This document shows, piece by piece, positions 1 through 64,000 of a stretch of DNA of 64,000 bases; positions within the stretch are counted from its first letter, which is position 1; each line of letters begins with the position of its first letter. This stretch comes from Shewanella chilikensis (GTDB lineage: Bacteria; Pseudomonadota; Gammaproteobacteria; Enterobacterales; Shewanellaceae): the NCBI RefSeq assembly GCF_002836945.1, contig NZ_NIJM01000001.1, forward strand, positions 1 through 64,000, written 5' to 3'. Under the pieces are notes generated by a model. It saw only the letters and a list, made by a program, of their open reading frames with translations. It did not search any database and was not told the DNA's origin. A program made the translations under genes and the position numbers.

Positions 1-347
1 AGAAGTCGGATCGTAGCCATGTCGTTCTGTGAGCCAAGGAGTTGCGGATACGAATTGTCTTCCTAAGACCGCTTGGCCTCCGACTTATGAACACTCTTCA
101 TCGAGTTAAATCGTTTTGTCGATTTCTCAATGCCTGTGAGTGCCCACACAGATTTGCTTGTTTATCTTGTTAAAGAGCAATCCCTTAGGCGCTTTGGCCA
201 TCGGGTCAGGGCTGCGTATTCTACGCTTTCCTGCTGCGGCGTCAAGAGGTATTTACCATCTTTTTTCGCCTGTCGTTGAAAGGACTCAAAAGCCTCTTTT
301 CTTCGACCCTGTCACGTCTTTCGCGTTGCCGCTGTGCCGTGTCAGTG
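1..347 (-). other. rRNA operon leader (16S gene off the left edge)
   Basis: On the minus strand this stretch carries a boxA antitermination element (TTGCTCTTTAACA, 180 to 168) followed by the leader half of the RNase III processing stem (AATCTGTGTGGGCACTC, 154 to 138). Both are typical of gammaproteobacterial 16S leaders. A strong rRNA-type promoter sits just upstream at 355-382, so this is a leader and not the 16S-23S spacer. The mature 16S rRNA would begin left of position 1. No 16S sequence is visible in the window. Confidence 0.85.
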
Positions 348-354
348 GGAGCGC

Positions 355-382
355 ATTATAGGGAGCCTGAACTTTTGTGCAA
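355..382 (-). promoter_or_regulatory. rRNA operon promoter
   Basis: Reading leftward there is a -35 TTGCAC (382 to 377), a 16-bp spacer and a perfect -10 TATAAT (360 to 355). These are followed by GCGCTCCCACTGACACGGC, the GC-rich discriminator and start region usual for rrn P1 promoters and the target of stringent control. An A/T-rich stretch upstream of the -35 could act as a modest UP element. Confidence 0.85.
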
Positions 383-785
383 GGGGGATTTTTGCAAAAC
401 CACACCAAGCGAACACTATTTAGGCACCAACAGGGCAAAACCAACCTTTGAGCAACATAGATATTACCCTAAAGTCCCTTTTCATCTTGATGAGTAACTT
501 GAACCAACTGAGATGGCTATGCAAGCTGACTTGCTCACTAACCAGAGTTGCTCGTCAAAGTGATATCAGTCCGCCGTATCTCTGTCGGAACCTATGCCAA
601 ACCTATGCCCGAACTTACGTCCTTGAGTCAACAGTTATCAAATTGGGTTCCATTGCCCGAGTGAAACGAGTCTTCATAAGGCTATTTCACTCAAGGTGGG
701 ATCTAGGTTTAGCACATATTTTGCCGCTTTGCAGAGTAAAAGCCTTTTGAAATGGCAGCCCAAAGTTATCACTATCACGAGAGAA
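383..785. other. Intergenic region between the rRNA promoter and pssA
   Basis: I see no gene here; short open frames lack ribosome binding sites. It holds an 8-bp inverted repeat, GAGTGAAA at 659-666 and TTTCACTC at 685-692, downstream of pssA on the minus strand and without a U tract. The rest is probably upstream region of the rRNA promoter and the 3' end of the pssA transcript. Confidence 0.5.
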
Positions 786-1688
786 TCATGACTTGAGCTT
801 GTCTAGACTCGCTTTATCTCCCGTATCTTCTTTTTCTTCGGCGCTTTCTTTGTTATCGCTATCTTTATTATCTCGGGCATGGAAAGTGGGAGAACCCTCT
901 GCAGTTGATGCTTTGCCATCACTATCATCTGTCTCGTCGTCATCACCCAAAACATGAGACACCTTGAGTTTTCTAACGCTGCGAATGGTAACCACAGGCC
1001 CCGAGAGAGCATAGAGATAAAATAGCAGACAGAGGATTAATGCAGGCTCAACCGAGATCACCACAAATACGGCCACTACCAGCAGAATCACCAGGAAGTT
1101 CACCTTGCCGCGCCAATCGACTTCTTTAAAGGAGTGATAGCGGAAATTACTCACCATCAACAGACCGGCAACGGCCGTGACCAGGGCCACCAATATACCT
1201 ATATCATGCCCTGAGACGCCGTAGCCCTGCCCCAACCAGACACTGCCGGCAATAAGAGCCGCTGCGGCCGGACTGGCAAGCCCTTGGAAGAAACGTTTAT
1301 CGGCCACTCCTACTTGGGTATTGAAGCGCGCCAGACGCAAGGCAGCCCCGGCGCAATAGATAAACGCCGCCAACCAACCTATTTTGCCCAATTCAGAAAG
1401 CCCCCAGTTATAGGCTATCAAGGCCGGAGCCATACCGAAGGACACCATATCTGCCATCGAGTCGTACTCGGCACCAAAGGCACTCTGAGTGTTGGTCAAA
1501 CGCGCCAGACGACCATCCAGTCCATCAAATAACATGGCAACAAATACAGCAATAGCCGATGCCTCAAAGTGCCCATTCATGGAAGCGATAACAGCATAGA
1601 AGCCCGAGAACAATCCTGCCGTTGTCATCAGATTGGGCAATAGATAGATGCCACGGGTTTTTATTGTTGGCTTGGATAAATTTTGCAT
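786..1688 (-). CDS. pssA: CDP-diacylglycerol--serine O-phosphatidyltransferase
   Basis: Makes phosphatidylserine from CDP-diacylglycerol and L-serine, the first step towards phosphatidylethanolamine, in the inner membrane. The CDP-alcohol phosphotransferase motif runs from residue 55 (DGLDGRLAR) to 80, with the four conserved aspartates D55, D58, D76 and D80 and G72. Several hydrophobic helices follow up to about residue 240. The C-terminal 60 residues are acidic, charged and low in complexity, an extension beyond the catalytic core. At 300 residues this is the multi-helix membrane type of PssA (Bacillus/Helicobacter type), not the soluble E. coli PLD-type enzyme. It is monocistronic and reads towards the rRNA promoter. 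Confidence 0.9.
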   Translation of the reverse strand: MQNLSKPTIKTRGIYLLPNLMTTAGLFSGFYAVIASMNGHFEASAIAVFVAMLFDGLDGRLARLTNTQSAFGAEYDSMADMVSFGMAPALIAYNWGLSELGKIGWLAAFIYCAGAALRLARFNTQVGVADKRFFQGLASPAAAALIAGSVWLGQGYGVSGHDIGILVALVTAVAGLLMVSNFRYHSFKEVDWRGKVNFLVILLVVAVFVVISVEPALILCLLFYLYALSGPVVTIRSVRKLKVSHVLGDDDETDDSDGKASTAEGSPTFHARDNKDSDNKESAEEKEDTGDKASLDKLKS

Positions 1689-1778
1689 ACACTTAACCTG
1701 ATGATGTAATAAAACTCATAGCGGCAAAGATAACACACTTGCTCAGACAAGCTCACCCTGCAGAAACGGAAACAGACA

Positions 1779-2222
1779 ATGATAAAGATCAGCCTATTTA
1801 TGGCTCTGCTGGCATTACTCGGAGCCAACGCTGCCTCGGCAACGCCCATTTATACTTGGGTCGATGAAAATGGCGTCACCCACTACAGCCAAGAGCCGCC
1901 GCCACAGCGGCAAGCCACCGAACTGGACAGCCAAAATCTGCAACCCGCCAGAATTGGCACGGTCGCGCCGCAGCGAAAAGATGACGTTGTGCAGGAGACA
2001 GAGTCTGAGAAACAAGCCAAATTGATCAAGGAGAAAGATGCGGCCCAGGCTCAGGCTATTTGTGATAAGTCCAAATTCCAATTGGATGTCCTCAATACCC
2101 ACACCAGACTACAACGTAAAGATGACGCCTCAGGTGAAATGATTAAGATGACAGAAGAAGAACGGCAGGCGCAGATAAAGGAGCAGCAGGAAAGAATTCG
2201 GCTGTTTTGCCAAAGAAACTAG
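1779..2222 (+). CDS. DUF4124 domain exported protein
   Basis: An exported protein of 147 residues with a signal peptide over the first 21 residues (cut after an ANAASA-type site). The DUF4124 motif follows at once: YTWVDENGVTHYSQEPPP at about residues 25-42. The remainder is charged and helical, rich in K, E and Q, and ends in a likely coiled coil. DUF4124 proteins are periplasmic or surface proteins of unknown function, common in gammaproteobacteria. It faces pssA divergently and ends just before a hairpin that terminates mdh from the other side. Confidence 0.75.
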   Translation: MIKISLFMALLALLGANAASATPIYTWVDENGVTHYSQEPPPQRQATELDSQNLQPARIGTVAPQRKDDVVQETESEKQAKLIKEKDAAQAQAICDKSKFQLDVLNTHTRLQRKDDASGEMIKMTEEERQAQIKEQQERIRLFCQRN

Positions 2223-2255
2223 CCAGCAAGGCCAGAGTAGAATAGGTTCTAGTAG

Positions 2256-2281
2256 CAAAAAGGAGCGCCGAAGCGCTCCTT
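2256..2281 (-). terminator. mdh terminator
   Basis: Perfect 9-bp stem AAGGAGCGC/GCGCTCCTT with a CGAA (TTCG on the minus strand) tetraloop. On the minus strand it runs into TTTTT, so it is an intrinsic terminator for mdh. It also lies just after the DUF4124 gene on the plus strand. Confidence 0.8.
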
Positions 2282-2299
2282 GTTATTCCCGGAGTCGAC

Positions 2300-3235
2300 T
2301 TACTTAACGAAGTCTACACCCAGTTTGATATCCGCCTTCAAGGTATCCAGCATGGCGTCACGGGCATTGGTTTCAAACGCGCTTAGCTCACCATACGGCA
2401 GAACCTTTTCGATACCATTCTTGCCGAGCACCACTGGCTGGGCAAAAAATTCAGCGTGCTCACTGCCACCGTCAACATAGGCGCACTCGATCACATTGGC
2501 TTCACCCTGCAGACCGCGGATCAGCGACAGACCGAAACGGAAAGCGGCCTGGCCCATGGACAGAGTCGCGCTGCCGCCACCGGCTTTGGCTTCAACCACT
2601 TCAGTACCGGCGTTTTGAATACGCTTGGTCAGGGCAGCAACTTCTTCATCAGAGAAGCTGACACCTTCAACCTGAGATAACAGAGGCAGAATGGTCACAC
2701 CGCTGTGGCCGCCAATCACATTGACTTTAACATCGGCAACGTTCAGCCCTTTGGCTTCGGCGATAAAGGTTTCAGAGCGGATGACATCGAGAGTCGTCAC
2801 ACCGAACAGACGGTTCTTGTCGTAAACACCGGCTTTTTTCAGTACTTCAGCAGCAATTGCCACAGTGGTGTTCACTGGGTTGGTGATAATACCAATCAGC
2901 GCCTTGGGACAAGTCGCAGCCACCTTTTCAATCAGGTTACGGACGATACCGGCATTGATATTGAACAGATCAGAACGATCCATGCCAGGCTTACGGGCAA
3001 CACCGGCAGAAATCAGCACCACATCAGCACCTTCCAGTGCGGGTGTTGGGTCTTCACCGGCAAAACCTTTAACTTCAACTGCTGTCGGGATATGACTCAG
3101 ATCCACGGCAACCCCAGGCGTTACGGGGGCGATATCATAAAGTGACAGCTGAGAGCCGGCAGGTAATTGGGTTTTCAACAGAAGGGCAAGAGCCTGGCCG
3201 ATACCACCAGCAGCACCTAGTACAGCAACTTTCAT
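2300..3235 (-). CDS. mdh: Malate dehydrogenase (NAD)
   Basis: Interconverts malate and oxaloacetate with NAD in the TCA cycle, in the cytoplasm. The protein opens with the Rossmann glycine motif [26 protein letters not shown] carries the substrate-binding arginines and the mobile loop, and GGHSG contains the catalytic histidine. The length of 311 residues matches the E. coli enzyme (312). I chose the ATG at 3235 because GGAGA lies 8 bases upstream and translation then starts [11 protein letters not shown] as in the family; an in-frame TTG at 3250 would add five residues without support. It is divergent from argR, as in many gammaproteobacteria. Confidence 0.95.
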
Positions 3236-3425
3236 AGTTATCTCCGTCAATTCTCGGAATTATGTGTGACATAGATCTAATTCTGTGATGGCGCAACATT
3301 AAAGGATCGTCACAAAAATAGCAATTATCCCTTAGTCATATGACTCTGTTTCATCAAAAGCTGAATTAACTTCAGCGTTTTCTACTGCCCACTGAGGCTT
3401 CTTTTCCCCCCCCAATGACCTGCAT

Positions 3426-3439
3426 TGCATTTTTATGCA
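3426..3439. promoter_or_regulatory. Candidate ARG box upstream of argR
   Basis: TGCATTTTTATGCA is a 14-bp palindrome with 5-bp arms spaced like the ArgR half-sites (consensus TGAAT-N4-ATTCA). Each arm has one mismatch. It lies directly upstream of the argR -35 element, where autoregulation would be expected. Confidence 0.5.
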
Positions 3440-3456
3440 GACATCTTGGGTATTTG

Positions 3457-3485
3457 TTGACACTTATCCGTTTGATATGCAGAAT
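3457..3485 (+). promoter_or_regulatory. Candidate argR promoter
   Basis: A perfect -35 TTGACA (3457-3462) is separated by 17 bp from CAGAAT (3480-3485), a 4 of 6 match to the -10. The predicted start lies about 30 bases before the argR ATG. Confidence 0.5.
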
Positions 3486-3520
3486 GACCGAGATTTTCTG
3501 AATAACGACAGAAGAAGATA

Positions 3521-3991
3521 ATGCAAGCAAGCAAAAATCAGGATGAGCTAATCAGAACCTTCAAGGCTCTGCTTAAAGAGGAGCGCTTCGGCTCCCAGAG
3601 TGAAATAGTCAATGCACTGCAAGCCGAAGGCTTTGCCAATATCAACCAGTCCAAAGTCTCGCGCATGCTGAGCAAGTTCGGTGCAGTGCGCACCCGTAAC
3701 GCTAAGCAGGAGATGGTCTACTGCTTACCGGCCGAACTAGGAGTGCCTACCGCCGGCAGCCCGCTGAAGAATCTGGTATTGGATGTAGATCATAACCAAG
3801 CCATGATAGTGGTACGTACCAGCCCGGGCGCGGCGCAGTTAATTGCCAGGCTGCTGGACTCCATCGGCAAGCCAGAAGGTATTCTGGGCACTATCGCTGG
3901 TGATGACACTATCTTTATCTGCCCTTCCAGCATCAAGACCATTGATGAAACTCTGGAAACTGTGAAATCGCTGTTCAATTACACAGACTGA
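3521..3991 (+). CDS. argR: Arginine repressor
   Basis: Hexameric repressor of arginine biosynthesis and uptake genes that binds ARG boxes with L-arginine as co-repressor. The N-terminal winged helix includes [11 protein letters not shown] and the recognition segment [20 protein letters not shown] (about residues 43-62). The C-terminal oligomerisation and arginine-binding domain includes GDDTIFI with its conserved Asp pair. The 156-residue length equals E. coli ArgR. It starts at ATG 3521 after GAAGAAG. A likely target within this window is the arginine-type ABC importer at 43115-45242, whose promoter has two ARG boxes. Confidence 0.95.
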
Positions 3992-4005
3992 GTTGAAGAT
4001 GTCAT

Positions 4006-4037
4006 AAAAAAACGCCCCTCACTGAGGGGCGTTTTTT
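4006..4037. terminator. Bidirectional terminator between argR and the DyP gene
   Basis: CGCCCCTCA and TGAGGGGCG form a stem flanked by seven A on the left and six T on the right. It can terminate argR on the plus strand and the convergent DyP peroxidase gene on the minus strand. Confidence 0.9.
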
Positions 4038-4052
4038 GTCGCTATCGCATTA

Positions 4053-4988
4053 TTAATCATCAAACTGGATCATAAAATCCAGAGAAGGGGCAAAGAAAGA
4101 GGAGCCTGTTACCGCCTGAGTAAAGTGCATCAGGTGATCATGGTGTCCTTCTCCGTCACCGAAAACCATACTGTGAAGCATCTTTTCGAAATGGCTTGGT
4201 GTCTTACAAGTAGAGATAAACATCAACCCCTGCTGTTTTACAGAACCATAAGGCATGCTCTGACGCAGGATCTCCATCGGCTCACCATTGTCATACTTGA
4301 GGTTTACCCGCTTGATATGCGCAGTCAAGGGTTTATCTTCCGAGGCGTACTCTATGTTGTCCTGCTTGGTGCGGCCTATGATGTCTTCCTGCTTTTTCAG
4401 CGGCAGTCTATGCCACTTACTCAAATTGTGGACATATTTCTGTACATGAATGTAGCTACCGCCACGAAATGCATCGTCTTCATCGCCTACCAGAGCTACA
4501 GCTTGACGACCTCTGCCCTTGGGGTTTTCTGTACCATCGACAAAACCGGTCAGATCGCGGCTGTCCATAAAGCGGAACCCACGTTCCTCCTCTTCCAGCT
4601 CGGCCAGGCCTTCCAGCATTTCATTGACCTCATTGGCCACCAGATGAAGAATATCCAGGCGATCACAACGCAGGTGAATAAAAATATCGAACTCTATCGC
4701 CGGCGCATCCCGGTTACCCGACTCCATAGCAGGGAATGGCTTGAGTTCAGTTGGCCTGCTTCCCGGATAGAGATGATCCCAAAAATTGGCACCAATCGCC
4801 ACAAAGGCGTTAAAGGCACTGTCAGCATACTGATCTGCCAGCTCATACAAATACTGGGCGACATTGGCCAGGCAAGGACGCAGTTGTGACTCCCCGCCTT
4901 CGTTGGCATTGAACATCAGATAAACACTGTGCAGATTTCCCTCTGCGCAGATCCCCAGCTGTTCCCGTGGCATAACCTGTGTATCCAT
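4053..4988 (-). CDS. DyP-type peroxidase (YfeX-like)
   Basis: A haem peroxidase of the dye-decolourising family that uses hydrogen peroxide to oxidise porphyrins and other aromatic substrates. The family GxxDG motif is present as GFVDGTENPKGRG (about residues 147-159) with the catalytic Asp and the conserved downstream Asn. RFMDSRDL precedes it, and GLMFISTCKTPSHFEKML near the C-terminus fits the second ferredoxin-like fold. At 311 residues and with no Tat signal it matches cytoplasmic YfeX/DyP type B proteins. I chose the ATG at 4988, with AAAGGG about 10 bases upstream; a TTG two codons earlier is less likely. It converges on argR with a shared terminator. Confidence 0.88.
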   Translation of the reverse strand: MDTQVMPREQLGICAEGNLHSVYLMFNANEGGESQLRPCLANVAQYLYELADQYADSAFNAFVAIGANFWDHLYPGSRPTELKPFPAMESGNRDAPAIEFDIFIHLRCDRLDILHLVANEVNEMLEGLAELEEEERGFRFMDSRDLTGFVDGTENPKGRGRQAVALVGDEDDAFRGGSYIHVQKYVHNLSKWHRLPLKKQEDIIGRTKQDNIEYASEDKPLTAHIKRVNLKYDNGEPMEILRQSMPYGSVKQQGLMFISTCKTPSHFEKMLHSMVFGDGEGHHDHLMHFTQAVTGSSFFAPSLDFMIQFDD

Positions 4989-5086
4989 TTGCAATCTACC
5001 CTTTCAGATTAATTCATCTTCGGCCTTATTATCCGCAACTTGAGCATTAATTTGAATTAGCTCACGCACGTTTTTGCCGATTACTT

Positions 5087-6856
5087 TCAATAACCTGATG
5101 CCTGCCCGTCTTTACGGGACTCGGAAGCTCCCCGATAAACGCCGCTTTCAACATTGACGCCTATGGCCTGATAACCACCAAAAGCCCCGAGAGAATCACT
5201 CAAAGTATGCCCCTTTTTCATCAGCTCACGGCGGGTTTCCATGGAAAAGCCCGACTCGAGACTGATATAACCGCCATCTGTCATCTGCTCGCCGGTCGGT
5301 TGGCTGGAACCTGTATGCAGTATTCTCGGAGCATCGCCCGCCTCCTGCAGGTTGAGGCCAAAATCAATCAGATTAATCATGATCTGGGCATGCATCTGGG
5401 GTTGGGTGGCTCCCCCCATGACGCCAAAGCTGAGCCAGGGCTTGCCATCTTTGGTGACAAAGGCCGGAATTATGGTATGAAACGGTCTCTTACCCGGTGC
5501 ATAGGAGTTGGCACGCCCAGGAGTGAGATCAAACAGCTGGCCTCTGTCCTGCAACACAAATCCCAAGTCCGGAGGCGTCATGCCTGAGCCCATGCCACGA
5601 TAATTGCTCTGGATGAGAGACACCATATTGCCTTCTTTATCGGCGGTAGTGAGATAGATGGTATCACCGTGTAAAAGATTGGGATTACCCGGCTCAACGC
5701 TGGCGGCGGCTTTGTCAGCATCGATAAGCTTGGCTCTGGCGTAGTTGTATTCTTTGGAAATAAGTGAGGCTACCGGCACTTTGGCAAAGTCCATGTCGGC
5801 GTAGAACTTGGCTCGGTCGGCAAACGCCAGCTTTTTTGCTTCCACGAAATGATGCACATATTCGGCGCTGCCCAACCCCATGGCCTTGAGATTAAATGGC
5901 TCCAGGGTTTTAAGGATCTGCAGTGCCGCTATCCCCTGGCCGTTGGGCGGCAGCTCCCAGATATCATAGCCCCGATAATTAGCCGATACAGGCTCGACCC
6001 ACTCACTCTTGTGAGAAGCGAGATCTTCATAGGAAAGATAACCGCCCTGTTGTTGCATATAAGCGGCAATACTGCGGGCTATCTCTCCTTTGTAAAAGAC
6101 ATCCCGGCCCCCCTTGGCAATTTTTTCATAGCTGTTTGCCAAAGCCGGGTTTCGAAACAATTCACCGACGGCCGGCATGCGGCCACCTGGCATATAGGTT
6201 TCTTTAAACCCCGGGTATTTGGCCAGCTTGTCACCGCTGCGCGCCAGATAGAAGGCGATGAGCTCGGAAACCGGAAATCCTTCACGGGCATAATGAATAG
6301 CCGGTGCCAGGTTATCCTTCATGGGCAATTTGCCGAACTTGTCATGCAGTTCATACCAGCCATCCACGGCACCGGGCACGGATACGGGCAAAGGCCCATA
6401 AGGCGGCAGCTGCTCAAGCCCTTTGGCCTTGAGCATCTCCAGCGTCAGAGAAGCCGGACTGCGTCCAGAGGCATTAAGCCCATAGAGCCGCTGCTCTTTG
6501 GCGCCCCAGACAATCGCAAAAAGATCGCCGCCTATGCCAGAGCCTGTAGGCTCCACCAACCCCAGCATGGCATTGGCGGCAATCGCGGCATCCACGGCGC
6601 TGCCACCTTGTTTGAGAATATCGACCGCCACCTGAGTCGCCAGTGGTTGGCTGGTTGCCGCCATACCATTGACCGCATAGACTTCAGAGCGGCTCGCAAA
6701 GGCCGCGCCCGTGATTCTGTCCATCGCCATGCTTCCCGTGCTGCAGAAAACAGTCAAACTCCCAATGACGCCGAGTAACAGCTGACGGCATGAGCTGTTG
6801 CTGATATTCCGTATCCCTTGTACGTCCTGCATTTTATTATTGCTGTGTTTATGCAT
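5087..6856 (-). CDS. ggt: Gamma-glutamyltransferase (gamma-glutamyltranspeptidase)
   Basis: Periplasmic N-terminal-nucleophile hydrolase that cleaves glutathione and other gamma-glutamyl compounds. The precursor has a signal peptide, probably ending near residue 43. A large-subunit region includes GSAVDAAIAANAMLGLVEP. The autocleavage site is before Thr399 in HGDTIYLTTADKEGNM, and the small subunit contains SNYRGMGSGM. The 589-residue length is normal for an uncleaved precursor. The start at 6856 has a strong GGAGG. The C-terminus is rich in basic and small residues (SESRKDGQASGY), as in the GGT family around the substrate pocket. It is monocistronic. Confidence 0.92.
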   Translation of the reverse strand: MHKHSNNKMQDVQGIRNISNSSCRQLLLGVIGSLTVFCSTGSMAMDRITGAAFASRSEVYAVNGMAATSQPLATQVAVDILKQGGSAVDAAIAANAMLGLVEPTGSGIGGDLFAIVWGAKEQRLYGLNASGRSPASLTLEMLKAKGLEQLPPYGPLPVSVPGAVDGWYELHDKFGKLPMKDNLAPAIHYAREGFPVSELIAFYLARSGDKLAKYPGFKETYMPGGRMPAVGELFRNPALANSYEKIAKGGRDVFYKGEIARSIAAYMQQQGGYLSYEDLASHKSEWVEPVSANYRGYDIWELPPNGQGIAALQILKTLEPFNLKAMGLGSAEYVHHFVEAKKLAFADRAKFYADMDFAKVPVASLISKEYNYARAKLIDADKAAASVEPGNPNLLHGDTIYLTTADKEGNMVSLIQSNYRGMGSGMTPPDLGFVLQDRGQLFDLTPGRANSYAPGKRPFHTIIPAFVTKDGKPWLSFGVMGGATQPQMHAQIMINLIDFGLNLQEAGDAPRILHTGSSQPTGEQMTDGGYISLESGFSMETRRELMKKGHTLSDSLGAFGGYQAIGVNVESGVYRGASESRKDGQASGY

Positions 6857-7002
6857 CTCGCCTCCGCTCTCATCCCGGAGCGGCGCATGGGCGAGTCCGG
6901 GGTTCAGTGAATACCTATGGTGAATTCAATCAAACCGATTGTTTGGTATAACACAGAGACAAACAAATTATCACCCACAGCAAACCTATGAAACAATTGT
7001 TG

Positions 7003-8043
7003 TTAACAGCCATTACCGAACAACACCAACGGATGTTCCAGTGCCGACAGCCTGACTCTCTGCCCTGGAGAAAACTGTACCTGATGACTACGAACCTCGA
7101 GTATGACTCCCTCTTGCTGCACATCATAATGGCAAACATTGCCCAGAAAACGCCGCTCGGTAACCACGGCCAGCCCCTGTTCGTCGGGACGTAACTCCAA
7201 CTGCTGTGGCCGCAGCAACAACTCGCCCTGCCAGTTCAGTGGCAAACCATGGGGCAAAGAGCTTTTAAGGCGGCCGATTTGAGTATCGACACAGTGCTCG
7301 CAGCTGACCTTGGCCTTAAGATAATTACCGCTGCCGAGAAAGTCCGCCACATAGCGATTGACCGGGTTGGCATAGAGAGTTTCAGCACTGCCTTGCTGCA
7401 CTATTTTTCCATCTTCAAACAGCGCCAGGGTATCGGCAAAAACAAAGGCCTCATCCTTACTGTGGGTCACAAATACGGCGCTGACGTTACGGCTCTTGAG
7501 GATCGCGCGAATCTCCAGCATCAGCTCGCCGCGTACCTGGGCATCTATGTTAGAGAAGGGTTCATCCAACAACAGCAGTTCAGGCTCATAGGCAAGCGCC
7601 CTGGCAATCGACACCCTCTGCTGTTGACCGCCGGACAACTCGTGGGGATAACGTTCAGCAAGCCCGGTGAGCTTGACCAAGTCCAACATCTCCTCAAGCC
7701 GGCTCAGGCGCTGCGCCTTATTCAATCCCTTGACACCAAAGAGGATATTCTGCGCGACCGTCAAGTGGGGAAACAGGGCATAGTCCTGAAAGATCATCCC
7801 CACGCCACGCTCCTCTCCCGGAACCTGCAGCTTATCCGTGGTTACTGCACGGCCGCTGATATGAATTTCACCGGCGGAGACCGGCTGCAGTCCGGCAATG
7901 GCTCTGAGCAGAGTCGTTTTACCACAACCACTGGGTCCGAGCAGAGCGGCAATTTCACCGGCTTGCAAAGTAATGCTCAGCCCTTTGAGCACCTGCTGGG
8001 CGCCATAATGGCTGTGGAGTTGCTTGACACTCAGGGTCGACAT
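7003..8043 (-). CDS. fbpC: Ferric iron ABC transporter ATP-binding protein
   Basis: ATPase of a ferric iron importer. Walker A is GPSGCGKTT (residues 36-44), the ABC signature LSGGQQQR (136-143) and Walker B LLLLDEP (156-162). The C-terminal roughly 110 residues form the regulatory OB-type domain typical of the FbpC/PotA group. Its ATG overlaps the last base of the permease stop codon, so the two are translationally coupled. It is the last gene of an fbpA-fbpB-fbpC operon. Confidence 0.92.
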   Translation of the reverse strand: MSTLSVKQLHSHYGAQQVLKGLSITLQAGEIAALLGPSGCGKTTLLRAIAGLQPVSAGEIHISGRAVTTDKLQVPGEERGVGMIFQDYALFPHLTVAQNILFGVKGLNKAQRLSRLEEMLDLVKLTGLAERYPHELSGGQQQRVSIARALAYEPELLLLDEPFSNIDAQVRGELMLEIRAILKSRNVSAVFVTHSKDEAFVFADTLALFEDGKIVQQGSAETLYANPVNRYVADFLGSGNYLKAKVSCEHCVDTQIGRLKSSLPHGLPLNWQGELLLRPQQLELRPDEQGLAVVTERRFLGNVCHYDVQQEGVILEVRSHQVQFSPGQRVRLSALEHPLVLFGNGC

Positions 8044-9674
8044 CAGTTGTTTTGCTCCAGCGAACGGTTGAGATAAATCAAGGGCACCAGCCCCACCAAC
8101 ACAATGACAATAGCCGCCAGCGCCCCCTGCTCCAACTGCTCATCGGAGACGTATTGGAACACTTGGGTAGCCAGGTTGTGAAACCCGACAGGGCTTAGCA
8201 GCAAGGCAGCCGGCAACTCTTTCATCGCCTCGATAAATACCAGCAGCAGAGCCGCAAAAATACCGCTGCGCAGCAATGGCAGATGGATTAATGCCAGTAC
8301 TTTACCCGGTGTCTTGCCCAGGCTGATGGCCGCCATATCGAGAGAAGGCGACAGCCGTTTGTAACTGCTCTCTATACTGCCGATGGCAATGGCGGCAAAG
8401 CGAATACAAAACGCCAGCACCAAGGCGGCGATACTGCCGGTGAACAGCAGCCCCGGGCCTTGACGCTCGAACAGAGCGTAGAGATCATCGATTCTGAAAT
8501 CGAGCCAGGTCAGCGGAATAAGCACGGCAATCGCCAGCACAGTGCCCGGCAGTGCATAGCCGGTACTGACCAGACGGGATGGCAGTATGTCCCACTTTCG
8601 CGGACTCAGGCGGCGAATGAACATCAAGAGGATAGCCAAGAGCAAACACAATACACTGCTGATAGCGGCGACTGTTAGGCTGTTGAGACTGTACTGCCAA
8701 AAGTCACTGTTCCAGCTCTGTTGCCAGTAATCCAAGGCGTAACTGCCGAGAATGACAAATGGCAAAAAAAACGCCAGCAGCAGCAACAGCGAGCAGTAGC
8801 CGAGCGCCAACCACTCACGCCAACCTTTGAGCCGGTATGGCTCTGGTGCCTCAAGCAACAGCTGTTTTTGAAACAATTGCTGTTTACGCCTCGCCATACG
8901 CTCCAGCGCAAACAGAGTAAAGACACCAAGCAACATCAATAGCGAAATTTTAGCCGCGGCCGCCAAGTCACCATAGGCTCGCCAGGTGTCGTAGACAGCC
9001 GTGGTCAGGGTGGATACCGCAAAATAATTGACCGTCGCCAAGTCAGCCATGGTTTCCATGGCCACCAGGGCGACACCGGCCGCCAGCGCCGGGCGTGCCA
9101 TTGGCAGCGACAAACGCCAGAAACTCTGCCATGGCGAGCAACCCATCACCTTGGCTGCATGCTGCAAACTTAAGGATTGCTCCAGAAACGCGGTGCGCCC
9201 CAAGAGGTAAACATAGGGGAAGAGTACCAGCGACAAAATCACAGTGGCGCCGCCCAGAGTTCGAATATCGGGAAACCAGTAGTCGCTTACCGATTGCCAA
9301 CCAAAACTTGCGCGTAAAAACCGCTGCACAGGCCCGGCATAATCCAGTAGATCGGTATACACATAAGCGACGATATAGGCTGGCATGGCCAGCGGCAACA
9401 ACAGAGCCCACTGGAACAGGCGCCGGCCCCGAAACTCACAGCGCGCCACCAGCCAGGCAGCTGGCACCGCCAAAAGCAGACTGCCGACACTCACCCCCAA
9501 CATCAGCCAGAAGGTATTGGCTATGTATGACGGCAGCACAGTGGCAAACATCTGCCCAAAGCGGGTTTCACCCGGTTCGAATGCCTGCATGACCAGCGCC
9601 AGCAAAGGCGCCACCATAAGGCCGCAGACGGTAAACCCCGCCCACGACCAGCCTCTGGAGAAGGTCAGGATCAC
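8043..9674 (-). CDS. fbpB: Ferric iron ABC transporter permease
   Basis: Inner membrane permease of 543 residues that fuses two copies of the BPD transporter permease domain, as in FbpB/SfuB. About 12 hydrophobic segments are visible. Each half has an EAA-type loop, for example HAAKVMGCSPWQSFWRLSLP in the first half and AAISLGKTPGKVLALIHLPL in the second. The start is GTG at 9674 with GGGGGAA upstream. It lies 39 bases downstream of fbpA and overlaps fbpC by one base. Confidence 0.92.
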   Translation of the reverse strand: MILTFSRGWSWAGFTVCGLMVAPLLALVMQAFEPGETRFGQMFATVLPSYIANTFWLMLGVSVGSLLLAVPAAWLVARCEFRGRRLFQWALLLPLAMPAYIVAYVYTDLLDYAGPVQRFLRASFGWQSVSDYWFPDIRTLGGATVILSLVLFPYVYLLGRTAFLEQSLSLQHAAKVMGCSPWQSFWRLSLPMARPALAAGVALVAMETMADLATVNYFAVSTLTTAVYDTWRAYGDLAAAAKISLLMLLGVFTLFALERMARRKQQLFQKQLLLEAPEPYRLKGWREWLALGYCSLLLLLAFFLPFVILGSYALDYWQQSWNSDFWQYSLNSLTVAAISSVLCLLLAILLMFIRRLSPRKWDILPSRLVSTGYALPGTVLAIAVLIPLTWLDFRIDDLYALFERQGPGLLFTGSIAALVLAFCIRFAAIAIGSIESSYKRLSPSLDMAAISLGKTPGKVLALIHLPLLRSGIFAALLLVFIEAMKELPAALLLSPVGFHNLATQVFQYVSDEQLEQGALAAIVIVLVGLVPLIYLNRSLEQNN

Positions 9675-9713
9675 AGCTATTCCCCCACAACCTTTACAGA
9701 AACGCCTTCAAGC

Positions 9714-10730
9714 TCAGAGATCAAACTTAACCTCATCGAGCAGTCTCAGCGCCGCCTGATGGTGCTCTGCCAATTTGTAGACAGGCAAGTCATCGGCTTT
9801 AAAGTCTCCCCAGGATGCCACCAATTCTGAGACAGGCACATCGTCCTTGACCGGATATTCCATATTGACCTCGGCATAGCTCTGTTGGGCGGCATCCGAA
9901 GACAGATACTCCATCAGTTTGAGAGCATCGGCCGAGTTAGGTGCATGCTTGGCCAGCGCCATACCCGAGACATTGATATGGGCACCGCGATTTTCCTGAT
10001 TCGGGAAGTTGATCACCGCCGCTTCGGCCCATGGCCGCTGTTTGGGGTCTTGCAGCATCTTGCCATAGTAATAGCTGTTACCGATGGCGATATCACACAA
10101 ACCTTCTTTTACCGCCTGCACCTGCGCCCTGTCGTTACCCTGAGGCTTACGGGCCAAGTTACTCTTCAGTCCCTGAAGCCAACTCTTGGCATCGGCTTCA
10201 CCGTGGTGGGCTATCATGGAGGCCACCAGCGCTATGTTGTAGGGATGCTTGCCACTACGCATACACACCTTACCCTTGTAACGGGCATCGGCCAGGTCTT
10301 CATAGTTGATTGTCAGCGGCCCGAGGCGCTCCTTGCTGGAATAGAGATTACGCACCCTCATAGTCAAGGCGTACCAGTTTCCTTCGGGATCCCGGTATTG
10401 GGCCGGAATATTCTGCTTGAGCGTGTCACTTTCCACCTGTTTGACCAACTGCTTGTCCACCAATTCCTGCAAGCGGGAAAAGTCAGACGTCAGCACCAGA
10501 TCCGCCGGTGATAAGCGTCCTTCACGAGCCAATCTATCGGCGATGCCATCTTTGGCAAACACAAAATTAACCTTCACCCCGGTAGCCTGACTGAAGTCAT
10601 CCAGAATGGGCTTGACCAAAAACTCCTGGCGATAGGAATAAACCGTCACCTCATCGGCGGCGGCCACCGGCAATGTCAAACTGGATGCAGCCAACGCACT
10701 GCAAAGTAACAGACCTGTCTTGTAGCTCAT
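9714..10730 (-). CDS. fbpA: Ferric iron ABC transporter substrate-binding protein
   Basis: Periplasmic binding protein of 338 residues that delivers Fe3+ to the FbpBC complex. The signal peptide ends near AAA at residue 25, and the mature protein starts DEVTVYSYRQEF. The iron-binding tyrosine pair is in IGNSYYYGKML, as in the transferrin-like FbpA/FutA family. It is the first gene of the operon and has a Fur box about 35 bp upstream of its ATG, so iron repression is expected. Confidence 0.93.
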   Translation of the reverse strand: MSYKTGLLLCSALAASSLTLPVAAADEVTVYSYRQEFLVKPILDDFSQATGVKVNFVFAKDGIADRLAREGRLSPADLVLTSDFSRLQELVDKQLVKQVESDTLKQNIPAQYRDPEGNWYALTMRVRNLYSSKERLGPLTINYEDLADARYKGKVCMRSGKHPYNIALVASMIAHHGEADAKSWLQGLKSNLARKPQGNDRAQVQAVKEGLCDIAIGNSYYYGKMLQDPKQRPWAEAAVINFPNQENRGAHINVSGMALAKHAPNSADALKLMEYLSSDAAQQSYAEVNMEYPVKDDVPVSELVASWGDFKADDLPVYKLAEHHQAALRLLDEVKFDL

Positions 10731-10763
10731 ATTATTCAGTACCCCATATTGGATGAGTAATTT

Positions 10764-10782
10764 AATGAGAACTATTTCTAAT
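10764..10782 (-). promoter_or_regulatory. Fur box upstream of fbpABC
   Basis: AATGAGAACTATTTCTAAT is a 19-bp near palindrome that fits the Fur consensus GATAATGATAATCATTATC and the overlapping 7-1-7 model. It lies 34 bp upstream of fbpA, the position expected for iron repression. No alternative target is nearby except the small plus-strand gene at 10944. Confidence 0.7.
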
Positions 10783-10943
10783 CAGCTTTATTTTCAGCCT
10801 AGTGCAAAAATTCTGACAAGGGGAGTACAAATGAAAACAGACAGAATGGCAGTGGCTGGGAGCAAAGCGATTGGAATCGGCCAAATTGTCGCAAACTAAA
10901 CTAAACTGAACCTTAAAACTTATACATGGAGAGGGGAAGTATC

Positions 10944-11399
10944 TTGGATATTTTGGAAATCCTGCTGGCTGTCATGTCTTTGCTACTGATCTTGTTTCTG
11001 TTCCGTCACAGGTTAAGACCAGAAAAGCGTCGGCAGGACAGACCCTCTGTCCCCAAAGAGAAACAATATCACTGTGTCTCCATAGTGTTGACGCCAACTG
11101 CCTGCCAAGCGATAAGAGCGCTTGAAGGCAAGCGTTTTCTGTCGAAGGAGGCGCCCCGGCTCCCCTTGGCAGAATGTAATTGCAGCCAATGCGACTGCAA
11201 GTATCAACATCATGAAGACAGAAGAGTTCCCTTCAGCGATCGGCGACTGGACTATGGTATGAGCCGTGACCTCTATGGCATCTTCGGTGAAACCAACCGC
11301 AGAACCCACCCCAAGGGCAGGCGTTACTCGGACTTGGCCAAACCGCAAATTACCGAGAAATCATCCAGGACGAGTATCTCGGAAACTCTGCCTGATTGA
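10944..11399 (+). CDS. Conserved hypothetical single-pass membrane protein
   Basis: I do not recognise a named family. The protein has one N-terminal transmembrane segment (residues 4-21, ILEILLAVMSLLLILFLF) followed by a basic cytoplasmic-type tail. The middle has a cysteine cluster, ECNCSQCDCKYQHH, that could bind metal. The tail has repeated charged DRR/NRR motifs. I prefer the TTG at 10944, which is 7 bases after GAGAGGGG; the ATG at 10926 lies inside that ribosome binding site. Its last 39 bases overlap the 3' end of the convergent GST gene. Confidence 0.6.
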   Translation: MDILEILLAVMSLLLILFLFRHRLRPEKRRQDRPSVPKEKQYHCVSIVLTPTACQAIRALEGKRFLSKEAPRLPLAECNCSQCDCKYQHHEDRRVPFSDRRLDYGMSRDLYGIFGETNRRTHPKGRRYSDLAKPQITEKSSRTSISETLPD

Positions 11400-11951
11400 T
11401 GCAGATTCCAGCCAGTGTGCCAAGGCCGGCGCCACTTTACGCCAGTCGAGATCCGGATGACGAAAATCAAGGTATTCGAGTAGCACCAACAGCAGTACCT
11501 GCCTGGCATCGAGTGGACCGCTCGCGATAATTCCCTGACGCTCCACTTCCATCAAGGCTCTGAGCAGGGCCTGCTCGAAACGACCACTCCAGAAAAGAGA
11601 ACGAACCCCCTCCTCTTCACGCATCTGTTCCTGCCTTAGGCCAACGGCGCTATCCAACGCGCCTTTAAGCAGTGAGAACTGGCACTCATAAGCCCAGTTT
11701 TTTTGGGGCCCAAAGAAACGATCCTGGCCGAATCTAGCGTCCAGATAACGGGCAATGACTTCGCTGTCGAACAGTGCGGCGCCATCGTCCAAAAGCAGAC
11801 AGGGAATTTTCCCCAAGGGGTTAACCGACAGTAACTCGTCACTGTTATCGAAAGGATTGACCAGCTTTTCATCCAACGCCAAACCCAGCTCGCGGGCAAT
11901 GACCCTGACCACGCGGGCATAAGGCGAAGCTGTAGAGTAATAGAGCTGCAT
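11361..11951 (-). CDS. Glutathione S-transferase family protein
   Basis: A 196-residue GST-like protein. The N-terminal thioredoxin fold starts MQLYYSTASPYARVVRVIAR, with S10 where the catalytic Ser/Cys of bacterial GSTs lies. The cis-Pro is in NPLGKIPCLLLDDG, and the glutathione-contacting DSEVIARYLD (Ser63) follows. The helical C-terminal domain continues to the stop. It starts at ATG 11951, 13 bases downstream of fpr, so the two may be cotranscribed. Its 3' end overlaps the plus-strand gene at 10944. The substrate is unknown. Confidence 0.85.
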   Translation of the reverse strand: MQLYYSTASPYARVVRVIARELGLALDEKLVNPFDNSDELLSVNPLGKIPCLLLDDGAALFDSEVIARYLDARFGQDRFFGPQKNWAYECQFSLLKGALDSAVGLRQEQMREEEGVRSLFWSGRFEQALLRALMEVERQGIIASGPLDARQVLLLVLLEYLDFRHPDLDWRKVAPALAHWLESASIRQSFRDTRPG

Positions 11952-11964
11952 CCAGACTCTCCTG

Positions 11965-12714
11965 TTACCAGTATTTTTCGACTGTTATCTGTCCGGGGGC
12001 CCGGCGCAGGTTTTTGGCCAAACCTTTATCGATAAGCGCCGCCGTAGCCCCCTGGATCATCCCGGGGTTACCACAAAGCATCAATTGCGAGTCCTTTGCA
12101 CTTATGCTTAGCCCGGCCTTGGCCTCTATCTCACCGCTTTGTAGGCCATCCGGGATGCGGCAACGCAGCGCACCGTCAAAGTCTTCACGAGTGACACTGG
12201 GCACAAACACAAATTGCTCGGGATAGGCCTGTTGATAGCCGCGGATCTTATCGAGATAGGCGAGATCCTGCACTTCTCTGACCCCGTAAACCAGAACCAC
12301 CTTATCAAACCGCTGCCAAGGTTCAGGAGTATCCAACATGGAAAGAAACGGCCCCACGGCGGTACCGGTTGCCAAAAACCACAGGTGGCGCCCCTGCAAT
12401 TCCCCTTTTGGGATCTCATCCAGGGTCATGAAGCCGGTGGCTTTGTCTGTCACGCTAATACTGTCACCCGGCTGCAAAGATTGCAGATCCGGCGACAACT
12501 GGCCTTGATCTACCGCCACCGCCAGTATTTCAAGATAGTCGGCCCCTGGGGCATTCACCAGCGAATAGGCCCGGGCGATACGTTTATCATCCCTCTGCTG
12601 ACTGAGCTTAATAAACTGGCCCGCAATAAACGGCGCTATCTCGGCGGCTATCCTCAGGCTGAATAACTTGCTGTTCCAATCGATACGCTCAATGACCCGA
12701 CCTTCAGTCCACAT
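11965..12714 (-). CDS. fpr: Ferredoxin/flavodoxin--NADP+ reductase
   Basis: FAD enzyme that moves electrons between NADPH and ferredoxin or flavodoxin. The FAD-binding RAYSLVNAP lies at about residues 48-56, the NADP-binding GTAVGPFLSML at about 117-127 and the CGNPGMI motif near the C-terminus. The protein ends VEKYW with an aromatic residue that stacks on the flavin in bacterial Fpr. The 249-residue length matches E. coli Fpr (248). A ribosome binding site AGGAGA precedes ATG 12714. Confidence 0.93.
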   Translation of the reverse strand: MWTEGRVIERIDWNSKLFSLRIAAEIAPFIAGQFIKLSQQRDDKRIARAYSLVNAPGADYLEILAVAVDQGQLSPDLQSLQPGDSISVTDKATGFMTLDEIPKGELQGRHLWFLATGTAVGPFLSMLDTPEPWQRFDKVVLVYGVREVQDLAYLDKIRGYQQAYPEQFVFVPSVTREDFDGALRCRIPDGLQSGEIEAKAGLSISAKDSQLMLCGNPGMIQGATAALIDKGLAKNLRRAPGQITVEKYW

Positions 12715-12771
12715 AGCTTCTCCTTAGGTAACACAAGACGATTATTGCAGCATAACCCCATATTCAGCCAA

Positions 12772-12796
12772 CAAAAACCCCTCATAGTGAGGGGTG
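12772..12796 (-). terminator. Terminator of the DUF5610 gene
   Basis: Perfect 8-bp stem ACCCCTCA/TGAGGGGT with a 3-base loop. It runs on the minus strand into TTTTTG. It separates the DUF5610 gene from fpr. Confidence 0.8.
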
Positions 12797-12828
12797 TTAT
12801 CGGCAGGAAAGGTTTCACGTGAGCTCGA

Positions 12829-13407
12829 TTATTCCTGCTCAGTGGTAAAGCTGTCTCTGAATGACTGCAACCCTTGTTGTACCAGAGAGTAGGTTTCATC
12901 CACCCCGGTCTTGATATCGCCCTCCAGCACCTTGAGTCCGGAAAGAATATCCGTCGCCTCTTTAAAGCCCTGATCTATGGCGCCGCCGATAACGTCCATA
13001 AAACCGGACAGCTGACTGTCAAAGTCCATGCTGGAGTTTTGCTGCTGGTAGACACTGAAGAACTGAGTGGCAAAGCTGACAATTCTGTCGGCCGTGGCCT
13101 CGGGAGAAGTATCTATCTGCTGCTCCTGCACCTGCTGCAGGGCATTTTCCCCCATGTAAGGTGCCAGTTCTTCATTGATGGCCTCAATCGCGGCGCGATA
13201 CAAGAGACTCATGGGTTCGTTACCGCTATTGAGGCTTACTTCCTCCTGCGCCGCCAGAATAGCGTTATTCATCAACTGCTGGCTGATATGGCGGGCACTC
13301 TTGCTGCCGGCGACTTCAGATACCGCCTTACCATGATTACCGTCCAGTTGTTGAGTCTTGTCCTTGGCCACCTCAGAGACCTGAGCGCCATGATTGCGGA
13401 TTTCCAT
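12829..13407 (-). CDS. DUF5610 domain-containing protein
   Basis: A 192-residue soluble protein without signal peptide or membrane segment. It is helical, acidic and glutamine-rich, and matches what I recall of DUF5610 proteins in Shewanella and related genera; function unknown. A likely domain covers residues 40-165, including PMSLLYRAAIEAINEELAPY and ATADRIVSFATQFFSVY. The C-terminal part resembles an amphipathic coiled coil. It is monocistronic with its own terminator. Confidence 0.7.
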   Translation of the reverse strand: MEIRNHGAQVSEVAKDKTQQLDGNHGKAVSEVAGSKSARHISQQLMNNAILAAQEEVSLNSGNEPMSLLYRAAIEAINEELAPYMGENALQQVQEQQIDTSPEATADRIVSFATQFFSVYQQQNSSMDFDSQLSGFMDVIGGAIDQGFKEATDILSGLKVLEGDIKTGVDETYSLVQQGLQSFRDSFTTEQE

Positions 13408-13543
13408 CTTGGTTTCCTCGTATGAAAAGCGTATCTCAGGTTAATTATCGACCAATTCAGCAATTAGTTTAGTGATTGTTTACCCAGGTCGATACTCGAG
13501 CTATGATCCCACATGTTATTTAAGTATTTGATAGAAAATAAAA

Positions 13544-14050
13544 ATGGTAAGAATTTTTCTACTGCTTTGTCTTTCAGTGCTTTTTAGTTGGCCGTCCCAG
13601 GCCGCCGCCCCCCATCAAACCATATTCCTGGTTAGGCATGCGGAAAAAGCTCAGGGAAGCGATCCCGGGCTGACAGTCGCAGGCAAGGCGCGCGCCGAAG
13701 CTCTGGCAGAGGCATTAAGGGACACCCAACTGCAAAGGCTGATGTCGAGTGAGTTTCGCCGAACTCAGGAAACCCTGGCACCGATTGCAACAGCCAAACA
13801 ACTCAGGATTGAGGTGTTTCCAGCCAAAGTCGGCTTGGAGGCTCACATCAATGCCATAGCAGATGCAGTCAAAGCCAGCCAAGGCAATGTGCTGATCGCC
13901 GGCCACAGCAATACAGTTCCGGCCATCATCAAGGCGCTGGGTGGCCCCCTGGTTAGCCTGAATGAGCAGCAATACGATCAACTCTTTATTCTTACCTTGG
14001 CAGAACAGGGGCCCACGGGCCTGGTAACCACCCACTTTGGCAGTCAATAA
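13544..14050 (+). CDS. Exported histidine phosphatase family protein
   Basis: A phosphoglycerate-mutase-like phosphatase of 168 residues. A signal peptide (about residues 1-20) is followed by the catalytic RHG-type motif LVRHAEKA, whose His forms the phosphohistidine. EFRRTQETL supplies the conserved arginine and GHSNTVP the second catalytic histidine. The signal peptide suggests a periplasmic enzyme, unlike cytoplasmic SixA. No clear Shine-Dalgarno precedes ATG 13544. The next gene starts 9 bases downstream, so an operon is likely. Substrate unknown. Confidence 0.85.
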   Translation: MVRIFLLLCLSVLFSWPSQAAAPHQTIFLVRHAEKAQGSDPGLTVAGKARAEALAEALRDTQLQRLMSSEFRRTQETLAPIATAKQLRIEVFPAKVGLEAHINAIADAVKASQGNVLIAGHSNTVPAIIKALGGPLVSLNEQQYDQLFILTLAEQGPTGLVTTHFGSQ

Positions 14051-14059
14051 GGATAGAAG

Positions 14060-15550
14060 ATGCGCGAGCAAAACTGGTTTATGTGGGGCCTGGAACTCTT
14101 TTCCGGCCTGTTTTTAATAGTCGTCGGCTTAGGACTCTTGGTAATCACTTATATGTATATCGCCGATGTGATGCAAACCAAGCAGGCGGTGCGGCATAAC
14201 TACCCTGTTGTCGGACGATTCCGGTATTTCTTCGAGAAAATGGGCGAATTCTTCCGCCAGTACTTTTTCGCTCTCGATCGGGAAGAACTCCCCTTCAATC
14301 GTGCCGAGCGTAGTTGGGTCTACCGGGCGGCGAAAAATGTCGACCGCACCATAGCCTTCGGCTCCACCAGGCCACTGGAAGCCAACGGCAGCATACTGTT
14401 TATGAACACCGCCTTCCCAACACTGGATCAAGACGTTGTGCCGCCAACACCTGTGGTTATCGGCCCTGACTGCGAACATCCCTTTGCCACCAGCGCCATT
14501 TGCCATATTTCCGCCATGAGTTTCGGTGCTCTTTCTCGCCCAGCTGTTACCGCCCTTTCCCATGGGGCAGCCCAGGCAGGATGCTGGCTCAACACAGGGG
14601 AAGGCGGCCTCAGCGCCCACCACCTCAAGGGAAACTGCGATCTGGTATTCCAGATCGGCACTGCCAAATATGGCGTTCGCAGCGCTGAAGGGCACCTGGA
14701 TGATGACAAGCTCAGGGAAGTGGCCGCTCACTCTCAGGTGAAAATGTTCGAAATCAAACTCAGTCAGGGAGCCAAGCCAGGCAAGGGGGGAATTCTTCCC
14801 GGGGTAAAGGTAACCGAAGAGATAGCCGCGATTAGAGGGATCCCAGCAGGAGAGGATTCCATCAGTCCCAACGGTCATATCGAGTTTCATCATGTCGGCG
14901 ACATTCTCGACATGATAGCCAGAGTCAGGCAGGTGACAGGCAAACCCACAGGGATCAAGGCTGTCTTGGGTGATACTCACTGGTTGGAAGATTTTCTGGA
15001 AGAGATTAACCAACGCGGTCATGACTCGGCTCCCGATTTCTTCACCCTCGACAGCGCCGATGGTGGTACGGGCGCAGCGCCGCAAACCTTGATGGACTAC
15101 GTTGGCCTGCCGCTGAAAGAGAGCTTGCCACTGCTGGTCGAACAACTGCGGCGGCATGGACTGAAGCAGCGGATTAAAGTGATTGCCTCTGGCAAGCTTA
15201 TCACACCCTCCAGAGTCGCCTGGGCGCTGGCGCTGGGAGCGGATTTCACCGCCTCTGCCAGAGGGAATATGTTCGCGCTGGGATGTATTCAAGCGCTGCA
15301 GTGCAACAAGGATACCTGCCCCACCGGGATAACCACCCATAACAAGAAACTACAACAGGGATTGGATCCCAGAGACAAATCCACCCGAGTCGCCAACTAC
15401 AACAAGGCATTGCACCATGATCTGGGGATGCTGGCCCACTCCTGTGGGGTCACTGACCCAAGACAACTCAAACCACGCCACGTCAGAATCGTTACCCAAA
15501 GTGGCCTGTCGGTATCTCTGGACAAATACTACGCTCACTTCGATCAGTGA
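14060..15550 (+). CDS. FMN-binding glutamate synthase family protein
   Basis: A 496-residue protein related to the central FMN/3Fe-4S domain of glutamate synthase, without the amidotransferase domain. A transmembrane helix at about residues 10-32 anchors it. The (beta/alpha)8 FMN domain includes CHISAMSFGALS, GEGGLSAHH, KLSQGAKPGKGGILPG and DGGTGAAPQTLMD. The cluster motif is CNKDTCPTGI. As a stand-alone protein its substrate is uncertain; it could oxidise or transfer electrons to an unknown amino-acid-like compound. AAGGAT precedes ATG 14060. Confidence 0.85.
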   Translation: MREQNWFMWGLELFSGLFLIVVGLGLLVITYMYIADVMQTKQAVRHNYPVVGRFRYFFEKMGEFFRQYFFALDREELPFNRAERSWVYRAAKNVDRTIAFGSTRPLEANGSILFMNTAFPTLDQDVVPPTPVVIGPDCEHPFATSAICHISAMSFGALSRPAVTALSHGAAQAGCWLNTGEGGLSAHHLKGNCDLVFQIGTAKYGVRSAEGHLDDDKLREVAAHSQVKMFEIKLSQGAKPGKGGILPGVKVTEEIAAIRGIPAGEDSISPNGHIEFHHVGDILDMIARVRQVTGKPTGIKAVLGDTHWLEDFLEEINQRGHDSAPDFFTLDSADGGTGAAPQTLMDYVGLPLKESLPLLVEQLRRHGLKQRIKVIASGKLITPSRVAWALALGADFTASARGNMFALGCIQALQCNKDTCPTGITTHNKKLQQGLDPRDKSTRVANYNKALHHDLGMLAHSCGVTDPRQLKPRHVRIVTQSGLSVSLDKYYAHFDQ

Positions 15551-15661
15551 CGATTTTGTCGCTGTCACCGAAGCGTAACATTGGCCGGATTGTGCGTTGC
15601 ATCACAAAAGTGGTAAGATCTTGCGCCTAATCAAGACTTGCCACTTCCAGAGGATTTTGAA

Positions 15662-15880
15662 GTGAAAATGACATTTGTCAGTCAGGTCCCCAAGCCGGAA
15701 ACGAGCAAAACTGCATCGCTCAGCTGCAAGAATTGCAGCCGTTTGATTGAGATTGAGGGAGAGATGCTCTGTTATCGCGGCGGTAAAATAACTGAACTGA
15801 CGCCGGTAAACGAAGCGAAAAATAGTTTCAACCTACTGTGCGACGGCTGGCAAGCCGACCGCAACCAAACCAAGAAATAG
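15662..15880 (+). CDS. Small four-cysteine protein
   Basis: A 72-residue protein of unknown function. A CxxC pair (SCKNCS) and two further cysteines (MLCYRG and LLCDGW) could form a small zinc ribbon. I chose GTG 15662 because AGAGGA lies 7 bases upstream; ATG 15668 is a close alternative. No signal peptide or membrane segment. It is separated from the genes on both sides. Confidence 0.65.
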   Translation: MKMTFVSQVPKPETSKTASLSCKNCSRLIEIEGEMLCYRGGKITELTPVNEAKNSFNLLCDGWQADRNQTKK

Positions 15881-15893
15881 CATCAACTCAGGC

Positions 15894-16163
15894 TCAGCTA
15901 CGCACTTCCCCTTGCGACTGAGCCTGCTTTCTTGACTCACTGATAATTCCTTCCAACGCCTCATTAAAGGGTTCTGCAGATACCATAGACAGAGTCAGGC
16001 CGCGAGTGGATACTCTCAGACCGGCACGTAACTCGGTATGTAATTGATTGAGGGCAACATCATCCATACCTCGAGTCTTAAGCTCATCCGCCAAACTGTT
16101 CCAATCTGTACGGACTTTGTCCTGCATTCCTTCAATATTGACCTGCAATACAATGTTTTCCAT
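15894..16163 (-). CDS. Conserved hypothetical protein
   Basis: An 89-residue soluble protein; I do not recognise a family. It starts MENIVLQVNIEGMQDKVRTD, with a basic middle (LRAGLRVSTRGLTLSMV), and looks like a small alpha/beta fold. The ATG at 16163 has GGGGG 8 bases upstream; an ATG five codons earlier has no ribosome binding site. It converges with the small four-cysteine gene and lies downstream of the ABC exporter, 61 bases away. Confidence 0.6.
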   Translation of the reverse strand: MENIVLQVNIEGMQDKVRTDWNSLADELKTRGMDDVALNQLHTELRAGLRVSTRGLTLSMVSAEPFNEALEGIISESRKQAQSQGEVRS

Positions 16164-16224
16164 CTGTGCTGCCCCCATGGCTGACGCGACTTCGGACTTT
16201 CGAGTATGCGGCAGTCAGGCTGAA

Positions 16225-18030
16225 TCAATGCTGAACTTGCACCGACTCATCAGTCTGTTTTGTGTGCTGGATCCGCCATAAACGCGCGTAATATCCATCG
16301 GCGGCCAGCAGGCTGTCATGGCTGCCGGATTCAACCAACTGACCTTGATGCAACACTAAGATTTTATCGGCATCCACCACTGTCGATAACCTATGGGCAA
16401 TAACCAGACTGGTATGGCCCTTGGCAACTTCATCGAGCGCCTTCAGAATCGCCCTCTCAGAGCGGCTATCCAATGATGAGGTAGCCTCATCAAAGACCAG
16501 TATCGGCGAGCGCTTCAATATCGCCCTGGCAATAGCCACCCGCTGCTTTTCACCGCCGGAGAGTTTCATGCCTCTCTCACCCACTTTGGTCTGGGCCTGC
16601 TGCGGTAATGCTTCAACAAACTGCTTCAGGTGGGCCAACTCTATCGCCTGCCAGATTTCGGCATCCGAAGCATCGGGGCGGCCATAGCGAATATTCTCAA
16701 ACAGAGTATCGTTAAACAGCACTGTGTCTTGAGGCACTATGGCAATGGCTCGGCGCAGTGCATCTTGGGTCATATCGCGAATATCAATACCATCGACCCG
16801 AATCGCCCCTTGGCTGACATCGTAAAAACGAAACAGCAAGCGCACCAACGTCGATTTACCGGCGCCGCTTTCCCCCACTACAGCCACCTTCTGCCCAGGT
16901 TCTATCTCAAAACTCACCCCTTTGAGTATCTCCCGCTCTCCATAACCAAAGCCAACCGAATCAAAACTGACGCGGCCCTCGGTCAGCGATACGGCTTTAG
17001 CCGTAGGGCTGTCTTTTACCAGCGGGGTCTTATCCAGCAGCGAGAACATCCTCTCAATATTAGCCAAGGCTCCACGAATTTCACGATACACAAAGCCCAG
17101 GAAGTTGAGCGGCATAAAGAGTTGCATCATAAAGGCGTTGATCAATACAAAGTCACCCACAGTCATCTGCCCGCGGGTCACTTCAAAAGCTGCGAGTCCC
17201 AGCATCAAAGTCATAGCAATGGCAATAATGGTGGCCTGACCGGCATTGAGGGCGAACAGCGACAGACGATTCTTGCGCTTGGCCACCTCCCAGTCGGCCA
17301 ACGCCTTGTCATATTCATTCGCCTCATAGGCTTCATTGTTGAAGTATTTGACGGTTTCATAGTTAAGCAGGCTATCAATAGCACGGGTGTTGGATACCGA
17401 GTCGGCCTTCGCCGCCTCACGGACATAGGAGGTACGCCACTCAGTCGTCACAACAGAAAACAAACCGTAGGCCAGCACAGAGCAGAAGGTGATCAATGCA
17501 AACCAAATACCGTAATTCCATAGCAAAATGGCCACTACCATCAGGATTTCCAATAAGGTGGGTACTATGTTGAACACCATAAAACGCATCAGAAAACTGA
17601 TGCCACTGGTACCGCGCTCTATGTCCCGTGATAATCCGCCGGTGCGCCTGTCGAGGTGAAAGCCAAGATCCAGCCGGTGCAGATGTTCAAAGACCTGCAG
17701 ACCAAGGCGTCGTATCGCTCTCTCGGTCACTCGGCCAAAGAGGGTATCCCTGATCTCCCCGGTGAGTGCATTGACTAATCTCAAACTGCCATAAGCCAAA
17801 ACCAGAGCTATAGGCACGGCCAACAGCTGCGCTGTTTGGGCGTTCCCCAAGTCATCAACCAAATGCTTCAACAGGAAAGGCAAGCCGACACTGGCGAGCT
17901 TTCCCACCACAAGACACGACAGCGCCAGAATAATGCGGCTCTTGTATTCCAACAGATAGGGCCAGAGAAGTTTGAGCACTTGCCAGTTGAGCTTATCGAC
18001 GGGACCGTCAAGGTAAAGAGTCGGACGCAT
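16225..18030 (-). CDS. ATM1-type ABC exporter (fused permease and ATPase)
   Basis: A 601-residue half-transporter. Six transmembrane helices cover residues 20-310 in the ABC type 1 fold. The ATPase domain has Walker A GESGAGKST, the signature LSGGEKQR and Walker B ILVFDEATSS. The motifs FNNEAYEANEYD and NAGQATIIAIAM in the membrane domain fit the mitochondrial Atm1/bacterial heavy-metal exporter group, which moves glutathione-linked metal or sulfur compounds. It acts as a homodimer in the inner membrane. It starts at ATG 18030. Confidence 0.88.
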   Translation of the reverse strand: MRPTLYLDGPVDKLNWQVLKLLWPYLLEYKSRIILALSCLVVGKLASVGLPFLLKHLVDDLGNAQTAQLLAVPIALVLAYGSLRLVNALTGEIRDTLFGRVTERAIRRLGLQVFEHLHRLDLGFHLDRRTGGLSRDIERGTSGISFLMRFMVFNIVPTLLEILMVVAILLWNYGIWFALITFCSVLAYGLFSVVTTEWRTSYVREAAKADSVSNTRAIDSLLNYETVKYFNNEAYEANEYDKALADWEVAKRKNRLSLFALNAGQATIIAIAMTLMLGLAAFEVTRGQMTVGDFVLINAFMMQLFMPLNFLGFVYREIRGALANIERMFSLLDKTPLVKDSPTAKAVSLTEGRVSFDSVGFGYGEREILKGVSFEIEPGQKVAVVGESGAGKSTLVRLLFRFYDVSQGAIRVDGIDIRDMTQDALRRAIAIVPQDTVLFNDTLFENIRYGRPDASDAEIWQAIELAHLKQFVEALPQQAQTKVGERGMKLSGGEKQRVAIARAILKRSPILVFDEATSSLDSRSERAILKALDEVAKGHTSLVIAHRLSTVVDADKILVLHQGQLVESGSHDSLLAADGYYARLWRIQHTKQTDESVQVQH

Positions 18031-18345
18031 ACATCTTGCCAGGAGAAAAGAGTGTTCCGAGTGTAGCAGTGAGTGGGACCCAAGTCTGCGATCTGTTTGG
18101 CTGATAGCTCGGAAATCATCATCTGAAGCAGCACTTTAGAATGCCAAAAATAACATTTAACCTAGACTAAATGACTAGCAACAAAATTTTTATCACCAAA
18201 ATCACCCCAAAGAGCTGAAAGATGGTTATACATGAAAAAAGAATTTGCTACTCTTTCCTGTTAGTACGGGCGGCAACGAGTGTTCAAAAATGTCAAACAA
18301 ACCGGTCCGCACCGATTTTTTACCGTATCTGTTGAAGGAAATCTT

Positions 18346-18519
18346 ATGTTGGATTCAAAAGTTCAATACCCGCCCCTGCCACTGATCCAAACCTGGGTAT
18401 GGATGATGATCGAATCAGGCAACCCCGAGATCCAGGAAAAAGGCCGTAACAATCTAATAGCTTCCTTTGGCAGTCTGGCCAAGGCCAACGAATACCTGGC
18501 ACAGCAAGTCCAAAAATAA
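18346..18519 (+). CDS. Small conserved hypothetical protein
   Basis: A 57-residue protein with no signal peptide. A tryptophan- and proline-rich first half (PPLPLIQTWVWMMIE) is followed by a helical tail (NNLIASFGSLAKANEYLAQQ). I chose ATG 18346, which has GAAGGA 8 bases upstream; an earlier ATG in the same frame has none. It ends in a hairpin shared with aroG. Function unknown. Confidence 0.65.
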   Translation: MLDSKVQYPPLPLIQTWVWMMIESGNPEIQEKGRNNLIASFGSLAKANEYLAQQVQK

Positions 18520-18538
18520 AGGCGCCGATGGCGCCTTT
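18518..18538. terminator. Bidirectional terminator between the small gene and aroG
   Basis: Perfect 9-bp stem AAAGGCGCC/GGCGCCTTT with a GAT loop. It begins within the stop codon of the 57-residue gene and lies 17 bases past the end of aroG. The T tract is short on both strands. Confidence 0.7.
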
Positions 18539-18555
18539 ACCTAAAGTATTGACCC

Positions 18556-19611
18556 TCAACCCTGACGGCGCTTCAGCACGCTGTCGTTGAGCATTGACAG
18601 CAGTTTCTCTGTATCATCCCAACCTATACAGGCGTCGGTAATACTTTGACCATAACTGAGGGGGTGCCCGGGATTAAGGTCCTGACGCCCTTCCACCAGA
18701 TGACTCTCCACCATCACCCCGAAAATCGCCTGCTGTTTGGCGGCAATCTGGCCGCAGACATCTTCAGCCACCAACATCTGACGCCGGAAGTCTTTACTGG
18801 AATTGGCGTGGCTGAAGTCAATCATCACCTTGGGTTTCAGGCCAACCGTCTCGAGCTGAGAGCATATCCGGCTCACATGAGCCGAGCTGTAGTTGGGTTC
18901 GCGTCCACCACGCAGAATGATATGGCAGTCATCATTACCCTTGGTTGACACAATTGCCGAATGGCCAAACTTGGTCACCGACAGGAAATGGTGTGGTGCG
19001 CTGGCGGCCCCAATGGCATCTATCGCCACCTTGATGGTACCATCTGTGCCGTTTTTGAATCCCACAGGACAAGACAGGCCCGATGCCAACTCGCGGTGAA
19101 CCTGAGACTCTGTGGTACGGGCGCCGATGGCGCCCCAGCACATGAGGTCGGCCATATATTGAGGGGTGATCATATCGAGGAACTCACCTGCAGTCGGTAC
19201 CTGGCTGTCATTCAATTCGAGCAGCAGTTTGCGGGCCGTTCTTAGGCCGTCGTTGAGCTTGAAGCTGTTATCCATGTAGGGATCGTTAATCAGCCCCTTC
19301 CAGCCCACTGTCGTTCTGGGTTTCTCGAAATAAACCCGCATCACCACTTCCAATTGATCCTGATAGGCCGCTCTGAGTTTGGCCAGACGCGCACCATACT
19401 CCAGCGCGGCCTCGGGGTCGTGAATAGAGCATGGCCCTATCACCACCAGCAGGCGATCGTCCTGTCCATGCAGGATTTTGTGAATATTCTTCCTGGCTTT
19501 AAAGACGGTGGATGAGGCGCGTTCGGTTGCCGGAAATCGTTCCAGAATGGCTATCGGTGGCAGTAACTCTTTAACTTCATTAATCCGTACATCATCATTC
19601 TGGTAATACAT
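18556..19611 (-). CDS. aroG: 3-deoxy-7-phosphoheptulonate synthase
   Basis: Condenses phosphoenolpyruvate and erythrose 4-phosphate in the first step of the shikimate pathway. The N-terminus MYYQNDDVRINEVKELLPP closely matches E. coli AroG. Active-site motifs are VVIGPCSIHDP, KPRTTVGWKGL, GTDGTIKVAIDA and IDFSHANSSKD. The 351-residue length fits the type Ia class that is feedback-inhibited by an aromatic amino acid; which one cannot be read safely. I chose ATG 19611 by homology; GTG 19620 is closer to GGAG but adds three residues. Confidence 0.92.
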   Translation of the reverse strand: MYYQNDDVRINEVKELLPPIAILERFPATERASSTVFKARKNIHKILHGQDDRLLVVIGPCSIHDPEAALEYGARLAKLRAAYQDQLEVVMRVYFEKPRTTVGWKGLINDPYMDNSFKLNDGLRTARKLLLELNDSQVPTAGEFLDMITPQYMADLMCWGAIGARTTESQVHRELASGLSCPVGFKNGTDGTIKVAIDAIGAASAPHHFLSVTKFGHSAIVSTKGNDDCHIILRGGREPNYSSAHVSRICSQLETVGLKPKVMIDFSHANSSKDFRRQMLVAEDVCGQIAAKQQAIFGVMVESHLVEGRQDLNPGHPLSYGQSITDACIGWDDTEKLLSMLNDSVLKRRQG

Positions 19612-19667
19612 AAACGTCACACAGCTCCGGCTATTGATAAGAATCTCTTGTTTTGAATAACAGTTTC

Positions 19668-19696
19668 AATCTATCCGCTATATTCAACCAATGCAA
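19668..19696 (-). promoter_or_regulatory. Candidate aroG promoter
   Basis: Reading leftward, TTGCAT (19696 to 19691) is separated by 17 bp from TAGATT (19673 to 19668), giving a start about 50 bases before the aroG ATG. No TyrR box was recognised nearby. Confidence 0.4.
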
Positions 19697-20133
19697 TTAA
19701 CTTATATAGATTTCTCTGCAATTCATGTTATTTCTTATTTTTTGTATGGTAATCTCCGCCTTCCAATGAGAAATCCCCTAAGCACAGCCTAATTGACAAA
19801 CAAACCACCAACAACACCTTTCAATCAAGGAGTAGCCATTTTTGCCACAAGCTCTCACCTGGTTTGAATCAAACCCGATTGAACTCCTTTTTATAGGCAA
19901 GTAACTCATATAGAGTGCGCTCAAAAGCGGCTCCCTCCTCTCATGTTCAACAGTTATATTTAACTAAAAAATTAAGAAATTCCTCTATATACAGCTATCC
20001 CTTTCAATTGGCTTAACCTAGCCAATATTTCAGCAATTAACTTGCTGCAAGTAAACATTAAAACTAACTTAATTAGCGGATAAACATATTTATCCCTTCA
20101 CAAAATAATGATTATCAACAAGAGAAATGCGAC
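19697..20133. other. AT-rich intergenic region between aroG and the hydrolase gene
   Basis: About 440 bases with no supported gene. It is clearly richer in A and T than its surroundings. It contains the 11-bp word GCAATTAACTT at 20033-20043, which is also present at 19693-19703 in the aroG promoter region. It presumably holds the promoter of the hydrolase gene at 20134. Confidence 0.4.
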
Positions 20134-20991
20134 ATGAAAATATCCACCACCCTGATGATGTTGGGTCTTTGTAGTGTCTGCTCCCTGAGTCATGGCGCCA
20201 CCGGCGTCGCCTTTGTCCATGGAACAGGAAAACAAACCGATGCCCTGAACGATTACTGGACCCGCGAGTTTGTCGATTCAGTTCGTCAAGGTATCAGCAC
20301 CCCGAGTAACTATCAGGTCATCAACTGTGACTTCGAGCAATATATGTGGGATGAGGCCGCTGCCGGCTGTTTGGTCGATCAGCTGCAGAGCTTTATCAAC
20401 GCCCGCAATCTGGATCAACTGATCCTTATCACCCACTCCAATGGCGGCAACATAGTGCGCTGGGTCTTGTCCAATCCCACCTGGGATGGACGTTATCCAG
20501 CTGTGATCAACAGCATCAGCCGAGTGATAGCGCTGGCTCCTTCCAGTGCCGGTACACCACTGGCCGATGCCGTCACTCAAGGCAATGTGTTTGAAACCAG
20601 TCTCGGCTGGCTGCTCGGTTACGACAGCGATGCCGTCAAACAGCAGCAAGTGGGTTGGATGGCGCAATACAACAGTCAATGGCTGTACGGCACAGCCGGG
20701 CGCCCTTCTCTGGGTAAGCCTTTTGAAGCTGTTGTCGGCTCGGACGTGGAGTCGGCAGTTTGGGACAGCGACAGCTATTGCGGCGGCTATCAGAATCAAG
20801 TGGGCCTGGAGACTACCCAAAACTGGCTGGATAACTGCTCCGACGGTTTTCTTGAGTGCAACTCCCAAAGTGCCGCCGGCAGTGTCTGGTTTACCGATAA
20901 GCAGAAAACCCGTGACAGAGAACCTTTGAGTCACCATCAAAGCCGCCGGGCCTGTTTTAATCTCGACACCCTTCTGCGCAATCATATCTGA
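20134..20991 (+). CDS. Exported alpha/beta hydrolase (lipase-like)
   Basis: A 285-residue protein with a signal peptide ending near residue 21. The oxyanion-hole segment is VAFVHGTGKQ (25-34). The nucleophile Ser102 lies in ITHSNGGN, where the usual first Gly of GxSxG is Thr. Five cysteines late in the mature protein (for example DSYCGGY and GFLECNS) suggest disulfides and a periplasmic or secreted enzyme. The start has only a weak AGAG. A lipoprotein gene follows after 10 bases and is probably cotranscribed. Substrate unknown; triacylglycerol or another ester is likely. Confidence 0.75.
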   Translation: MKISTTLMMLGLCSVCSLSHGATGVAFVHGTGKQTDALNDYWTREFVDSVRQGISTPSNYQVINCDFEQYMWDEAAAGCLVDQLQSFINARNLDQLILITHSNGGNIVRWVLSNPTWDGRYPAVINSISRVIALAPSSAGTPLADAVTQGNVFETSLGWLLGYDSDAVKQQQVGWMAQYNSQWLYGTAGRPSLGKPFEAVVGSDVESAVWDSDSYCGGYQNQVGLETTQNWLDNCSDGFLECNSQSAAGSVWFTDKQKTRDREPLSHHQSRRACFNLDTLLRNHI

Positions 20992-21001
20992 GGACGTAAG
21001 T

Positions 21002-22291
21002 ATGAAGATGTATATCAGCAAGACACCGCTGCTGGCAGCGATACTCCTGAGCCTCACGGGTTGCCAGGATGATGCCAAGGTAGAACAAAACCAGCAGCCC
21101 AAGAGCCTGACCTTGGCCATGGTGCCGCCCCAGGCAAGCGATATCAAGGCAGGAGAAGAGCTGGATACAGGGCAATTGCCGCCCTTGAATACCTCCAGGG
21201 AAGATGTCAGCTTTGTCAGGGCGCTGTCAGGGGAGTATCAGGCCCAGCTGCCGGACAAAACCGCCAGTGCCAGCAGTGATGAATACTGGTTGATGGTTAC
21301 AGGCGCCGAGCTTAACCAAGGCCTAGAGCTGCCATTAACCCAAGGCAGCAGCGTTATCCGTCTGGCTCCTCGCTGGGATACAAGCAGCGGCGCCCCTACT
21401 GCCCCCAAGAGCATTGCTCCAGACGCAGTTCAACTCAGCTCGGCCGCAGGCAAAACTGAGAACAAGCGTCTTATCCGCCGCGCCGTAGACTCTGAGTCTC
21501 TGGCCAGTGCCGGGATGGATGATGACTCCAGTGCCCTGTTGCTGAGCTCAGATATCAAGCCCGGTCTCTATCGTCTGCAGGTCGCCGCAGCGCTGACCGC
21601 CACTGACAACTATCTGGTTAATGTCAAAGAGAAAGGCTCTGCCTATCGTCTCAAGTTAAGCACCCCATCATCACTCGAGGCCAACACCCATCTCGAGTTG
21701 GAGCTGGCGCTTGAGAACGATAAGGCCATGGGTTCACCTCGTTTGGCCAGTGCCCGGCTGCAGCAAGCAAGCGGCGAGCAAACCCCACTGCAACTCAGCC
21801 AAAGTGGCAACAGCTGGCGACTGCAAAATGAGCAGTTGCCCATGCCCTCAAGCAATGCGGGTTTCAGTGAATTGGTGGTCGATATTGAGACCCTGGTGGA
21901 TAACACCTTGGTACGACGAACAGTCAAGACCGCCTTCAAGCAGTTCTATCCATCGGCACGGCTGGCACCCGAAATCAAAGTGGGTTGGCAAAATGGTCTG
22001 CCAAGCGCCCTCAACTTTACGCTGGAGCTGGCCCAAAGTGGTCGTTTTGGGGTGTCGGCAATACTGACAGGGACCGATGCCCAAGGGCAGGAAATCGCCA
22101 TACTGCAGAGTGAGACCGCGGCCTGGCTGACACAAGAGCAAAACAGTCTGCAGTTGCCTCTAAACCTTGAGCTAATCCAAAATTCGGGCTTAAAGCCGCC
22201 CTATGGTGTCAGGGCAGTTGAGCTCAAGGATATGGGGCAGATGGCGCGCTTGAGTTACCGCGACAAGGCGCTGAGTTTCGAAGCCCTTTAA
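21002..22291 (+). CDS. Lipoprotein, probably DUF4785 family
   Basis: A 429-residue lipoprotein with lipobox LTGC (Cys21). The mature protein appears to be beta-rich and made of two or three immunoglobulin-like domains; ADNYL-type and YGVRAVELKDM segments and alternating hydrophobic strands support this. It resembles DUF4785 proteins of Legionella and Shewanella from memory; the family call is moderate. It lies 10 bases after the exported hydrolase, so a partner or chaperone role is plausible. It ends in a strong terminator. Confidence 0.6.
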   Translation: MKMYISKTPLLAAILLSLTGCQDDAKVEQNQQPKSLTLAMVPPQASDIKAGEELDTGQLPPLNTSREDVSFVRALSGEYQAQLPDKTASASSDEYWLMVTGAELNQGLELPLTQGSSVIRLAPRWDTSSGAPTAPKSIAPDAVQLSSAAGKTENKRLIRRAVDSESLASAGMDDDSSALLLSSDIKPGLYRLQVAAALTATDNYLVNVKEKGSAYRLKLSTPSSLEANTHLELELALENDKAMGSPRLASARLQQASGEQTPLQLSQSGNSWRLQNEQLPMPSSNAGFSELVVDIETLVDNTLVRRTVKTAFKQFYPSARLAPEIKVGWQNGLPSALNFTLELAQSGRFGVSAILTGTDAQGQEIAILQSETAAWLTQEQNSLQLPLNLELIQNSGLKPPYGVRAVELKDMGQMARLSYRDKALSFEAL

Positions 22292-22331
22292 AGCCAGCTT
22301 TCAGGCAGAGAGAAACTTATAGCCAGAAAGT

Positions 22332-22367
22332 AAAAAGCCCGATGCAGATGTCAGCATCGGGCTTTTT
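22332..22367. terminator. Terminator after the DUF4785-like gene
   Basis: Perfect 14-base arms AAAAAGCCCGATGC/GCATCGGGCTTTTT around an 8-base loop. It can work in both directions and also serves the convergent TPR gene at 22432. Confidence 0.9.
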
Positions 22368-22431
22368 ACTCTGCAGCTTGGCTTAACCAGTTGCGCCTTT
22401 ATAACCTCACTCTTTCAGCCAAGCTTTTGAA

Positions 22432-23661
22432 TCAATGCCCTTCCATCGCATGCAACTTGGCCTGATAGCGTTTTTTCTGCTCGCCGTCACCGGCCAGCGC
22501 CAACGCCTTTTGCAGATTGCTCTTCGCGCGGTCGGAGTCCCCTTTTGCCCAATAGGTTCTGGACAAACCAAAGTAAAACTCGTGGCGATAATCCGCCTTC
22601 TCAATCGCTCTTCGATACCAACTCAGCGCCTCATCATATTGATGATCCATGTAGGCTTGTTGCGCCATATCATAGTAGTAATAAGGATTCCGGATCCGGG
22701 CAAGCTCCAGTACCTTGTGCACTTCGGCCCATTCATCCAGTCTGTCCTGGCTGCTCAGTATGACCGCCAGGTTATAGAGGGTAGTCATGTTTTCCGGCTC
22801 AAGCGTCAACGCATAGCGGTAGACCCGCTCGGCCATCTGTTCCATGCCCCTGGCGCGATAGAGCACCGCCAGGCTGTTGAGCGCCGGAATAAACAGACTC
22901 TGCTGTTGCAGGCTCTTTTTCAACAAGCCGTATGCGAGATCCCAATTCTCATTGATCAATGCCTCGGCCGCCGCATTGTTGTAATACATGGCGACCACAG
23001 TACCTTGGCTGATCTTATTGACCTTATAGCTGCGCACAGCACGCTCTGGCAGGAAATCCACCAGGATGGAACGCTCGGTGACATGGAAGACATGATTATT
23101 CTTGGGCGGGTATAGCTTGAGGTTGATATGACCATTGACCAGATAAAAGGCGCCTTGACGATCCCAGACCGGGGGCACTTCCACATCACGAAATTCAACC
23201 TCTATCCCCAGTTGTTGCGCCATGGCCGCCGTCAGGATCACCAGTGACATGCAGTTTCCGGCCCTGTCGTGAAAGGTTTCGGCGGCGGTGCGGGTGTAGT
23301 TGTCCTGATAGCGAAAGCCGCCCTTGTCGGCATGGATATAGTCAGCCAACCACTCGTGGGCCAACTCCTGATTGGACATGAGTGCACCGCGGCTATAAGC
23401 ACCTCTGAGTAACTGCACCGCTTCGGGAGGCAAAGCGAATAACTCGGCGGGCTCGGGGATATTCCCTGCCTCTTTGAATTGGTTATCCTGAAACAGGCTG
23501 CCAAGAGCCATCTTGCTTGGCACCGGGGTACTGCTGCAACCGCAAAATAGCAGCAGCAAAACCGCACCCAATAGGCGACTCAACATGGTAGCGGATAGAG
23601 CGCCAAAGAGAGCACGAGTGACAGAGCCGGAGAAAGCGCTTGAGAAAGTGCCTGAGAACAT
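22432..23661 (-). CDS. TPR lipoprotein with transglutaminase-like domain
   Basis: A 409-residue envelope protein. After an unusually long N-region there is a hydrophobic segment ending LFCGCSS, a slightly non-canonical lipobox (Cys42). A transglutaminase-like domain follows (about 70-200), with Cys137 in RAGNCMSLVI and His178 in LVNGHINL as candidate catalytic residues. From about 240 to 400 there are several TPR motifs, for example LAVLYRARGMEQMAERVYRY. The start at ATG 23661 has a strong AGGAGG. The enzyme activity is not shown; some family members are non-catalytic. Confidence 0.75.
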   Translation of the reverse strand: MFSGTFSSAFSGSVTRALFGALSATMLSRLLGAVLLLLFCGCSSTPVPSKMALGSLFQDNQFKEAGNIPEPAELFALPPEAVQLLRGAYSRGALMSNQELAHEWLADYIHADKGGFRYQDNYTRTAAETFHDRAGNCMSLVILTAAMAQQLGIEVEFRDVEVPPVWDRQGAFYLVNGHINLKLYPPKNNHVFHVTERSILVDFLPERAVRSYKVNKISQGTVVAMYYNNAAAEALINENWDLAYGLLKKSLQQQSLFIPALNSLAVLYRARGMEQMAERVYRYALTLEPENMTTLYNLAVILSSQDRLDEWAEVHKVLELARIRNPYYYYDMAQQAYMDHQYDEALSWYRRAIEKADYRHEFYFGLSRTYWAKGDSDRAKSNLQKALALAGDGEQKKRYQAKLHAMEGH

Positions 23662-23752
23662 AAGGCCTCCTGAGTTAAGGCTTCTTTACTGAAAGCTTAA
23701 GTCAGACTGGCCACTCCTGCCGCGCCAAAGGGTGACAAAATGTGAATATACC

Positions 23753-24124
23753 CTAGTTCAAGCCTTCATTTCCGGGAGCAATAACGTCGGAACCCGGCTT
23801 GGGGATCCCTATATAGAGCTGCTGTTGCCGGTAAAGATAGGGGCGATAAAAATGGCCATCGCAGGAAAAGTAGCGATAGGGGCGCATGTAAGGAACACAT
23901 ATGGCAGGCAGGCTGCGGAGGATCTCCAGTTGTTGCTGCGAGCGCAGTAGTTCCTGCCACTCATGCTGACGCAGTAATTCATCCCTGACGGCAAAGGCAT
24001 CGAAGGGCTCACTGGCATCACGAACCACCACTTGACCTGCCTCGGCATTGCCAAGCCACAGCAAGGTAATTAACAAAGCGCCGAAAAAAGTACCGGTCAG
24101 CTTCATTCCACTGAGAGTCTTCAT
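23753..24124 (-). CDS. Small exported protein of unknown function
   Basis: A 123-residue protein with a signal peptide (first 28 residues or so, ending NAEA). The mature part is rich in Gln, Arg and Tyr, with LLRQHEWQELLRSQQQLEIL as a helix followed by a Tyr-rich segment that includes two cysteines (PAICVPY and YFSCDGHF). I chose ATG 24124, with AAGGGG 6 bases upstream. No family recognised. A promoter or operon link is not clear; it lies between the TPR gene and amtB. Confidence 0.6.
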   Translation of the reverse strand: MKTLSGMKLTGTFFGALLITLLWLGNAEAGQVVVRDASEPFDAFAVRDELLRQHEWQELLRSQQQLEILRSLPAICVPYMRPYRYFSCDGHFYRPYLYRQQQLYIGIPKPGSDVIAPGNEGLN

Positions 24125-24248
24125 CGCCATCCCCTTAGGCTCCAGGCTGTTTCTGCTTTCAGTCTGCCCCCAAGAGCGTCTGTCATCAAGCGCCATAGCC
24201 GCAAAATACGCTTTTCCTGGCCGACTCCCGCCAAGGCAGATAACCCAA

Positions 24249-24272
24249 AAGCCATCTCACAAGAGATGGCTT
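24249..24272 (-). terminator. Terminator of glnK-amtB
   Basis: Perfect 10-bp stem AAGCCATCTC/GAGATGGCTT with an ACAA loop. On the minus strand the stem ends in TTTT, so it can terminate the glnK-amtB transcript about 90 bases after the amtB stop codon. Confidence 0.75.
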
Positions 24273-24313
24273 AAAGATTAAGGAAGCTTGCTTGATCTCT
24301 CAAAAACACTCAT

Positions 24314-24376
24314 GACTTATCAGCTGGTGTTCTTGGCTTATCAATTGGCGTTCTTGGCTTATCAATTGGCGTTCTT
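24314..24376 (-). repeat. Three 21-bp tandem repeats across the amtB stop codon
   Basis: Units 24356-24376 and 24335-24355 are identical (AAGAACGCCAATTGATAAGCC on the minus strand, given here as one 21-base unit split AAGAACGCCA/ATTGATAAGCC). The unit at 24314-24334 differs at four positions. The first unit encodes the last AmtB residues KNAN and the tandem TGA-TAA stops; the next two units repeat the same codons in the same frame but are untranslated. Confidence 0.9.
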
Positions 24377-25612
24377 GACAGTCACAAACTCAGGATAGGC
24401 ATCGATACCGCAATCCGACGCGTCCATACCGTTGTACTCTTCCTCTTCGGTCACCCGGATCCCCATGGTCACTTTCAAGGCGCCCCACACCAGCAATGAC
24501 GCCAGGAACACCCAGGCAGAGATCACCGCAGCGCCAAACAGCTGCCCTGTCACACTGGCATCGGCATTGGACAGAGGCACCATCATCAAACCGAAGAAAC
24601 CGGCGACCCCGTGCACCGAGATAGCCCCGACAGGATCGTCTATCTTGATTCGGTCAAAGCCCACAATGGAGAACACCACCAAACCGCCGGCTACCAGGCC
24701 TATCACACCCGCCATAGGCAGCGAGGGCGACAATGGATCTGCTGTGATAGCCACCAAACCAGCCAAAGTACCATTGAGTATCATGGTCAAGTCGGCCTTG
24801 CCCCACACCATCTTACAGACGATCAGTGCAGATACCGCGCCGAAGGCCGCTGCCGAATTGGTGTTGACGAAGACTTTGGCCACAGCGCTGGCATTCTCGG
24901 CATCAGAGACCAGTAACTGAGAACCACCGTTGAAACCGAACCAGCCCATCCAGAGGATAAAAGTCCCCAGAGTTGCCAGCGGCAAGTTGGATCCCGGGAT
25001 AGGGTTAACCTGGCCATTGGCGCCATATTTACCTTTACGGGCCCCCAGCAGCAAGACACCGGCCAAGGCCGCGGCCGCACCGGCCATATGCACTATGCCG
25101 CTACCGGCAAAGTCGACAAAGCCGGCTTCGGAAAGGAAACCACCACCCCAGGTCCAGTAACCTTCCACCGGATAGATGACTGCCGTCATTACCAGGCTGA
25201 ATGCCAGGAAAGCCCACAGGCGCATGCGCTCGGCCACGGCGCCGGAAACAATCGACATGGCTGTAGCCACAAATACCACCTGGAAGAAGAAATCAGACTC
25301 CAGCGCATGGTCGGCGTCGGCAGCTTGAGAGCCTATCAAGGTGCTGATGCTCGGCAGCCAGCCGCCCTCGCCATTGTCCACATACATGATGTTGTAACCC
25401 ACAATCAGGTAGGTGATACAGGCGATTGAATAGAGACAGATGTTTTTGGTCAGTATCTCTGTGGTGTTTTTGGAACGCACCAACCCAGCCTCCAGCATGG
25501 CGAAACCCGCCGCCATCCACATCACCAGCGCGCCGGAGATCAGAAAGTAAAAGGTGTCCAGCGCAAAACGCAGCTCTGTGACCGTAGTACCCAATTTGCT
25601 CAGTTCTTCCAT
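24362..25612 (-). CDS. amtB: Ammonium transporter
   Basis: A trimeric inner membrane ammonium channel of 416 residues with about 11 transmembrane helices. The family signature DFAGSGIVHMAGAAAALAG contains the first pore histidine, and the second pore histidine is in AISVHGVAGFFG. The N-terminal FYFLISGALVMWMAAGFAML and the WMGWFGFNGGS motif also fit. It lacks a clear cleavable signal peptide. It starts 11 bases after glnK, whose product plugs the channel when nitrogen is sufficient. The last codons lie in a 21-bp tandem repeat. Confidence 0.95.
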   Translation of the reverse strand: MEELSKLGTTVTELRFALDTFYFLISGALVMWMAAGFAMLEAGLVRSKNTTEILTKNICLYSIACITYLIVGYNIMYVDNGEGGWLPSISTLIGSQAADADHALESDFFFQVVFVATAMSIVSGAVAERMRLWAFLAFSLVMTAVIYPVEGYWTWGGGFLSEAGFVDFAGSGIVHMAGAAAALAGVLLLGARKGKYGANGQVNPIPGSNLPLATLGTFILWMGWFGFNGGSQLLVSDAENASAVAKVFVNTNSAAAFGAVSALIVCKMVWGKADLTMILNGTLAGLVAITADPLSPSLPMAGVIGLVAGGLVVFSIVGFDRIKIDDPVGAISVHGVAGFFGLMMVPLSNADASVTGQLFGAAVISAWVFLASLLVWGALKVTMGIRVTEEEEYNGMDASDCGIDAYPEFVTVKNAN

Positions 25613-25622
25613 CTTCTCCCCC

Positions 25623-25994
<372 letters not shown>

Positions 25995-26008
25995 TTATGC
26001 CAAAAGCA

Positions 26009-26025
26009 ATTCAAACATCAGGCCA
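26009..26025 (-). promoter_or_regulatory. Candidate sigma-54 promoter of glnK-amtB
   Basis: The minus-strand TGGCCTGATGTTTGAAT resembles the sigma-54 consensus TGGCACG-N4-TTGCAT: the -24 TGGC is perfect, but the -12 has GA instead of GC. It lies about 50 bases upstream of glnK and about 65 bases downstream of the NtrC site. Confidence 0.5.
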
Positions 26026-26088
26026 GAATGTTAATTTTTTGTTTTATAAAGAGTTAGCTTTTACGGACCAGGTTAAGAGCTGCAGATA

Positions 26089-26105
26089 TGCACCAATTAG
26101 GTGCA
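26089..26105. promoter_or_regulatory. NtrC (NRI) binding site
   Basis: TGCACCAATTAGGTGCA is a perfect 6-5-6 palindrome that matches the NtrC consensus TGCACC-N5-GGTGCA. It stands upstream of glnK-amtB at a distance normal for a sigma-54 enhancer. Confidence 0.85.
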
Positions 26106-26174
26106 AGTAAGGCTTGGGCGCACAAAAAAAGCGCAATCATCTACGACCTAAGACCTATTGGCTTAAGCCCTGTA

Positions 26175-26208
26175 CTGACGTTAACTGAATGTCCTGACGT
26201 TAACTGAA
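26175..26208. repeat. Two 15-bp direct repeats upstream of the hydrolase gene
   Basis: CTGACGTTAACTGAA occurs at 26175-26189 and 26194-26208, giving a 19-bp period (close to two helical turns). The core contains the palindrome GTTAAC. It lies 55 bases upstream of ATG 26263 and could be a regulator site; none is recognised. Confidence 0.7.
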
Positions 26209-26262
26209 GCGAAAGAAGGACTCGTTTACACCTGTCCTAAGACCAACCAGAAGGAGAACAAA

Positions 26263-26805
26263 ATGTTAAAAGCGGAAGAATGCGTGCTGGTCATAGTGGA
26301 TGTTCAGGGTAAACTGGCGCAGATAATGGACAAGAGTGAACAGCTGCATCAGCAACTGGCCATGCTGATAGAAGGCACGGCCTTGTTTGATATCCCGGTG
26401 CTCTGGCTGGAACAGTTGCCGCAGAAGCTCGGCCCCACGACAGAGTCGCTGGCCGCTCTGCTATCCAAGACCACTTCGCCGATTGCCAAGCATCACTTCA
26501 GTGGCTGGCATTGCCCGGCGTTCCGTGAGGCACTGCTGAGCACGGGCCGCAAACAGGTACTGCTGGCCGGGATAGAGACCCATGTCTGTGTCTATCAAAC
26601 CTGTGGTGATCTTATCGAGCAGGGTTTCGATGTGCACTTGATAGCCGATGCTGTCAGCTCCCGCAGTGAAAGCAACAAACTCTTGGGAATTGAGATGATG
26701 AAGCAGCAGGGAGCCAGGCTCAATAACAGTGAATCTTTACTGTTTGAACTGCAACATCAGGCAGAAGGTGAACGCTTCAAGGCTCTGCTTAAGCTGATCA
26801 AATAA
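26263..26805 (+). CDS. Isochorismatase-family hydrolase
   Basis: A 180-residue cysteine hydrolase of the isochorismatase/YcaC group. The catalytic Asp is in VIVDVQGKLA (Asp13). LPQKLGPTTESL and HHFSGWHCPAF lie around the active-site Lys region. The nucleophile Cys is in GIETHVCVYQT. These enzymes hydrolyse amides such as nicotinamide or isochorismate-like ethers; the substrate here cannot be assigned. GAAGGAG precedes ATG 26263. It is monocistronic and ends before a terminator. Confidence 0.85.
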   Translation: MLKAEECVLVIVDVQGKLAQIMDKSEQLHQQLAMLIEGTALFDIPVLWLEQLPQKLGPTTESLAALLSKTTSPIAKHHFSGWHCPAFREALLSTGRKQVLLAGIETHVCVYQTCGDLIEQGFDVHLIADAVSSRSESNKLLGIEMMKQQGARLNNSESLLFELQHQAEGERFKALLKLIK

Positions 26806-26847
26806 GCCTGTAATCACTCACTGGCTACCACTGCTGGCTTGTAAGAT

Positions 26848-26876
26848 AAAAAAATCCCCGCGATGCGGGGATTTTT
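26848..26876. terminator. Bidirectional terminator between the hydrolase gene and nrfA
   Basis: Stem AAAAATCCCCGC/GCGGGGATTTTT with a GAT loop. A and T runs on the two sides allow it to end both the plus-strand hydrolase transcript and the minus-strand nrfA transcript. Confidence 0.9.
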
Positions 26877-26898
26877 CATTTCGTGATGTTAACGACTG

Positions 26899-28302
26899 TT
26901 AGTTGTAGGTCGCTTCACGCTTCTTGGCTTCAGCATCCCACTTGGGCAGAACATTTTTCTTGAAGTCTTCCTTATCGGCAACCATCTTCTTCATGTCCAT
27001 ACCCAGAGCAGCCTGAGCCTTGGCCTTGGTGGAGATATCCGGCAGCGCAACTGGCTCTGTGATACCTTTCTTGGCCAGCAACTGTGCCAGTTTCACCCGG
27101 GCGTTGGCAGCCTTGTCAACCGCAGTACCCAGCACCCGCAGCGCTTCATCAGGAGCGTGAGCCGCGACACCGTGAGAGGCGATAGCATAATCCCAGCGCC
27201 ATTGAGCATGACGGATATCAGTCAGAATTGGCTTCATCTCGACTTCAGTCGCACCGGCTTTCCAGGCGGCAGCGGCTTCAAAGTGAGCCTTGACGATTTG
27301 ATCTTCAGCCTTCAGCTTCAGCTCATTAACCTTAACTTTACGCTCAGCAGTCAGATTCTCCATAAACTCTTTGCTCTGAGTGTGGCATTGAGCACAGGTT
27401 TCTTCGAAGCGGTCGAACGGATTACCCACTTTGTGATCGGTGAACTTACGCCCCTTGTCGTTGGTCACTTTTGGCATGTGACAGTCAACACAGGTCACGT
27501 TGTTCTTACCATGAACCCCCAGCTGCCAAGTTTCATAACCTGGGTGCTGTGCCTTCAGCATAGGAGTCTTGGACAAAGCATGAGTCCAGTCGGCAAATTC
27601 GATGGCATCGTAGTAAGCTTCCATGGATTCTACTGTAGTGCCTTGATCCCATGGGAACTTAACAAAACCCTTACGACCTTCCACTTTCTCAAAGTAGTAT
27701 TCTACGTGGCACTGACCACAAACCATGGATTGCTTGTCTTTGCGGGAAGCCTTATCAAATGGTGTACCCAAGGTCTCCATGGCGCGCTCGGCAAAAGGAC
27801 GTCCCAAACGCAGCTTAGGAGAACCTTTCTCGTGACAATCGCCACAACCTATGGCGTTAACCACTTCAGGGCCACCTTTGGCCCACTTACCGGTGAAGTA
27901 ACCATCTTCGCCCTGCTCTTCTATCAGGCGAGGAACATCCGGGCTCTTACAGCTCCAGCAAGCCATTGGCATTGGACCATCTTCGGCGCTCTTTGGCGCT
28001 CCGGTACGCAGGGTGTTGCGCACATCCGTCACGGCATAAATGTGGCCACGAGGGGCATTGTAGTCCTTGGCGAAACCATAACCGGCCCACATGATTACCA
28101 AGTTGGGATCTTCTGCCAATACGTCAACAATTTCAGAACTCTTTGCAGTGTCATGCCAACTGGCATATTGATTTTTGAACTTGTCTTTGTAGACTTCGTT
28201 GCGAGGCTCAGTCTTGTCACTCGCAAACGCACCGGCAGCCATTAGGCTTGCGGCGACCAATGCACTGAGTGCAAAGGATTTTTGGTTTAATTTTTTCACC
28301 AT
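26899..28302 (-). CDS. nrfA: Ammonia-forming cytochrome c nitrite reductase
   Basis: Periplasmic pentahaem enzyme that reduces nitrite to ammonium with six electrons in anaerobic respiration. After a signal peptide ending AFA (residue 27) the five haem sites are CWSCK (115-119, the lysine-ligated catalytic haem), CGDCH (153-157), CGQCH (195-199), CVDCH (271-275) and CAQCH (303-307). The 467-residue length is standard. No nrfB/C/D follows, so electrons probably come from a quinol-linked tetrahaem CymA as in Shewanella. The upstream region has a NarP site, and narQ-narP are divergent to it. Confidence 0.97.
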
Positions 28303-28387
28303 CTCATCTCCGTGTTACTTTATCGTTATTTGCAATAACCACGACATCTCCAAGGTCAAAAGTAGCCGCTTAAATACACCAAAAATA

Positions 28388-28403
28388 TACCTCTTAGGGG
28401 GTA
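28388..28403. promoter_or_regulatory. NarP/NarL 7-2-7 binding site
   Basis: TACCTCT-TA-GGGGGTA is an inverted pair of NarL/NarP heptamers (consensus TACYYMT) with the 2-bp spacing that NarP prefers; 13 of the 14 heptamer positions agree. It lies 85 bp upstream of nrfA and 200 bp upstream of narQ. Confidence 0.8.
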
Positions 28404-28428
28404 TCCGGGGCGAAGTTTGCGCCAGATC

Positions 28429-28458
28429 AAAATGTGAAGGCGATGTTGTTCACATTTT
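28429..28458. promoter_or_regulatory. 30-bp inverted repeat in the nrfA-narQ intergenic region
   Basis: AAAATGTGAA and TTCACATTTT form perfect 10-bp arms around a 10-base spacer. The TGTGA and TCACA ends look like CRP half-sites, but are 12 bp apart instead of 6. It lies just upstream of the NarP site relative to nrfA. Function not assigned. Confidence 0.7.
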
Positions 28459-28602
28459 TGTACTCTTGTTAATGTATTCAAGTGCTGGCTAATGTAGAAC
28501 TCTGAGACCCAAGTCCTTTTTTATTCTCGACAATCTTATCGGCGCGTTTCCTTTCCGATAATCGAGAGCAACACTGCAGGGACTGAGGAAACCTTAGCAA
28601 AA

Positions 28603-30327
28603 GTGAGTGAATATTTCATGAAACGAGGCAGCTTGACCTCTACCATTTTAGGCTTAATGCTGACCCTTATCCTGCTTTCAAGCGGTTTGGCCACTTTTGC
28701 CATTATCAATCTGTCTTACAGCCTGGGAGATGCCCGGGCGATCAACGCCTCCGGTTCATTGCGGATGCAGAGCTACCGGCTGATGTTTTATGCCAACTCC
28801 GGCAGTGAAGAAGCGCTGCAAAAAATTCGCGAATTTGAAAACACCCTCTACTCAGATGCCTTGGTGCGCTCAATGGACTGGTCATCGCCGGCCAGGCTCG
28901 GACAGCAGTACCAACTGGTGATCAGCAAGTGGAAGGTCATGAAGTACTACATAGAGCAGGAAGACTCACGCAATTATGCCTCCTCGCTGAAAGACTTTGT
29001 CGATACCATAGATTTGCTGGTATTGGAGATGGAGCACCATGCCGCCTTCAAACTAAGATTGCTGGCCGTCAGCCAGATAGTAGGTCTGGGTTTGATGCTG
29101 CTGATTGCCTTTATCGCCGTGCGCTTTACCAAACGCAAGGTGGTGGTGCCGCTGCAACAGATGATGGAATCAGCCAACACTATATCCAAAGGTAACTTTG
29201 CCGTCGAAATGCCGAAGACGGAATATATTGAGCTCAGCGCTCTTTCCGATGCCCTGGACAGTACGGCTCAGGAACTGGCAACTCTCTATGGCAATCTGGA
29301 AACTCAGGTGAAGGAGAAGACCCTGGCGTTGACCCGTGCCAACCGTGAGCTCAAGTTTCTTTATGACAATCTGGTGTTGCTGCACTCGGGCAAACTCAAT
29401 TTCGAGGTGATGCGACAGTCGCTGCTGCAACTCAAGGAGTATGAGCACCTGCAACATCTGCGGCTGATTATTCAACAGGATGAAGATGCCATGGAGGTGA
29501 TCGCCACCGACGAGGAAATCTGGCCGCAATCCGGACAAACCATGCAGTTTCCGCTCAAGTTTGAACAGCAGGAACTCGGCTTTCTGGAAGTGATAGGCAA
29601 GCACGATATCAATGTGCCCCTGTTTGAAAACTTCGCCATCATGCTGGCTCGCTCGATTGTGATTCACAATGCCTCCGAGCAGCGCCAACAACTGGCCCTG
29701 TTGGAAGAGCGGGCGGTTATCGCCAGAGAGCTGCACGATTCACTGGGGCAACTGCTATCCTTCCTGAAAATCCAGATAAGTTTGCTGCGTAAAGGCCTCG
29801 ATCAGAGCTGCAAAAGCCCGGCGGTGACCCAACAGCTCGAAGAACTCAATGAGGGGGTGACCACAGCCTACGCCCAGCTCAGAGAACTCTTGTCTACCTT
29901 CCGCCTGACAGTTAAAGAACCCAATCTGCGCAACGCCCTCGAGGCTATGCTGGAGCAACTGCGCAGCCAAACAGAGACAGAGCTGGAGCTCAACTATCGT
30001 CTGCCGCCCCAGTTACTGGCGGCGCACCAACATATTCATATTCTGCAGCTCACCCGCGAAGCCACCCTCAATGCCATTAAACATGCAAATGCGAGTCGTA
30101 TTTGTATCAGCTGCGAAAAGAACTCTGATAACATGGTGGTTATCAGTATCGAAGACAACGGCATAGGCCTGGCGCATATCAAGGAAAGGGATCAACATTT
30201 CGGCATAGGGATAATGCACGAACGCGCCAGCCGCCTCTCGGGTATGGTTGAATTTTCCAGCAATGCGTCGGGAGGCACCAGTGTTGTCCTGACTTTCCCA
30301 CCTCAGCAGGAGCCACATCATGGGTAA
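28603..30327 (+). CDS. narQ: Nitrate/nitrite sensor histidine kinase
   Basis: Inner membrane sensor of 574 residues. TM1 is about 12-35, followed by the periplasmic P-box INASGSLRMQSYRL (47-60), which binds nitrate. TM2 (about 152-175) leads to a HAMP linker and a GAF-like region. The HisKA_3 phosphoacceptor is His378 in ARELHDSLGQLL, and the ATPase has EDNGIGL. GTG 28603 and the in-frame ATG at 28618 are both possible starts; neither has a perfect Shine-Dalgarno. It overlaps narP by 8 bases and is divergent from nrfA, its likely target. Confidence 0.93.
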   Translation: MSEYFMKRGSLTSTILGLMLTLILLSSGLATFAIINLSYSLGDARAINASGSLRMQSYRLMFYANSGSEEALQKIREFENTLYSDALVRSMDWSSPARLGQQYQLVISKWKVMKYYIEQEDSRNYASSLKDFVDTIDLLVLEMEHHAAFKLRLLAVSQIVGLGLMLLIAFIAVRFTKRKVVVPLQQMMESANTISKGNFAVEMPKTEYIELSALSDALDSTAQELATLYGNLETQVKEKTLALTRANRELKFLYDNLVLLHSGKLNFEVMRQSLLQLKEYEHLQHLRLIIQQDEDAMEVIATDEEIWPQSGQTMQFPLKFEQQELGFLEVIGKHDINVPLFENFAIMLARSIVIHNASEQRQQLALLEERAVIARELHDSLGQLLSFLKIQISLLRKGLDQSCKSPAVTQQLEELNEGVTTAYAQLRELLSTFRLTVKEPNLRNALEAMLEQLRSQTETELELNYRLPPQLLAAHQHIHILQLTREATLNAIKHANASRICISCEKNSDNMVVISIEDNGIGLAHIKERDQHFGIGIMHERASRLSGMVEFSSNASGGTSVVLTFPPQQEPHHG

Positions 30328-30949
30328 ACCTTATTCAGTTCTGGTAGTCGATGATCATCCCTTATTGCGTCGCGGTATCTGTCAGTTACTGGCATCCGAT
30401 CCTGACTTTAGTCTCTTCGGTGAAGCCGGTACCGGGCTCGACGCCTTGGCGGCCACCGCCGAAAACGAGCCGGACATTATCCTGCTGGATCTGAATATGA
30501 AAGGCATGACAGGTCTCGATACCCTGAACGCCCTGCGTCAGGAGGGAGTGACCTCCAGAATCGTTATCCTGACGGTTTCCGATGCCAAACAGGATGTTAT
30601 CCGTTTGCTGCGAGCTGGCGCCGATGGTTACCTGCTCAAGGATACCGAACCCGATCTGCTGCTCGGGCAACTGAAAGAAGCCATGTCCGGCCACAGAGTG
30701 ATCAGCGCCGAAGTGGAAGACTATCTGTTTGAATTGAAAAATGCCGCCGAAGAGGAAGCCTGGCTCGACAGCCTGACCCCCAGAGAGTTGCAGATACTGC
30801 AGCATCTGGCAGAAGGGCAGAGCAACAGAGTTATTTCCGAAGAACTGCATATCAGCGAAGGCACGGTCAAGGTGCATGTCAAAAACCTGCTTCGCAAGGC
30901 CAATGCCAAGTCCCGCACCGAAATGGCTGTGCGTTATCTCAACCGTTAA
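30320..30949 (+). CDS. narP: Nitrate/nitrite response regulator
   Basis: A 209-residue LuxR/NarL-family regulator. The receiver phosphoacceptor is Asp57 in IILLDLNMKGMTGLD, with the acidic pair at VDDHP (10-14). The C-terminal HTH is in LTPRELQILQHLAEG and SEGTVKVHVKNLLRKA. It overlaps narQ and would bind the 7-2-7 site in front of nrfA. NarP is preferred over NarL because only one regulator is present and the site has NarP-type geometry. Confidence 0.9.
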   Translation: MGKPYSVLVVDDHPLLRRGICQLLASDPDFSLFGEAGTGLDALAATAENEPDIILLDLNMKGMTGLDTLNALRQEGVTSRIVILTVSDAKQDVIRLLRAGADGYLLKDTEPDLLLGQLKEAMSGHRVISAEVEDYLFELKNAAEEEAWLDSLTPRELQILQHLAEGQSNRVISEELHISEGTVKVHVKNLLRKANAKSRTEMAVRYLNR

Positions 30950-30955
30950 GCCACG

Positions 30956-30980
30956 AAAAAGGGACGCCACCGCGTCCCTT
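30956..30980 (+). terminator. Terminator after narQ-narP
   Basis: Stem AAGGGACGC/GCGTCCCTT with a CACC loop, seven bases after the narP stop codon and followed by CTC. It may also limit the convergent yacL transcript (preceding AAAA gives T on the minus strand). Confidence 0.75.
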
Positions 30981-31004
30981 CTCATTGCCGCCCATGCCGC
31001 TTGT

Positions 31005-31379
31005 TCAGCGGCTCTGGTGCAGAAAGTCACACCAACTCTCAAGCACATCCTGAAAGTCTTCCAGGCCGCACCAGGCTTCTGACTCGGCATCATAAAGAGA
31101 GAGGGACTCATCCAACTCCTGACTCTCACCGAATTCGAGCACATTGGCGTAAACCCGCACCTGCTCCTGATCCAGTTGCAGCGTCAGATCCCGGCCAATC
31201 AACTGCCATTCGCGAATGCGCCCTGACTGTAAATCCGCCAATGCCTGTTTAACCTGAGTGCAGATCTCGGCGTTATCCGCCAACTCTTCAGAGAACCATT
31301 GCCCCAGTACATGATGCTCCATACTGAAGCGGGCCATTGCGGTTCCCGTCAGTGAATTGCGCCGAAATTCGTATTCCAT
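31005..31379 (-). CDS. yacL: YacL family (UPF0231) protein
   Basis: A 124-residue cytoplasmic protein. The N-terminus MEYEFRRNSLTG and the segments MEHHVLGQWFSEE, ANVLEFGESQE and CGLEDFQDVLESW align with E. coli YacL by eye. Its function is unknown. It is acidic and lacks membrane segments or a signal peptide. It starts at ATG 31379 and is convergent with narP. Confidence 0.85.
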   Translation of the reverse strand: MEYEFRRNSLTGTAMARFSMEHHVLGQWFSEELADNAEICTQVKQALADLQSGRIREWQLIGRDLTLQLDQEQVRVYANVLEFGESQELDESLSLYDAESEAWCGLEDFQDVLESWCDFLHQSR

Positions 31380-31773
31380 GGTGCCACTTCTTTTGCTGTA
31401 ATCAAACCTATCCTAATTTTAACCCAGAGCCCAGGGGATTGCCCATAGTTATGCCTGGGCTTTACTTTCTATAGTAGTATTCCTCAGTTAGCTCTGCAGC
31501 CATGTCAGCCATTAGGGTGCTAGTCAGATTGGTGATGACATAGTGAAGCTACGGCGAGACAAATTGGTGTAGTCGTCAGATGGCTGACAAGTTCCCCAAG
31601 GACGAGTTGAAAAAGCACGTATGTGGCGCAAGCCAATGTCGCTTTATCCCGATAAACCGCCCATTAGCCCACTTGCCTGCCCAGCTTTTCATTGCCACTG
31701 AGTGAGTAAATTCCTATGCCCAATGATATAACTAGGTTAGCTTAAACTAAAGCAAACCTATGAGAGTGAGTCT
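31380..31773. other. Gene-poor region between yacL and the CorA/ZntB gene
   Basis: About 390 bases with no supported gene. It contains an 8-bp inverted repeat AGCCCAGG/CCTGGGCT (31428-31461) with a short T-rich tail. A 41-codon open frame at 31580-31705 lacks a ribosome binding site and is not called. The 3' end probably carries the promoter of the gene at 31774. Confidence 0.4.
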
Positions 31774-32742
31774 ATGGCCGAAAAACAGTTTTGTGCCTTG
31801 CTGCTGAGCGGGGAGATGGCAGGCAAGGAGTTGACGCAGCAACAGGTCAGTGATTGGCGCCCGGAGCAGGGCATACTCTGGCTGCATCTGGACTATAAGA
31901 AGAAATCCAACCGTCAGTGGTTGCAACAACACAGCGGCCTGGAAGCACTGGAAGTGGCAGCCCTGTTGGCGCAGGACACTCGCCCCAGGGTGGTACAATC
32001 CGGCCAGGGTTTCTTGCTGGCGCTCAGAGGGGTCAATCACAACCCCGGGGCCGACCCTGAAGACATGGTGTCGATACGCCTCTACCTGGACAATCACAGA
32101 ATTATCAGCACCAGCAGTCGCGAGCTGTTATCGGTCAAAGACATCATCCAGAGCGTCAGCCAGGGAGCTGGCCCCGGCAATACCGGGGAGTTTTTGCTGG
32201 CGCTGACGCAGCGTCTCACCCAACGTAAGACGGAGTTTATCGACCGGCTGGAAGAAACTGTCGACGATCTGGAAGACAAGGTCATGGCCGGTAAAGACAG
32301 GGATCTACGCAGCGATATCGCCGAGCTCAGGCGTCAGATAGTGGTGGTCCGGCGCTACCTGGCGCCGCAGCGGGAAGCCTTTACCCGCCTGCTGGCAGAC
32401 TCGGCTAAGGTATTTGATGAACAGCAGCGGCTTAAATTCAACGAAATCAATGATCAACTCATTCGCTGCATCGAAGATTTGGATGCCATCAGAGACAGGG
32501 CCAGCGTCACCCAGGAAGAGTTACAAAACCGTCAGGCCGAGGCAGTCAATCGCCGCCTCTATTTCCTGTCGCTGATCAGCGCCGTCTTCCTGCCGCTGGG
32601 TTTCCTTACCGGTCTGCTCGGGGTCAATATCGCCGGGATCCCGGGCGCCGATGTCGGCTGGGCCTTCGGAGCCTTTTGCCTGTTCCTGTTGCTATTGGTA
32701 GGGGGACAGTTGTGGCTGTTCTATCGCTATAAGTGGCTTTAG
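31774..32742 (+). CDS. CorA-family divalent cation transporter (ZntB-like)
   Basis: A 322-residue pentameric transporter. A long soluble N-terminal domain with helices is followed by two C-terminal transmembrane helices (about 260-280 and 295-318). The pore motif is GVN in TGLLGVNIAGIPG, instead of the GMN of CorA; this, and the IPG that follows, is the ZntB pattern, so zinc is the likely ion. It is monocistronic and starts at ATG 31774. Confidence 0.85.
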   Translation: MAEKQFCALLLSGEMAGKELTQQQVSDWRPEQGILWLHLDYKKKSNRQWLQQHSGLEALEVAALLAQDTRPRVVQSGQGFLLALRGVNHNPGADPEDMVSIRLYLDNHRIISTSSRELLSVKDIIQSVSQGAGPGNTGEFLLALTQRLTQRKTEFIDRLEETVDDLEDKVMAGKDRDLRSDIAELRRQIVVVRRYLAPQREAFTRLLADSAKVFDEQQRLKFNEINDQLIRCIEDLDAIRDRASVTQEELQNRQAEAVNRRLYFLSLISAVFLPLGFLTGLLGVNIAGIPGADVGWAFGAFCLFLLLLVGGQLWLFYRYKWL

Positions 32743-32773
32743 AATTACTGACGCAATAAGTGACTGTAAACAG

Positions 32774-32797
32774 AAAGGACGCCGGCGGCGTCCTTTT
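32774..32797. terminator. Terminator between the ZntB-like gene and fkpA
   Basis: Stem AAAGGACGCC/GGCGTCCTTT with a GGC loop; T residues on the plus strand and AAA on the left make it usable in both directions. Confidence 0.8.
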
Positions 32798-32832
32798 CAA
32801 TATCGGGTATCCACTTTCCGTGAAAGAAGGGA

Positions 32833-33609
32833 TTACTTGGCAGAAGCCTCGGCTTCGGTCGGCTCTACGGGGGCATCGGCCTTTTTGACCTTGAGCAACT
32901 CGACTTCAAAGATGAGTGTGGAGTTGGCAGGAATAGTGCCCATATCACGCTCGCCATAGGCCAGCTCAGATGGGATAACGAAGCGATACTTGGCGCCTAC
33001 CGGCATCAGCTGAACCCCTTCGGTCCAGCCCGGGATCACCCGGTTCAGGGCAAATTCTGCCGGTTCACCGCGGGAGTAGGAGCTGTCAAACTCAGTGCCG
33101 TCGATCAGAGTACCACGGTAGTGAACTGTCACTACGTCTTCGGCGGCCGGCTTCTCACCCTCGCCTGGAGTCAATACTTCGTATTGCAGACCTGACTCAG
33201 TGGTGATCACACCCTCTTTGGCCTTGTTCTGTTCCAGATAGGCTTTGCTTTCCTGCATCGACTTGGCCGCCATCTCCTGGACCTTGGCCATACGTTTTTC
33301 ATTCAGCTTCTGGTCCAGACCTTCAAGCACTTTCTGCATCTCATCTTCAGTCAGTTGCAGCTCGTCTTTCAGCCCCTGTTGGAAACCAGTCACAATCAAA
33401 GCACGATCGACTGAGAAACCCAGCTCTTCCTGCTCCTTGATATGGCCGGCCATGTAGCGGCCAATAGAGGCACCCACGCTATAGGCTTCTTTCTGCTCGA
33501 CAGAGCTCAGTTCCACTTTGTCGGCACTCGCTGTTTTTTGTTCTTGGTTACAGGCGGAAAGGCCGATCAGGGCCAGTGCGACCAGTGAAATTTTGTAAAT
33601 CGGTTTCAT
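32833..33609 (-). CDS. fkpA: FKBP-type peptidyl-prolyl isomerase (FkpA-like)
   Basis: A 258-residue periplasmic or lipid-anchored PPIase and chaperone. The signal ends in GLSAC, a possible lipobox with Cys20. The helical dimerisation domain covers about 30-140 and the FKBP domain about 145-240, with VTVHYRGTLIDGTEFDSSY and RFVIPSELAYGERDMG as fold and active-site segments. I chose ATG 33609, which has GAGGA 8 bases upstream. The C-terminal extension is short and acidic. It stands alone between two terminators. Confidence 0.88.
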   Translation of the reverse strand: MKPIYKISLVALALIGLSACNQEQKTASADKVELSSVEQKEAYSVGASIGRYMAGHIKEQEELGFSVDRALIVTGFQQGLKDELQLTEDEMQKVLEGLDQKLNEKRMAKVQEMAAKSMQESKAYLEQNKAKEGVITTESGLQYEVLTPGEGEKPAAEDVVTVHYRGTLIDGTEFDSSYSRGEPAEFALNRVIPGWTEGVQLMPVGAKYRFVIPSELAYGERDMGTIPANSTLIFEVELLKVKKADAPVEPTEAEASAK

Positions 33610-33814
33610 TAAAGGCATCCTCAGGATCTTCAAATGGTTACAATTAACCCAAAATATGTAAGACGACTCACTTTATACCAGTTAACTTTGAGATACAAAG
33701 CAGATTATCCATACTGGTTAACAAGGGAAAGCGGCCGACAAACCGTTAACCCTTGCATGGAAGCGACAGCGTTTTACCCTTACTCAAAATGACAAGTCGA
33801 GGCGGTATAAGTTC

Positions 33815-34789
33815 ATGGCAATAAACAGATTGCTACTTATTTGCACGCTCAGTTTTACTTTGCTTGGCCTTGGTGCCTGCCATCCAGGCCCCAATAGCAG
33901 CCAATCCCTGGCGGCCGATCCCAGCTACAGCGCCAGCCTCTCTGCCGATGGCCGCTACGCTTTGATAAGCAGCCAGGAGGGGATCAGGCTTTGGGATCTC
34001 AAACAAGGCGCGGTCAAGTATCAGTGGGCTCAAGGCAGTGAAGCCAATGATGTCATCGCCACAGATATCTCGGCCAATGGAGAATATGCGGTGACGTTAA
34101 GCCGCGATTCAGTTGCACTGTGGAAAATCGCCGACGGCCGGGCGGCGGGTTGGTGGTCACTGCCGGCAGTAGCCCAGGCTGTGGCCGTGGCCGACAACGG
34201 CCAGTTGCTGGTAGGGCTGGCAGATGGCGCGGTGATGTCGCTGACCCCGACCACAGGTGTGCTGGTGAAATTTCTTGGCCACAGCGAAAAGGTCAACAGC
34301 GTTGCCCTCTCTGCCGATGGCCACCTGGCATTGACCGGCGCCAACGATGCCACCGCCCTGCTGTGGCGCACCCAGGATGCTCAGGTACTGAGGCGCTGGC
34401 AGATGGACTCCAGGGTACTGAAGGTTGCCCTCAGCCGCAGCGGTAACCTCAGTTTAGTGTCCGACAGTACCGGCAATGCCGACATTTGGCACAATGACTC
34501 AGGGAAACTGGCCAGCTCGCTGGCGATAGTCCGGCGGCAAATGAACTTTTCGGCAGCGCGCTTTATCCAACAGGAGCAGGCCTTGTTGACCGGCACGCCG
34601 GCCAGAGAATTGAGTCTGTGGCAGGTCGATTCGGGGAAAAAAGTCGCCAACTGGCAAGTTTCACTGCCAAAAAAGCCTTTGCCCCAAAGCGCCGTAGTAT
34701 ACTCAGTGTCTGAATCCGACAACGGCCAACTTCAGAGTATCAGCAGTGCCAGCTTGCTGGAACGCTGGTCGGCGCCAACACAGAGGTAA
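33815..34789 (+). CDS. WD40-like repeat lipoprotein
   Basis: A 324-residue lipoprotein with lipobox LGAC (Cys22). The mature protein is a beta-propeller of WD40-like repeats; for example the DGRYALISSQEGIRLWDL, HLALTGANDATALLWRT and NLSLVSDSTGNADIWHN blades. No catalytic motif. It is 3 bases from slyX and may be cotranscribed with it and def. Function unknown; scaffolding at the outer membrane is possible. Confidence 0.75.
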   Translation: MAINRLLLICTLSFTLLGLGACHPGPNSSQSLAADPSYSASLSADGRYALISSQEGIRLWDLKQGAVKYQWAQGSEANDVIATDISANGEYAVTLSRDSVALWKIADGRAAGWWSLPAVAQAVAVADNGQLLVGLADGAVMSLTPTTGVLVKFLGHSEKVNSVALSADGHLALTGANDATALLWRTQDAQVLRRWQMDSRVLKVALSRSGNLSLVSDSTGNADIWHNDSGKLASSLAIVRRQMNFSAARFIQQEQALLTGTPARELSLWQVDSGKKVANWQVSLPKKPLPQSAVVYSVSESDNGQLQSISSASLLERWSAPTQR

Positions 34790-34792
34790 GTA

Positions 34793-35005
34793 ATGCAAGC
34801 AATCCCGGACAGGATCGAAGAGCTCGAAACCAAGCTGTCATTTCAGGAAGCCACACTGGAAGAATTGAGTCAGGAGATTTTCGAACTCAATAAAGTCGTG
34901 GCCGAGCAGCAGTTTCAGATCCAGTTGTTAATCAGTAAACTCAAAGCGGTAGAACCGAGTAATATCGCATCTCAATCGGAAGAAACGCCGCCGCCTCACT
35001 ACTGA
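34793..35005 (+). CDS. slyX: SlyX family protein
   Basis: A 70-residue coiled-coil protein; [20 protein letters not shown] and [16 protein letters not shown] fit SlyX, and the C-terminus PPPHY is the typical family ending. Function unknown in detail. It starts three bases after the WD40-like gene. Confidence 0.9.
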
Positions 35006-35026
35006 GTCGAATAAAGGGGGATAAGG

Positions 35027-35515
35027 ATGTTAGCCATAGCAACCTACGGAGAACGTATTCTGGGGCAGGCTGCCCAGCCGGTTCAACTGTTCGATGAACC
35101 TTTGGCGGCCCTGGCCGAGAAAATGCTCGAGACCATGAAACTGGCACAGGGCGTAGGCATAGCCGCGCCTCAGGTAGGCCAAGGTATCCGCTTGTTTATT
35201 ATGGCATCCCATCCCAACGACAGATATCCGGATGCGCCTTTGATGGCGCCCCAGGTGGTGATCAACCCACAGATACTCAAACGCTCAGGCAAGATGCTGG
35301 CCGGGGAAGAGGGTTGCCTATCTCTGCCCGGTGAAAGAGTACAGATTCTGCGCCATGAAAGCATTGAGGTACGTTATCAGGATCTCAGCGGCGAGTGGCA
35401 GCAAGAATGGTTACAAGGCTTTGTCGCGCGCATTTTTCAGCATGAATATGATCATCTGGAAGGACTCACCTTGAGAGAACGACTGGAGATCCAAAACCAA
35501 GGAGCCGACTCTTGA
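35027..35515 (+). CDS. def: Peptide deformylase
   Basis: Removes the formyl group from nascent N-terminal methionine; a 162-residue metal enzyme. The three motifs are GVGIAAPQVG, EGCLSLPGE (metal Cys) and HEYDHLEG (metal His and catalytic Glu). All key residues are present. It is probably the second deformylase of the genome; the canonical def lies beside fmt and is not in this window. It starts at ATG 35027 with GGGGGAT upstream and overlaps the next gene by 4 bases. Confidence 0.88.
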   Translation: MLAIATYGERILGQAAQPVQLFDEPLAALAEKMLETMKLAQGVGIAAPQVGQGIRLFIMASHPNDRYPDAPLMAPQVVINPQILKRSGKMLAGEEGCLSLPGERVQILRHESIEVRYQDLSGEWQQEWLQGFVARIFQHEYDHLEGLTLRERLEIQNQGADS

Positions 35516-36867
35516 AGTCAGGCAAGTTACTGCTGCCACTGTTGTTGTCGTTGAGCCTCACTGGCTGCGCCTTCAACAGTGTATTGGTCAACTATCCATC
35601 CCAACTGGCCGGCGTTCGCGCCGAACTCAACTCATCAATGCCGGGCAATGCCGCCAAGGAATTGGCAGGCGGGATCAGCAGCCGAGATGGCCTGCTCTAT
35701 GCCCAGGAAGCGGGGCGCGCCGCGCAGATAAGCGGCGATTTCACCGCCAGCAAAGACTATTACCAAAGCGCCATAGCCGCCTATCAGGCATTCGACGACA
35801 AAGCCAAGCTCAGTTTGTCCGAGCTGGGTTCACAGGGCGGCAGCCTGCTGCTGAACGACAATATCATTCCCTATCGTGGTCCCGGGTATGAGCGCATCAT
35901 GCTGCACCAATATCAGGCTCTCAATTATCTGTTTGCGGGCGATGCCGAAGGCGCGTTGGTGGAGGTGCGTCGCAGCAATGAACTGCAATCGCTGGAACAG
36001 CAAAGGTACGAAAAATCCAGCAGTGCGGTGCAACAGATGGCCAACGGCACTATCAGCGCCGAAATGGATAAACTGGGCAAGGCGGCCGGCAGTGTCACCA
36101 GCTCGTTTTTGAACGCCTACAGTTACTACACCACAGGGGTACTGCACGAAATCCTTGGTGAGCGCAACGATGCCTTTATCGACTATCGCAAGGCGGCGCA
36201 GATTATGCCGGATAATCCTTATCTGCAGCAGGATCTGGTGCGCTTGGCCAAAGAGCTTGCCATGCCTCAGTATGATGAGTTCAAACGCCGTTGGGGAGAA
36301 GCGCCCACGCCCGCCAAGGGGCAAGGTCAGGTCATCTTGCTGCTGGAGCGCGGCTTTGTGCCCGCCAAGGAGAGCCTAACGGTTCCCTTCACCATTCACG
36401 GCAACTGGCAAACTGTCTCTCTGCCCACCTATATGCCCTCCAGAGTGCCGGTAAGCAGTGCCAATATCCGCGGCTTGTCAAAACCTATGACTGCAGCCCC
36501 TATAGCCAATATAGATGCCTTGGCCATCACGGCGCTCAAGGAGGAACTACCCTATCTGCTGGTGCGCCAGGCTGCCAGGGTCTATGCCAAGTCGGAAATG
36601 GCCCGCAAGGCCGAGCGCAAAGACGGTTCGGACCTCGGGGTGATCGCCATGCAGATATTCAACGTGGTCACAGAGCAGGCCGATCGCCGCAGTTGGCTCA
36701 CGTTACCTAGGCAGGCACAGATAGCGAGGCAGTTTGTCGATGCCGGCAGCTATCAACTAACCCTGGACAATCAGGGCACGGAAATTCAGGTTCAGAGTGG
36801 CAAGACCACTCTGGTCTGGGCAATAGACACTGGCAATGTCACACGTTTTTATACAGAATTGATTTGA
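35512..36867 (+). CDS. COG3014 family lipoprotein
   Basis: A 451-residue lipoprotein with lipobox LTGC (Cys19). The N-terminal half is helical with TPR-like hairpins (AGRAAQISGDFTASKDYYQS and NDAFIDYRKAAQIMPDNPYL). The C-terminal half is beta-rich. The start is TTG at 35512, which overlaps the def stop in TTGA, a sign of translational coupling. lpoB follows after 22 bases. The pairing of COG3014 proteins with LpoB suggests a role in peptidoglycan synthesis or envelope assembly. Confidence 0.75.
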   Translation: MKSGKLLLPLLLSLSLTGCAFNSVLVNYPSQLAGVRAELNSSMPGNAAKELAGGISSRDGLLYAQEAGRAAQISGDFTASKDYYQSAIAAYQAFDDKAKLSLSELGSQGGSLLLNDNIIPYRGPGYERIMLHQYQALNYLFAGDAEGALVEVRRSNELQSLEQQRYEKSSSAVQQMANGTISAEMDKLGKAAGSVTSSFLNAYSYYTTGVLHEILGERNDAFIDYRKAAQIMPDNPYLQQDLVRLAKELAMPQYDEFKRRWGEAPTPAKGQGQVILLLERGFVPAKESLTVPFTIHGNWQTVSLPTYMPSRVPVSSANIRGLSKPMTAAPIANIDALAITALKEELPYLLVRQAARVYAKSEMARKAERKDGSDLGVIAMQIFNVVTEQADRRSWLTLPRQAQIARQFVDAGSYQLTLDNQGTEIQVQSGKTTLVWAIDTGNVTRFYTELI

Positions 36868-36889
36868 TAACCTTGAAATGGAACTGACT

Positions 36890-37483
36890 ATGAAACACTT
36901 GAAGCTGATACTGATACTGGCAATGGCTATGGGCATGGCAGCCTGTCAATCCAAAGTGGAATACGGTGATGCCACTGAGGTAGAGACAGTGAATGAAAAC
37001 TTCGGTTCGACAGATCTGCAAGCCATTGCCGCCAAAATGGTCGACAGCATGCTGACTTTTCCGCCTGTGGTGGCCATGACAGCCAACGATAGACCTATCA
37101 TCTTTGTCGACAAGATCAAGAACAAGACCTCTGAGCATATAGATACTGAGTCAGTGACCGACTCCATCAGCAACAAGCTGCTGCGCTCAGGCAAGTTCCG
37201 TTTTATCGATATGACCAAGGTGGATTCAGTGCGCAAACAACTGGACTACCAGAACAACGCCGGCATGGTTGACCCATCCACCGCCATCAAGTTCGGTCGT
37301 CAAATAGGCGCTCAGTACATGCTCTACGGCAACCTTTCCAGCATAGTCAAACAAAATGGCAGCACCCGTGATGTCTACTACAAGATGACCATGCGCCTGA
37401 TGGATCTGGAAACTGGTTTGATCGAATGGTCCGATGAAAAAGAGATCCGCAAAGTGAAGTCCAAGTCCTTCCTCGGGCTCTAA
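36890..37483 (+). CDS. lpoB: Penicillin-binding protein activator LpoB
   Basis: An outer membrane lipoprotein of 197 residues that activates the transpeptidase PBP1b. The lipobox is MAAC (Cys19). The globular domain has RPIIFVDKIKNKTSEHID, LLRSGKFRFIDM and YMLYGNLSSIVKQ and fits the LpoB TolB-N-like fold. I chose ATG 36890, with TGGA upstream; an ATG four codons earlier is possible. It is linked to the COG3014 lipoprotein and followed by a terminator. Confidence 0.9.
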   Translation: MKHLKLILILAMAMGMAACQSKVEYGDATEVETVNENFGSTDLQAIAAKMVDSMLTFPPVVAMTANDRPIIFVDKIKNKTSEHIDTESVTDSISNKLLRSGKFRFIDMTKVDSVRKQLDYQNNAGMVDPSTAIKFGRQIGAQYMLYGNLSSIVKQNGSTRDVYYKMTMRLMDLETGLIEWSDEKEIRKVKSKSFLGL

Positions 37484-37504
37484 CCAAGTCTAACGCTCCT
37501 TCCC

Positions 37505-37531
37505 AAAAGCCGCTGTCACAGCGGCTTTTTT
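37505..37531 (+). terminator. Terminator after lpoB
   Basis: Stem AAAAGCCGCTGT/ACAGCGGCTTTT with a tight CAC loop and six T, 21 bases past the lpoB stop. Confidence 0.9.
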
Positions 37532-37696
37532 GTAACATTTCTCCTTTGTTCTTTGTCGGCAAATAGCGTAATTTATGCCACGGGCGCCAAGCCTGACAGG
37601 GTATTAACTCTAAGTGTATCCCTCCCCTTTCATTCCTGTTGTGAGGGAAAACACCGACACCTAATGGTAAAACAATAAAAAGCAAGGAATCTGTTT

Positions 37697-40342
37697 GTGA
37701 AATCTCTTCCCCGGTTGTTTGGTCTCAGCCTGTTGGCTGCCGGACTGCTATCACTCAGCGGCTGCAGCAGCACTCAATCCTCCGCCGGAGTGCGGGATGG
37801 CAGCGGTTATATCAGCGAGCAACAGGCGATGGCTCGCTCTGCCAGAGTCAGCAATGTCAGCTATGAACTGGACTTTACCTTGGATGGCAGCGAGCGATTT
37901 GCCAACCGCACCCTGGTACGTTTCAGTCTCAGCGACAACCAACAGCCCCTGACACTGGACTTGAGCAAGGCGCAGATCACCAGCCTTAAGATCAACGGCC
38001 ACAGGCTCTATCCCAAATACAATGGCGCCTACCTGGAGATCAGTGCCAAGTTGCTGCTCATAGGCGACAATGAGATAGAAGTCAGCTTCACACGCCAGCA
38101 TTCCAGCAATGGTGAAGGGCTGCACCGCTTTGTGGATCCCGTCGATGGCAAGGTCTATCTCTACTCCCACTTTGAGCCCGCCGCCGCACAGCAGATGTTT
38201 GCCGTATTCGACCAACCGGATCTCAAGGCCAGCTACAAGTTAACCGTTAGAGCCCCCAAAGACTGGCAGGTGATCAGCGCCACCCAAGAATTGAGTGTGA
38301 CCCCGGAGGGTGACAGCCAGCTGTGGCAGTTTCCGGCAACGCCCAAGTTGAGCCCCTACAATTTTTCCATGCATGCCGGCCCTTACCATGTCTGGCAAGA
38401 CAACAGCGGCAAATACCCCATGCGCCTGTTTGCCCGCCAATCAGTGGCAGCCCAGGTCAATGCCACCGACTGGTTCAGATACACAGACGCCGGGCTTAAG
38501 TTTTTTGACGACTATTTCGGTATCGACTACCCCTTTAAAAAATACGATCAACTGCTGGTGCCTGACTTCCTCTATGGTGCCATGGAAAATGCCGCCGCCA
38601 TCACCTTTGCCGAAGGGCGTTTTCTTGGCAGTGGTGATATGACAGCTAATCAGCGCCAGCGCTTGGCGTCGGTGATCATGCATGAAATGGCGCACCAGTG
38701 GTTTGGCGATCTGGTGACCATGAAATGGTGGAACGGTTTGTGGCTCAATGAAAGCTTCGCCTCCTTCATGGGCATGCTGGCGAGCGCCGAAGCCACTGAG
38801 TTTGACAACACCTGGCGCAGTTTTTACGCCAGGGGCAAACAGAGTGCTTATCAACAGGACTCTGGCGTTACCACCCATCCGATAGAAGTGCCTGTGGCCA
38901 GTAGTGCCAACGCCTTCGATAATATCGACGCCATCACTTACCAGAAAGGGGCCGCGGTTCTCATTCAACTGCGCCACCTGCTTGGGGAGCAAACCTTCCG
39001 CCGTGGCGTCAGTGAATACCTCAAACGCTACTCCTGGCAAAACGCCACACTGGAAGACTTCATTACCAGTCTCGGCCAGGCCGCCAAGCGGGATCTGAGC
39101 CAATGGACCCGGGATTGGCTCTACAGCGCCGGTGTCAACAGCCTCAAGGCCGAGTTCCAGTGCCAAGATGGCCGCATCAGTGAATTTGCCCTGTTGCAGT
39201 CAACAAGCGATCCCGCCTACCCGACGCTCAGAGAGCAAAAAGTTCAGCTGGCCTTACTAAGCAAGGGCCGCCATGAAATGCACCTGCTGCAAACTCTGGC
39301 CGTTACCTACCAAGGTGAAAAGACCTTGGTGCCGCAACTTAAAGGCGCATCCTGTCCTGATTTGGTTTATCCCAACTATCAGGACTGGGGCTATGTCAAA
39401 GTAGAGCTCGACCCACGCTCGTTCGATACCGCCTTCAATCACCTGGCCAAGGTAGAAGATCCCCTGCTGCGCGCCATGCTCTGGCAAAGCCTGTGGGACA
39501 GTGTCCAGAGCGGTAATTTGCCCTTGAACAAGTATCTGGAAACTGTGCTGATCAATGCTCCCCAAGAGAAGGATTACACCCTGCTGGGACAAATTCTCGG
39601 CAATATGCGCTATAGCAAGGCCTTACTCGAGTCGATGGCTCCGATTCACTCGGCCTACGCCGAGCGCGCCATCAGAGCGCTGGCGCAGATGAGTCTGCGT
39701 CTGACCATGCAAAACGCGGATAATAAAGATCTGCAGCGGCGCTGGTTCGATGCCTATGTGGACTTTGCCCGCGACGGTGATTCACTTGATCACCTGCTGT
39801 CACTGCTGCAGGGCCACAGCAAGATAAAGGGAGTGGAGCTGGATCAGGATACCCGCTGGCAGCTTATCTATCAGTTGAACCGTTACGATTACCCCACCAG
39901 CAAATATCTGCTACAGCAAGAAGCCAAACTTGATATCAGCGATTCGGGGCAAAAGGCGGCCATCGCCGCCGAAGTGGTGCGCCCGGACACCGCCGGCAAA
40001 CGCCGCTGGCTGGAGAAAATCAACCATTCGGCGCTGCCGTTTGCCAAGCTGAGAGTAGCGATGGAAAACCTCTATCCCAGCAGCCAAGGGCAACTGCAGG
40101 CAAGCACTGCAGAGCAGCGCTTGAGTCAGTTAGCCGCTCTGGACGCCGAAAAAGACCCGGTATTTATGCGCAGTTACGCGCCGGCACTCTTACCGCGTCA
40201 ATGCAGTCACGCCTCAATGCTGCGGCTCGAAAAAGCCTTGCAGGCTAACCCTGAGCTATCGGCCCAGACCCAGCGCAATCTCAAGCAAGCAATAGAGAAA
40301 GAGCAGCGCTGCGTGTTGATTAAAGACACGCTGAAACTCTAG
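37697..40342 (+). CDS. M1 family aminopeptidase lipoprotein
   Basis: An 881-residue zinc metallopeptidase related to PepN. Unlike PepN it has a signal and lipobox LSGC (Cys23), so it acts in the periplasm or on the outer membrane. The exopeptidase GAMEN motif is at 294-298 and the zinc ligands are HEMAH (329-333) and Glu352 in LWLNESFA. The conserved YQKGAAVL follows. The C-terminal ERAP1-like helical domain completes it. The start is GTG 37697 with AAGGA 8 bases upstream. Monocistronic. Confidence 0.9.
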   Translation: MKSLPRLFGLSLLAAGLLSLSGCSSTQSSAGVRDGSGYISEQQAMARSARVSNVSYELDFTLDGSERFANRTLVRFSLSDNQQPLTLDLSKAQITSLKINGHRLYPKYNGAYLEISAKLLLIGDNEIEVSFTRQHSSNGEGLHRFVDPVDGKVYLYSHFEPAAAQQMFAVFDQPDLKASYKLTVRAPKDWQVISATQELSVTPEGDSQLWQFPATPKLSPYNFSMHAGPYHVWQDNSGKYPMRLFARQSVAAQVNATDWFRYTDAGLKFFDDYFGIDYPFKKYDQLLVPDFLYGAMENAAAITFAEGRFLGSGDMTANQRQRLASVIMHEMAHQWFGDLVTMKWWNGLWLNESFASFMGMLASAEATEFDNTWRSFYARGKQSAYQQDSGVTTHPIEVPVASSANAFDNIDAITYQKGAAVLIQLRHLLGEQTFRRGVSEYLKRYSWQNATLEDFITSLGQAAKRDLSQWTRDWLYSAGVNSLKAEFQCQDGRISEFALLQSTSDPAYPTLREQKVQLALLSKGRHEMHLLQTLAVTYQGEKTLVPQLKGASCPDLVYPNYQDWGYVKVELDPRSFDTAFNHLAKVEDPLLRAMLWQSLWDSVQSGNLPLNKYLETVLINAPQEKDYTLLGQILGNMRYSKALLESMAPIHSAYAERAIRALAQMSLRLTMQNADNKDLQRRWFDAYVDFARDGDSLDHLLSLLQGHSKIKGVELDQDTRWQLIYQLNRYDYPTSKYLLQQEAKLDISDSGQKAAIAAEVVRPDTAGKRRWLEKINHSALPFAKLRVAMENLYPSSQGQLQASTAEQRLSQLAALDAEKDPVFMRSYAPALLPRQCSHASMLRLEKALQANPELSAQTQRNLKQAIEKEQRCVLIKDTLKL

Positions 40343-40418
40343 CTATGTGAGCCGCTTGGTTTTCCTGTGGCACCATGCTGTGCCACAATAGCTAACGAGC
40401 TAAATATCAAGGGTCATT

Positions 40419-40622
40419 ATGGGACTAATATTCATTATAATCATAGGCTTCTTTGCCATGATACTCATCAAGGACTACAACAAAAAACAACAGTATCTCC
40501 AAAATGGTGAGATTGAAAAACTGCAACGGGAAGTGGATGAATTGAAGCAGCGGATTGCTAATCTGGAAACCATAGTTACAGACAAGAGCTACGATCTGAA
40601 GGATAAGATCAACCGACTCTAA
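40419..40622 (+). CDS. Small membrane protein with coiled coil (PspB-like)
   Basis: A 67-residue protein with an N-terminal transmembrane helix (LIFIIIIGFFAMILI) and a coiled coil (KLQREVDELKQRIANLETIV). The layout and the RIANLETIV segment recall PspB of the phage shock system, but no pspA or pspC is nearby, so I leave the name open. It starts at ATG 40419, after AAGGGT. Confidence 0.7.
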   Translation: MGLIFIIIIGFFAMILIKDYNKKQQYLQNGEIEKLQREVDELKQRIANLETIVTDKSYDLKDKINRL

Positions 40623-40790
40623 GACTAACGCAATGGTTCCTCTTCAGTATATCCGGAACAAAGTACTGTATTAATTAAGTTAGTTGTCATAATTTTACTA
40701 TCCGGCTGTCATCAAGCATCCCTAGCTTCAGAAATACCATTCTCGTCAGGTGAGTAAACTCCTGTGCGAAATAGCATAAGGATCTGCTTA

Positions 40791-42080
40791 ATGAAGACTT
40801 TTCACTCCAAGACAGCATCGACGTTACCAGGCCTGGTGCTGCTTGGCCTGTTGCTCAGTGGCTGCAACAGCAGTGACAACAACGCCAGTACTTCAACCCC
40901 GGCACAGGATCAACAGGAAAAAGTTGGCGCCAACTTGGGCCCCCGCCCCCAATTTCTGGTAAATGACATGGATGAAGGGCCGCTCAAAGATAAACTGGCA
41001 CAATGCAGCAAAGGGCCCTTTTATCGCACCGACTTCAGCATAGGCCACCGCGGCGCCTCCATGCAGTTCCCTGAGCACACCAAAGAAGCCTATTTGGCAG
41101 CTATAGATGCCGGAGCCGGGATAGTGGAATGTGATGTCACCTTCACCGCCGATAAACAGCTGGTTTGTCGGCACTCCCAATGCGATCTGGCCACAACCAC
41201 CAATATCCTCGGCATCCCTGAGTTGGCAGCCAAATGCCGTCAGCCCTTCTCTCCCGCCGATGCTGCCAATGGTGTTAACGCCAGCGCCGAGTGCTGTACC
41301 AGCGATATAACCTTGGATGAATTCAAACAGCTTTGCGGCAAGATGGATGGTTTTAATCCCAAGGCCACCACGGCGGAAACATTTATGAAGGGTACTCCTG
41401 ACTGGCGCACGGATCTCTACGCCAGTTGTGGCACATTGATGACCCACGCCGAGAGTATAGCTCTGTTTAAAGAAGCCAGGGTCAAGATGACGCCTGAGCT
41501 CAAGGCCGCCAGTGTGCCCATGCCCTTCGATGGCTTTAGCCAGCAGGACTATGCTCAGAAGATGATCGACGAATATCAGGCGGCCGGAGTACCTGCAAAA
41601 AATGTCTATCCCCAGTCGTTTAATCTGGAAGATGTGCAGTACTGGTTGGCCAATAATACCGATTTTGGCAGGCAGGCCGTCTATCTGGATGACAGGTATG
41701 ACTCGGACAGCAGCTTTAACCCCAATGATATGAGCCAATGGCAGGCCGATATGCAAAGGCTCAAGGCCCTGGGAGTCGAAATCATTGCGCCGCCCTTGTG
41801 GGTATTGGTCGGTCTGGATGACAGCGGCAAAATAGTTCCCTCGGCCTATGCTCTGGCGGCCAAGGAAGCCGGGCTTAAAATAATCACTTGGTCACTGGAG
41901 CGTTCTGGCCCCCTGGCACAAGGCGGTGGTTGGTACTACCAAAGCATCAGCGGCAGCATTAATAACGATGGCGATGTCTATCAACTACTGGATGTACTGG
42001 CCAAAGAAATAGGTGTCCTGGGGGTATTCTCCGATTGGCCGGCGACCGTGACTTACTACGCCAACTGCATGGATATCTAG
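40791..42080 (+). CDS. Glycerophosphodiester phosphodiesterase lipoprotein
   Basis: A 429-residue lipoprotein with lipobox LSGC (Cys25). The GDPD domain starts with [20 protein letters not shown] (His-Arg and Glu of the active site), then [20 protein letters not shown] and HSQCD with the metal-binding E, D and H. A second half has [12 protein letters not shown] and [10 protein letters not shown]. Several cysteines suggest disulfides. It would release glycerol 3-phosphate from phospholipid head groups in the periplasm. ATG 40791 has AAGGA 8 bases upstream. A larger insertion than in GlpQ is present (residues 140-220). Confidence 0.85.
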
Positions 42081-42094
42081 CCATTGCCAACAAC

Positions 42095-42122
42095 AAAGAG
42101 GGCGCCTATCGGCGCCCTCTTT
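42095..42122. terminator. Bidirectional terminator between the GDPD gene and hpt
   Basis: Perfect 12-bp stem AAAGAGGGCGCC/GGCGCCCTCTTT with a TATC loop. It can end both convergent genes. Confidence 0.85.
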
Positions 42123-42137
42123 GCATTGGATTTTTTA

Positions 42138-42704
42138 TCAGAGAAACAGCTCTTTGATATTTTTAAGATCGCCCTTACCTTCGGCCAGCTCTTGCGCACT
42201 CAGGCCGGAAACTTCATGGGGGAATACCAGCCATTCATCCGAGGCGTGGATATAGTAATCGGGTTTCAATGGCACCGCAGTATTTTGCGGCTTGTAGTAA
42301 GGACAAGCGATGCGGATATCCTTGGGCATATTCAGACGCATGGATTGACTGAGCTTTTCCTTAAGCGCAAAAACGCTGCGCCCGGAATCGAAGACATCAT
42401 CAACAATCAACAAACCATCATCAGCATTGGCATTTTCAACAATGTAATGCAGACCATGAACCTTGATCTCCTTGCTCTGCTTATCTGTGCCTATGCCGTA
42501 ATAAGATGAAGTACGCACCGCAATATGATCGGTTTCCACTTTCTTGAAGTCGAAAAACTCCTGTACCGCGATCCCTATTGGGGCGCCGCCACGCCAGATC
42601 CCAACAATAAACTGCGGCCGAAAGCCACTCTCATAGACCTGTGCAGCCAGACGAAATGAATCCTCCAGCAATTCCTGAGCGGTAATAAAGCGTTTTTCTA
42701 TCAT
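42138..42704 (-). CDS. hpt: Hypoxanthine phosphoribosyltransferase-type protein
   Basis: A 188-residue purine salvage enzyme that joins hypoxanthine or a similar base to PRPP. The PRPP motif is LLIVDDVFDSGRSV (about 97-110). FIVGIWRGGAPIG (33-45) is the PPi loop. YYKPQ and DEWLVFPHE form the base-binding hood. A longer sequence than typical Hpt (178) with a charged C-terminus leaves some doubt about base preference; xanthine or guanine is possible. It starts at ATG 42704 after a 5' region that contains a stable inverted repeat. Confidence 0.8.
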   Translation of the reverse strand: MIEKRFITAQELLEDSFRLAAQVYESGFRPQFIVGIWRGGAPIGIAVQEFFDFKKVETDHIAVRTSSYYGIGTDKQSKEIKVHGLHYIVENANADDGLLIVDDVFDSGRSVFALKEKLSQSMRLNMPKDIRIACPYYKPQNTAVPLKPDYYIHASDEWLVFPHEVSGLSAQELAEGKGDLKNIKELFL

Positions 42705-42780
42705 AGGTATACGACCCCATCTTGTTCTATTTTGTGTGCTTCGCTGTCTGCTTTGGCAGGTGCTGAATTGGAGGCCTGTT

Positions 42781-42830
42781 CCAAAATCCGGAGTGGGCTT
42801 CCACCATTGTAGGCAGGCAGAGGATTTTGG
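42781..42830 (-). other. Inverted repeat in the hpt 5' region
   Basis: CCAAAATCC (42781-42789) and GGATTTTGG (42822-42830) are perfect 9-bp arms around a 32-base loop. It lies 77 bases upstream of hpt, downstream of a TATAAA-like element (minus strand, near 42844), so it is probably within the leader RNA. No named riboswitch was recognised. Confidence 0.5.
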
Positions 42831-43020
42831 GCGCGCATTTTATAACAAATTTTTCCTCGGTGCTGTGCCAAATGCACATTCTTGTGTCTCAGGCGACAAA
42901 AAATCTTCACTCGTCGCTCAGCCTTAGTTGAGCAATCTCTACTTCATTCACTCAAACACATTTGGTTAATAAATAACAAACTAATTAATAATGTTTTTTT
43001 AACGAAATATGTGCGGACAG

Positions 43021-43055
43021 TGAATAATTAGTCATTTTTTGTGATTAGTTATTGA
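43021..43055. promoter_or_regulatory. Tandem ARG boxes (ArgR operator)
   Basis: TGAATAATTAGTCA (43021-43034) and TGATTAGTTATTGA (43042-43055) each match the ARG box core TGAAT-N4-ATTCA with one or two changes. Their starts are exactly 21 bp apart, which is the spacing of two 18-bp boxes with a 3-bp gap seen in ArgR operators. The second box overlaps the -35 of the operon promoter, so arginine repression is expected. Confidence 0.8.
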
Positions 43056-43080
43056 TTGAGGTATGGGAACTGGCTATAGT
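43052..43080 (+). promoter_or_regulatory. Promoter of the arginine-type ABC operon
   Basis: -35 TTGATT (43052-43057) and -10 TATAGT (43075-43080) with 17 bp between them. The transcript would start about 28 bases before ATG 43115. Confidence 0.75.
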
Positions 43081-43114
43081 GCCAGTCATACGGTTCCTCA
43101 AGAGTATCTCCAAG

Positions 43115-43840
43115 ATGAAAAAATCCCTGCTTCTGGCCACGATCACGGCCTTGCTGTTGACCGGCTGCGGTAAAGATCAAGATGTACTGGTCGTCGGCAC
43201 CAATGCCGCCTTCCCCCCATTTGAATACATGGGAGGCGCCAATGGTGATGAGGTAAAAGGGCTGGATATCGACATTGCCAAGGCGATTGCCGCCGATGCC
43301 GGTAAAACCCTCAAGGTAGAAAACCTCAAGTTCGACTCTTTGATAGTGGCGCTGAACTCAGGCAAAATCGACTTTATCGCCTCCGGTATGACAATCACGG
43401 ATGAGCGGCAAAAGAGCGTCGACTTCTCCACGCCTTACTACGAAGCTACCCAAGTGGTGATAGTCAATCAGGACAGCCAGGTATTCAACACTCCGGCTGA
43501 TCTTGCCGGCAAGAAAATTGCGGTGCAGTTGGGTTCGACCGGCGACATTATGGCCAAGGAGCTCAAGGCCGAAGTCGTGGCTTTCAACACAGGTTTTGAG
43601 GCTTTTATGGAGCTGAAAAACCACAAGGTAGACCTGGTACTGTTCGACAGCCAACCGGCGGCCACTTATCTGGCCAAGAACCCCACTCTCAAACAGCTGG
43701 ATATCGACTTCTCACCCGAGTTTTACGGTATTGCAGTTGCCAAGAATCAACCCGAACTGCTCGGCCAGATCAATGCCACCCTGTCACGGCTGCAAAGCTC
43801 AGGTGAATACCAACAAATCCTTGAAAAATATCAGAAGTAA
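43115..43840 (+). CDS. Basic amino acid ABC transporter substrate-binding protein
   Basis: A 241-residue SBP family 3 protein, probably lipid-anchored (lipobox LTGC, Cys18). VVGTNAAFPPFEY and GLDIDIAKAIA are the usual family signatures. DFIASGMTITDERQKSVDFS (aromatic/carboxylate clamp and the conserved Asp) suggests a polar amino acid; arginine is favoured because of the ARG boxes upstream. I chose ATG 43115 because the signal peptide then begins MKKSLLLA. It is the first gene of a three-gene operon. Confidence 0.9.
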   Translation: MKKSLLLATITALLLTGCGKDQDVLVVGTNAAFPPFEYMGGANGDEVKGLDIDIAKAIAADAGKTLKVENLKFDSLIVALNSGKIDFIASGMTITDERQKSVDFSTPYYEATQVVIVNQDSQVFNTPADLAGKKIAVQLGSTGDIMAKELKAEVVAFNTGFEAFMELKNHKVDLVLFDSQPAATYLAKNPTLKQLDIDFSPEFYGIAVAKNQPELLGQINATLSRLQSSGEYQQILEKYQK

Positions 43841-43846
43841 TCTTAG

Positions 43847-44524
43847 ATGGATGCAATAATCTCTTCGCTGTTCACCCCCATAGGGGAAGACGGCATGGTC
43901 GGCATCTTGCTGATCCTAAGCGGCCTCAAGGTCACCCTGACAGTGACCTTCTTCGCCATGATCCTCGGCGCCATCCTCGGGGTACTGACCACCCTGATGG
44001 GCATGTCCGAACGTTGGTATCTTCGCTGGCCGGCCAAGCTGTATGTCGGGGTGATCCGCGGCACCCCTGTGGTGGTGCAACTGGTAATCCTCTACTTTAT
44101 CGTGTTGGCCGCCATGGATGTCGACAAGGTGACCGCCGCCATCATCGCCTTCGGTCTCAACAGCGGCGCTTATATCAGTGAGATTATCCGTGCCGGTATC
44201 CAGGCGGTCGACAAGGGCCAGGCCGAGGCCGCCCGCTCTTTAGGGATGAGCCATTCACTGACCATGCGTGAGGTGGTGTTACCGCAGGCTATCAAGAATA
44301 TCCTACCGGCGCTCGGCAATGAATTTATCGTGCTATTAAAGGAAACCGCCGTCATCGGCTTTATAGGTGGTGTGGATCTTATGCGCGCCGGTGAAATCAT
44401 CCGCAGCCGGACCTTCGAAGATGTGGTGCCACTGCTGACTTGTGCCCTGATCTATCTGTTATTGACCTACAGCTTCACCTGGCTGTTGGGTAAGTTTGAA
44501 GCGAGGCTGAAACAAAGTGATTGA
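43847..44524 (+). CDS. Basic amino acid ABC transporter permease
   Basis: A 225-residue permease of the HisMQ/ArtQ type with about five transmembrane helices. The EAA loop is [39 protein letters not shown] near the first helices is the family signature. It starts 7 bases after the binding-protein gene and overlaps the ATPase gene by 8 bases. One permease for the system implies a homodimer. Confidence 0.9.
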
Positions 44525-45242
44525 GATAACCAACCTGCATAAGTCCTACGGCAAACTGGAAGTACTCAAGGGCATAGATCAGCATATCGCCAAAGGCGAA
44601 GTGGTCAGTATCATAGGCCCAAGTGGTAGTGGCAAGAGTACTTTTCTTCGCTGTATTAACCTTTTGGAGCAACCTACCGAAGGCGAAATACGGATAGCCG
44701 GTGAATCGATAACGGCGCCAGGTGCCTGTGTCGACAAGCTCAGACAAAAAGTTGGCATGGTATTCCAGCACTTTAACCTGTTTCCTCACAAGACAGTGTT
44801 GGCCAACCTGACCCTGGCACCAGTCAAACTGGGATTGATGAGTTTGGCCGAGGCCGAAGCCAAGGCTTTGGGATTGCTGGCTAAGGTTGGCCTGGCAGAC
44901 AAGGAAGATGCCTATCCATCCAGTCTGTCCGGCGGCCAGAAACAGAGGGTGGCCATTGCCAGAGCCCTGACCATGTCTCCCGAGCTGATGCTGTTTGACG
45001 AACCCACCTCGGCGCTGGACCCGGAAATGGTCGGCGATGTACTGGATGTGATGCAATCCTTGGCTCGCGACGGCATGACCATGGTGATAGTCACTCACGA
45101 AATGGGGTTTGCCCGCGAGGTGTCTGACAGGGTGATCTTCATGGATGAAGGGGTGATCCAGGAAGCGGGCACACCGGAGCAGATTTTCAATGCGCCGCAA
45201 AACCCTCGTACTCAAGGTTTCCTTGCTAAGGTGCTGCGCTGA
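44517..45242 (+). CDS. Basic amino acid ABC transporter ATP-binding protein
   Basis: A 241-residue ATPase of the ArtP/GlnQ group. Walker [10 protein letters not shown], signature LSGGQKQR and Walker [15 protein letters not shown]. It starts at GTG 44517 inside the permease reading frame, so it is coupled to the permease gene. With the two genes before it, it forms an arginine-type importer. Confidence 0.93.
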
Positions 45243-45341
45243 TCACAGGGGTAACTTTTTAGTACAAAAGTGCCATAAAACTGCCATCGTTTCTCTCTAT
45301 GTTGGGTGCTTTCCCAAACGCCCAATATAGAGAGGTTATTC

Positions 45342-46907
45342 TTGCGCCAATCCCATCAAGTCGCAGCCTTGTCGCTGCTATCTCTGGCCCTGCTGGCCGG
45401 CTGTAACTCAGATGACAACACTCAAACTCCCGAGCCGATAACGGGTCGCTGGCTCAAAGGCGATCTTCATGTTCACACCGCTGTTTCCCAAGATGCCAGA
45501 GAGACCCAGGCCGATATTCTCAAGTGGGGCTTCGAGGACTTTGGTCTGGATTATATGAGCCTGACCAACCATATGCGCAACAACAGCCAGGACAATGAAG
45601 ATAACGACCTAGGCGGCATTCTCTTCTATGATGCCCTCACCCGCTACGAAAAACCCGGACTCGCCAGCCAAATGCCCAACTACCCGGACAAGTTGGTTTA
45701 CTCAGGTTTTGAGTGGGATATGCCGACTCACGAGCACTTCAATATCGCCATCTTGGCCGATGAACAGCAGACTCTGGATGCGATTAAAACCTTCGAGTAT
45801 CGCTTCAGCGCCAAGAATGAGCCGGAGGATTTCGCAGCCGAAGATCTCGCCGCCTGGGAGGCCGCCGGCGTCAAGCGTCAGAATCAAACCCATGCAGATG
45901 CAGTCGCGGCACTCACCTGGCTGCAGCAACACTTTCCCAAACAGAGCTACGGCATGCTCAATCACCCCAGACGCTATCTCGACAGCTACACCATAGCCGA
46001 AGTCAGGGAGCTTCACGATGCCGCGCCTGAGGTCTTCTTCCTGGTGGAAGGCATGGTTGGCGGCCAGTTCAGTGGCAACCGCGGTGACTATGGCGACAGA
46101 TCGAGCGGTGTTTACGGCGGTGTCGATCCGGTCGTGGCCGAGGTCGGCGGTTGGTGGGATGCGCTACTGGGCGAAGGACGCAGAATTTGGAACATGGGCA
46201 ACTCGGATATTCACTTCAAGACCCGCCCCCCTTACGCCAGCAGTTATTATCCCGGCGAATATGCCAAGAATTACACCTGGGTTGAGGGAGAAGGCACCCA
46301 GGCGCTGCTTGAAGGGTTACGCTCGGGGAACAGCTTTGCGGTATTTGGCGATCTCATCGATGGACTGGATTTCCAGATGAATAGCGGTGATCAAACCATC
46401 ACTATGGGACAAACCCTGAGTGCCAAGGCCGGCGACAAGGTCACTATCAATATCAGGTTCCGCAGCCCTGAGCTGAATAACAAGGAAAGCGATATCGGCA
46501 ATGAACACTACGCCGGCATTAATCCGGGAGTACATCATATCGATTTGATTGCCGGCGATATCAGTGAGCGGGCCAAGCCGGGAACAGCTGCCTGGCAAAA
46601 GGAAACCAACGACAGTACCCGGGTGATCAAGTCATTCACCCAGGCCGACTGGCAAAAAGACAGCGATGGTTTCTACCGCATGAGCTTCAGCTTTATCGCC
46701 GATGGCAAGCAGTATTTCCGCCTGCGGGGCACCAACCTGGATTACAACGTCAGTGGCTTGACCAACAAGGGCACGCCACTGCGTTCAGAGGTATTGCCAC
46801 AGGCCGAAGGGGAGCAGGTGCAGCAATGGTACAACGACATCAATGAGCGTAACTACGGCGATCTCTGGTTCTATTCCAACCCGCTGTTTATCAGCACCCA
46901 ATCCTGA
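45342..46907 (+). CDS. PHP-domain phosphoesterase-like lipoprotein
   Basis: A 521-residue lipoprotein with lipobox LAGC (Cys21). The PHP metal sites are visible: GDLHVHTAVSQDAR, LTNHMRNN, EWDMPTHEHFNI, LNHPRRYLD and GNSDIHFK. It resembles the CehA/McbA-like hydrolases of the PHP superfamily, which include carbamate hydrolases and other metallo-hydrolases. Substrate unknown. A beta-rich C-terminal domain follows from about residue 340. The start is TTG 45342, six bases after AGAGAGG. An imperfect repeat TTGGGTG/CGCCCAA lies just upstream. Confidence 0.75.
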   Translation: MRQSHQVAALSLLSLALLAGCNSDDNTQTPEPITGRWLKGDLHVHTAVSQDARETQADILKWGFEDFGLDYMSLTNHMRNNSQDNEDNDLGGILFYDALTRYEKPGLASQMPNYPDKLVYSGFEWDMPTHEHFNIAILADEQQTLDAIKTFEYRFSAKNEPEDFAAEDLAAWEAAGVKRQNQTHADAVAALTWLQQHFPKQSYGMLNHPRRYLDSYTIAEVRELHDAAPEVFFLVEGMVGGQFSGNRGDYGDRSSGVYGGVDPVVAEVGGWWDALLGEGRRIWNMGNSDIHFKTRPPYASSYYPGEYAKNYTWVEGEGTQALLEGLRSGNSFAVFGDLIDGLDFQMNSGDQTITMGQTLSAKAGDKVTINIRFRSPELNNKESDIGNEHYAGINPGVHHIDLIAGDISERAKPGTAAWQKETNDSTRVIKSFTQADWQKDSDGFYRMSFSFIADGKQYFRLRGTNLDYNVSGLTNKGTPLRSEVLPQAEGEQVQQWYNDINERNYGDLWFYSNPLFISTQS

Positions 46908-46921
46908 AGTAATTTCTGTTC

Positions 46922-47668
46922 TCAGGCGGGACGCGGCAACTGCCCGTCCCGCAAAAAGTCTTTTAAAAACCAGGTCAATGGCATGCTGCGGCTGTTACGA
47001 CGACTGAAAGCCACCTTGTCGGCGGAGCTTTGACAGAGCCAGTATTCACACTCCTGCGGCTCGGTTGATAGCAACACCAAAGGATCGTGCAGCGCCAGGT
47101 TGACGCCCTTTTCTGCTCTGGCCGAAGTGTAACGGATCATCTGCGCCTGCTGTTGCAGCAACCAAGCACCCAAAGCCTGGGTATAGGCATAGCTCGACTT
47201 GTGAGTCAGTTGCTGCTGCACTCCCTGCCCCTGCAATAGCGTCAGGTCGGCACAATCGCAGGCATTGATATCCACAGAGTACAACATATGCTCAGAGCGC
47301 AGCGGCTCCAGATAAGGCTCCAGCATGTCGGCCATAAAGACAAAACGATAATAGGCAACTTCGGCCAAACAGGTCTGCCAGGATTCACTGGCATAAAAGA
47401 AGCTTTCCATTGTGATACTGCCAAAGCGCGAACCATGGCGCAGCGGCGGATAACGAAACGGGGTCTTGAGCAGATAATGCAAGTGCTCTGTCCCGCTTCG
47501 GTATGGCGGTTTAACCTCATCGAGCAGAGATTCAAGCAGCATCTGTTCGTCAAAATCATCCACCAGGCTCAGGGTGGCGGCTTCTTCCTGGGACTCGACC
47601 AGGCGATAACCGCGACCAAAGTAGCGGCGAGGAAAAAAGTCCTGCGGCTCTAACGCACTAAAATCCAT
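46922..47668 (-). CDS. RES-domain toxin (NAD+ phosphorylase type)
   Basis: A 248-residue RES family protein. In this family toxins degrade NAD+. The R, E and S that name the fold fit SRFGS (Arg), CLAEVAYYRF (Glu) and MIRYTSARAE (Ser). Its partner, a Xre/MbcA-type antitoxin, lies upstream. I chose ATG 47668; AGGAG lies rather far (14 bases) upstream and a GTG eight codons earlier lacks one. No truncation is seen, so it may be active. Confidence 0.8.
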   Translation of the reverse strand: MDFSALEPQDFFPRRYFGRGYRLVESQEEAATLSLVDDFDEQMLLESLLDEVKPPYRSGTEHLHYLLKTPFRYPPLRHGSRFGSITMESFFYASESWQTCLAEVAYYRFVFMADMLEPYLEPLRSEHMLYSVDINACDCADLTLLQGQGVQQQLTHKSSYAYTQALGAWLLQQQAQMIRYTSARAEKGVNLALHDPLVLLSTEPQECEYWLCQSSADKVAFSRRNSRSMPLTWFLKDFLRDGQLPRPA

Positions 47669-47704
47669 TTTCAGTTGTTTGTCTCCTGTCACCGGCTATG
47701 GCTG

Positions 47705-48067
47705 TCAGACCTTGCCTCGCATCGCATCCAGATATTGGTTAACACTCACCAGGCCAACCACGGTTTGCAATAAAGTCTTGGGGGTCCCATTCAGCGCCTT
47801 GTTGGGACTGTTGAGCCAGTGACGCATAAAGGCTTTTTCACCACCCGCTATGGCATACAGTGAACGATACAGACGGATAAGCTGCAACTGCAACTCCCCC
47901 TGCTTGGAATCGGGTTTAAACCCCTTGCCGCTGTTACGGCTCAAGGTGCTGGGATTTACGCCTATGATACGGCTGGCCTCGGCCTGGGTAAGTTGTAACT
48001 CGCTGCAAGCATTGGAAAACGCCTTGAATAATACCTCGGCTGCATTGGCTTTCTCTAGGGTATTCAT
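47705..48067 (-). CDS. Xre/MbcA/ParS-type antitoxin
   Basis: A 120-residue antitoxin. The N-terminal helix-turn-helix is LQLTQAEASRIIGVNPSTLS. The C-terminal toxin-binding domain ends in a MbcA/ParS/Xre-type fold (FMRHWLNSPNKALNGTPKTL). I chose ATG 48067, with GGAG 8 bases upstream. It is 36 bases upstream of the toxin and the two should be cotranscribed from the promoter at 48097-48125. Confidence 0.85.
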   Translation of the reverse strand: MNTLEKANAAEVLFKAFSNACSELQLTQAEASRIIGVNPSTLSRNSGKGFKPDSKQGELQLQLIRLYRSLYAIAGGEKAFMRHWLNSPNKALNGTPKTLLQTVVGLVSVNQYLDAMRGKV

Positions 48068-48095
48068 CTTTGCTGCTCCGCCATAAACCTGTCCA

Positions 48096-48125
48096 TATAT
48101 TAACCAATATATACAGCAAACGCAA
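48096..48125 (-). promoter_or_regulatory. Promoter and operator of the RES/Xre pair
   Basis: Reading leftward, TTGCGT (48125 to 48120) and TAATAT (48102 to 48097) with a 17-bp spacer form a sound promoter. A palindrome TATATT-N4-AATATA (48096-48111) covers the -10, the position expected for an autoregulatory operator bound by the antitoxin. Confidence 0.65.
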
Positions 48126-48298
48126 TTTAGCATCCAACAAACATGCAAAAGCAATCCTGTTGGCACCGAGAGGTGGTTCCCCACCGCGTACTTTCAATTT
48201 ATTTTTGATATAGCTTGCAGCAGAAACACTGTTGTAAAGCGCAACAGAGATCGTAGAATGCCAAAACAATTTCAGCCTCATTTGTCCGGAGTAGTGAC

Positions 48299-48952
48299 AT
48301 GACAGATCTGACATACCTTGCCAAAAAGCGCTATACCACCAAGGCTTTTGCTCCCAACAAGAAGATCCCCCAGGATAAAATTGAAGATCTGCAGAGCCTG
48401 CTGCAGTTCAGCCCCTCCTCGGTGAACTCCCAGCCATGGCACTTTGTACTGGCCGCGACAGATGAAGGCAAAGCCAAAATTGCCGAGTCTACCGCAGACT
48501 ATAGCTTCAACACGCCAAAGATCCTCAACGCTTCCCACGTGATTGTGCTCTGTACCCGCAACAACATGGACGAAGCCCATCTGCTGCGTCTGCTTGAGCA
48601 GGAAGAGGCCGATGGCCGCTTCGCCGACGAAAACGCCAAACAGGGCCAACACAACGGCCGCTCTTTCTTCACCAATATGCACAAGTTCGAACTTAAGGAC
48701 CTGCAGCACTGGATGGAGAAACAAACCTATCTGGCGCTGGGTACTTTGCTACTGGGCGCCAGCGTATTGGACATAGATGCAACCCCTATTGAAGGCTTCG
48801 ATGCCAGCAAACTCAATCAGGTTTTGGGTCTAAGAGAACAGGGCCTGACCGCCAGCGTAGTGGTGGCTCTTGGCTACCATGACGAGTCTGACTTCAACGC
48901 CAAGCTGCCCAAGTCTCGCCTGCCTCAAGAAGAGCTGTTTACCAAGATCTAA
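48299..48952 (+). CDS. nfsB: Oxygen-insensitive NAD(P)H nitroreductase
   Basis: A 217-residue FMN flavoprotein that reduces nitro compounds, quinones and perhaps dihydropteridine. RYTTKAFAPNKKIP and LLQFSPSSVNSQPWHF (FMN phosphate site) match E. coli NfsB. GLREQGLTASVVVALGY is the C-terminal FMN segment. It has the normal length. It starts at ATG 48299 and is monocistronic. Confidence 0.93.
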   Translation: MTDLTYLAKKRYTTKAFAPNKKIPQDKIEDLQSLLQFSPSSVNSQPWHFVLAATDEGKAKIAESTADYSFNTPKILNASHVIVLCTRNNMDEAHLLRLLEQEEADGRFADENAKQGQHNGRSFFTNMHKFELKDLQHWMEKQTYLALGTLLLGASVLDIDATPIEGFDASKLNQVLGLREQGLTASVVVALGYHDESDFNAKLPKSRLPQEELFTKI

Positions 48953-49070
48953 GGAAGAGCTCATTCTCACCTTCTATTCCAGAACCCGGCTCCATGCCGG
49001 GTTCCATTAATTTCACCTTGCACCCGCGGACACCTGTGGCATAGTAGATTTTATCGTCAGTTCAGGATGA

Positions 49071-49724
49071 ATGATTGCTACCATGCTGCTTGCCAAACCC
49101 GCGCTGAACCAGGCCGACGCCACTGAAGTCAAACCGACCCGACTCAAAGGCGATAACCCGCTTACCTGGCCAATTCTCGGTTTACTCAAACGCAGCAACC
49201 GCTCCTGGAAGGTGCATCACCTCGCCACTGAGTTACAGCAGCAGGGACTGATGCACAACTTGGATCCTCTGCCCGAGAAAGATCTGTTCAAACGAAACTT
49301 TCTGCTGATGAATGCCCTCTATGAACTGCAACACATGCTGCTGCCGGGCCAATGGCTGCAAGTACAGGCCATGGATATCATACTGCTGCGGATCCCACCG
49401 GCCAATGTGCTGCAACTACAACAGGATGACTCAGCGCTTAGAGACTACTACCTCGACTGGAACAACTACGACACCTGCGTCAATGTCGTTCGTGAGATGC
49501 TGGAGTCCTTCTGGAACAGTTATCAGGATTATATTGGCGTGCGTCCCGGCCGTTTTGCCCAGCGAGAGGCGCTGCGGGTATTGGAACTGGAAGACGATGC
49601 CAGCGACAAGGAAATCCGTCGCCAGTGGCGTAAACTGGCGCTGAAGTGGCACCCTGACAGGCAAGGCGGTGATACCGCCAAGTTCAGGCAGATCTGCGAA
49701 GCCTGGCAAGCCCTGCGAGGTTGA
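49071..49724 (+). CDS. DnaJ-related protein with C-terminal J domain
   Basis: A 217-residue protein. The N-terminal 150 residues form a DnaJ-related domain without a J motif. The J domain lies at the C-terminus: LRVLELEDDASDKEIRRQWR, then WHPDRQGGDTAKF with the HPD motif, so it can probably stimulate a DnaK-type Hsp70. No zinc finger. No signal peptide or membrane segment, unlike DjlA. The ATG at 49083 is an alternative start. Confidence 0.82.
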   Translation: MIATMLLAKPALNQADATEVKPTRLKGDNPLTWPILGLLKRSNRSWKVHHLATELQQQGLMHNLDPLPEKDLFKRNFLLMNALYELQHMLLPGQWLQVQAMDIILLRIPPANVLQLQQDDSALRDYYLDWNNYDTCVNVVREMLESFWNSYQDYIGVRPGRFAQREALRVLELEDDASDKEIRRQWRKLALKWHPDRQGGDTAKFRQICEAWQALRG

Positions 49725-49864
49725 ATAACCAGGCAAAGCGCCAAAGCTTAGCCTCGCTCACAGAAATGACCGCCAAAGGCACCAACGCTTAAGTCATAAT
49801 TAAGCCAGTCACACTAACCTGACAGCAAAGGGCGCTGCGCCCGGTCAATTCTGAGGAGATTATT

Positions 49865-50602
49865 TTGCTCAAGCCACTGGTTGCCGCAATGGCACTTACC
49901 CTGATCCCGCTGGCCGCCAACGCCGCCGACTTTATCGAAGGTAAACACTATACCCAGATAGCCAAGAAAGGCAGTGAAGAACCCAAACTCACCGAGTTCT
50001 ACTCTTTCTACTGTCACAACTGCTTCAGCATGGAAACCCAGTATCTGCCGGACATCAAGGCCGGTCTCAATAAAGAAGTCAGCTTTGACAGCAAGCATGT
50101 CGACTTTATGAACAGCGATCTGGGCACTGAGGTGATGAAGTCTCTGGCCATCATGCAGGAACTGGGCGCGACTGATAAGCTGGTTCATCCTATGTTTGCC
50201 GCCATTCAGGGCGAGGAAGGAGCCCATGGTCATGACCATTCCGCCCCTGGACACAAGCACACCTCTGCTATCAATAGCCGCGACGATATCAAACAATTGT
50301 TCGCCGCCAACGGCGTCGATATCAGCCAGTATGATGCCTTGGCCGACAGCAAGAAAATCAATGATGTCATCGCCCTGTGGCGTAAGCAGCAGAATGAATT
50401 TGCCATCCAGAGCGTGCCAAGCTTCGTGGTAAACGACAAATATCTGGTTAACCTGGGAGAAATTCGCACTCTGGGTGAGCTGACCGATCTGATCAATTTC
50501 CTGGCTACCGAAAAAGATGCCAAGCAAGATGAAGGAGGCAGCCTGGGTTGGTTGTTCCTGGCCTTTGCCGGTGTCGCCGCCGTCAGCAGACGCCGCCGCT
50601 GA
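49865..50602 (+). CDS. DsbA-like thiol oxidoreductase with GlyGly-CTERM tail
   Basis: A 245-residue exported thioredoxin-fold protein. The signal peptide ends ANAA (residue 21). The active site is CHNC (Cys50-Cys53) in FYSFYCHNCFSME, where E. coli DsbA has CPHC, and the cis-Pro loop is QSVPSFVV. A His-rich loop (H121, H123, H125, H130, H132) interrupts the helical insert. The tail is GGSLGWLFLAFAGVAAVSRR plus two arginines, that is a GG motif, a hydrophobic stretch and a basic end, which fits the GlyGly-CTERM sorting signal. The start is TTG 49865 after GAGGAG. Confidence 0.85.
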   Translation: MLKPLVAAMALTLIPLAANAADFIEGKHYTQIAKKGSEEPKLTEFYSFYCHNCFSMETQYLPDIKAGLNKEVSFDSKHVDFMNSDLGTEVMKSLAIMQELGATDKLVHPMFAAIQGEEGAHGHDHSAPGHKHTSAINSRDDIKQLFAANGVDISQYDALADSKKINDVIALWRKQQNEFAIQSVPSFVVNDKYLVNLGEIRTLGELTDLINFLATEKDAKQDEGGSLGWLFLAFAGVAAVSRRRR

Positions 50603-50657
50603 AATCAGACACCATAGACAAAACACTATATTCGCCAACAAGTTAAAGGCCACTCTG

Positions 50658-50696
50658 GGCCTAATGCCGTTCACTTATTGTGAACCGCATTAGGCC
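50658..50696. repeat. 39-base near-perfect palindrome
   Basis: Two 17-base arms, GGCCTAATGCCGTTCAC and GTGAACCGCATTAGGCC, pair with a single mismatch around TTATT. There is no U tract, so it is not a standard terminator. It lies between the DsbA-like gene and a 54-codon gene. Roles as a transcript stabiliser or as an intergenic repeat element are possible. Confidence 0.85.
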
Positions 50697-50711
50697 AAGG
50701 AACTCTTGCTG

Positions 50712-50876
50712 ATGACCTCAAGAGTGGGCGCAACCCAGGCCGATTGGCAGCAACAACTGAGCCTGGCACTGGCGGCTGAAGGCGACAGCCTTGGGGCAAA
50801 AGCAGCTCATGCCAAGGCGCTGGAACTGGCCGAAACCTATCAGCTGGAAAGCTGGGAGTGGTGGGAACTGCAATAA
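50712..50876 (+). CDS. Small hypothetical protein (54 residues)
   Basis: An open frame below usual size limits, MTSRVGATQADWQQQLSLAL at its start and SWEWWELQ at its end. The middle is Ala-rich and helical. The codon use resembles neighbouring genes, and AAGGA lies about 11 bases upstream (a TTG two codons earlier would be nearer). It follows the 39-base palindrome. No family recognised; it is called with moderate confidence on coding appearance alone. Confidence 0.5.
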   Translation: MTSRVGATQADWQQQLSLALAAEGDSLGAKAAHAKALELAETYQLESWEWWELQ

Positions 50877-50939
50877 TAGGCCCGGCGCGCCGAGGCTGCC
50901 GGACCTCTATCAAACACATTATTGGCAACAGGGCCGAAA

Positions 50940-51530
50940 TCAGGCTATCTGCTGAACCAGGCCATGACTGGTGTTTATCTGCCGCAGAATATTCAGCAGA
51001 TTGCCGCCCTTGTCTTCCCTCAACTGGCCGACATTCAAACGATGGCTGATATCGGCCAGGCTCAACAATCCGCGGATCTGATGGGTCTGGGTATCGACCA
51101 CAGCAAAATAGTTATCGCGGCTGTGACGCAGGCTCTGCAGCACATCGGCGACACTGGCGTTGGCAACCTCATCATAGGCCAGTGCCTGCAGTTGCTCTCT
51201 TGGCAGCATCAAATCAAATACCGTCCAGGAGGAAGGTTGGTGGGCCTTGTCGACAAGCTTGAGCAGATTGTCCGGCGCCAACAATTCCTGGGTGATAATG
51301 CCCAGCATCTCATGACGTGCATTAATGACAAAGTGCAATGCGCTGTGTTCACTCTGCATCAGGGCTGAGGCATCAGGCGCCGACATATCGGCACTGATGA
51401 CCATACGCGCACTGTGGCTGAAGTCCATCATGGCCTCTAAGGCATTGTCATAAGGGTTGAGTTGATTGGCTAAAGCAGAGGCTTGCAGCCTGTCGTTGCT
51501 GGCAATCGCAAAAGGATGAAGTGTTTTCAT
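50940..51530 (-). CDS. CBS-domain protein
   Basis: A 196-residue protein with two CBS-like motifs; the first is about residues 35-85 (MVISADMSAPDASALMQSEH) and the second about 105-170 (NASVADVLQSLRHSRDNYF and RGLLSLADISHRL). CBS pairs bind adenosyl ligands and regulate other proteins. No catalytic partner domain and no membrane segment. It starts at ATG 51530. Function unknown. Confidence 0.8.
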   Translation of the reverse strand: MKTLHPFAIASNDRLQASALANQLNPYDNALEAMMDFSHSARMVISADMSAPDASALMQSEHSALHFVINARHEMLGIITQELLAPDNLLKLVDKAHQPSSWTVFDLMLPREQLQALAYDEVANASVADVLQSLRHSRDNYFAVVDTQTHQIRGLLSLADISHRLNVGQLREDKGGNLLNILRQINTSHGLVQQIA

Positions 51531-51595
51531 GTTATTACCTCACTTGGAAACTGGGTTGCCGGGCTTCGCATTAGTGCGAACCCGAAAGACGGTTT

Positions 51596-51931
51596 TCAAA
51601 TGAGGGCAAATGGCGGTGCGCGGGTCTGTGCCTGAGGAAATACATGCAGTGCATGGGACTGCAGTGACGCCAGCGAAGGCAGACGCAATACCAACTCGGC
51701 CGAAGGCGCCAGATGAGTAGATTTCTGTTTCGGAAGCGTCGGCTCCTGAGAATCTATCAGCGTCTTGAGGAACAGGCCTTGGGAACTATCTCCCTGCACC
51801 GCCAGAGGTATTGAGGCTGAAACCGGTACCAGAGAAACCTGCTGAGAATGGGCCTTGGGGATAGCTGCAAGAGTGCCCGTCAGCAAAATACTGACCAGCA
51901 ATAATGCAAACCACCTCTCGATTCGGCTCAT
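51596..51931 (-). CDS. Small exported or membrane-anchored protein
   Basis: A 111-residue protein with a signal peptide or anchor (IERWFALLLVSILLTGTLAA). The mature part is proline-, serine- and leucine-rich without a recognised domain. I chose ATG 51931, which gives a normal signal peptide; an ATG far upstream would put 21 residues in front. The ribosome binding site is weak (GGATC). Unknown function. Confidence 0.5.
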   Translation of the reverse strand: MSRIERWFALLLVSILLTGTLAAIPKAHSQQVSLVPVSASIPLAVQGDSSQGLFLKTLIDSQEPTLPKQKSTHLAPSAELVLRLPSLASLQSHALHVFPQAQTRAPPFALI

Positions 51932-52185
51932 TTGTGATCCAGATCTCAAAACACCCATTTGTCGACAATAACACTGCCTTGGAAAAAAGCGCAATATTTT
52001 TCAGAGGCATAAAATAAACCCCGCTCAGAGAACTGACCGGGATTTATTGAAGAAGGCCGACTTCGACAGGCCCCGGCATGCCTTCAGTCGGATGCCTTGA
52101 ACGCTAATTACTGTGCAAGCCACTCTCTACATAAGAGAGTGCCACGAGGACTTATTCGCGCCTTACCTACGAACCTAACTGAAAC

Positions 52186-53268
52186 TCAGCGACGGATCTT
52201 CACCTCTGGCTCATTAAGCATCGCCAGCAAGGGATTTTGCTGCATCACTCTGGATTTGAGGCCAACCCCAAGGATAAGTCCCATAACAAAGCCACCGATA
52301 TGAGCCCAGTAAGCCACGCCTTCACCGGCCATCATCAAACCAACCAGGTTGAATACCAGCCAGATGGCAAAGAAAGCCATAGGCGACAGCTTCTTCTGGT
52401 AGACAACAAACATAAAGGTCAGGCTGGCATGACGGAACCACAATAGATACATACCGAACAGGCCGGCAATGGCGCCACTGGCACCCACCATGGGGATATT
52501 GGAGCCGGGATCGGCAATAATCTGCACCGCCGCAGCCGCCAGGCCACAAAGCAGATAAAGCCCGAGGAACCTCATGCGTCCCAAGGCGTCTTCCAGATTG
52601 TCGCCAACCACATAGAGGAAATACATATTGCCCGCCAGGTGGATCAAATCACCGTGAAGGAACATATGGCTGAACAGGGTCCATACATGGCTGCCGTGCA
52701 ACACCTCATCGGCCCGCAGGGCAAAGTTGGCAAACACGGTATCAGCTATGTCCAAGTCTGTGCCATAAGCGGCAAAGATCATGATATTGAGTGCCAGCAG
52801 CAGGTAGGTGATTGCAGGTTGTGAGCGGGTTTTGAGATTGAACTCCACCGGCATTTGCGACAGAAACTGAAACAGCCAGGTTTTGACACTGATCTTGCCA
52901 TTCAACTCCGCCAACAGCCCCTGCAACCTTGGGGACTGCACCACTTTATTCCTTTCGTCTTTATCGACCCAGACGCCATTGCAACTGTGGCAGACATCCA
53001 GCTCTATCTGATAGCCATCCATCAGATGGTATCTGTGCATCTGTTCTTCACAGTGCATGCAGTGCCGCTTGGAAAGCCCAAGATGAGGCCCGAGCGACTC
53101 TTCAATACGTACATGATCATTGCCATTATCGGCTGTTGACAGCGCGCCATTAAGCTCGCCATTATCAAACCAGATACCTTCACAGTGATTGCAGCTGTCC
53201 ACCTGCTCACCATAAAGTTCGAAGGTGCGCATCGATTCGCTGTAACATCCGGGACATTTTAAACTCAT
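52186..53268 (-). CDS. Rhomboid protease with N-terminal zinc ribbons
   Basis: A 360-residue intramembrane serine protease. Two TFIIB-type zinc ribbons lie at the N-terminus: CPGC (5-8) with CNHC (26-29), then CMHC (70-73) with CHSC (93-96), each followed by a GIWFD or GVWVD motif. The rhomboid domain (about 150-340) has HGDLIHLAGNMYFL (His205, His210, Asn214), the nucleophile Ser264 in GASG and His323 in YWAHIGG. It starts only 3 bases after the end of the gene for a single-pass membrane protein, so the two are probably cotranscribed. Substrate unknown. Confidence 0.88.
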   Translation of the reverse strand: MSLKCPGCYSESMRTFELYGEQVDSCNHCEGIWFDNGELNGALSTADNGNDHVRIEESLGPHLGLSKRHCMHCEEQMHRYHLMDGYQIELDVCHSCNGVWVDKDERNKVVQSPRLQGLLAELNGKISVKTWLFQFLSQMPVEFNLKTRSQPAITYLLLALNIMIFAAYGTDLDIADTVFANFALRADEVLHGSHVWTLFSHMFLHGDLIHLAGNMYFLYVVGDNLEDALGRMRFLGLYLLCGLAAAAVQIIADPGSNIPMVGASGAIAGLFGMYLLWFRHASLTFMFVVYQKKLSPMAFFAIWLVFNLVGLMMAGEGVAYWAHIGGFVMGLILGVGLKSRVMQQNPLLAMLNEPEVKIRR

Positions 53269-53271
53269 GGA

Positions 53272-53859
53272 TTATTCCTCTGTGATATTCACATCCATGC
53301 CACTACGCTGCAACTCAAGCTCCATACGCTGAAAATTCAGTTGCAGCTTAGGCAAAGTGTCGGCCGAAATCTTCCCTACCAAGGCTCTTAACCTGGTTGT
53401 ACCGACACCACGACTCAACTCTTGCTTTTCCATTTTTTCAATCAGCTGGGCAGATTCAATTCTGAACCTGCGGATAGCGGTCAGGATCTCAGCCGGTGTT
53501 TCCAGCGCATTGGCCGAGTAATACATGTTTTGCCAAACAAAATCACTGAGCTGGGGATGCAATGACCTCAAGTCCAGTGGTCTCTGTTTATCTATGTCCG
53601 CCATATAGGCTTCCAGTTCATGCAAGTTATCCCGCACTTCATCATACAAGGCACGCTGCAGATGATAGTTATTCTGGGTATTAACCAGAGAGTCAAACTT
53701 AATCGCCTGTGACAGCCCCTGCTGCGCAGCCAGATAAACCCCCAAAACCGTTGCCAGCACCATCAACAGCTGACTCACCCAGAAGCTGGTTTTCACCAGC
53801 TCACTATTGTCAAAATGAATTTTACGACCGTTTGATACCGGCTCAGATTTCCTTTCCAT
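53272..53859 (-). CDS. Single-pass membrane protein, paralogue B
   Basis: A 195-residue protein of unknown family. A short cytoplasmic leader (IHFDNSELVKTS) precedes a transmembrane segment (FWVSQLLMVLATVLGVYLAA), and a helical extracytoplasmic domain follows. It is clearly paralogous to the gene at 53951: both share the leader, the membrane segment and AAQxGLSQAIKFDSL, NNYHLQ and ETPxxILxxxRRF. I chose ATG 53859, which has GGGAG 5 bases upstream. It ends 3 bases before the rhomboid gene. Confidence 0.75.
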   Translation of the reverse strand: MERKSEPVSNGRKIHFDNSELVKTSFWVSQLLMVLATVLGVYLAAQQGLSQAIKFDSLVNTQNNYHLQRALYDEVRDNLHELEAYMADIDKQRPLDLRSLHPQLSDFVWQNMYYSANALETPAEILTAIRRFRIESAQLIEKMEKQELSRGVGTTRLRALVGKISADTLPKLQLNFQRMELELQRSGMDVNITEE

Positions 53860-53950
53860 AGCAACTCCCAATGATGGTATTTAACCTGTCATTGTGAGTC
53901 AGAAAAACCTGGTTATCCGTCGGCCAATTCCCAAGTAACAACCTGAGTTG

Positions 53951-54532
53951 TCAGTTAACGTCGATCCCGGCGCGCTTTAGCTCATCGGCCATCTTCTTAT
54001 AACTCTGTTCCAACTTGGGTAAGGTGTGGGTTTCCACCTCTTCAATCAGGGATCGCAGCTGTTTGGAACCAAAGCTGGGGCCATAGAACTTACGTTCAAT
54101 CTTGCCGACAATATCAGCAGACCCCATATAGAAACGGCGGGCGCCTGAGAGAATATCGCTTGGGGTTTCCAAGGTATAGGCCGAGTACTTCATATTTTCC
54201 CAGATAAAGTCAGCCATAACCGGATGATATTCTTTAATATTATAGGGTTTTTCTTTCTCAATAAGCTCAGTGTACGCAGTCATCACCGCGACATTGTCTT
54301 TCAGCTCCTCATAGAGAGAATGCTGCAGATGATAATTGTTTTGCATATTGGTCAGGCTATCAAACTTAATCGCCTGTGACAGACCTTCCTGCGCTGCCAA
54401 ATAAACCCCGGCAACCGTAGCGATAATCATAAAAATCTGGCTGACCCAAAAGCTGGTTTTCACCAACTCCTGATTATCGAATCTGATTTTTTTTGCACCC
54501 CGACGCTGACTTGGTTCTTGATTGACTTCCAT
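53951..54532 (-). CDS. Single-pass membrane protein, paralogue A
   Basis: A 193-residue protein with the same layout as the gene at 53272: basic leader (RRGAKKIRFDNQELVKTS), membrane segment (FWVSQIFMIIATVAGVYLAA), then AAQEGLSQAIKFDSLTNMQN and a helical domain. The two are a tandem duplication that has diverged; I estimate around half identical positions by eye. It is separated from paralogue B by about 90 bases with no terminator, so all three genes may be one transcript. Function unknown. Confidence 0.75.
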   Translation of the reverse strand: MEVNQEPSQRRGAKKIRFDNQELVKTSFWVSQIFMIIATVAGVYLAAQEGLSQAIKFDSLTNMQNNYHLQHSLYEELKDNVAVMTAYTELIEKEKPYNIKEYHPVMADFIWENMKYSAYTLETPSDILSGARRFYMGSADIVGKIERKFYGPSFGSKQLRSLIEEVETHTLPKLEQSYKKMADELKRAGIDVN

Positions 54533-54632
54533 TTCAATACCTCTATGAAACTGAATGTTTTTTTAAGGCCGACATCATACAGAAGGGCAATGGAACGAAC
54601 CAGCCCCAAGGGCCTTTTTTACCTCTCTGTTC

Positions 54633-54866
54633 TCAACCGATATTCACATTACCACGCCCACCAGATTACCACTGCAGTCAACTACATCGCCGATTCAGGC
54701 AGCGGGTTTACCATAGATAAAAACACTGCCCGAACCCGTGGCAATGGTACGAGGGTGCGGCGGATGTTTGGGCTTGTCGTAAGGAAGCAATGAGTCGCCC
54801 TGAGGCGCCTGCGGTGATGTTGCCCTGGGTTTGACCTTCGATAGAGATATAACATGGTGTTGGCAT
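54633..54866 (-). pseudogene. Decayed hcp/PAAR fusion remnant
   Basis: From ATG 54866 (AAGGA seven bases upstream) the first 21 codons read MPTPCYISIEGQTQGNITAG plus Ala, the N-terminus of a T6SS Hcp. The sequence then jumps to the C-terminal half of a PAAR-repeat protein in another frame: HPRTIATGSGSVFIYGKPAA, then a TGA where the family has Arg, then IGDVVDCSGNL, and after one missing base GRGNVNIG and the stop. The Hcp frame itself ends after 52 codons. So a deletion has joined two genes, and a nonsense change and a frameshift followed. It lies directly downstream of the T6SS block. Confidence 0.8.
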
Positions 54867-54914
54867 GGTTAGTTCCTTTTACTGTTGAATGAGTGATAAA
54901 ACCCCATCACCCAA

Positions 54915-54930
54915 CGCCAGAAGCATGCCA
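54915..54930 (-). promoter_or_regulatory. Candidate sigma-54 promoter of the hcp remnant
   Basis: Minus-strand TGGCATGCTTCTGGCG has the invariant GG and GC 10 bases apart (GG-N10-GC). The -24 part TGGCATG and -12 part TGGCG match the sigma-54 consensus with two or three changes. It ends about 50 bases before the hcp ATG. The sigma-54 activator VasH is encoded at 62069, so the site fits the known VasH-hcp control in V. cholerae. Confidence 0.6.
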
Positions 54931-55084
54931 AATCGTAACATACTGTTTTACAAAAACATCCAAACCCACCTCCTCTCTCCAGGCCAGTTTTTGCCCAAAT
55001 TGAGTGGCCCAAAAGAGTTGCCAAAAGCCGCCAAAGGCCAGAGCTCAAGAGCGAATACAAGGGCCAACCGGGTGAATTCTTGTA

Positions 55085-56320
55085 TTACATAACAACATCT
55101 TGAACGTCGGCCGCTTCTTGGACATTAGCCCTATCTGAGCCCGCCGCCATTGGCGCCTTATCTGAACCTGAGGCGGTTTGGACTGCCGGGTCATTTGTAA
55201 CGCCAGAAGCCTGAGTGAGCCCCAAACTCTGGGCCAACAAAGTGCGCTTGATCAGCAGGGATTTCAGTTGCCTGTCCAGCAGTGTCAGCTCCTGAGCTGC
55301 CCGCTCATTTTGCTGTTGCTTGAGCAGCTCATCGATGAAGTAGGCTCTGGCCAACACGGGGGACAGGCTGCTGGCATACTCGGCCATATCCCGTGACTGA
55401 CGCTGCAGCGCACTGAGTTTGTTGGCATCAAGCCCCTGCCATTGCTGTAACTCTTTGCTTAAGTTGGCCGCTCGGGTGCGACTGGCGGCAAAACGCTGGA
55501 AATACTTGTCCAGCTCCAACAGATAATCTACCTGCTCGGGATAAACATATGGCTCATCGTTGGCCAAAGGTGCGGCGGCAAATAGCTGGTCTATCTTCTG
55601 CCACAGCGGCAATGCCGTTTCAGTCGGCAACTGGGTCACCTGCTCGGGTGGCTTGGGCGCAAATCGCTCCGGCCAGAACTTCTGCCCTATGACCAGCCCC
55701 AAAGGTTCGGCAAAGTGTCCCGCCGTCAATGCCAGCAACAAGAGGATTAGTCCCAGCGGCCAACTCAGCCCCTTGGAATTAGCCTGCTGCTGAGCACTTG
55801 TGGCAACAGCGGGTCGCTTGGCCGGTTGTTTAACGCCATCAATCTTGTCGAAGATTTGAAAGCCGAGCGCATCCAGGTTTGGCATCTGCTTGGGTTGACG
55901 CACCTGCATCAGCTCAAACAGCTGCTGACAGGCATATTCACAACGATACCACTCACGGATATTGCCTTCAGTAGCCTGCATATCCTTGAGCTCCGGCAAC
56001 AACTTACCTATGGCCCAGTTCAGTATTTCAGCGCACTTTTCCGGGCTGATAGTGCCCATCTCTTTCGAGTGCGCCAACACGGTTAACAGTAACTCCAGTC
56101 CGGATGCCAAACCGGCAATGCCGCGGGTCTTGGCCGCAGCTACCGAAAAGTAGCTGGCCGCCAGTAGATCCACCCCATCTGTCATCGCCAGGGTGGCTGC
56201 GAGATCATAGACCTTTTCCCAATCCGTCCCACCACTGAAGGGAGATTGGCGCCGGTTGATCTCACTACGCATCTGCTGATAGCGGTTATCTTCCCGAAGC
56301 TGAGCCGGTGCTGCGGTCAT
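55085..56320 (-). CDS. vasL: Type VI secretion protein VasL
   Basis: A 411-residue T6SS protein. The N-terminal ImpA-related domain starts LREDNRYQQMRSEINRRQSP and GTDWEKVYDLA. A transmembrane helix (WPLGLILLLLALTAGHF) lies mid-protein. The C-terminal VasL-type domain (SRTRAANLSKELQQWQ) and a Ser/Ala-rich tail follow. It is the gene after tssM, as in V. cholerae VCA0121. I chose ATG 56320; a TTG at 56374 would add 18 residues and has a poor ribosome binding site. Confidence 0.82.
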   Translation of the reverse strand: MTAAPAQLREDNRYQQMRSEINRRQSPFSGGTDWEKVYDLAATLAMTDGVDLLAASYFSVAAAKTRGIAGLASGLELLLTVLAHSKEMGTISPEKCAEILNWAIGKLLPELKDMQATEGNIREWYRCEYACQQLFELMQVRQPKQMPNLDALGFQIFDKIDGVKQPAKRPAVATSAQQQANSKGLSWPLGLILLLLALTAGHFAEPLGLVIGQKFWPERFAPKPPEQVTQLPTETALPLWQKIDQLFAAAPLANDEPYVYPEQVDYLLELDKYFQRFAASRTRAANLSKELQQWQGLDANKLSALQRQSRDMAEYASSLSPVLARAYFIDELLKQQQNERAAQELTLLDRQLKSLLIKRTLLAQSLGLTQASGVTNDPAVQTASGSDKAPMAAGSDRANVQEAADVQDVVM

Positions 56321-56405
56321 TCTGAACCATCCGGCATTCACTGTTGTTTGCTGTATCAACTTGGTACACCTCAAATTCCATTAAGTTGAGTCCCACAGGG
56401 GAATT

Positions 56406-56428
56406 GGGCTTCCACGCTGTGGAAGCCC
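56406..56428. other. Hairpin between tssM and vasL
   Basis: GGGCTTCCAC and GTGGAAGCCC are perfect 10-bp arms around a GCT loop, 6 bases after the tssM stop. No U tract follows in either direction, so it may stabilise or process the operon transcript and not terminate it. Confidence 0.7.
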
Positions 56429-56434
56429 GGCGGC

Positions 56435-59400
56435 TCAGTAGAGTGTTTTAGGCAACTGATAGTTGCTGAGCAGATTTGAGGTAAAGGGATTACTGTTGTC
56501 TGCCGTGTGGATCCGATAGGAGATATCGCCCTTATCCACATTGAACCGGTAATCCACACTGGTCGAACTGGAGCCGGTGATCCTGGCGCTGTCGAGCAGC
56601 CTGAAGAATGCCCATGGGCCTTCGTAGCTCAAGGAACGCGGTGACATATTCACTTCGCTTGGCACCAAAGTCAGCTTACTCTCGGCCGTTTCCCGCAGGG
56701 TGTTGGGCCATACCAATTCGATGGCGCGACGTGGGCCATGGGTGTATTCCACATACTGGCCATCGACGTTGATCACACTACGACGCTTGTTGGGGCTCAT
56801 CTGCAGTGGCTCCAGGGTGAACTGTACGTCCAGGTTGCCCTTGAGGTTGAAGAAGGCGGTCTGGATCTGTTTCGCCTGCTCTATCGCCTGCAAGACCTCT
56901 TTACGGATCAGGCCTGTTTCACTGCCTGCCAGCTGGTTGAGCTGATCCATATTTTCTTCCAGGAACATCCGCATCTGCTGATCATAGAAGGTATTCAGTG
57001 TGCCTTGCGGGCCGAAGAAACGTTCAAAATCGGCAATCGACACCTGTTTAGTGGCCTTGGGATTGAAGGGATAACGGGATGCCAGATCCTGCTGGAACTC
57101 CATATACACTTCGTTATACCAACGCACCTCAAGATGCTTGATAGCACTCTGCAGCACCACCTTCCAGCTCTCCTTGGCCAACTTGGACACCATGGAGTCC
57201 AGCGGCTTGGGCAGGCCATCGGAAATACGTTCCAGCGCGTAAACAGGGTCGGCGTCGTTGAGCTTGAGCCTTTCCTGAGCCGCCTTCAGTGCCGCCTTGC
57301 CCACATCCGGGGCGTTTTGGATCCCGCGCAGATAGGCATGCAGGCGCACCACGGCTTGCATCACTTCATCCAGATAAGCCGGCTTACCGTCCTGGGACTT
57401 GAGCATCTGGTTCAGTTCAACAAAGTCACCGTCTATGGTCGAGGCGATACGATACTGAGGCGATTTGAGCAGCGCCTGACGGGCCTGCTCATCTTCCGGC
57501 ATATCCGGAAACAGCTGGGTATTGCTGCCCAGCGTTTCCAGCAGGCGCGATAGCGGCTTGTTGCTCATGGCTACGTTATCCAGTACCAATACCGCCTGGT
57601 TGATGTCTTCGAAATTCTTCAGTTCAAAACCATTCAGCGCCCGGCGCCAGCTGGCATTATAGTCGGCCAGATATTGAGCCACTATCTTGCTGCGCAGCGC
57701 CGTCTTGTCGGCATCGCTGAAGTCTGTGCTGTGAGCCTGGCCGAGTACCCAGCTGTCAATCAACGCCAGTTCGGCGACTGAATCAGATCTCGGGATAAAG
57801 AAGCGCTCAAAACCTTGTTTGGTGAGTATTTTCGGGATCTTGAAGATCTCAGGATCCTGTGCCGCCATCTGGGAGTCAAACACCAATTCATTGGCCGGGC
57901 CAACGGTCAAACGCAGATCCAGCGGTGCCCCCAACTGAGATACGGAAGAGGACTTGAGGTATCTGTATACCCGTTGTTCTATCGGCAGCAAGCTCAGCTC
58001 ATTCTGGGCCTGGGCCACCATGGTATCGAACGGCTTGAGTACAGTCTCGGCGTCCGGATTGGACTCCAGCCGTGCATGCTGCAAGTCAGTGTGCAACAAG
58101 GCGTAATCCAGATGCTCCATCAGTTGGGTCTGCAGCTCACGATTGCCTTCATAGGCCTTCTGCCAAACATCGGCAAAGTATTCGCGAACAAAGCTGTCGC
58201 GGCGGCCACTCTTGTCGGCCAGCATTCTGAATACCCGCAATACCGCCAGTTTTTCATCACTGCCTTCTGGCGCATCGGCCAGATCCCGTGCCACTTGCCG
58301 GAGCAGTATCGGCAGATAACGATAGGACAGCAGGTTCAGATAGGTCTCTTCCACCTTGGGTCCTATGGTGTGACCCTGGTAGAGGCCGAGATCTGAGATT
58401 AACCTCGGCTTGTCACGGAAGAAACCAAACTCCAGGGTAGCCGCCCGAATGGTGTTCAGTGGCGGGATCACATTGCGAGCCAGCGGATCGAAATTGGTGT
58501 TATCGATAAGCTCGTTGTATTCATTCACCTTACTCAGCACGGCATCGGCCTGAGCGCTGTTGAGCAGGTAGTATCTGTGCCAGCTGCCAATCAAGAGCAC
58601 AGAGGCGATAGAGCAAGCCACAAAGGACAGCGCCATGATGCGGCGTTTTTGCTTGGCCACCTTGAAGTTGTCCGAAGCCAGACCCGCTTCCGGATATATA
58701 ATGCGGGTAAAAAGCGAACGGGTGAAATAGGGAGTAGAGTTTTCACTGCGCTGGGCACTGTTGACCGACTCACTCAGGCCATAACGGCGGGAAGCACCAT
58801 CCACATAGGCATCTGTCGGCACCCCTTGCTGGTAAACAGAGGTCATATAAACCCCGCGCACCAGTGCCGAGGTCGAGAACTGATCGCTTGCCAACGCATC
58901 GACGAAAAACTCACGCAGCACCTTGTGGGCACCGGCAATCTGGCGTGAGAAGCTGTAGATGGCCGAGCGTTCTTCCTTGTCGCGGCACTGCAGCAGCGCC
59001 CTTGGCAAGCCGGCATTGATGCGCTGAATAAAGTCTTGCCAATCCTGATCAAACTCATTGAGCCAGCTGTCGAGATCGTTGACCGAGTTCAGGGAGAAGG
59101 TGAAACCTAGGATCTCATCTCGCTGCGCCTGGGTGAAATGGCGGAAGAAGGGCTCGAATCCCAGCAGCAGATCCAGTTTGGTCAGGGTGATATACACGGG
59201 CAGACGAGTTGACAGGGTTTCCATCAGCTCGCGCAATCTGGCACGCAACAAGTGGGCGTAGGCCTTGCGTTCAGCCACAGGATCGCTGACCAGGCTGGCC
59301 ATATCCAGCGCCAACACCACGCCGTTCAGGGGGCGGCGACTGCGGGTGCGCTCCAGCCACTCGACAAAGTGCAACCACAGGCGGCGCTCTGTCTCGCCAT

Positions 59401-59995
59401 CCGGGCTGGTTACCGAAGGCTTCTGGGTCAACAGCTCACCGTCCGGGTCAATCAGTACGGCATCGTCACCTATCCACCAGTCAAAAGAGAAAGGGTTTTC
59501 AGACTTCTTGCCCGAGGCGCGCATAACGGAAGAGAAAACAAACTTCTGCCCGGAGCGGTTAATCAGGCTGGTCTTACCGGCGTTTTCCACCCCAAGCACC
59601 AGGAACCAAGGCAAGGCGTACAGGTAATTACGGGTGTTGAGGCTTTCTTTCATGCCCACCATCACCTCGTTGAGTTCCTGCTCCTGGCGTTCCACCAGGA
59701 TCTTCACCGGGTCTTCCTTGAGCTGCTGCTCCCTGACCTTCAAGGCGCCGATACGCAGCAAACGACGCCACTGCACCCAGCCCCAAATAGTAAAGCAGGA
59801 CAGGGAGAAGATGGTGCTGGCTATAATTCGGGCCGTTGTCGATGCCAACGGTTTCTCACCGTCCAGCTCCAGCCAGGGGCCCGCCCACCAAATCGCCACA
59901 TTGACCAGAACGAAGATAGCCACCAGCAAAATGGGCAGCGCCGACTTCAGTTCCGGCAGCAGTTTCCTCAAAAAGGATTTGATCATCGACCACAT
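56435..59995 (-). CDS. tssM: Type VI secretion membrane protein TssM (IcmF, VasK)
   Basis: An inner membrane protein of about 1186 residues, part of the TssJLM membrane complex. Two N-terminal transmembrane helices (about 19-38 and 54-74) are followed by a cytoplasmic domain with the Walker A motif GVENAGKTS. A third helix near residue 455-475 (IMALSFVACSIASVLLIGSW) leads to the large periplasmic domain and the ImcF-related C-terminal region. It ends LPKTLY. I chose ATG 59995, with AGGG 8 bases before it. The longer start at 60001 is also possible. Confidence 0.95.
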   Translation of the reverse strand: MWSMIKSFLRKLLPELKSALPILLVAIFVLVNVAIWWAGPWLELDGEKPLASTTARIIASTIFSLSCFTIWGWVQWRRLLRIGALKVREQQLKEDPVKILVERQEQELNEVMVGMKESLNTRNYLYALPWFLVLGVENAGKTSLINRSGQKFVFSSVMRASGKKSENPFSFDWWIGDDAVLIDPDGELLTQKPSVTSPDGETERRLWLHFVEWLERTRSRRPLNGVVLALDMASLVSDPVAERKAYAHLLRARLRELMETLSTRLPVYITLTKLDLLLGFEPFFRHFTQAQRDEILGFTFSLNSVNDLDSWLNEFDQDWQDFIQRINAGLPRALLQCRDKEERSAIYSFSRQIAGAHKVLREFFVDALASDQFSTSALVRGVYMTSVYQQGVPTDAYVDGASRRYGLSESVNSAQRSENSTPYFTRSLFTRIIYPEAGLASDNFKVAKQKRRIMALSFVACSIASVLLIGSWHRYYLLNSAQADAVLSKVNEYNELIDNTNFDPLARNVIPPLNTIRAATLEFGFFRDKPRLISDLGLYQGHTIGPKVEETYLNLLSYRYLPILLRQVARDLADAPEGSDEKLAVLRVFRMLADKSGRRDSFVREYFADVWQKAYEGNRELQTQLMEHLDYALLHTDLQHARLESNPDAETVLKPFDTMVAQAQNELSLLPIEQRVYRYLKSSSVSQLGAPLDLRLTVGPANELVFDSQMAAQDPEIFKIPKILTKQGFERFFIPRSDSVAELALIDSWVLGQAHSTDFSDADKTALRSKIVAQYLADYNASWRRALNGFELKNFEDINQAVLVLDNVAMSNKPLSRLLETLGSNTQLFPDMPEDEQARQALLKSPQYRIASTIDGDFVELNQMLKSQDGKPAYLDEVMQAVVRLHAYLRGIQNAPDVGKAALKAAQERLKLNDADPVYALERISDGLPKPLDSMVSKLAKESWKVVLQSAIKHLEVRWYNEVYMEFQQDLASRYPFNPKATKQVSIADFERFFGPQGTLNTFYDQQMRMFLEENMDQLNQLAGSETGLIRKEVLQAIEQAKQIQTAFFNLKGNLDVQFTLEPLQMSPNKRRSVINVDGQYVEYTHGPRRAIELVWPNTLRETAESKLTLVPSEVNMSPRSLSYEGPWAFFRLLDSARITGSSSTSVDYRFNVDKGDISYRIHTADNSNPFTSNLLSNYQLPKTLY

Positions 59996-60011
59996 ATACA
60001 TTTCCCTGTAC

Positions 60012-61412
60012 CTAACTCAGATTGACTTTTTGTTGTAAACGAGACATCAGACCCGGCTCCCAATCCGCCAGACTGGTGTCCGTGGCCTGGCCAAGCAGCA
60101 CTTGGTATTCCACCTCTGCCATGGCCCCTAACTGGTGTTTGTCTTTCAAGTCGGCCCCCAGCAGCCGCAGATAGAACTTGTCCCTCGGCTCAGTGGCCTT
60201 GTGCAGTTTTTCGTTGAGCGCCGCAAATGCCAGCGACAACCCGCCACTGGCGGCCAGTTCCCAAATTTCCTGCTCGTAACTGTTGCCTTCGGCCGAACCT
60301 GAACCCTGCTGTTCGCTGCCGTTGAGCCAACTGCGGGTTTCTTTGGAAACAAAAGGCACGCCGCCTTTGAACGACATATCCAAAAGTGCAGGCAGACGTT
60401 CAACAAAGGCCGCCGTCTCCTCCAGAATCGCCTGAGCCCAGGCCGGTTGCCCCAAGGTCTGTGCCAATTGGGCACTGAGACAGTGACCGTCAATCCAGAA
60501 AGGACTCAGGCTAAGGCTCTGCTCTATGCGTCTGAACAGCGCCAGATCCGGACTCTTGGCCAACTGGCTGCGATACTCGGCCACTCTGTCGGCAGAGATA
60601 GGCATCAGGCTGGTTTCGCCCTTGGCATTGGCATTTTCCGGCGCCGAGGTCACACTGAACCAGATGGCAAAGCGTCTGAGCCTGAGGCCAAGCGCCATGC
60701 CCGCCGGATTTTCGGCGATAAAGTCTGCCACCTTGAGCAGAGCTTGCTTGGTCGCCTTGTCACTGCTGTTGTCTATCTCCAGCCTAGGCATATCCCTGCT
60801 TTCACTGCTACTGCGGCTTTCACCGGCGCTGGATTCCTGCGCCGGTTTGGGCTTGTTGGCAGGCTCACTGCTGAAACGGCGCTTGAGCTTGGCCTCCAGG
60901 GCCTGCAGTTCATCCACAGGCAACTCTTTGGCGGCCGCGGTATCACACAGAGCCTTGAGAGACTGCAGCAATACCGACTTGGTGTCGGGATCGCAAAAAT
61001 CGGTATCCAGCCCTTCGGCTGCTTTCAGAGTTCGCTGCACTATTTGGGCGAAAAACTTGCGCCTGGGCAACACGCCTCTGGGGCCCGGCGCCGGATGGCA
61101 AGTCTCCCAGAAGGAGGCCATAAAACGCTCCAGCAGTGCCAGCGAACAGGAGAAACGCTCCAAACTGCACTGATGCTGCAGGCATTGCAGCAAATAGGTA
61201 AGCAGTTTTAAATCCTTGCTCTTGGTTTCCAGCAACTTTAAGGCCGCACTCTCCACCTCGTGCCATTGCACTTCGGAATGCGAAAGCGACCCCACCTTCA
61301 TCATCTGGCCTTCCACATAGTCAAACAGCACATCATCGCTGAGACGCTCTCCTATGGGATTGGCCTCACTGATGGGGCGACTGACTTTATCCAGGTATTG
61401 ATTCAGATCCAT
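60012..61412 (-). CDS. tssA: Type VI secretion protein TssA (VasJ type)
   Basis: A 466-residue ImpA_N family protein. The N-terminal domain starts MDLNQYLDKVSRPISEANPI, with GERLSDDVLFDY. HPAPGPRGVLPRRKFFAQIV is the typical ImpA segment. The low-complexity hinge (ESSAGESRSSSESRDMP) separates it from the C-terminal helical domain, which includes LSPFWIDGHCLSAQLA. TssA proteins cap and help build the sheath. It stands between vasI and tssM as VasJ does in V. cholerae. Confidence 0.9.
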   Translation of the reverse strand: MDLNQYLDKVSRPISEANPIGERLSDDVLFDYVEGQMMKVGSLSHSEVQWHEVESAALKLLETKSKDLKLLTYLLQCLQHQCSLERFSCSLALLERFMASFWETCHPAPGPRGVLPRRKFFAQIVQRTLKAAEGLDTDFCDPDTKSVLLQSLKALCDTAAAKELPVDELQALEAKLKRRFSSEPANKPKPAQESSAGESRSSSESRDMPRLEIDNSSDKATKQALLKVADFIAENPAGMALGLRLRRFAIWFSVTSAPENANAKGETSLMPISADRVAEYRSQLAKSPDLALFRRIEQSLSLSPFWIDGHCLSAQLAQTLGQPAWAQAILEETAAFVERLPALLDMSFKGGVPFVSKETRSWLNGSEQQGSGSAEGNSYEQEIWELAASGGLSLAFAALNEKLHKATEPRDKFYLRLLGADLKDKHQLGAMAEVEYQVLLGQATDTSLADWEPGLMSRLQQKVNLS

Positions 61413-61415
61413 CTA

Positions 61416-62069
61416 TCACCACCTGCAAGATTGACGCAGTGGCTTGAGCGCACTGCCAAGTTCTCGGGTATCAAACTGTAAGCCGTCTATCGCCTTGTTG
61501 GCCGAACGCAGGCGCACATCGTCGCCGCGGATCAGGGCTTTCATCACCTGAATGGCCGGCAGGCCGCGGCCGGTGCGGAAGATATAGCCGGTATCATCAC
61601 TGAGCCAGCGCTGCGACTGCTGCTCAATGCCGTTGATCTGCAGCCCTACCTGAGCCCAGCCATCTTCCAGCGCCGTGGGCAACATCAGCTCGACCCGGCT
61701 GATATCGTCGATGCAGCTGAGCATAAGTACCGGACGTGGTGGCAAGGCGCCTATGGCGGGCGCGGTCAACCAGAGATCTTCTACGGCATCCGCTTGATGC
61801 CCTGCAATAAAGGCCATGCCCTGTTGACGATTTTTCTCGGATGCCATGGCGACCTGAAACGCCTCGGGATAAGGGCTGCTGTCAGCGGTTTGCTGCGGCA
61901 CCACGGTCGCCACCGGAGTGTTGAACAGCTCATCGAAACAAGCCAGTCGCTCCAGTCTGGAAGGGATTTGGGTACAAGCCTCTACCTTGGCCACTGTGTC
62001 GTCCGAGGCCTGAGCCGAAGCGGCCATCCCCCACAGGCATAAAAATATAACGCCTTGAATCCTTGACAT
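61416..62069 (-). CDS. vasI: Type VI secretion-associated protein VasI
   Basis: A 217-residue exported protein with a signal peptide (AASAQA, about residue 21). CTQIPSRLERLACFDELF is the typical VasI/TagO motif with paired cysteines. Two more cysteines (LSCIDDISRVEL and LRQSCRW) suggest disulfides. It overlaps the stop codon of vasH by one base and precedes tssA by three bases. Function not known in detail. Confidence 0.88.
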   Translation of the reverse strand: MSRIQGVIFLCLWGMAASAQASDDTVAKVEACTQIPSRLERLACFDELFNTPVATVVPQQTADSSPYPEAFQVAMASEKNRQQGMAFIAGHQADAVEDLWLTAPAIGALPPRPVLMLSCIDDISRVELMLPTALEDGWAQVGLQINGIEQQSQRWLSDDTGYIFRTGRGLPAIQVMKALIRGDDVRLRSANKAIDGLQFDTRELGSALKPLRQSCRW

Positions 62070-63625
62070 TATTCGTTAATCTCCAACTTCTGGCATTTGT
62101 GGGAAAAGGTGCGTTTCGGCATTCCCAGACTGACAGCCGCCTTGGCTCTGTCACCGTTGCAGGCCTTCAATCTGGCGCTGATCACCGCCCGCTCAAACTG
62201 AGCTACCGCCAGCCTGAGATCGGAAATGGCCTCAAACTCCTGCCCCTCTTCGGTAGGCAATTGCGGCTTGGGCATTTCCGAATCCGTTGCTGGCAAAGAC
62301 GCAGTATCTATCTCGACACCGTCGGCGGTGAGGGCGCAGGCATAATCCAGCATATTGCGCAGCTCGCGGACATTGCCCGGGTAGCCGTGGTTCTTCAGCC
62401 GATTGAGGGCGCTGAAGCGGATGCCGGGGATCTGTCGCTGCTGACTCTGATTGAACAGCGCAATAAAGTGCGCCGCCAAATCGGGGATATCCTCGAGCCG
62501 CTCCCTGAGCGCCGGTACCTGCAGTGGAAACTGGCACAAGCGGTAGAAAAGATCGCGACGGAACTCGCCACTGTGGATCTGCTCCTTGAGGTTCACATGG
62601 GTAGCGGCCACCAAGCGAAAATCGGCGTAGATCTCCTTGTTGCCTCCCAGTGCCCGGTAGTGTCCTGTTTCCAATACCCGCAGTAACTTGGACTGCAGAT
62701 TCAAAGGCATATCACCGATTTCATCTAAAAAAAGCGTGCCCTGGTGCGCCTGGGCTATCAGCCCCTGCTTATCCTTGTCGGCACCGGAAAAGGCCCCCTT
62801 GGCATAACCGAACAGCTCGGACTCCAGCAGGTTTTCCGGTATTGCGGCGCAGTTGATTGCCACGAAAGGTTTGCCGCTGCGCTCGGAAAAGTCGTGTATC
62901 GCCCGGGCCACCAGTTCTTTGCCCGTCCCCGTTTCACCCTGCACCAACACAGACAACTGCGAGGCCGCGCCGCGCACTATCTCCTGCCTGAGCTGACTCA
63001 TGGCCTGACTGTCGCCCACCAGGTTCTTGCCAAGTTGTTGCATGGCATCATGTTGTTGCTGCTGGCGACGCAGTTCATCGAGCGAGCTCGACAGCTGAGA
63101 CTGATCTGAATTCTGCCGCAACAACTTATCCAGCAACTGCCAGTGGCGCATAAACACGGCGGCATATTGCTGCCAGTCCTGACGGACAAGCAGACCACTG
63201 CCCTGTTGCTCGGCCAGACGCAGGCAGAGGATAGCCCGCACATGACCCTCATGGCTCAGCGGGAAAAGCAGCAGTGCCTGCTCCTTGCCGACCCGATCGC
63301 ACAGGCTGACAAAACCGCTGTGCTCCTGCCAGTAGGCGAGCCGGGCCTTGTTCAGCAGCATGGCTTCGCCTGTCTGCAACACATGGGCGAACGGATGTCG
63401 AAAGTCGGTAACCGCCAAACAAAGCGCCTGCAATGAGATCCCTTCACACAGGCCAAGGCAGGACAGTGGCTTGAGTTCCCGACCATCGAAGCCCGGCGCC
63501 AGAAACAGATGGTTATCCAGCCCCAGCTCCAATGCCAAAGTATCGAGAAACTGCTGCAACAGCCCATCAAACTGCTGGCATTCCAGCAATTTTGCCGCCT
63601 GTTCCAACCACTGCTCAGTCACCAC
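62069..63625 (-). CDS. vasH: Sigma-54-dependent T6SS activator VasH
   Basis: A 518-residue enhancer-binding protein. The N-terminal GAF-like domain (about 1-170) is followed by the AAA+ domain: Walker A GETGTGKE, the sigma-54 contact loop GAFSGADKD (Ser for the usual Thr of GAFTGA), Walker B GTLFLDEIGD and an R-finger region. The Fis-type HTH lies at the end (ARLKACNGDRAKAAVSLGMP). It activates hcp and similar operons with RpoN in V. cholerae; a sigma-54-like site precedes the hcp remnant here. GTG start overlapping the clpV stop. Confidence 0.93.
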   Translation of the reverse strand: MVTEQWLEQAAKLLECQQFDGLLQQFLDTLALELGLDNHLFLAPGFDGRELKPLSCLGLCEGISLQALCLAVTDFRHPFAHVLQTGEAMLLNKARLAYWQEHSGFVSLCDRVGKEQALLLFPLSHEGHVRAILCLRLAEQQGSGLLVRQDWQQYAAVFMRHWQLLDKLLRQNSDQSQLSSSLDELRRQQQQHDAMQQLGKNLVGDSQAMSQLRQEIVRGAASQLSVLVQGETGTGKELVARAIHDFSERSGKPFVAINCAAIPENLLESELFGYAKGAFSGADKDKQGLIAQAHQGTLFLDEIGDMPLNLQSKLLRVLETGHYRALGGNKEIYADFRLVAATHVNLKEQIHSGEFRRDLFYRLCQFPLQVPALRERLEDIPDLAAHFIALFNQSQQRQIPGIRFSALNRLKNHGYPGNVRELRNMLDYACALTADGVEIDTASLPATDSEMPKPQLPTEEGQEFEAISDLRLAVAQFERAVISARLKACNGDRAKAAVSLGMPKRTFSHKCQKLEINE

Positions 63626-64000
63626 TATCGCGCCTCTCCGAAGAACTCACCGTCACGGCAGCCCAGATGGATCTCACTGACCTCCTCTTTGGCCGCCAGC
63701 TTGTTGAGCAGCGACAGCGATAAGGGCGGCAGTACCTGGCCGTCTATGATGGCTTCCAGCATCCGGGCGCCGTTTTCACTGCGGGTCGCGCGGCGCATGA
63801 TTTCATCCACCAGAGCCTCGTCACAATGCACCTTGGCCTTGTAACGCTCCAGCAAACGCTGCTCCAGCGACGCCAACTTGTAGTGAATGATCTCCTTGAG
63901 CACCTCTTCACCCAGCGGCAGATAGGGCACTATCTCCATCCGTGCCAGCAGCGCAGGCTTGAAGAAGGCCGCCAGCTCAGGGTAAAGCTTGTCGTCCAGC
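63625..64000 (-). CDS. clpV: T6SS sheath disassembly ATPase ClpV, C-terminal part
   Basis: The C-terminal 124 residues of ClpV/TssH; the gene runs off the right edge. LDDKLYPELAAFFKPALLAR and MEIVPYLPLGEEVLKEII match the second AAA+ module and the D2-small domain; ENGARMLEAIIDGQVLPPLS is typical. The last codons overlap vasH. ClpV recycles the contracted TssB/TssC sheath. The operon order clpV-vasH-vasI-tssA-tssM-vasL matches V. cholerae VCA0116 to VCA0121. Confidence 0.9.
   Translation of the reverse strand, partial: LDDKLYPELAAFFKPALLARMEIVPYLPLGEEVLKEIIHYKLASLEQRLLERYKAKVHCDEALVDEIMRRATRSENGARMLEAIIDGQVLPPLSLSLLNKLAAKEEVSEIHLGCRDGEFFGEAR

What the first reader, a model, noticed from the sequence alone, without database searches (positions are those of the whole stretch)
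54633..54930. Hcp/PAAR deletion chimera with an intact start and a sigma-54-like promoter
The first 21 codons of hcp and the C-terminal end of a PAAR gene are joined, with the PAAR part then broken by a stop and a frameshift. The ribosome binding site and a GG-N10-GC element remain. This marks the ancestral end of a T6SS auxiliary module (hcp, effectors, PAAR) that has been deleted. A residual 52-residue Hcp-N peptide may still be made under VasH control.
Basis: partly seen in the sequence, partly recalled or inferred. Interest (0 to 1): 0.6.

Follow-up and report, generated by a model that had tools for sequence, protein, structure and literature searches.

The report
Scar of a deleted T6SS module
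In this Shewanella genome a roughly 20-kilobase block of type VI secretion genes has been deleted from the end of the secretion cluster, leaving a short dead fusion of the first gene (hcp) and the last (PAAR) behind a promoter that keeps its core but has lost most of its probable activator-binding sites; it is an ordinary, well-documented deletion scar.

Summary
On the minus strand, 54866-54804 is hcp codons 1-21, joined to roughly the last 56 codons of a 94-codon PAAR gene ending at 54633. The PAAR part has an in-frame TGA (54697-54695) and a one-base frameshift (54656/54655). Sister species show what was lost. G085 (complete genome) and G065 (S. carassii) keep hcp beside VasL and an intact PAAR before the same downstream gene. 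In G085 about 20.6 kb lies between: two hcp-vgrG units, adapters, a VasX-type effector, immunity-like genes and PAAR. In S. indica KJW27 the whole cluster is gone but an intact orphan PAAR frame remains. The PAAR piece drifts neutrally (15 private changes in 164 nt, 10 non-synonymous or stop). The T6SS core is otherwise complete, and two other hcp copies lie at contig ends. The sigma-54 core (GG-N10-GC) is kept, but the VasH-control claim is weakened: intact Shewanella hcp promoters examined carry three phased 16-bp palindromes (GGGCAA-N4-TTGCCC); the scar keeps one, with two mismatches. No selection on the 52-residue peptide was detected. Verdict: a real but ordinary deletion scar; the candidate enhancer array is the most useful by-product.

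The parts
54804..54866 (-). hcp 5' fragment, codons 1-21 (MPTPCYISIEGQTQGNITAGA)
   Evidence: 92% DNA identity over 195 bp (54805-54999) to hcp copies of G085
54633..54813 (-). PAAR 3' fragment (about codons 38-94 of 94), with TGA at 54697-54695 and a one-base frameshift at 54656/54655
   Evidence: Pfam PAAR_motif E 5e-7; alignment to three intact orthologues
54804..54814 (-). deletion junction; CCGCAGGCGC-like imperfect 10-bp overlap alignable to both hcp and PAAR
   Evidence: overlapping BLAST pieces 54999-54805 and 54814-53050, alignment
54708..54866 (-). residual 52-codon frame from the hcp start
54873..54880 (-). Shine-Dalgarno-like AAAAGGAA
   Evidence: read directly; conserved in intact copies
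54915..54930 (-). sigma-54-like -24/-12 element TGGCATGCTTCTGGCG (GG 54929-54928, GC 54917-54916)
   Evidence: 15/16 identical in the intact hcp promoters of G085 and G065
54981..54996 (-). sole remaining, degenerate copy (2 mismatches) of the 16-bp palindrome GGGCAA-N4-TTGCCC; the other two copies are lost in a gap of about 40 nt
55085..56374 (-). VasL-like (ImpA_N) gene, left flank of the scar
   Evidence: Pfam ImpA_N; orthologue adjacent to hcp in G085, G065 and G010
53951..54532 (-). membrane-protein gene, right flank of the scar; follows PAAR in G085, G065 and G030

Best explanation
The feature is a deletion scar and pseudogene. A terminal T6SS module (hcp, vgrG, adapter, VasX-type effector, immunity-like genes, second hcp-vgrG unit, lipase-like gene, PAAR) ended the T6SS cluster in the ancestor. 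A deletion of about 20 kb, in one or more steps, joined hcp codon 21 to PAAR at about codon 38, probably by illegitimate recombination at an imperfect short similarity. PAAR carries a stop and a frameshift, and the upstream activator array has collapsed. The product is at most a 52-residue peptide with no Hcp fold. The core apparatus stays intact and most likely uses Hcp and VgrG-PAAR proteins from orphan modules elsewhere in the genome. Shown: anatomy, synteny, decay and core completeness. Inferred: the recombination mechanism, the order of events, loss of activation, and supply from orphan modules.
For: Both ends of the intact module are at the scar and nothing in between: BLAST of the window against G085 gives 56483-54975 and 54999-54805 to VasL and hcp1, then 54814-53050 to PAAR and downstream, about 20.6 kb apart in G085 (genes). 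G065 keeps the PAAR end contiguous with 6.8 kb of the module at 97% to G085, and hcp beside VasL. The more distant G010 also has VasL-hcp-vgrG-adapter-effector-PAAR. PAAR is intact in G085, G065 and G030. Private changes in the PAAR piece: 15 of 164 (9 N, 1 stop, 5 S) against 1, 1 and 5 in the intact copies; the flank gene has 16 S to 2 N, Fisher p = 0.0014. T6SS core genes match their Pfam families. Other hcp copies sit at contig ends C59 and C71, and PAAR genes on C72 and C96.
Against: The genome is a 114-contig draft and hcp is a repeat that breaks contigs, so a misjoin has to be considered. But the joined sequence itself carries lesions (stop, frameshift, lost array, private substitutions) that no intact copy has. 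Only one genome per species is held, so the scar has not been seen in a second isolate.
Confidence: 0.93

Rival explanations
1. Assembly chimera: the assembler wrongly joined an hcp copy to a PAAR region.
For: Other hcp copies of this draft end at contig ends.
Against: The overlap at the joint is only about 10 imperfect bases, the hcp fragment differs from the C59 and C71 copies at several sites, and the fused piece has private decay not present in any copy.
Confidence: 0.03
2. Functional remnant: the 52-residue peptide is still made and selected, for example as a signal read by VasH in place of Hcp.
For: Start, Shine-Dalgarno and sigma-54 core are kept; the hcp piece has few changes (1 private in the 38 alignable nt).
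Against: The rate difference against the PAAR piece or the leader is not significant (p 0.32 and 0.46); the rest of the frame is out-of-frame PAAR sequence; the activator array is lost.
Confidence: 0.03
3. Promoter capture, compatible with the scar reading: the hcp promoter now drives the two membrane-protein genes at 53951-54532 and 53272-53871.
For: The first gene starts about 330 nt downstream of the hcp start, and no terminator or sigma-70 match was found between.
Against: The presumed enhancer sites are lost; the gene pair stood directly behind PAAR before the deletion as well.
Confidence: 0.12

Closest known systems
hcp-vgrG-effector-PAAR auxiliary modules of T6SS (VasX-type effector, DUF4123 adapter)
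   Same: Both ends are homologous to such a module, which stands at this site in G085 and G065.
   Different: Everything between hcp codon 21 and about PAAR codon 38 is missing, and PAAR is broken.
sigma-54/VasH-type (Sfa2) hcp promoters (P. aeruginosa: PMC8855297)
   Same: -24/-12 element ahead of hcp; a VasH-like activator gene is in the cluster (62069-63625).
   Different: The putative activator array is reduced from three palindromes to one degenerate copy.
S. indica KJW27 (G030) orphan PAAR
   Same: A scar of T6SS loss at the same right flank.
   Different: There the whole cluster is gone and the PAAR frame is intact.

Membership tests
Hcp (PF05638) | Hcp domain able to form the tube | tested here: not met
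   Only 21 of 172 codons remain; the Pfam search of the genome does not report this place
PAAR (PF05488) | PAAR motif homology | tested here: met
   32.2 bits, over the cut-off of 27
PAAR (PF05488) | intact open frame | tested here: not met
   N-terminal part lost, TGA and frameshift
T6SS core cluster | core genes present and uninterrupted next to the scar | tested here: met
   TssA, B, C, F, G, J, K, L, M, a ClpV-like AAA+ protein, Fha, VasH and VasI match Pfam families; tssE is present as an uninterrupted 142-aa frame but was not scanned
sigma-54 promoter | GG-N10-GC at -24/-12 | tested here: met
   54929-54916, conserved with intact copies
VasH-activated hcp promoter | upstream activator sites | tested here: not met
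   array of three palindromes at intact copies, one with two mismatches here; that VasH binds them is inferred
VasH-activated hcp promoter | transcription dependent on rpoN and vasH | not testable with these tools
   needs RNA data

The most novel reading that the evidence does not exclude
The scar still acts as a promoter with an intact sigma-54 core but without its enhancer: it produces a low-level transcript that reads into the downstream membrane-protein pair, so that the deletion rewired those genes to the T6SS regulon.
Probability: 0.1. Interest if true: 0.4.

Novelty: new member of a known kind. Interest (0 to 1): 0.25.

Why it matters
It documents stepwise loss of T6SS parts at one chromosomal site in close species: full module, module lost with core kept, and cluster lost with PAAR kept. 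Comparing the broken and intact promoters also exposed a three-palindrome array at the Shewanella hcp promoters examined, a concrete candidate for the VasH binding site; a 2016 paper listed VasH among regulators with unknown binding sites (PMC4888284).

Tried and rejected
Assembly chimera (rejected because of private decay in the joined piece). Selection on the hcp fragment (no significant rate difference). Gene conversion of the hcp piece from the C59/C71 copies (rejected: the window shares the G085-type bases where these differ). A published VasH site matching the palindrome was sought and not found in the held papers; two papers looked up by id were not held. A paper on a deleted hcp-PAAR auxiliary cluster was sought without result. 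Naming the window's own species directly was not possible: the genome-contig scan returned only S. indica and S. carassii.

Full report
What is there. The window is contig C26:1-64000 of a 4.4-Mb draft genome with 114 contigs. On the minus strand the T6SS cluster runs from tssB (C26:75453) to the VasL-like gene (55085-56374). Behind it lie the hcp start (ATG 54866, 21 codons), a PAAR 3' part ending at 54633, and then a gene for a small membrane protein (53951-54532).

Check of the observation. The 21 codons encode the same residues as the hcp copies of G085, and 195 bp including the leader match at 92%. The second half is PAAR by Pfam (E 5e-7, one TGA inside) and by alignment to intact PAAR genes in G085, G065 and G030. 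The stop (54697-54695) and the one-base gap (54656/54655) are private to the window. The joint falls in an imperfect 10-base overlap alignable to both parents.

What is missing. In the complete genome G085 the VasL orthologue ends at C1:940795 and the downstream gene starts at 962018. Between them stand hcp, vgrG, a 343-codon frame in the position of an adapter, a 1195-residue protein with a VasX N-terminal domain, a run of related membrane-protein genes that look like immunity genes, a gene weakly like DUF6708, a second hcp, a second vgrG with a C-terminal extension, a DUF4123 adapter, a lipase-like frame, a DUF2931 gene and PAAR (lipase-like and immunity-like are my reading, not tested). About 20.6 kb of this is absent from the window. 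G065 keeps the same ends, though its contigs break at repeats. The more distant G010 has VasL-hcp-vgrG-adapter-effector-PAAR too, so the arrangement is old. In G030 the entire cluster is missing, but an intact 94-codon PAAR remains next to the same downstream gene, and no Hcp is found in the genome. PAAR has therefore been the end point of loss twice at this site.

Decay. Over 164 alignable positions of the PAAR piece the window has 15 private changes (9 non-synonymous, 1 stop, 5 synonymous) plus the gap; G030, G085 and G065 have 1, 1 and 5. The downstream gene has 16 synonymous to 2 non-synonymous private changes in the window; the contrast gives p = 0.0014. The PAAR piece is therefore evolving without constraint. 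For the hcp piece no difference from the leader or the PAAR piece could be shown, so the residual peptide has no evidence of selection; the piece is too short for a strong test either way.

Promoter. The -24/-12 element TGGCATGCTTCTGGC is identical to that of the G085 and G065 hcp promoters next to the main cluster. Upstream, the intact hcp copies examined in the window's genome, G065, G085, G066 and G089, and with one to two mismatches in G010, have three 16-bp palindromes GGGCAA-N4-TTGCCC spaced about 19-22 bp apart. Pairs of exact copies occur in only 5 of 117 genus genomes searched; the loci from these genomes lie upstream of hcp, and the reversed-pattern control gave none. This fits an activator array for the sigma-54 activator VasH, whose gene is in the cluster (62069-63625), but binding is inferred. 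In the scar about 40 nt with two of the three sites are gone and the last has two mismatches. The claim of VasH control is thus weakened, though basal activity is not excluded.

Consequence. The T6SS core genes of the window's genome are uninterrupted and match their families. hcp copies at the ends of C59 and C71 and PAAR genes on C72 and C96 show that orphan modules remain; contig breaks at hcp prevent a full reading. The most likely state is a working apparatus that has lost one effector module, not a lost T6SS; this is inferred.

Verdict. It is an ordinary deletion scar of a known kind of module; the regulatory half of the interpretation needs correction, and the promoter comparison gives a testable candidate for the VasH site.

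Noticed in passing
upstream of hcp in G000 C59:136628-136684 and C71:25425-25481, and in G085, G065, G066, G089 (L073-L086): Three phased palindromes GGGCAA-N4-TTGCCC at intact hcp promoters; candidate VasH enhancer sites.
   Followed up: partly
L063:11110-11394 (G030, S. indica KJW27): Intact orphan PAAR frame left after loss of the whole T6SS cluster; no Hcp found in that genome.
   Followed up: partly
G085:C1:925590-927020: Insert of about 1.4 kb with a transposase-like frame near the start of tssJ, with an 11-bp overlap that may be a target duplication; the same genes are uninterrupted in the window's genome.
   Followed up: no
window 53272-54532: Two paralogous membrane-protein genes without Pfam or NCBIfam match; relatives in 38 of 117 genus genomes, including ones without T6SS, often next to a zinc-ribbon rhomboid gene.
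   Followed up: partly
L079 (G065:C20): hcp promoter with a tandem duplication of the sigma-54 region.
   Followed up: no
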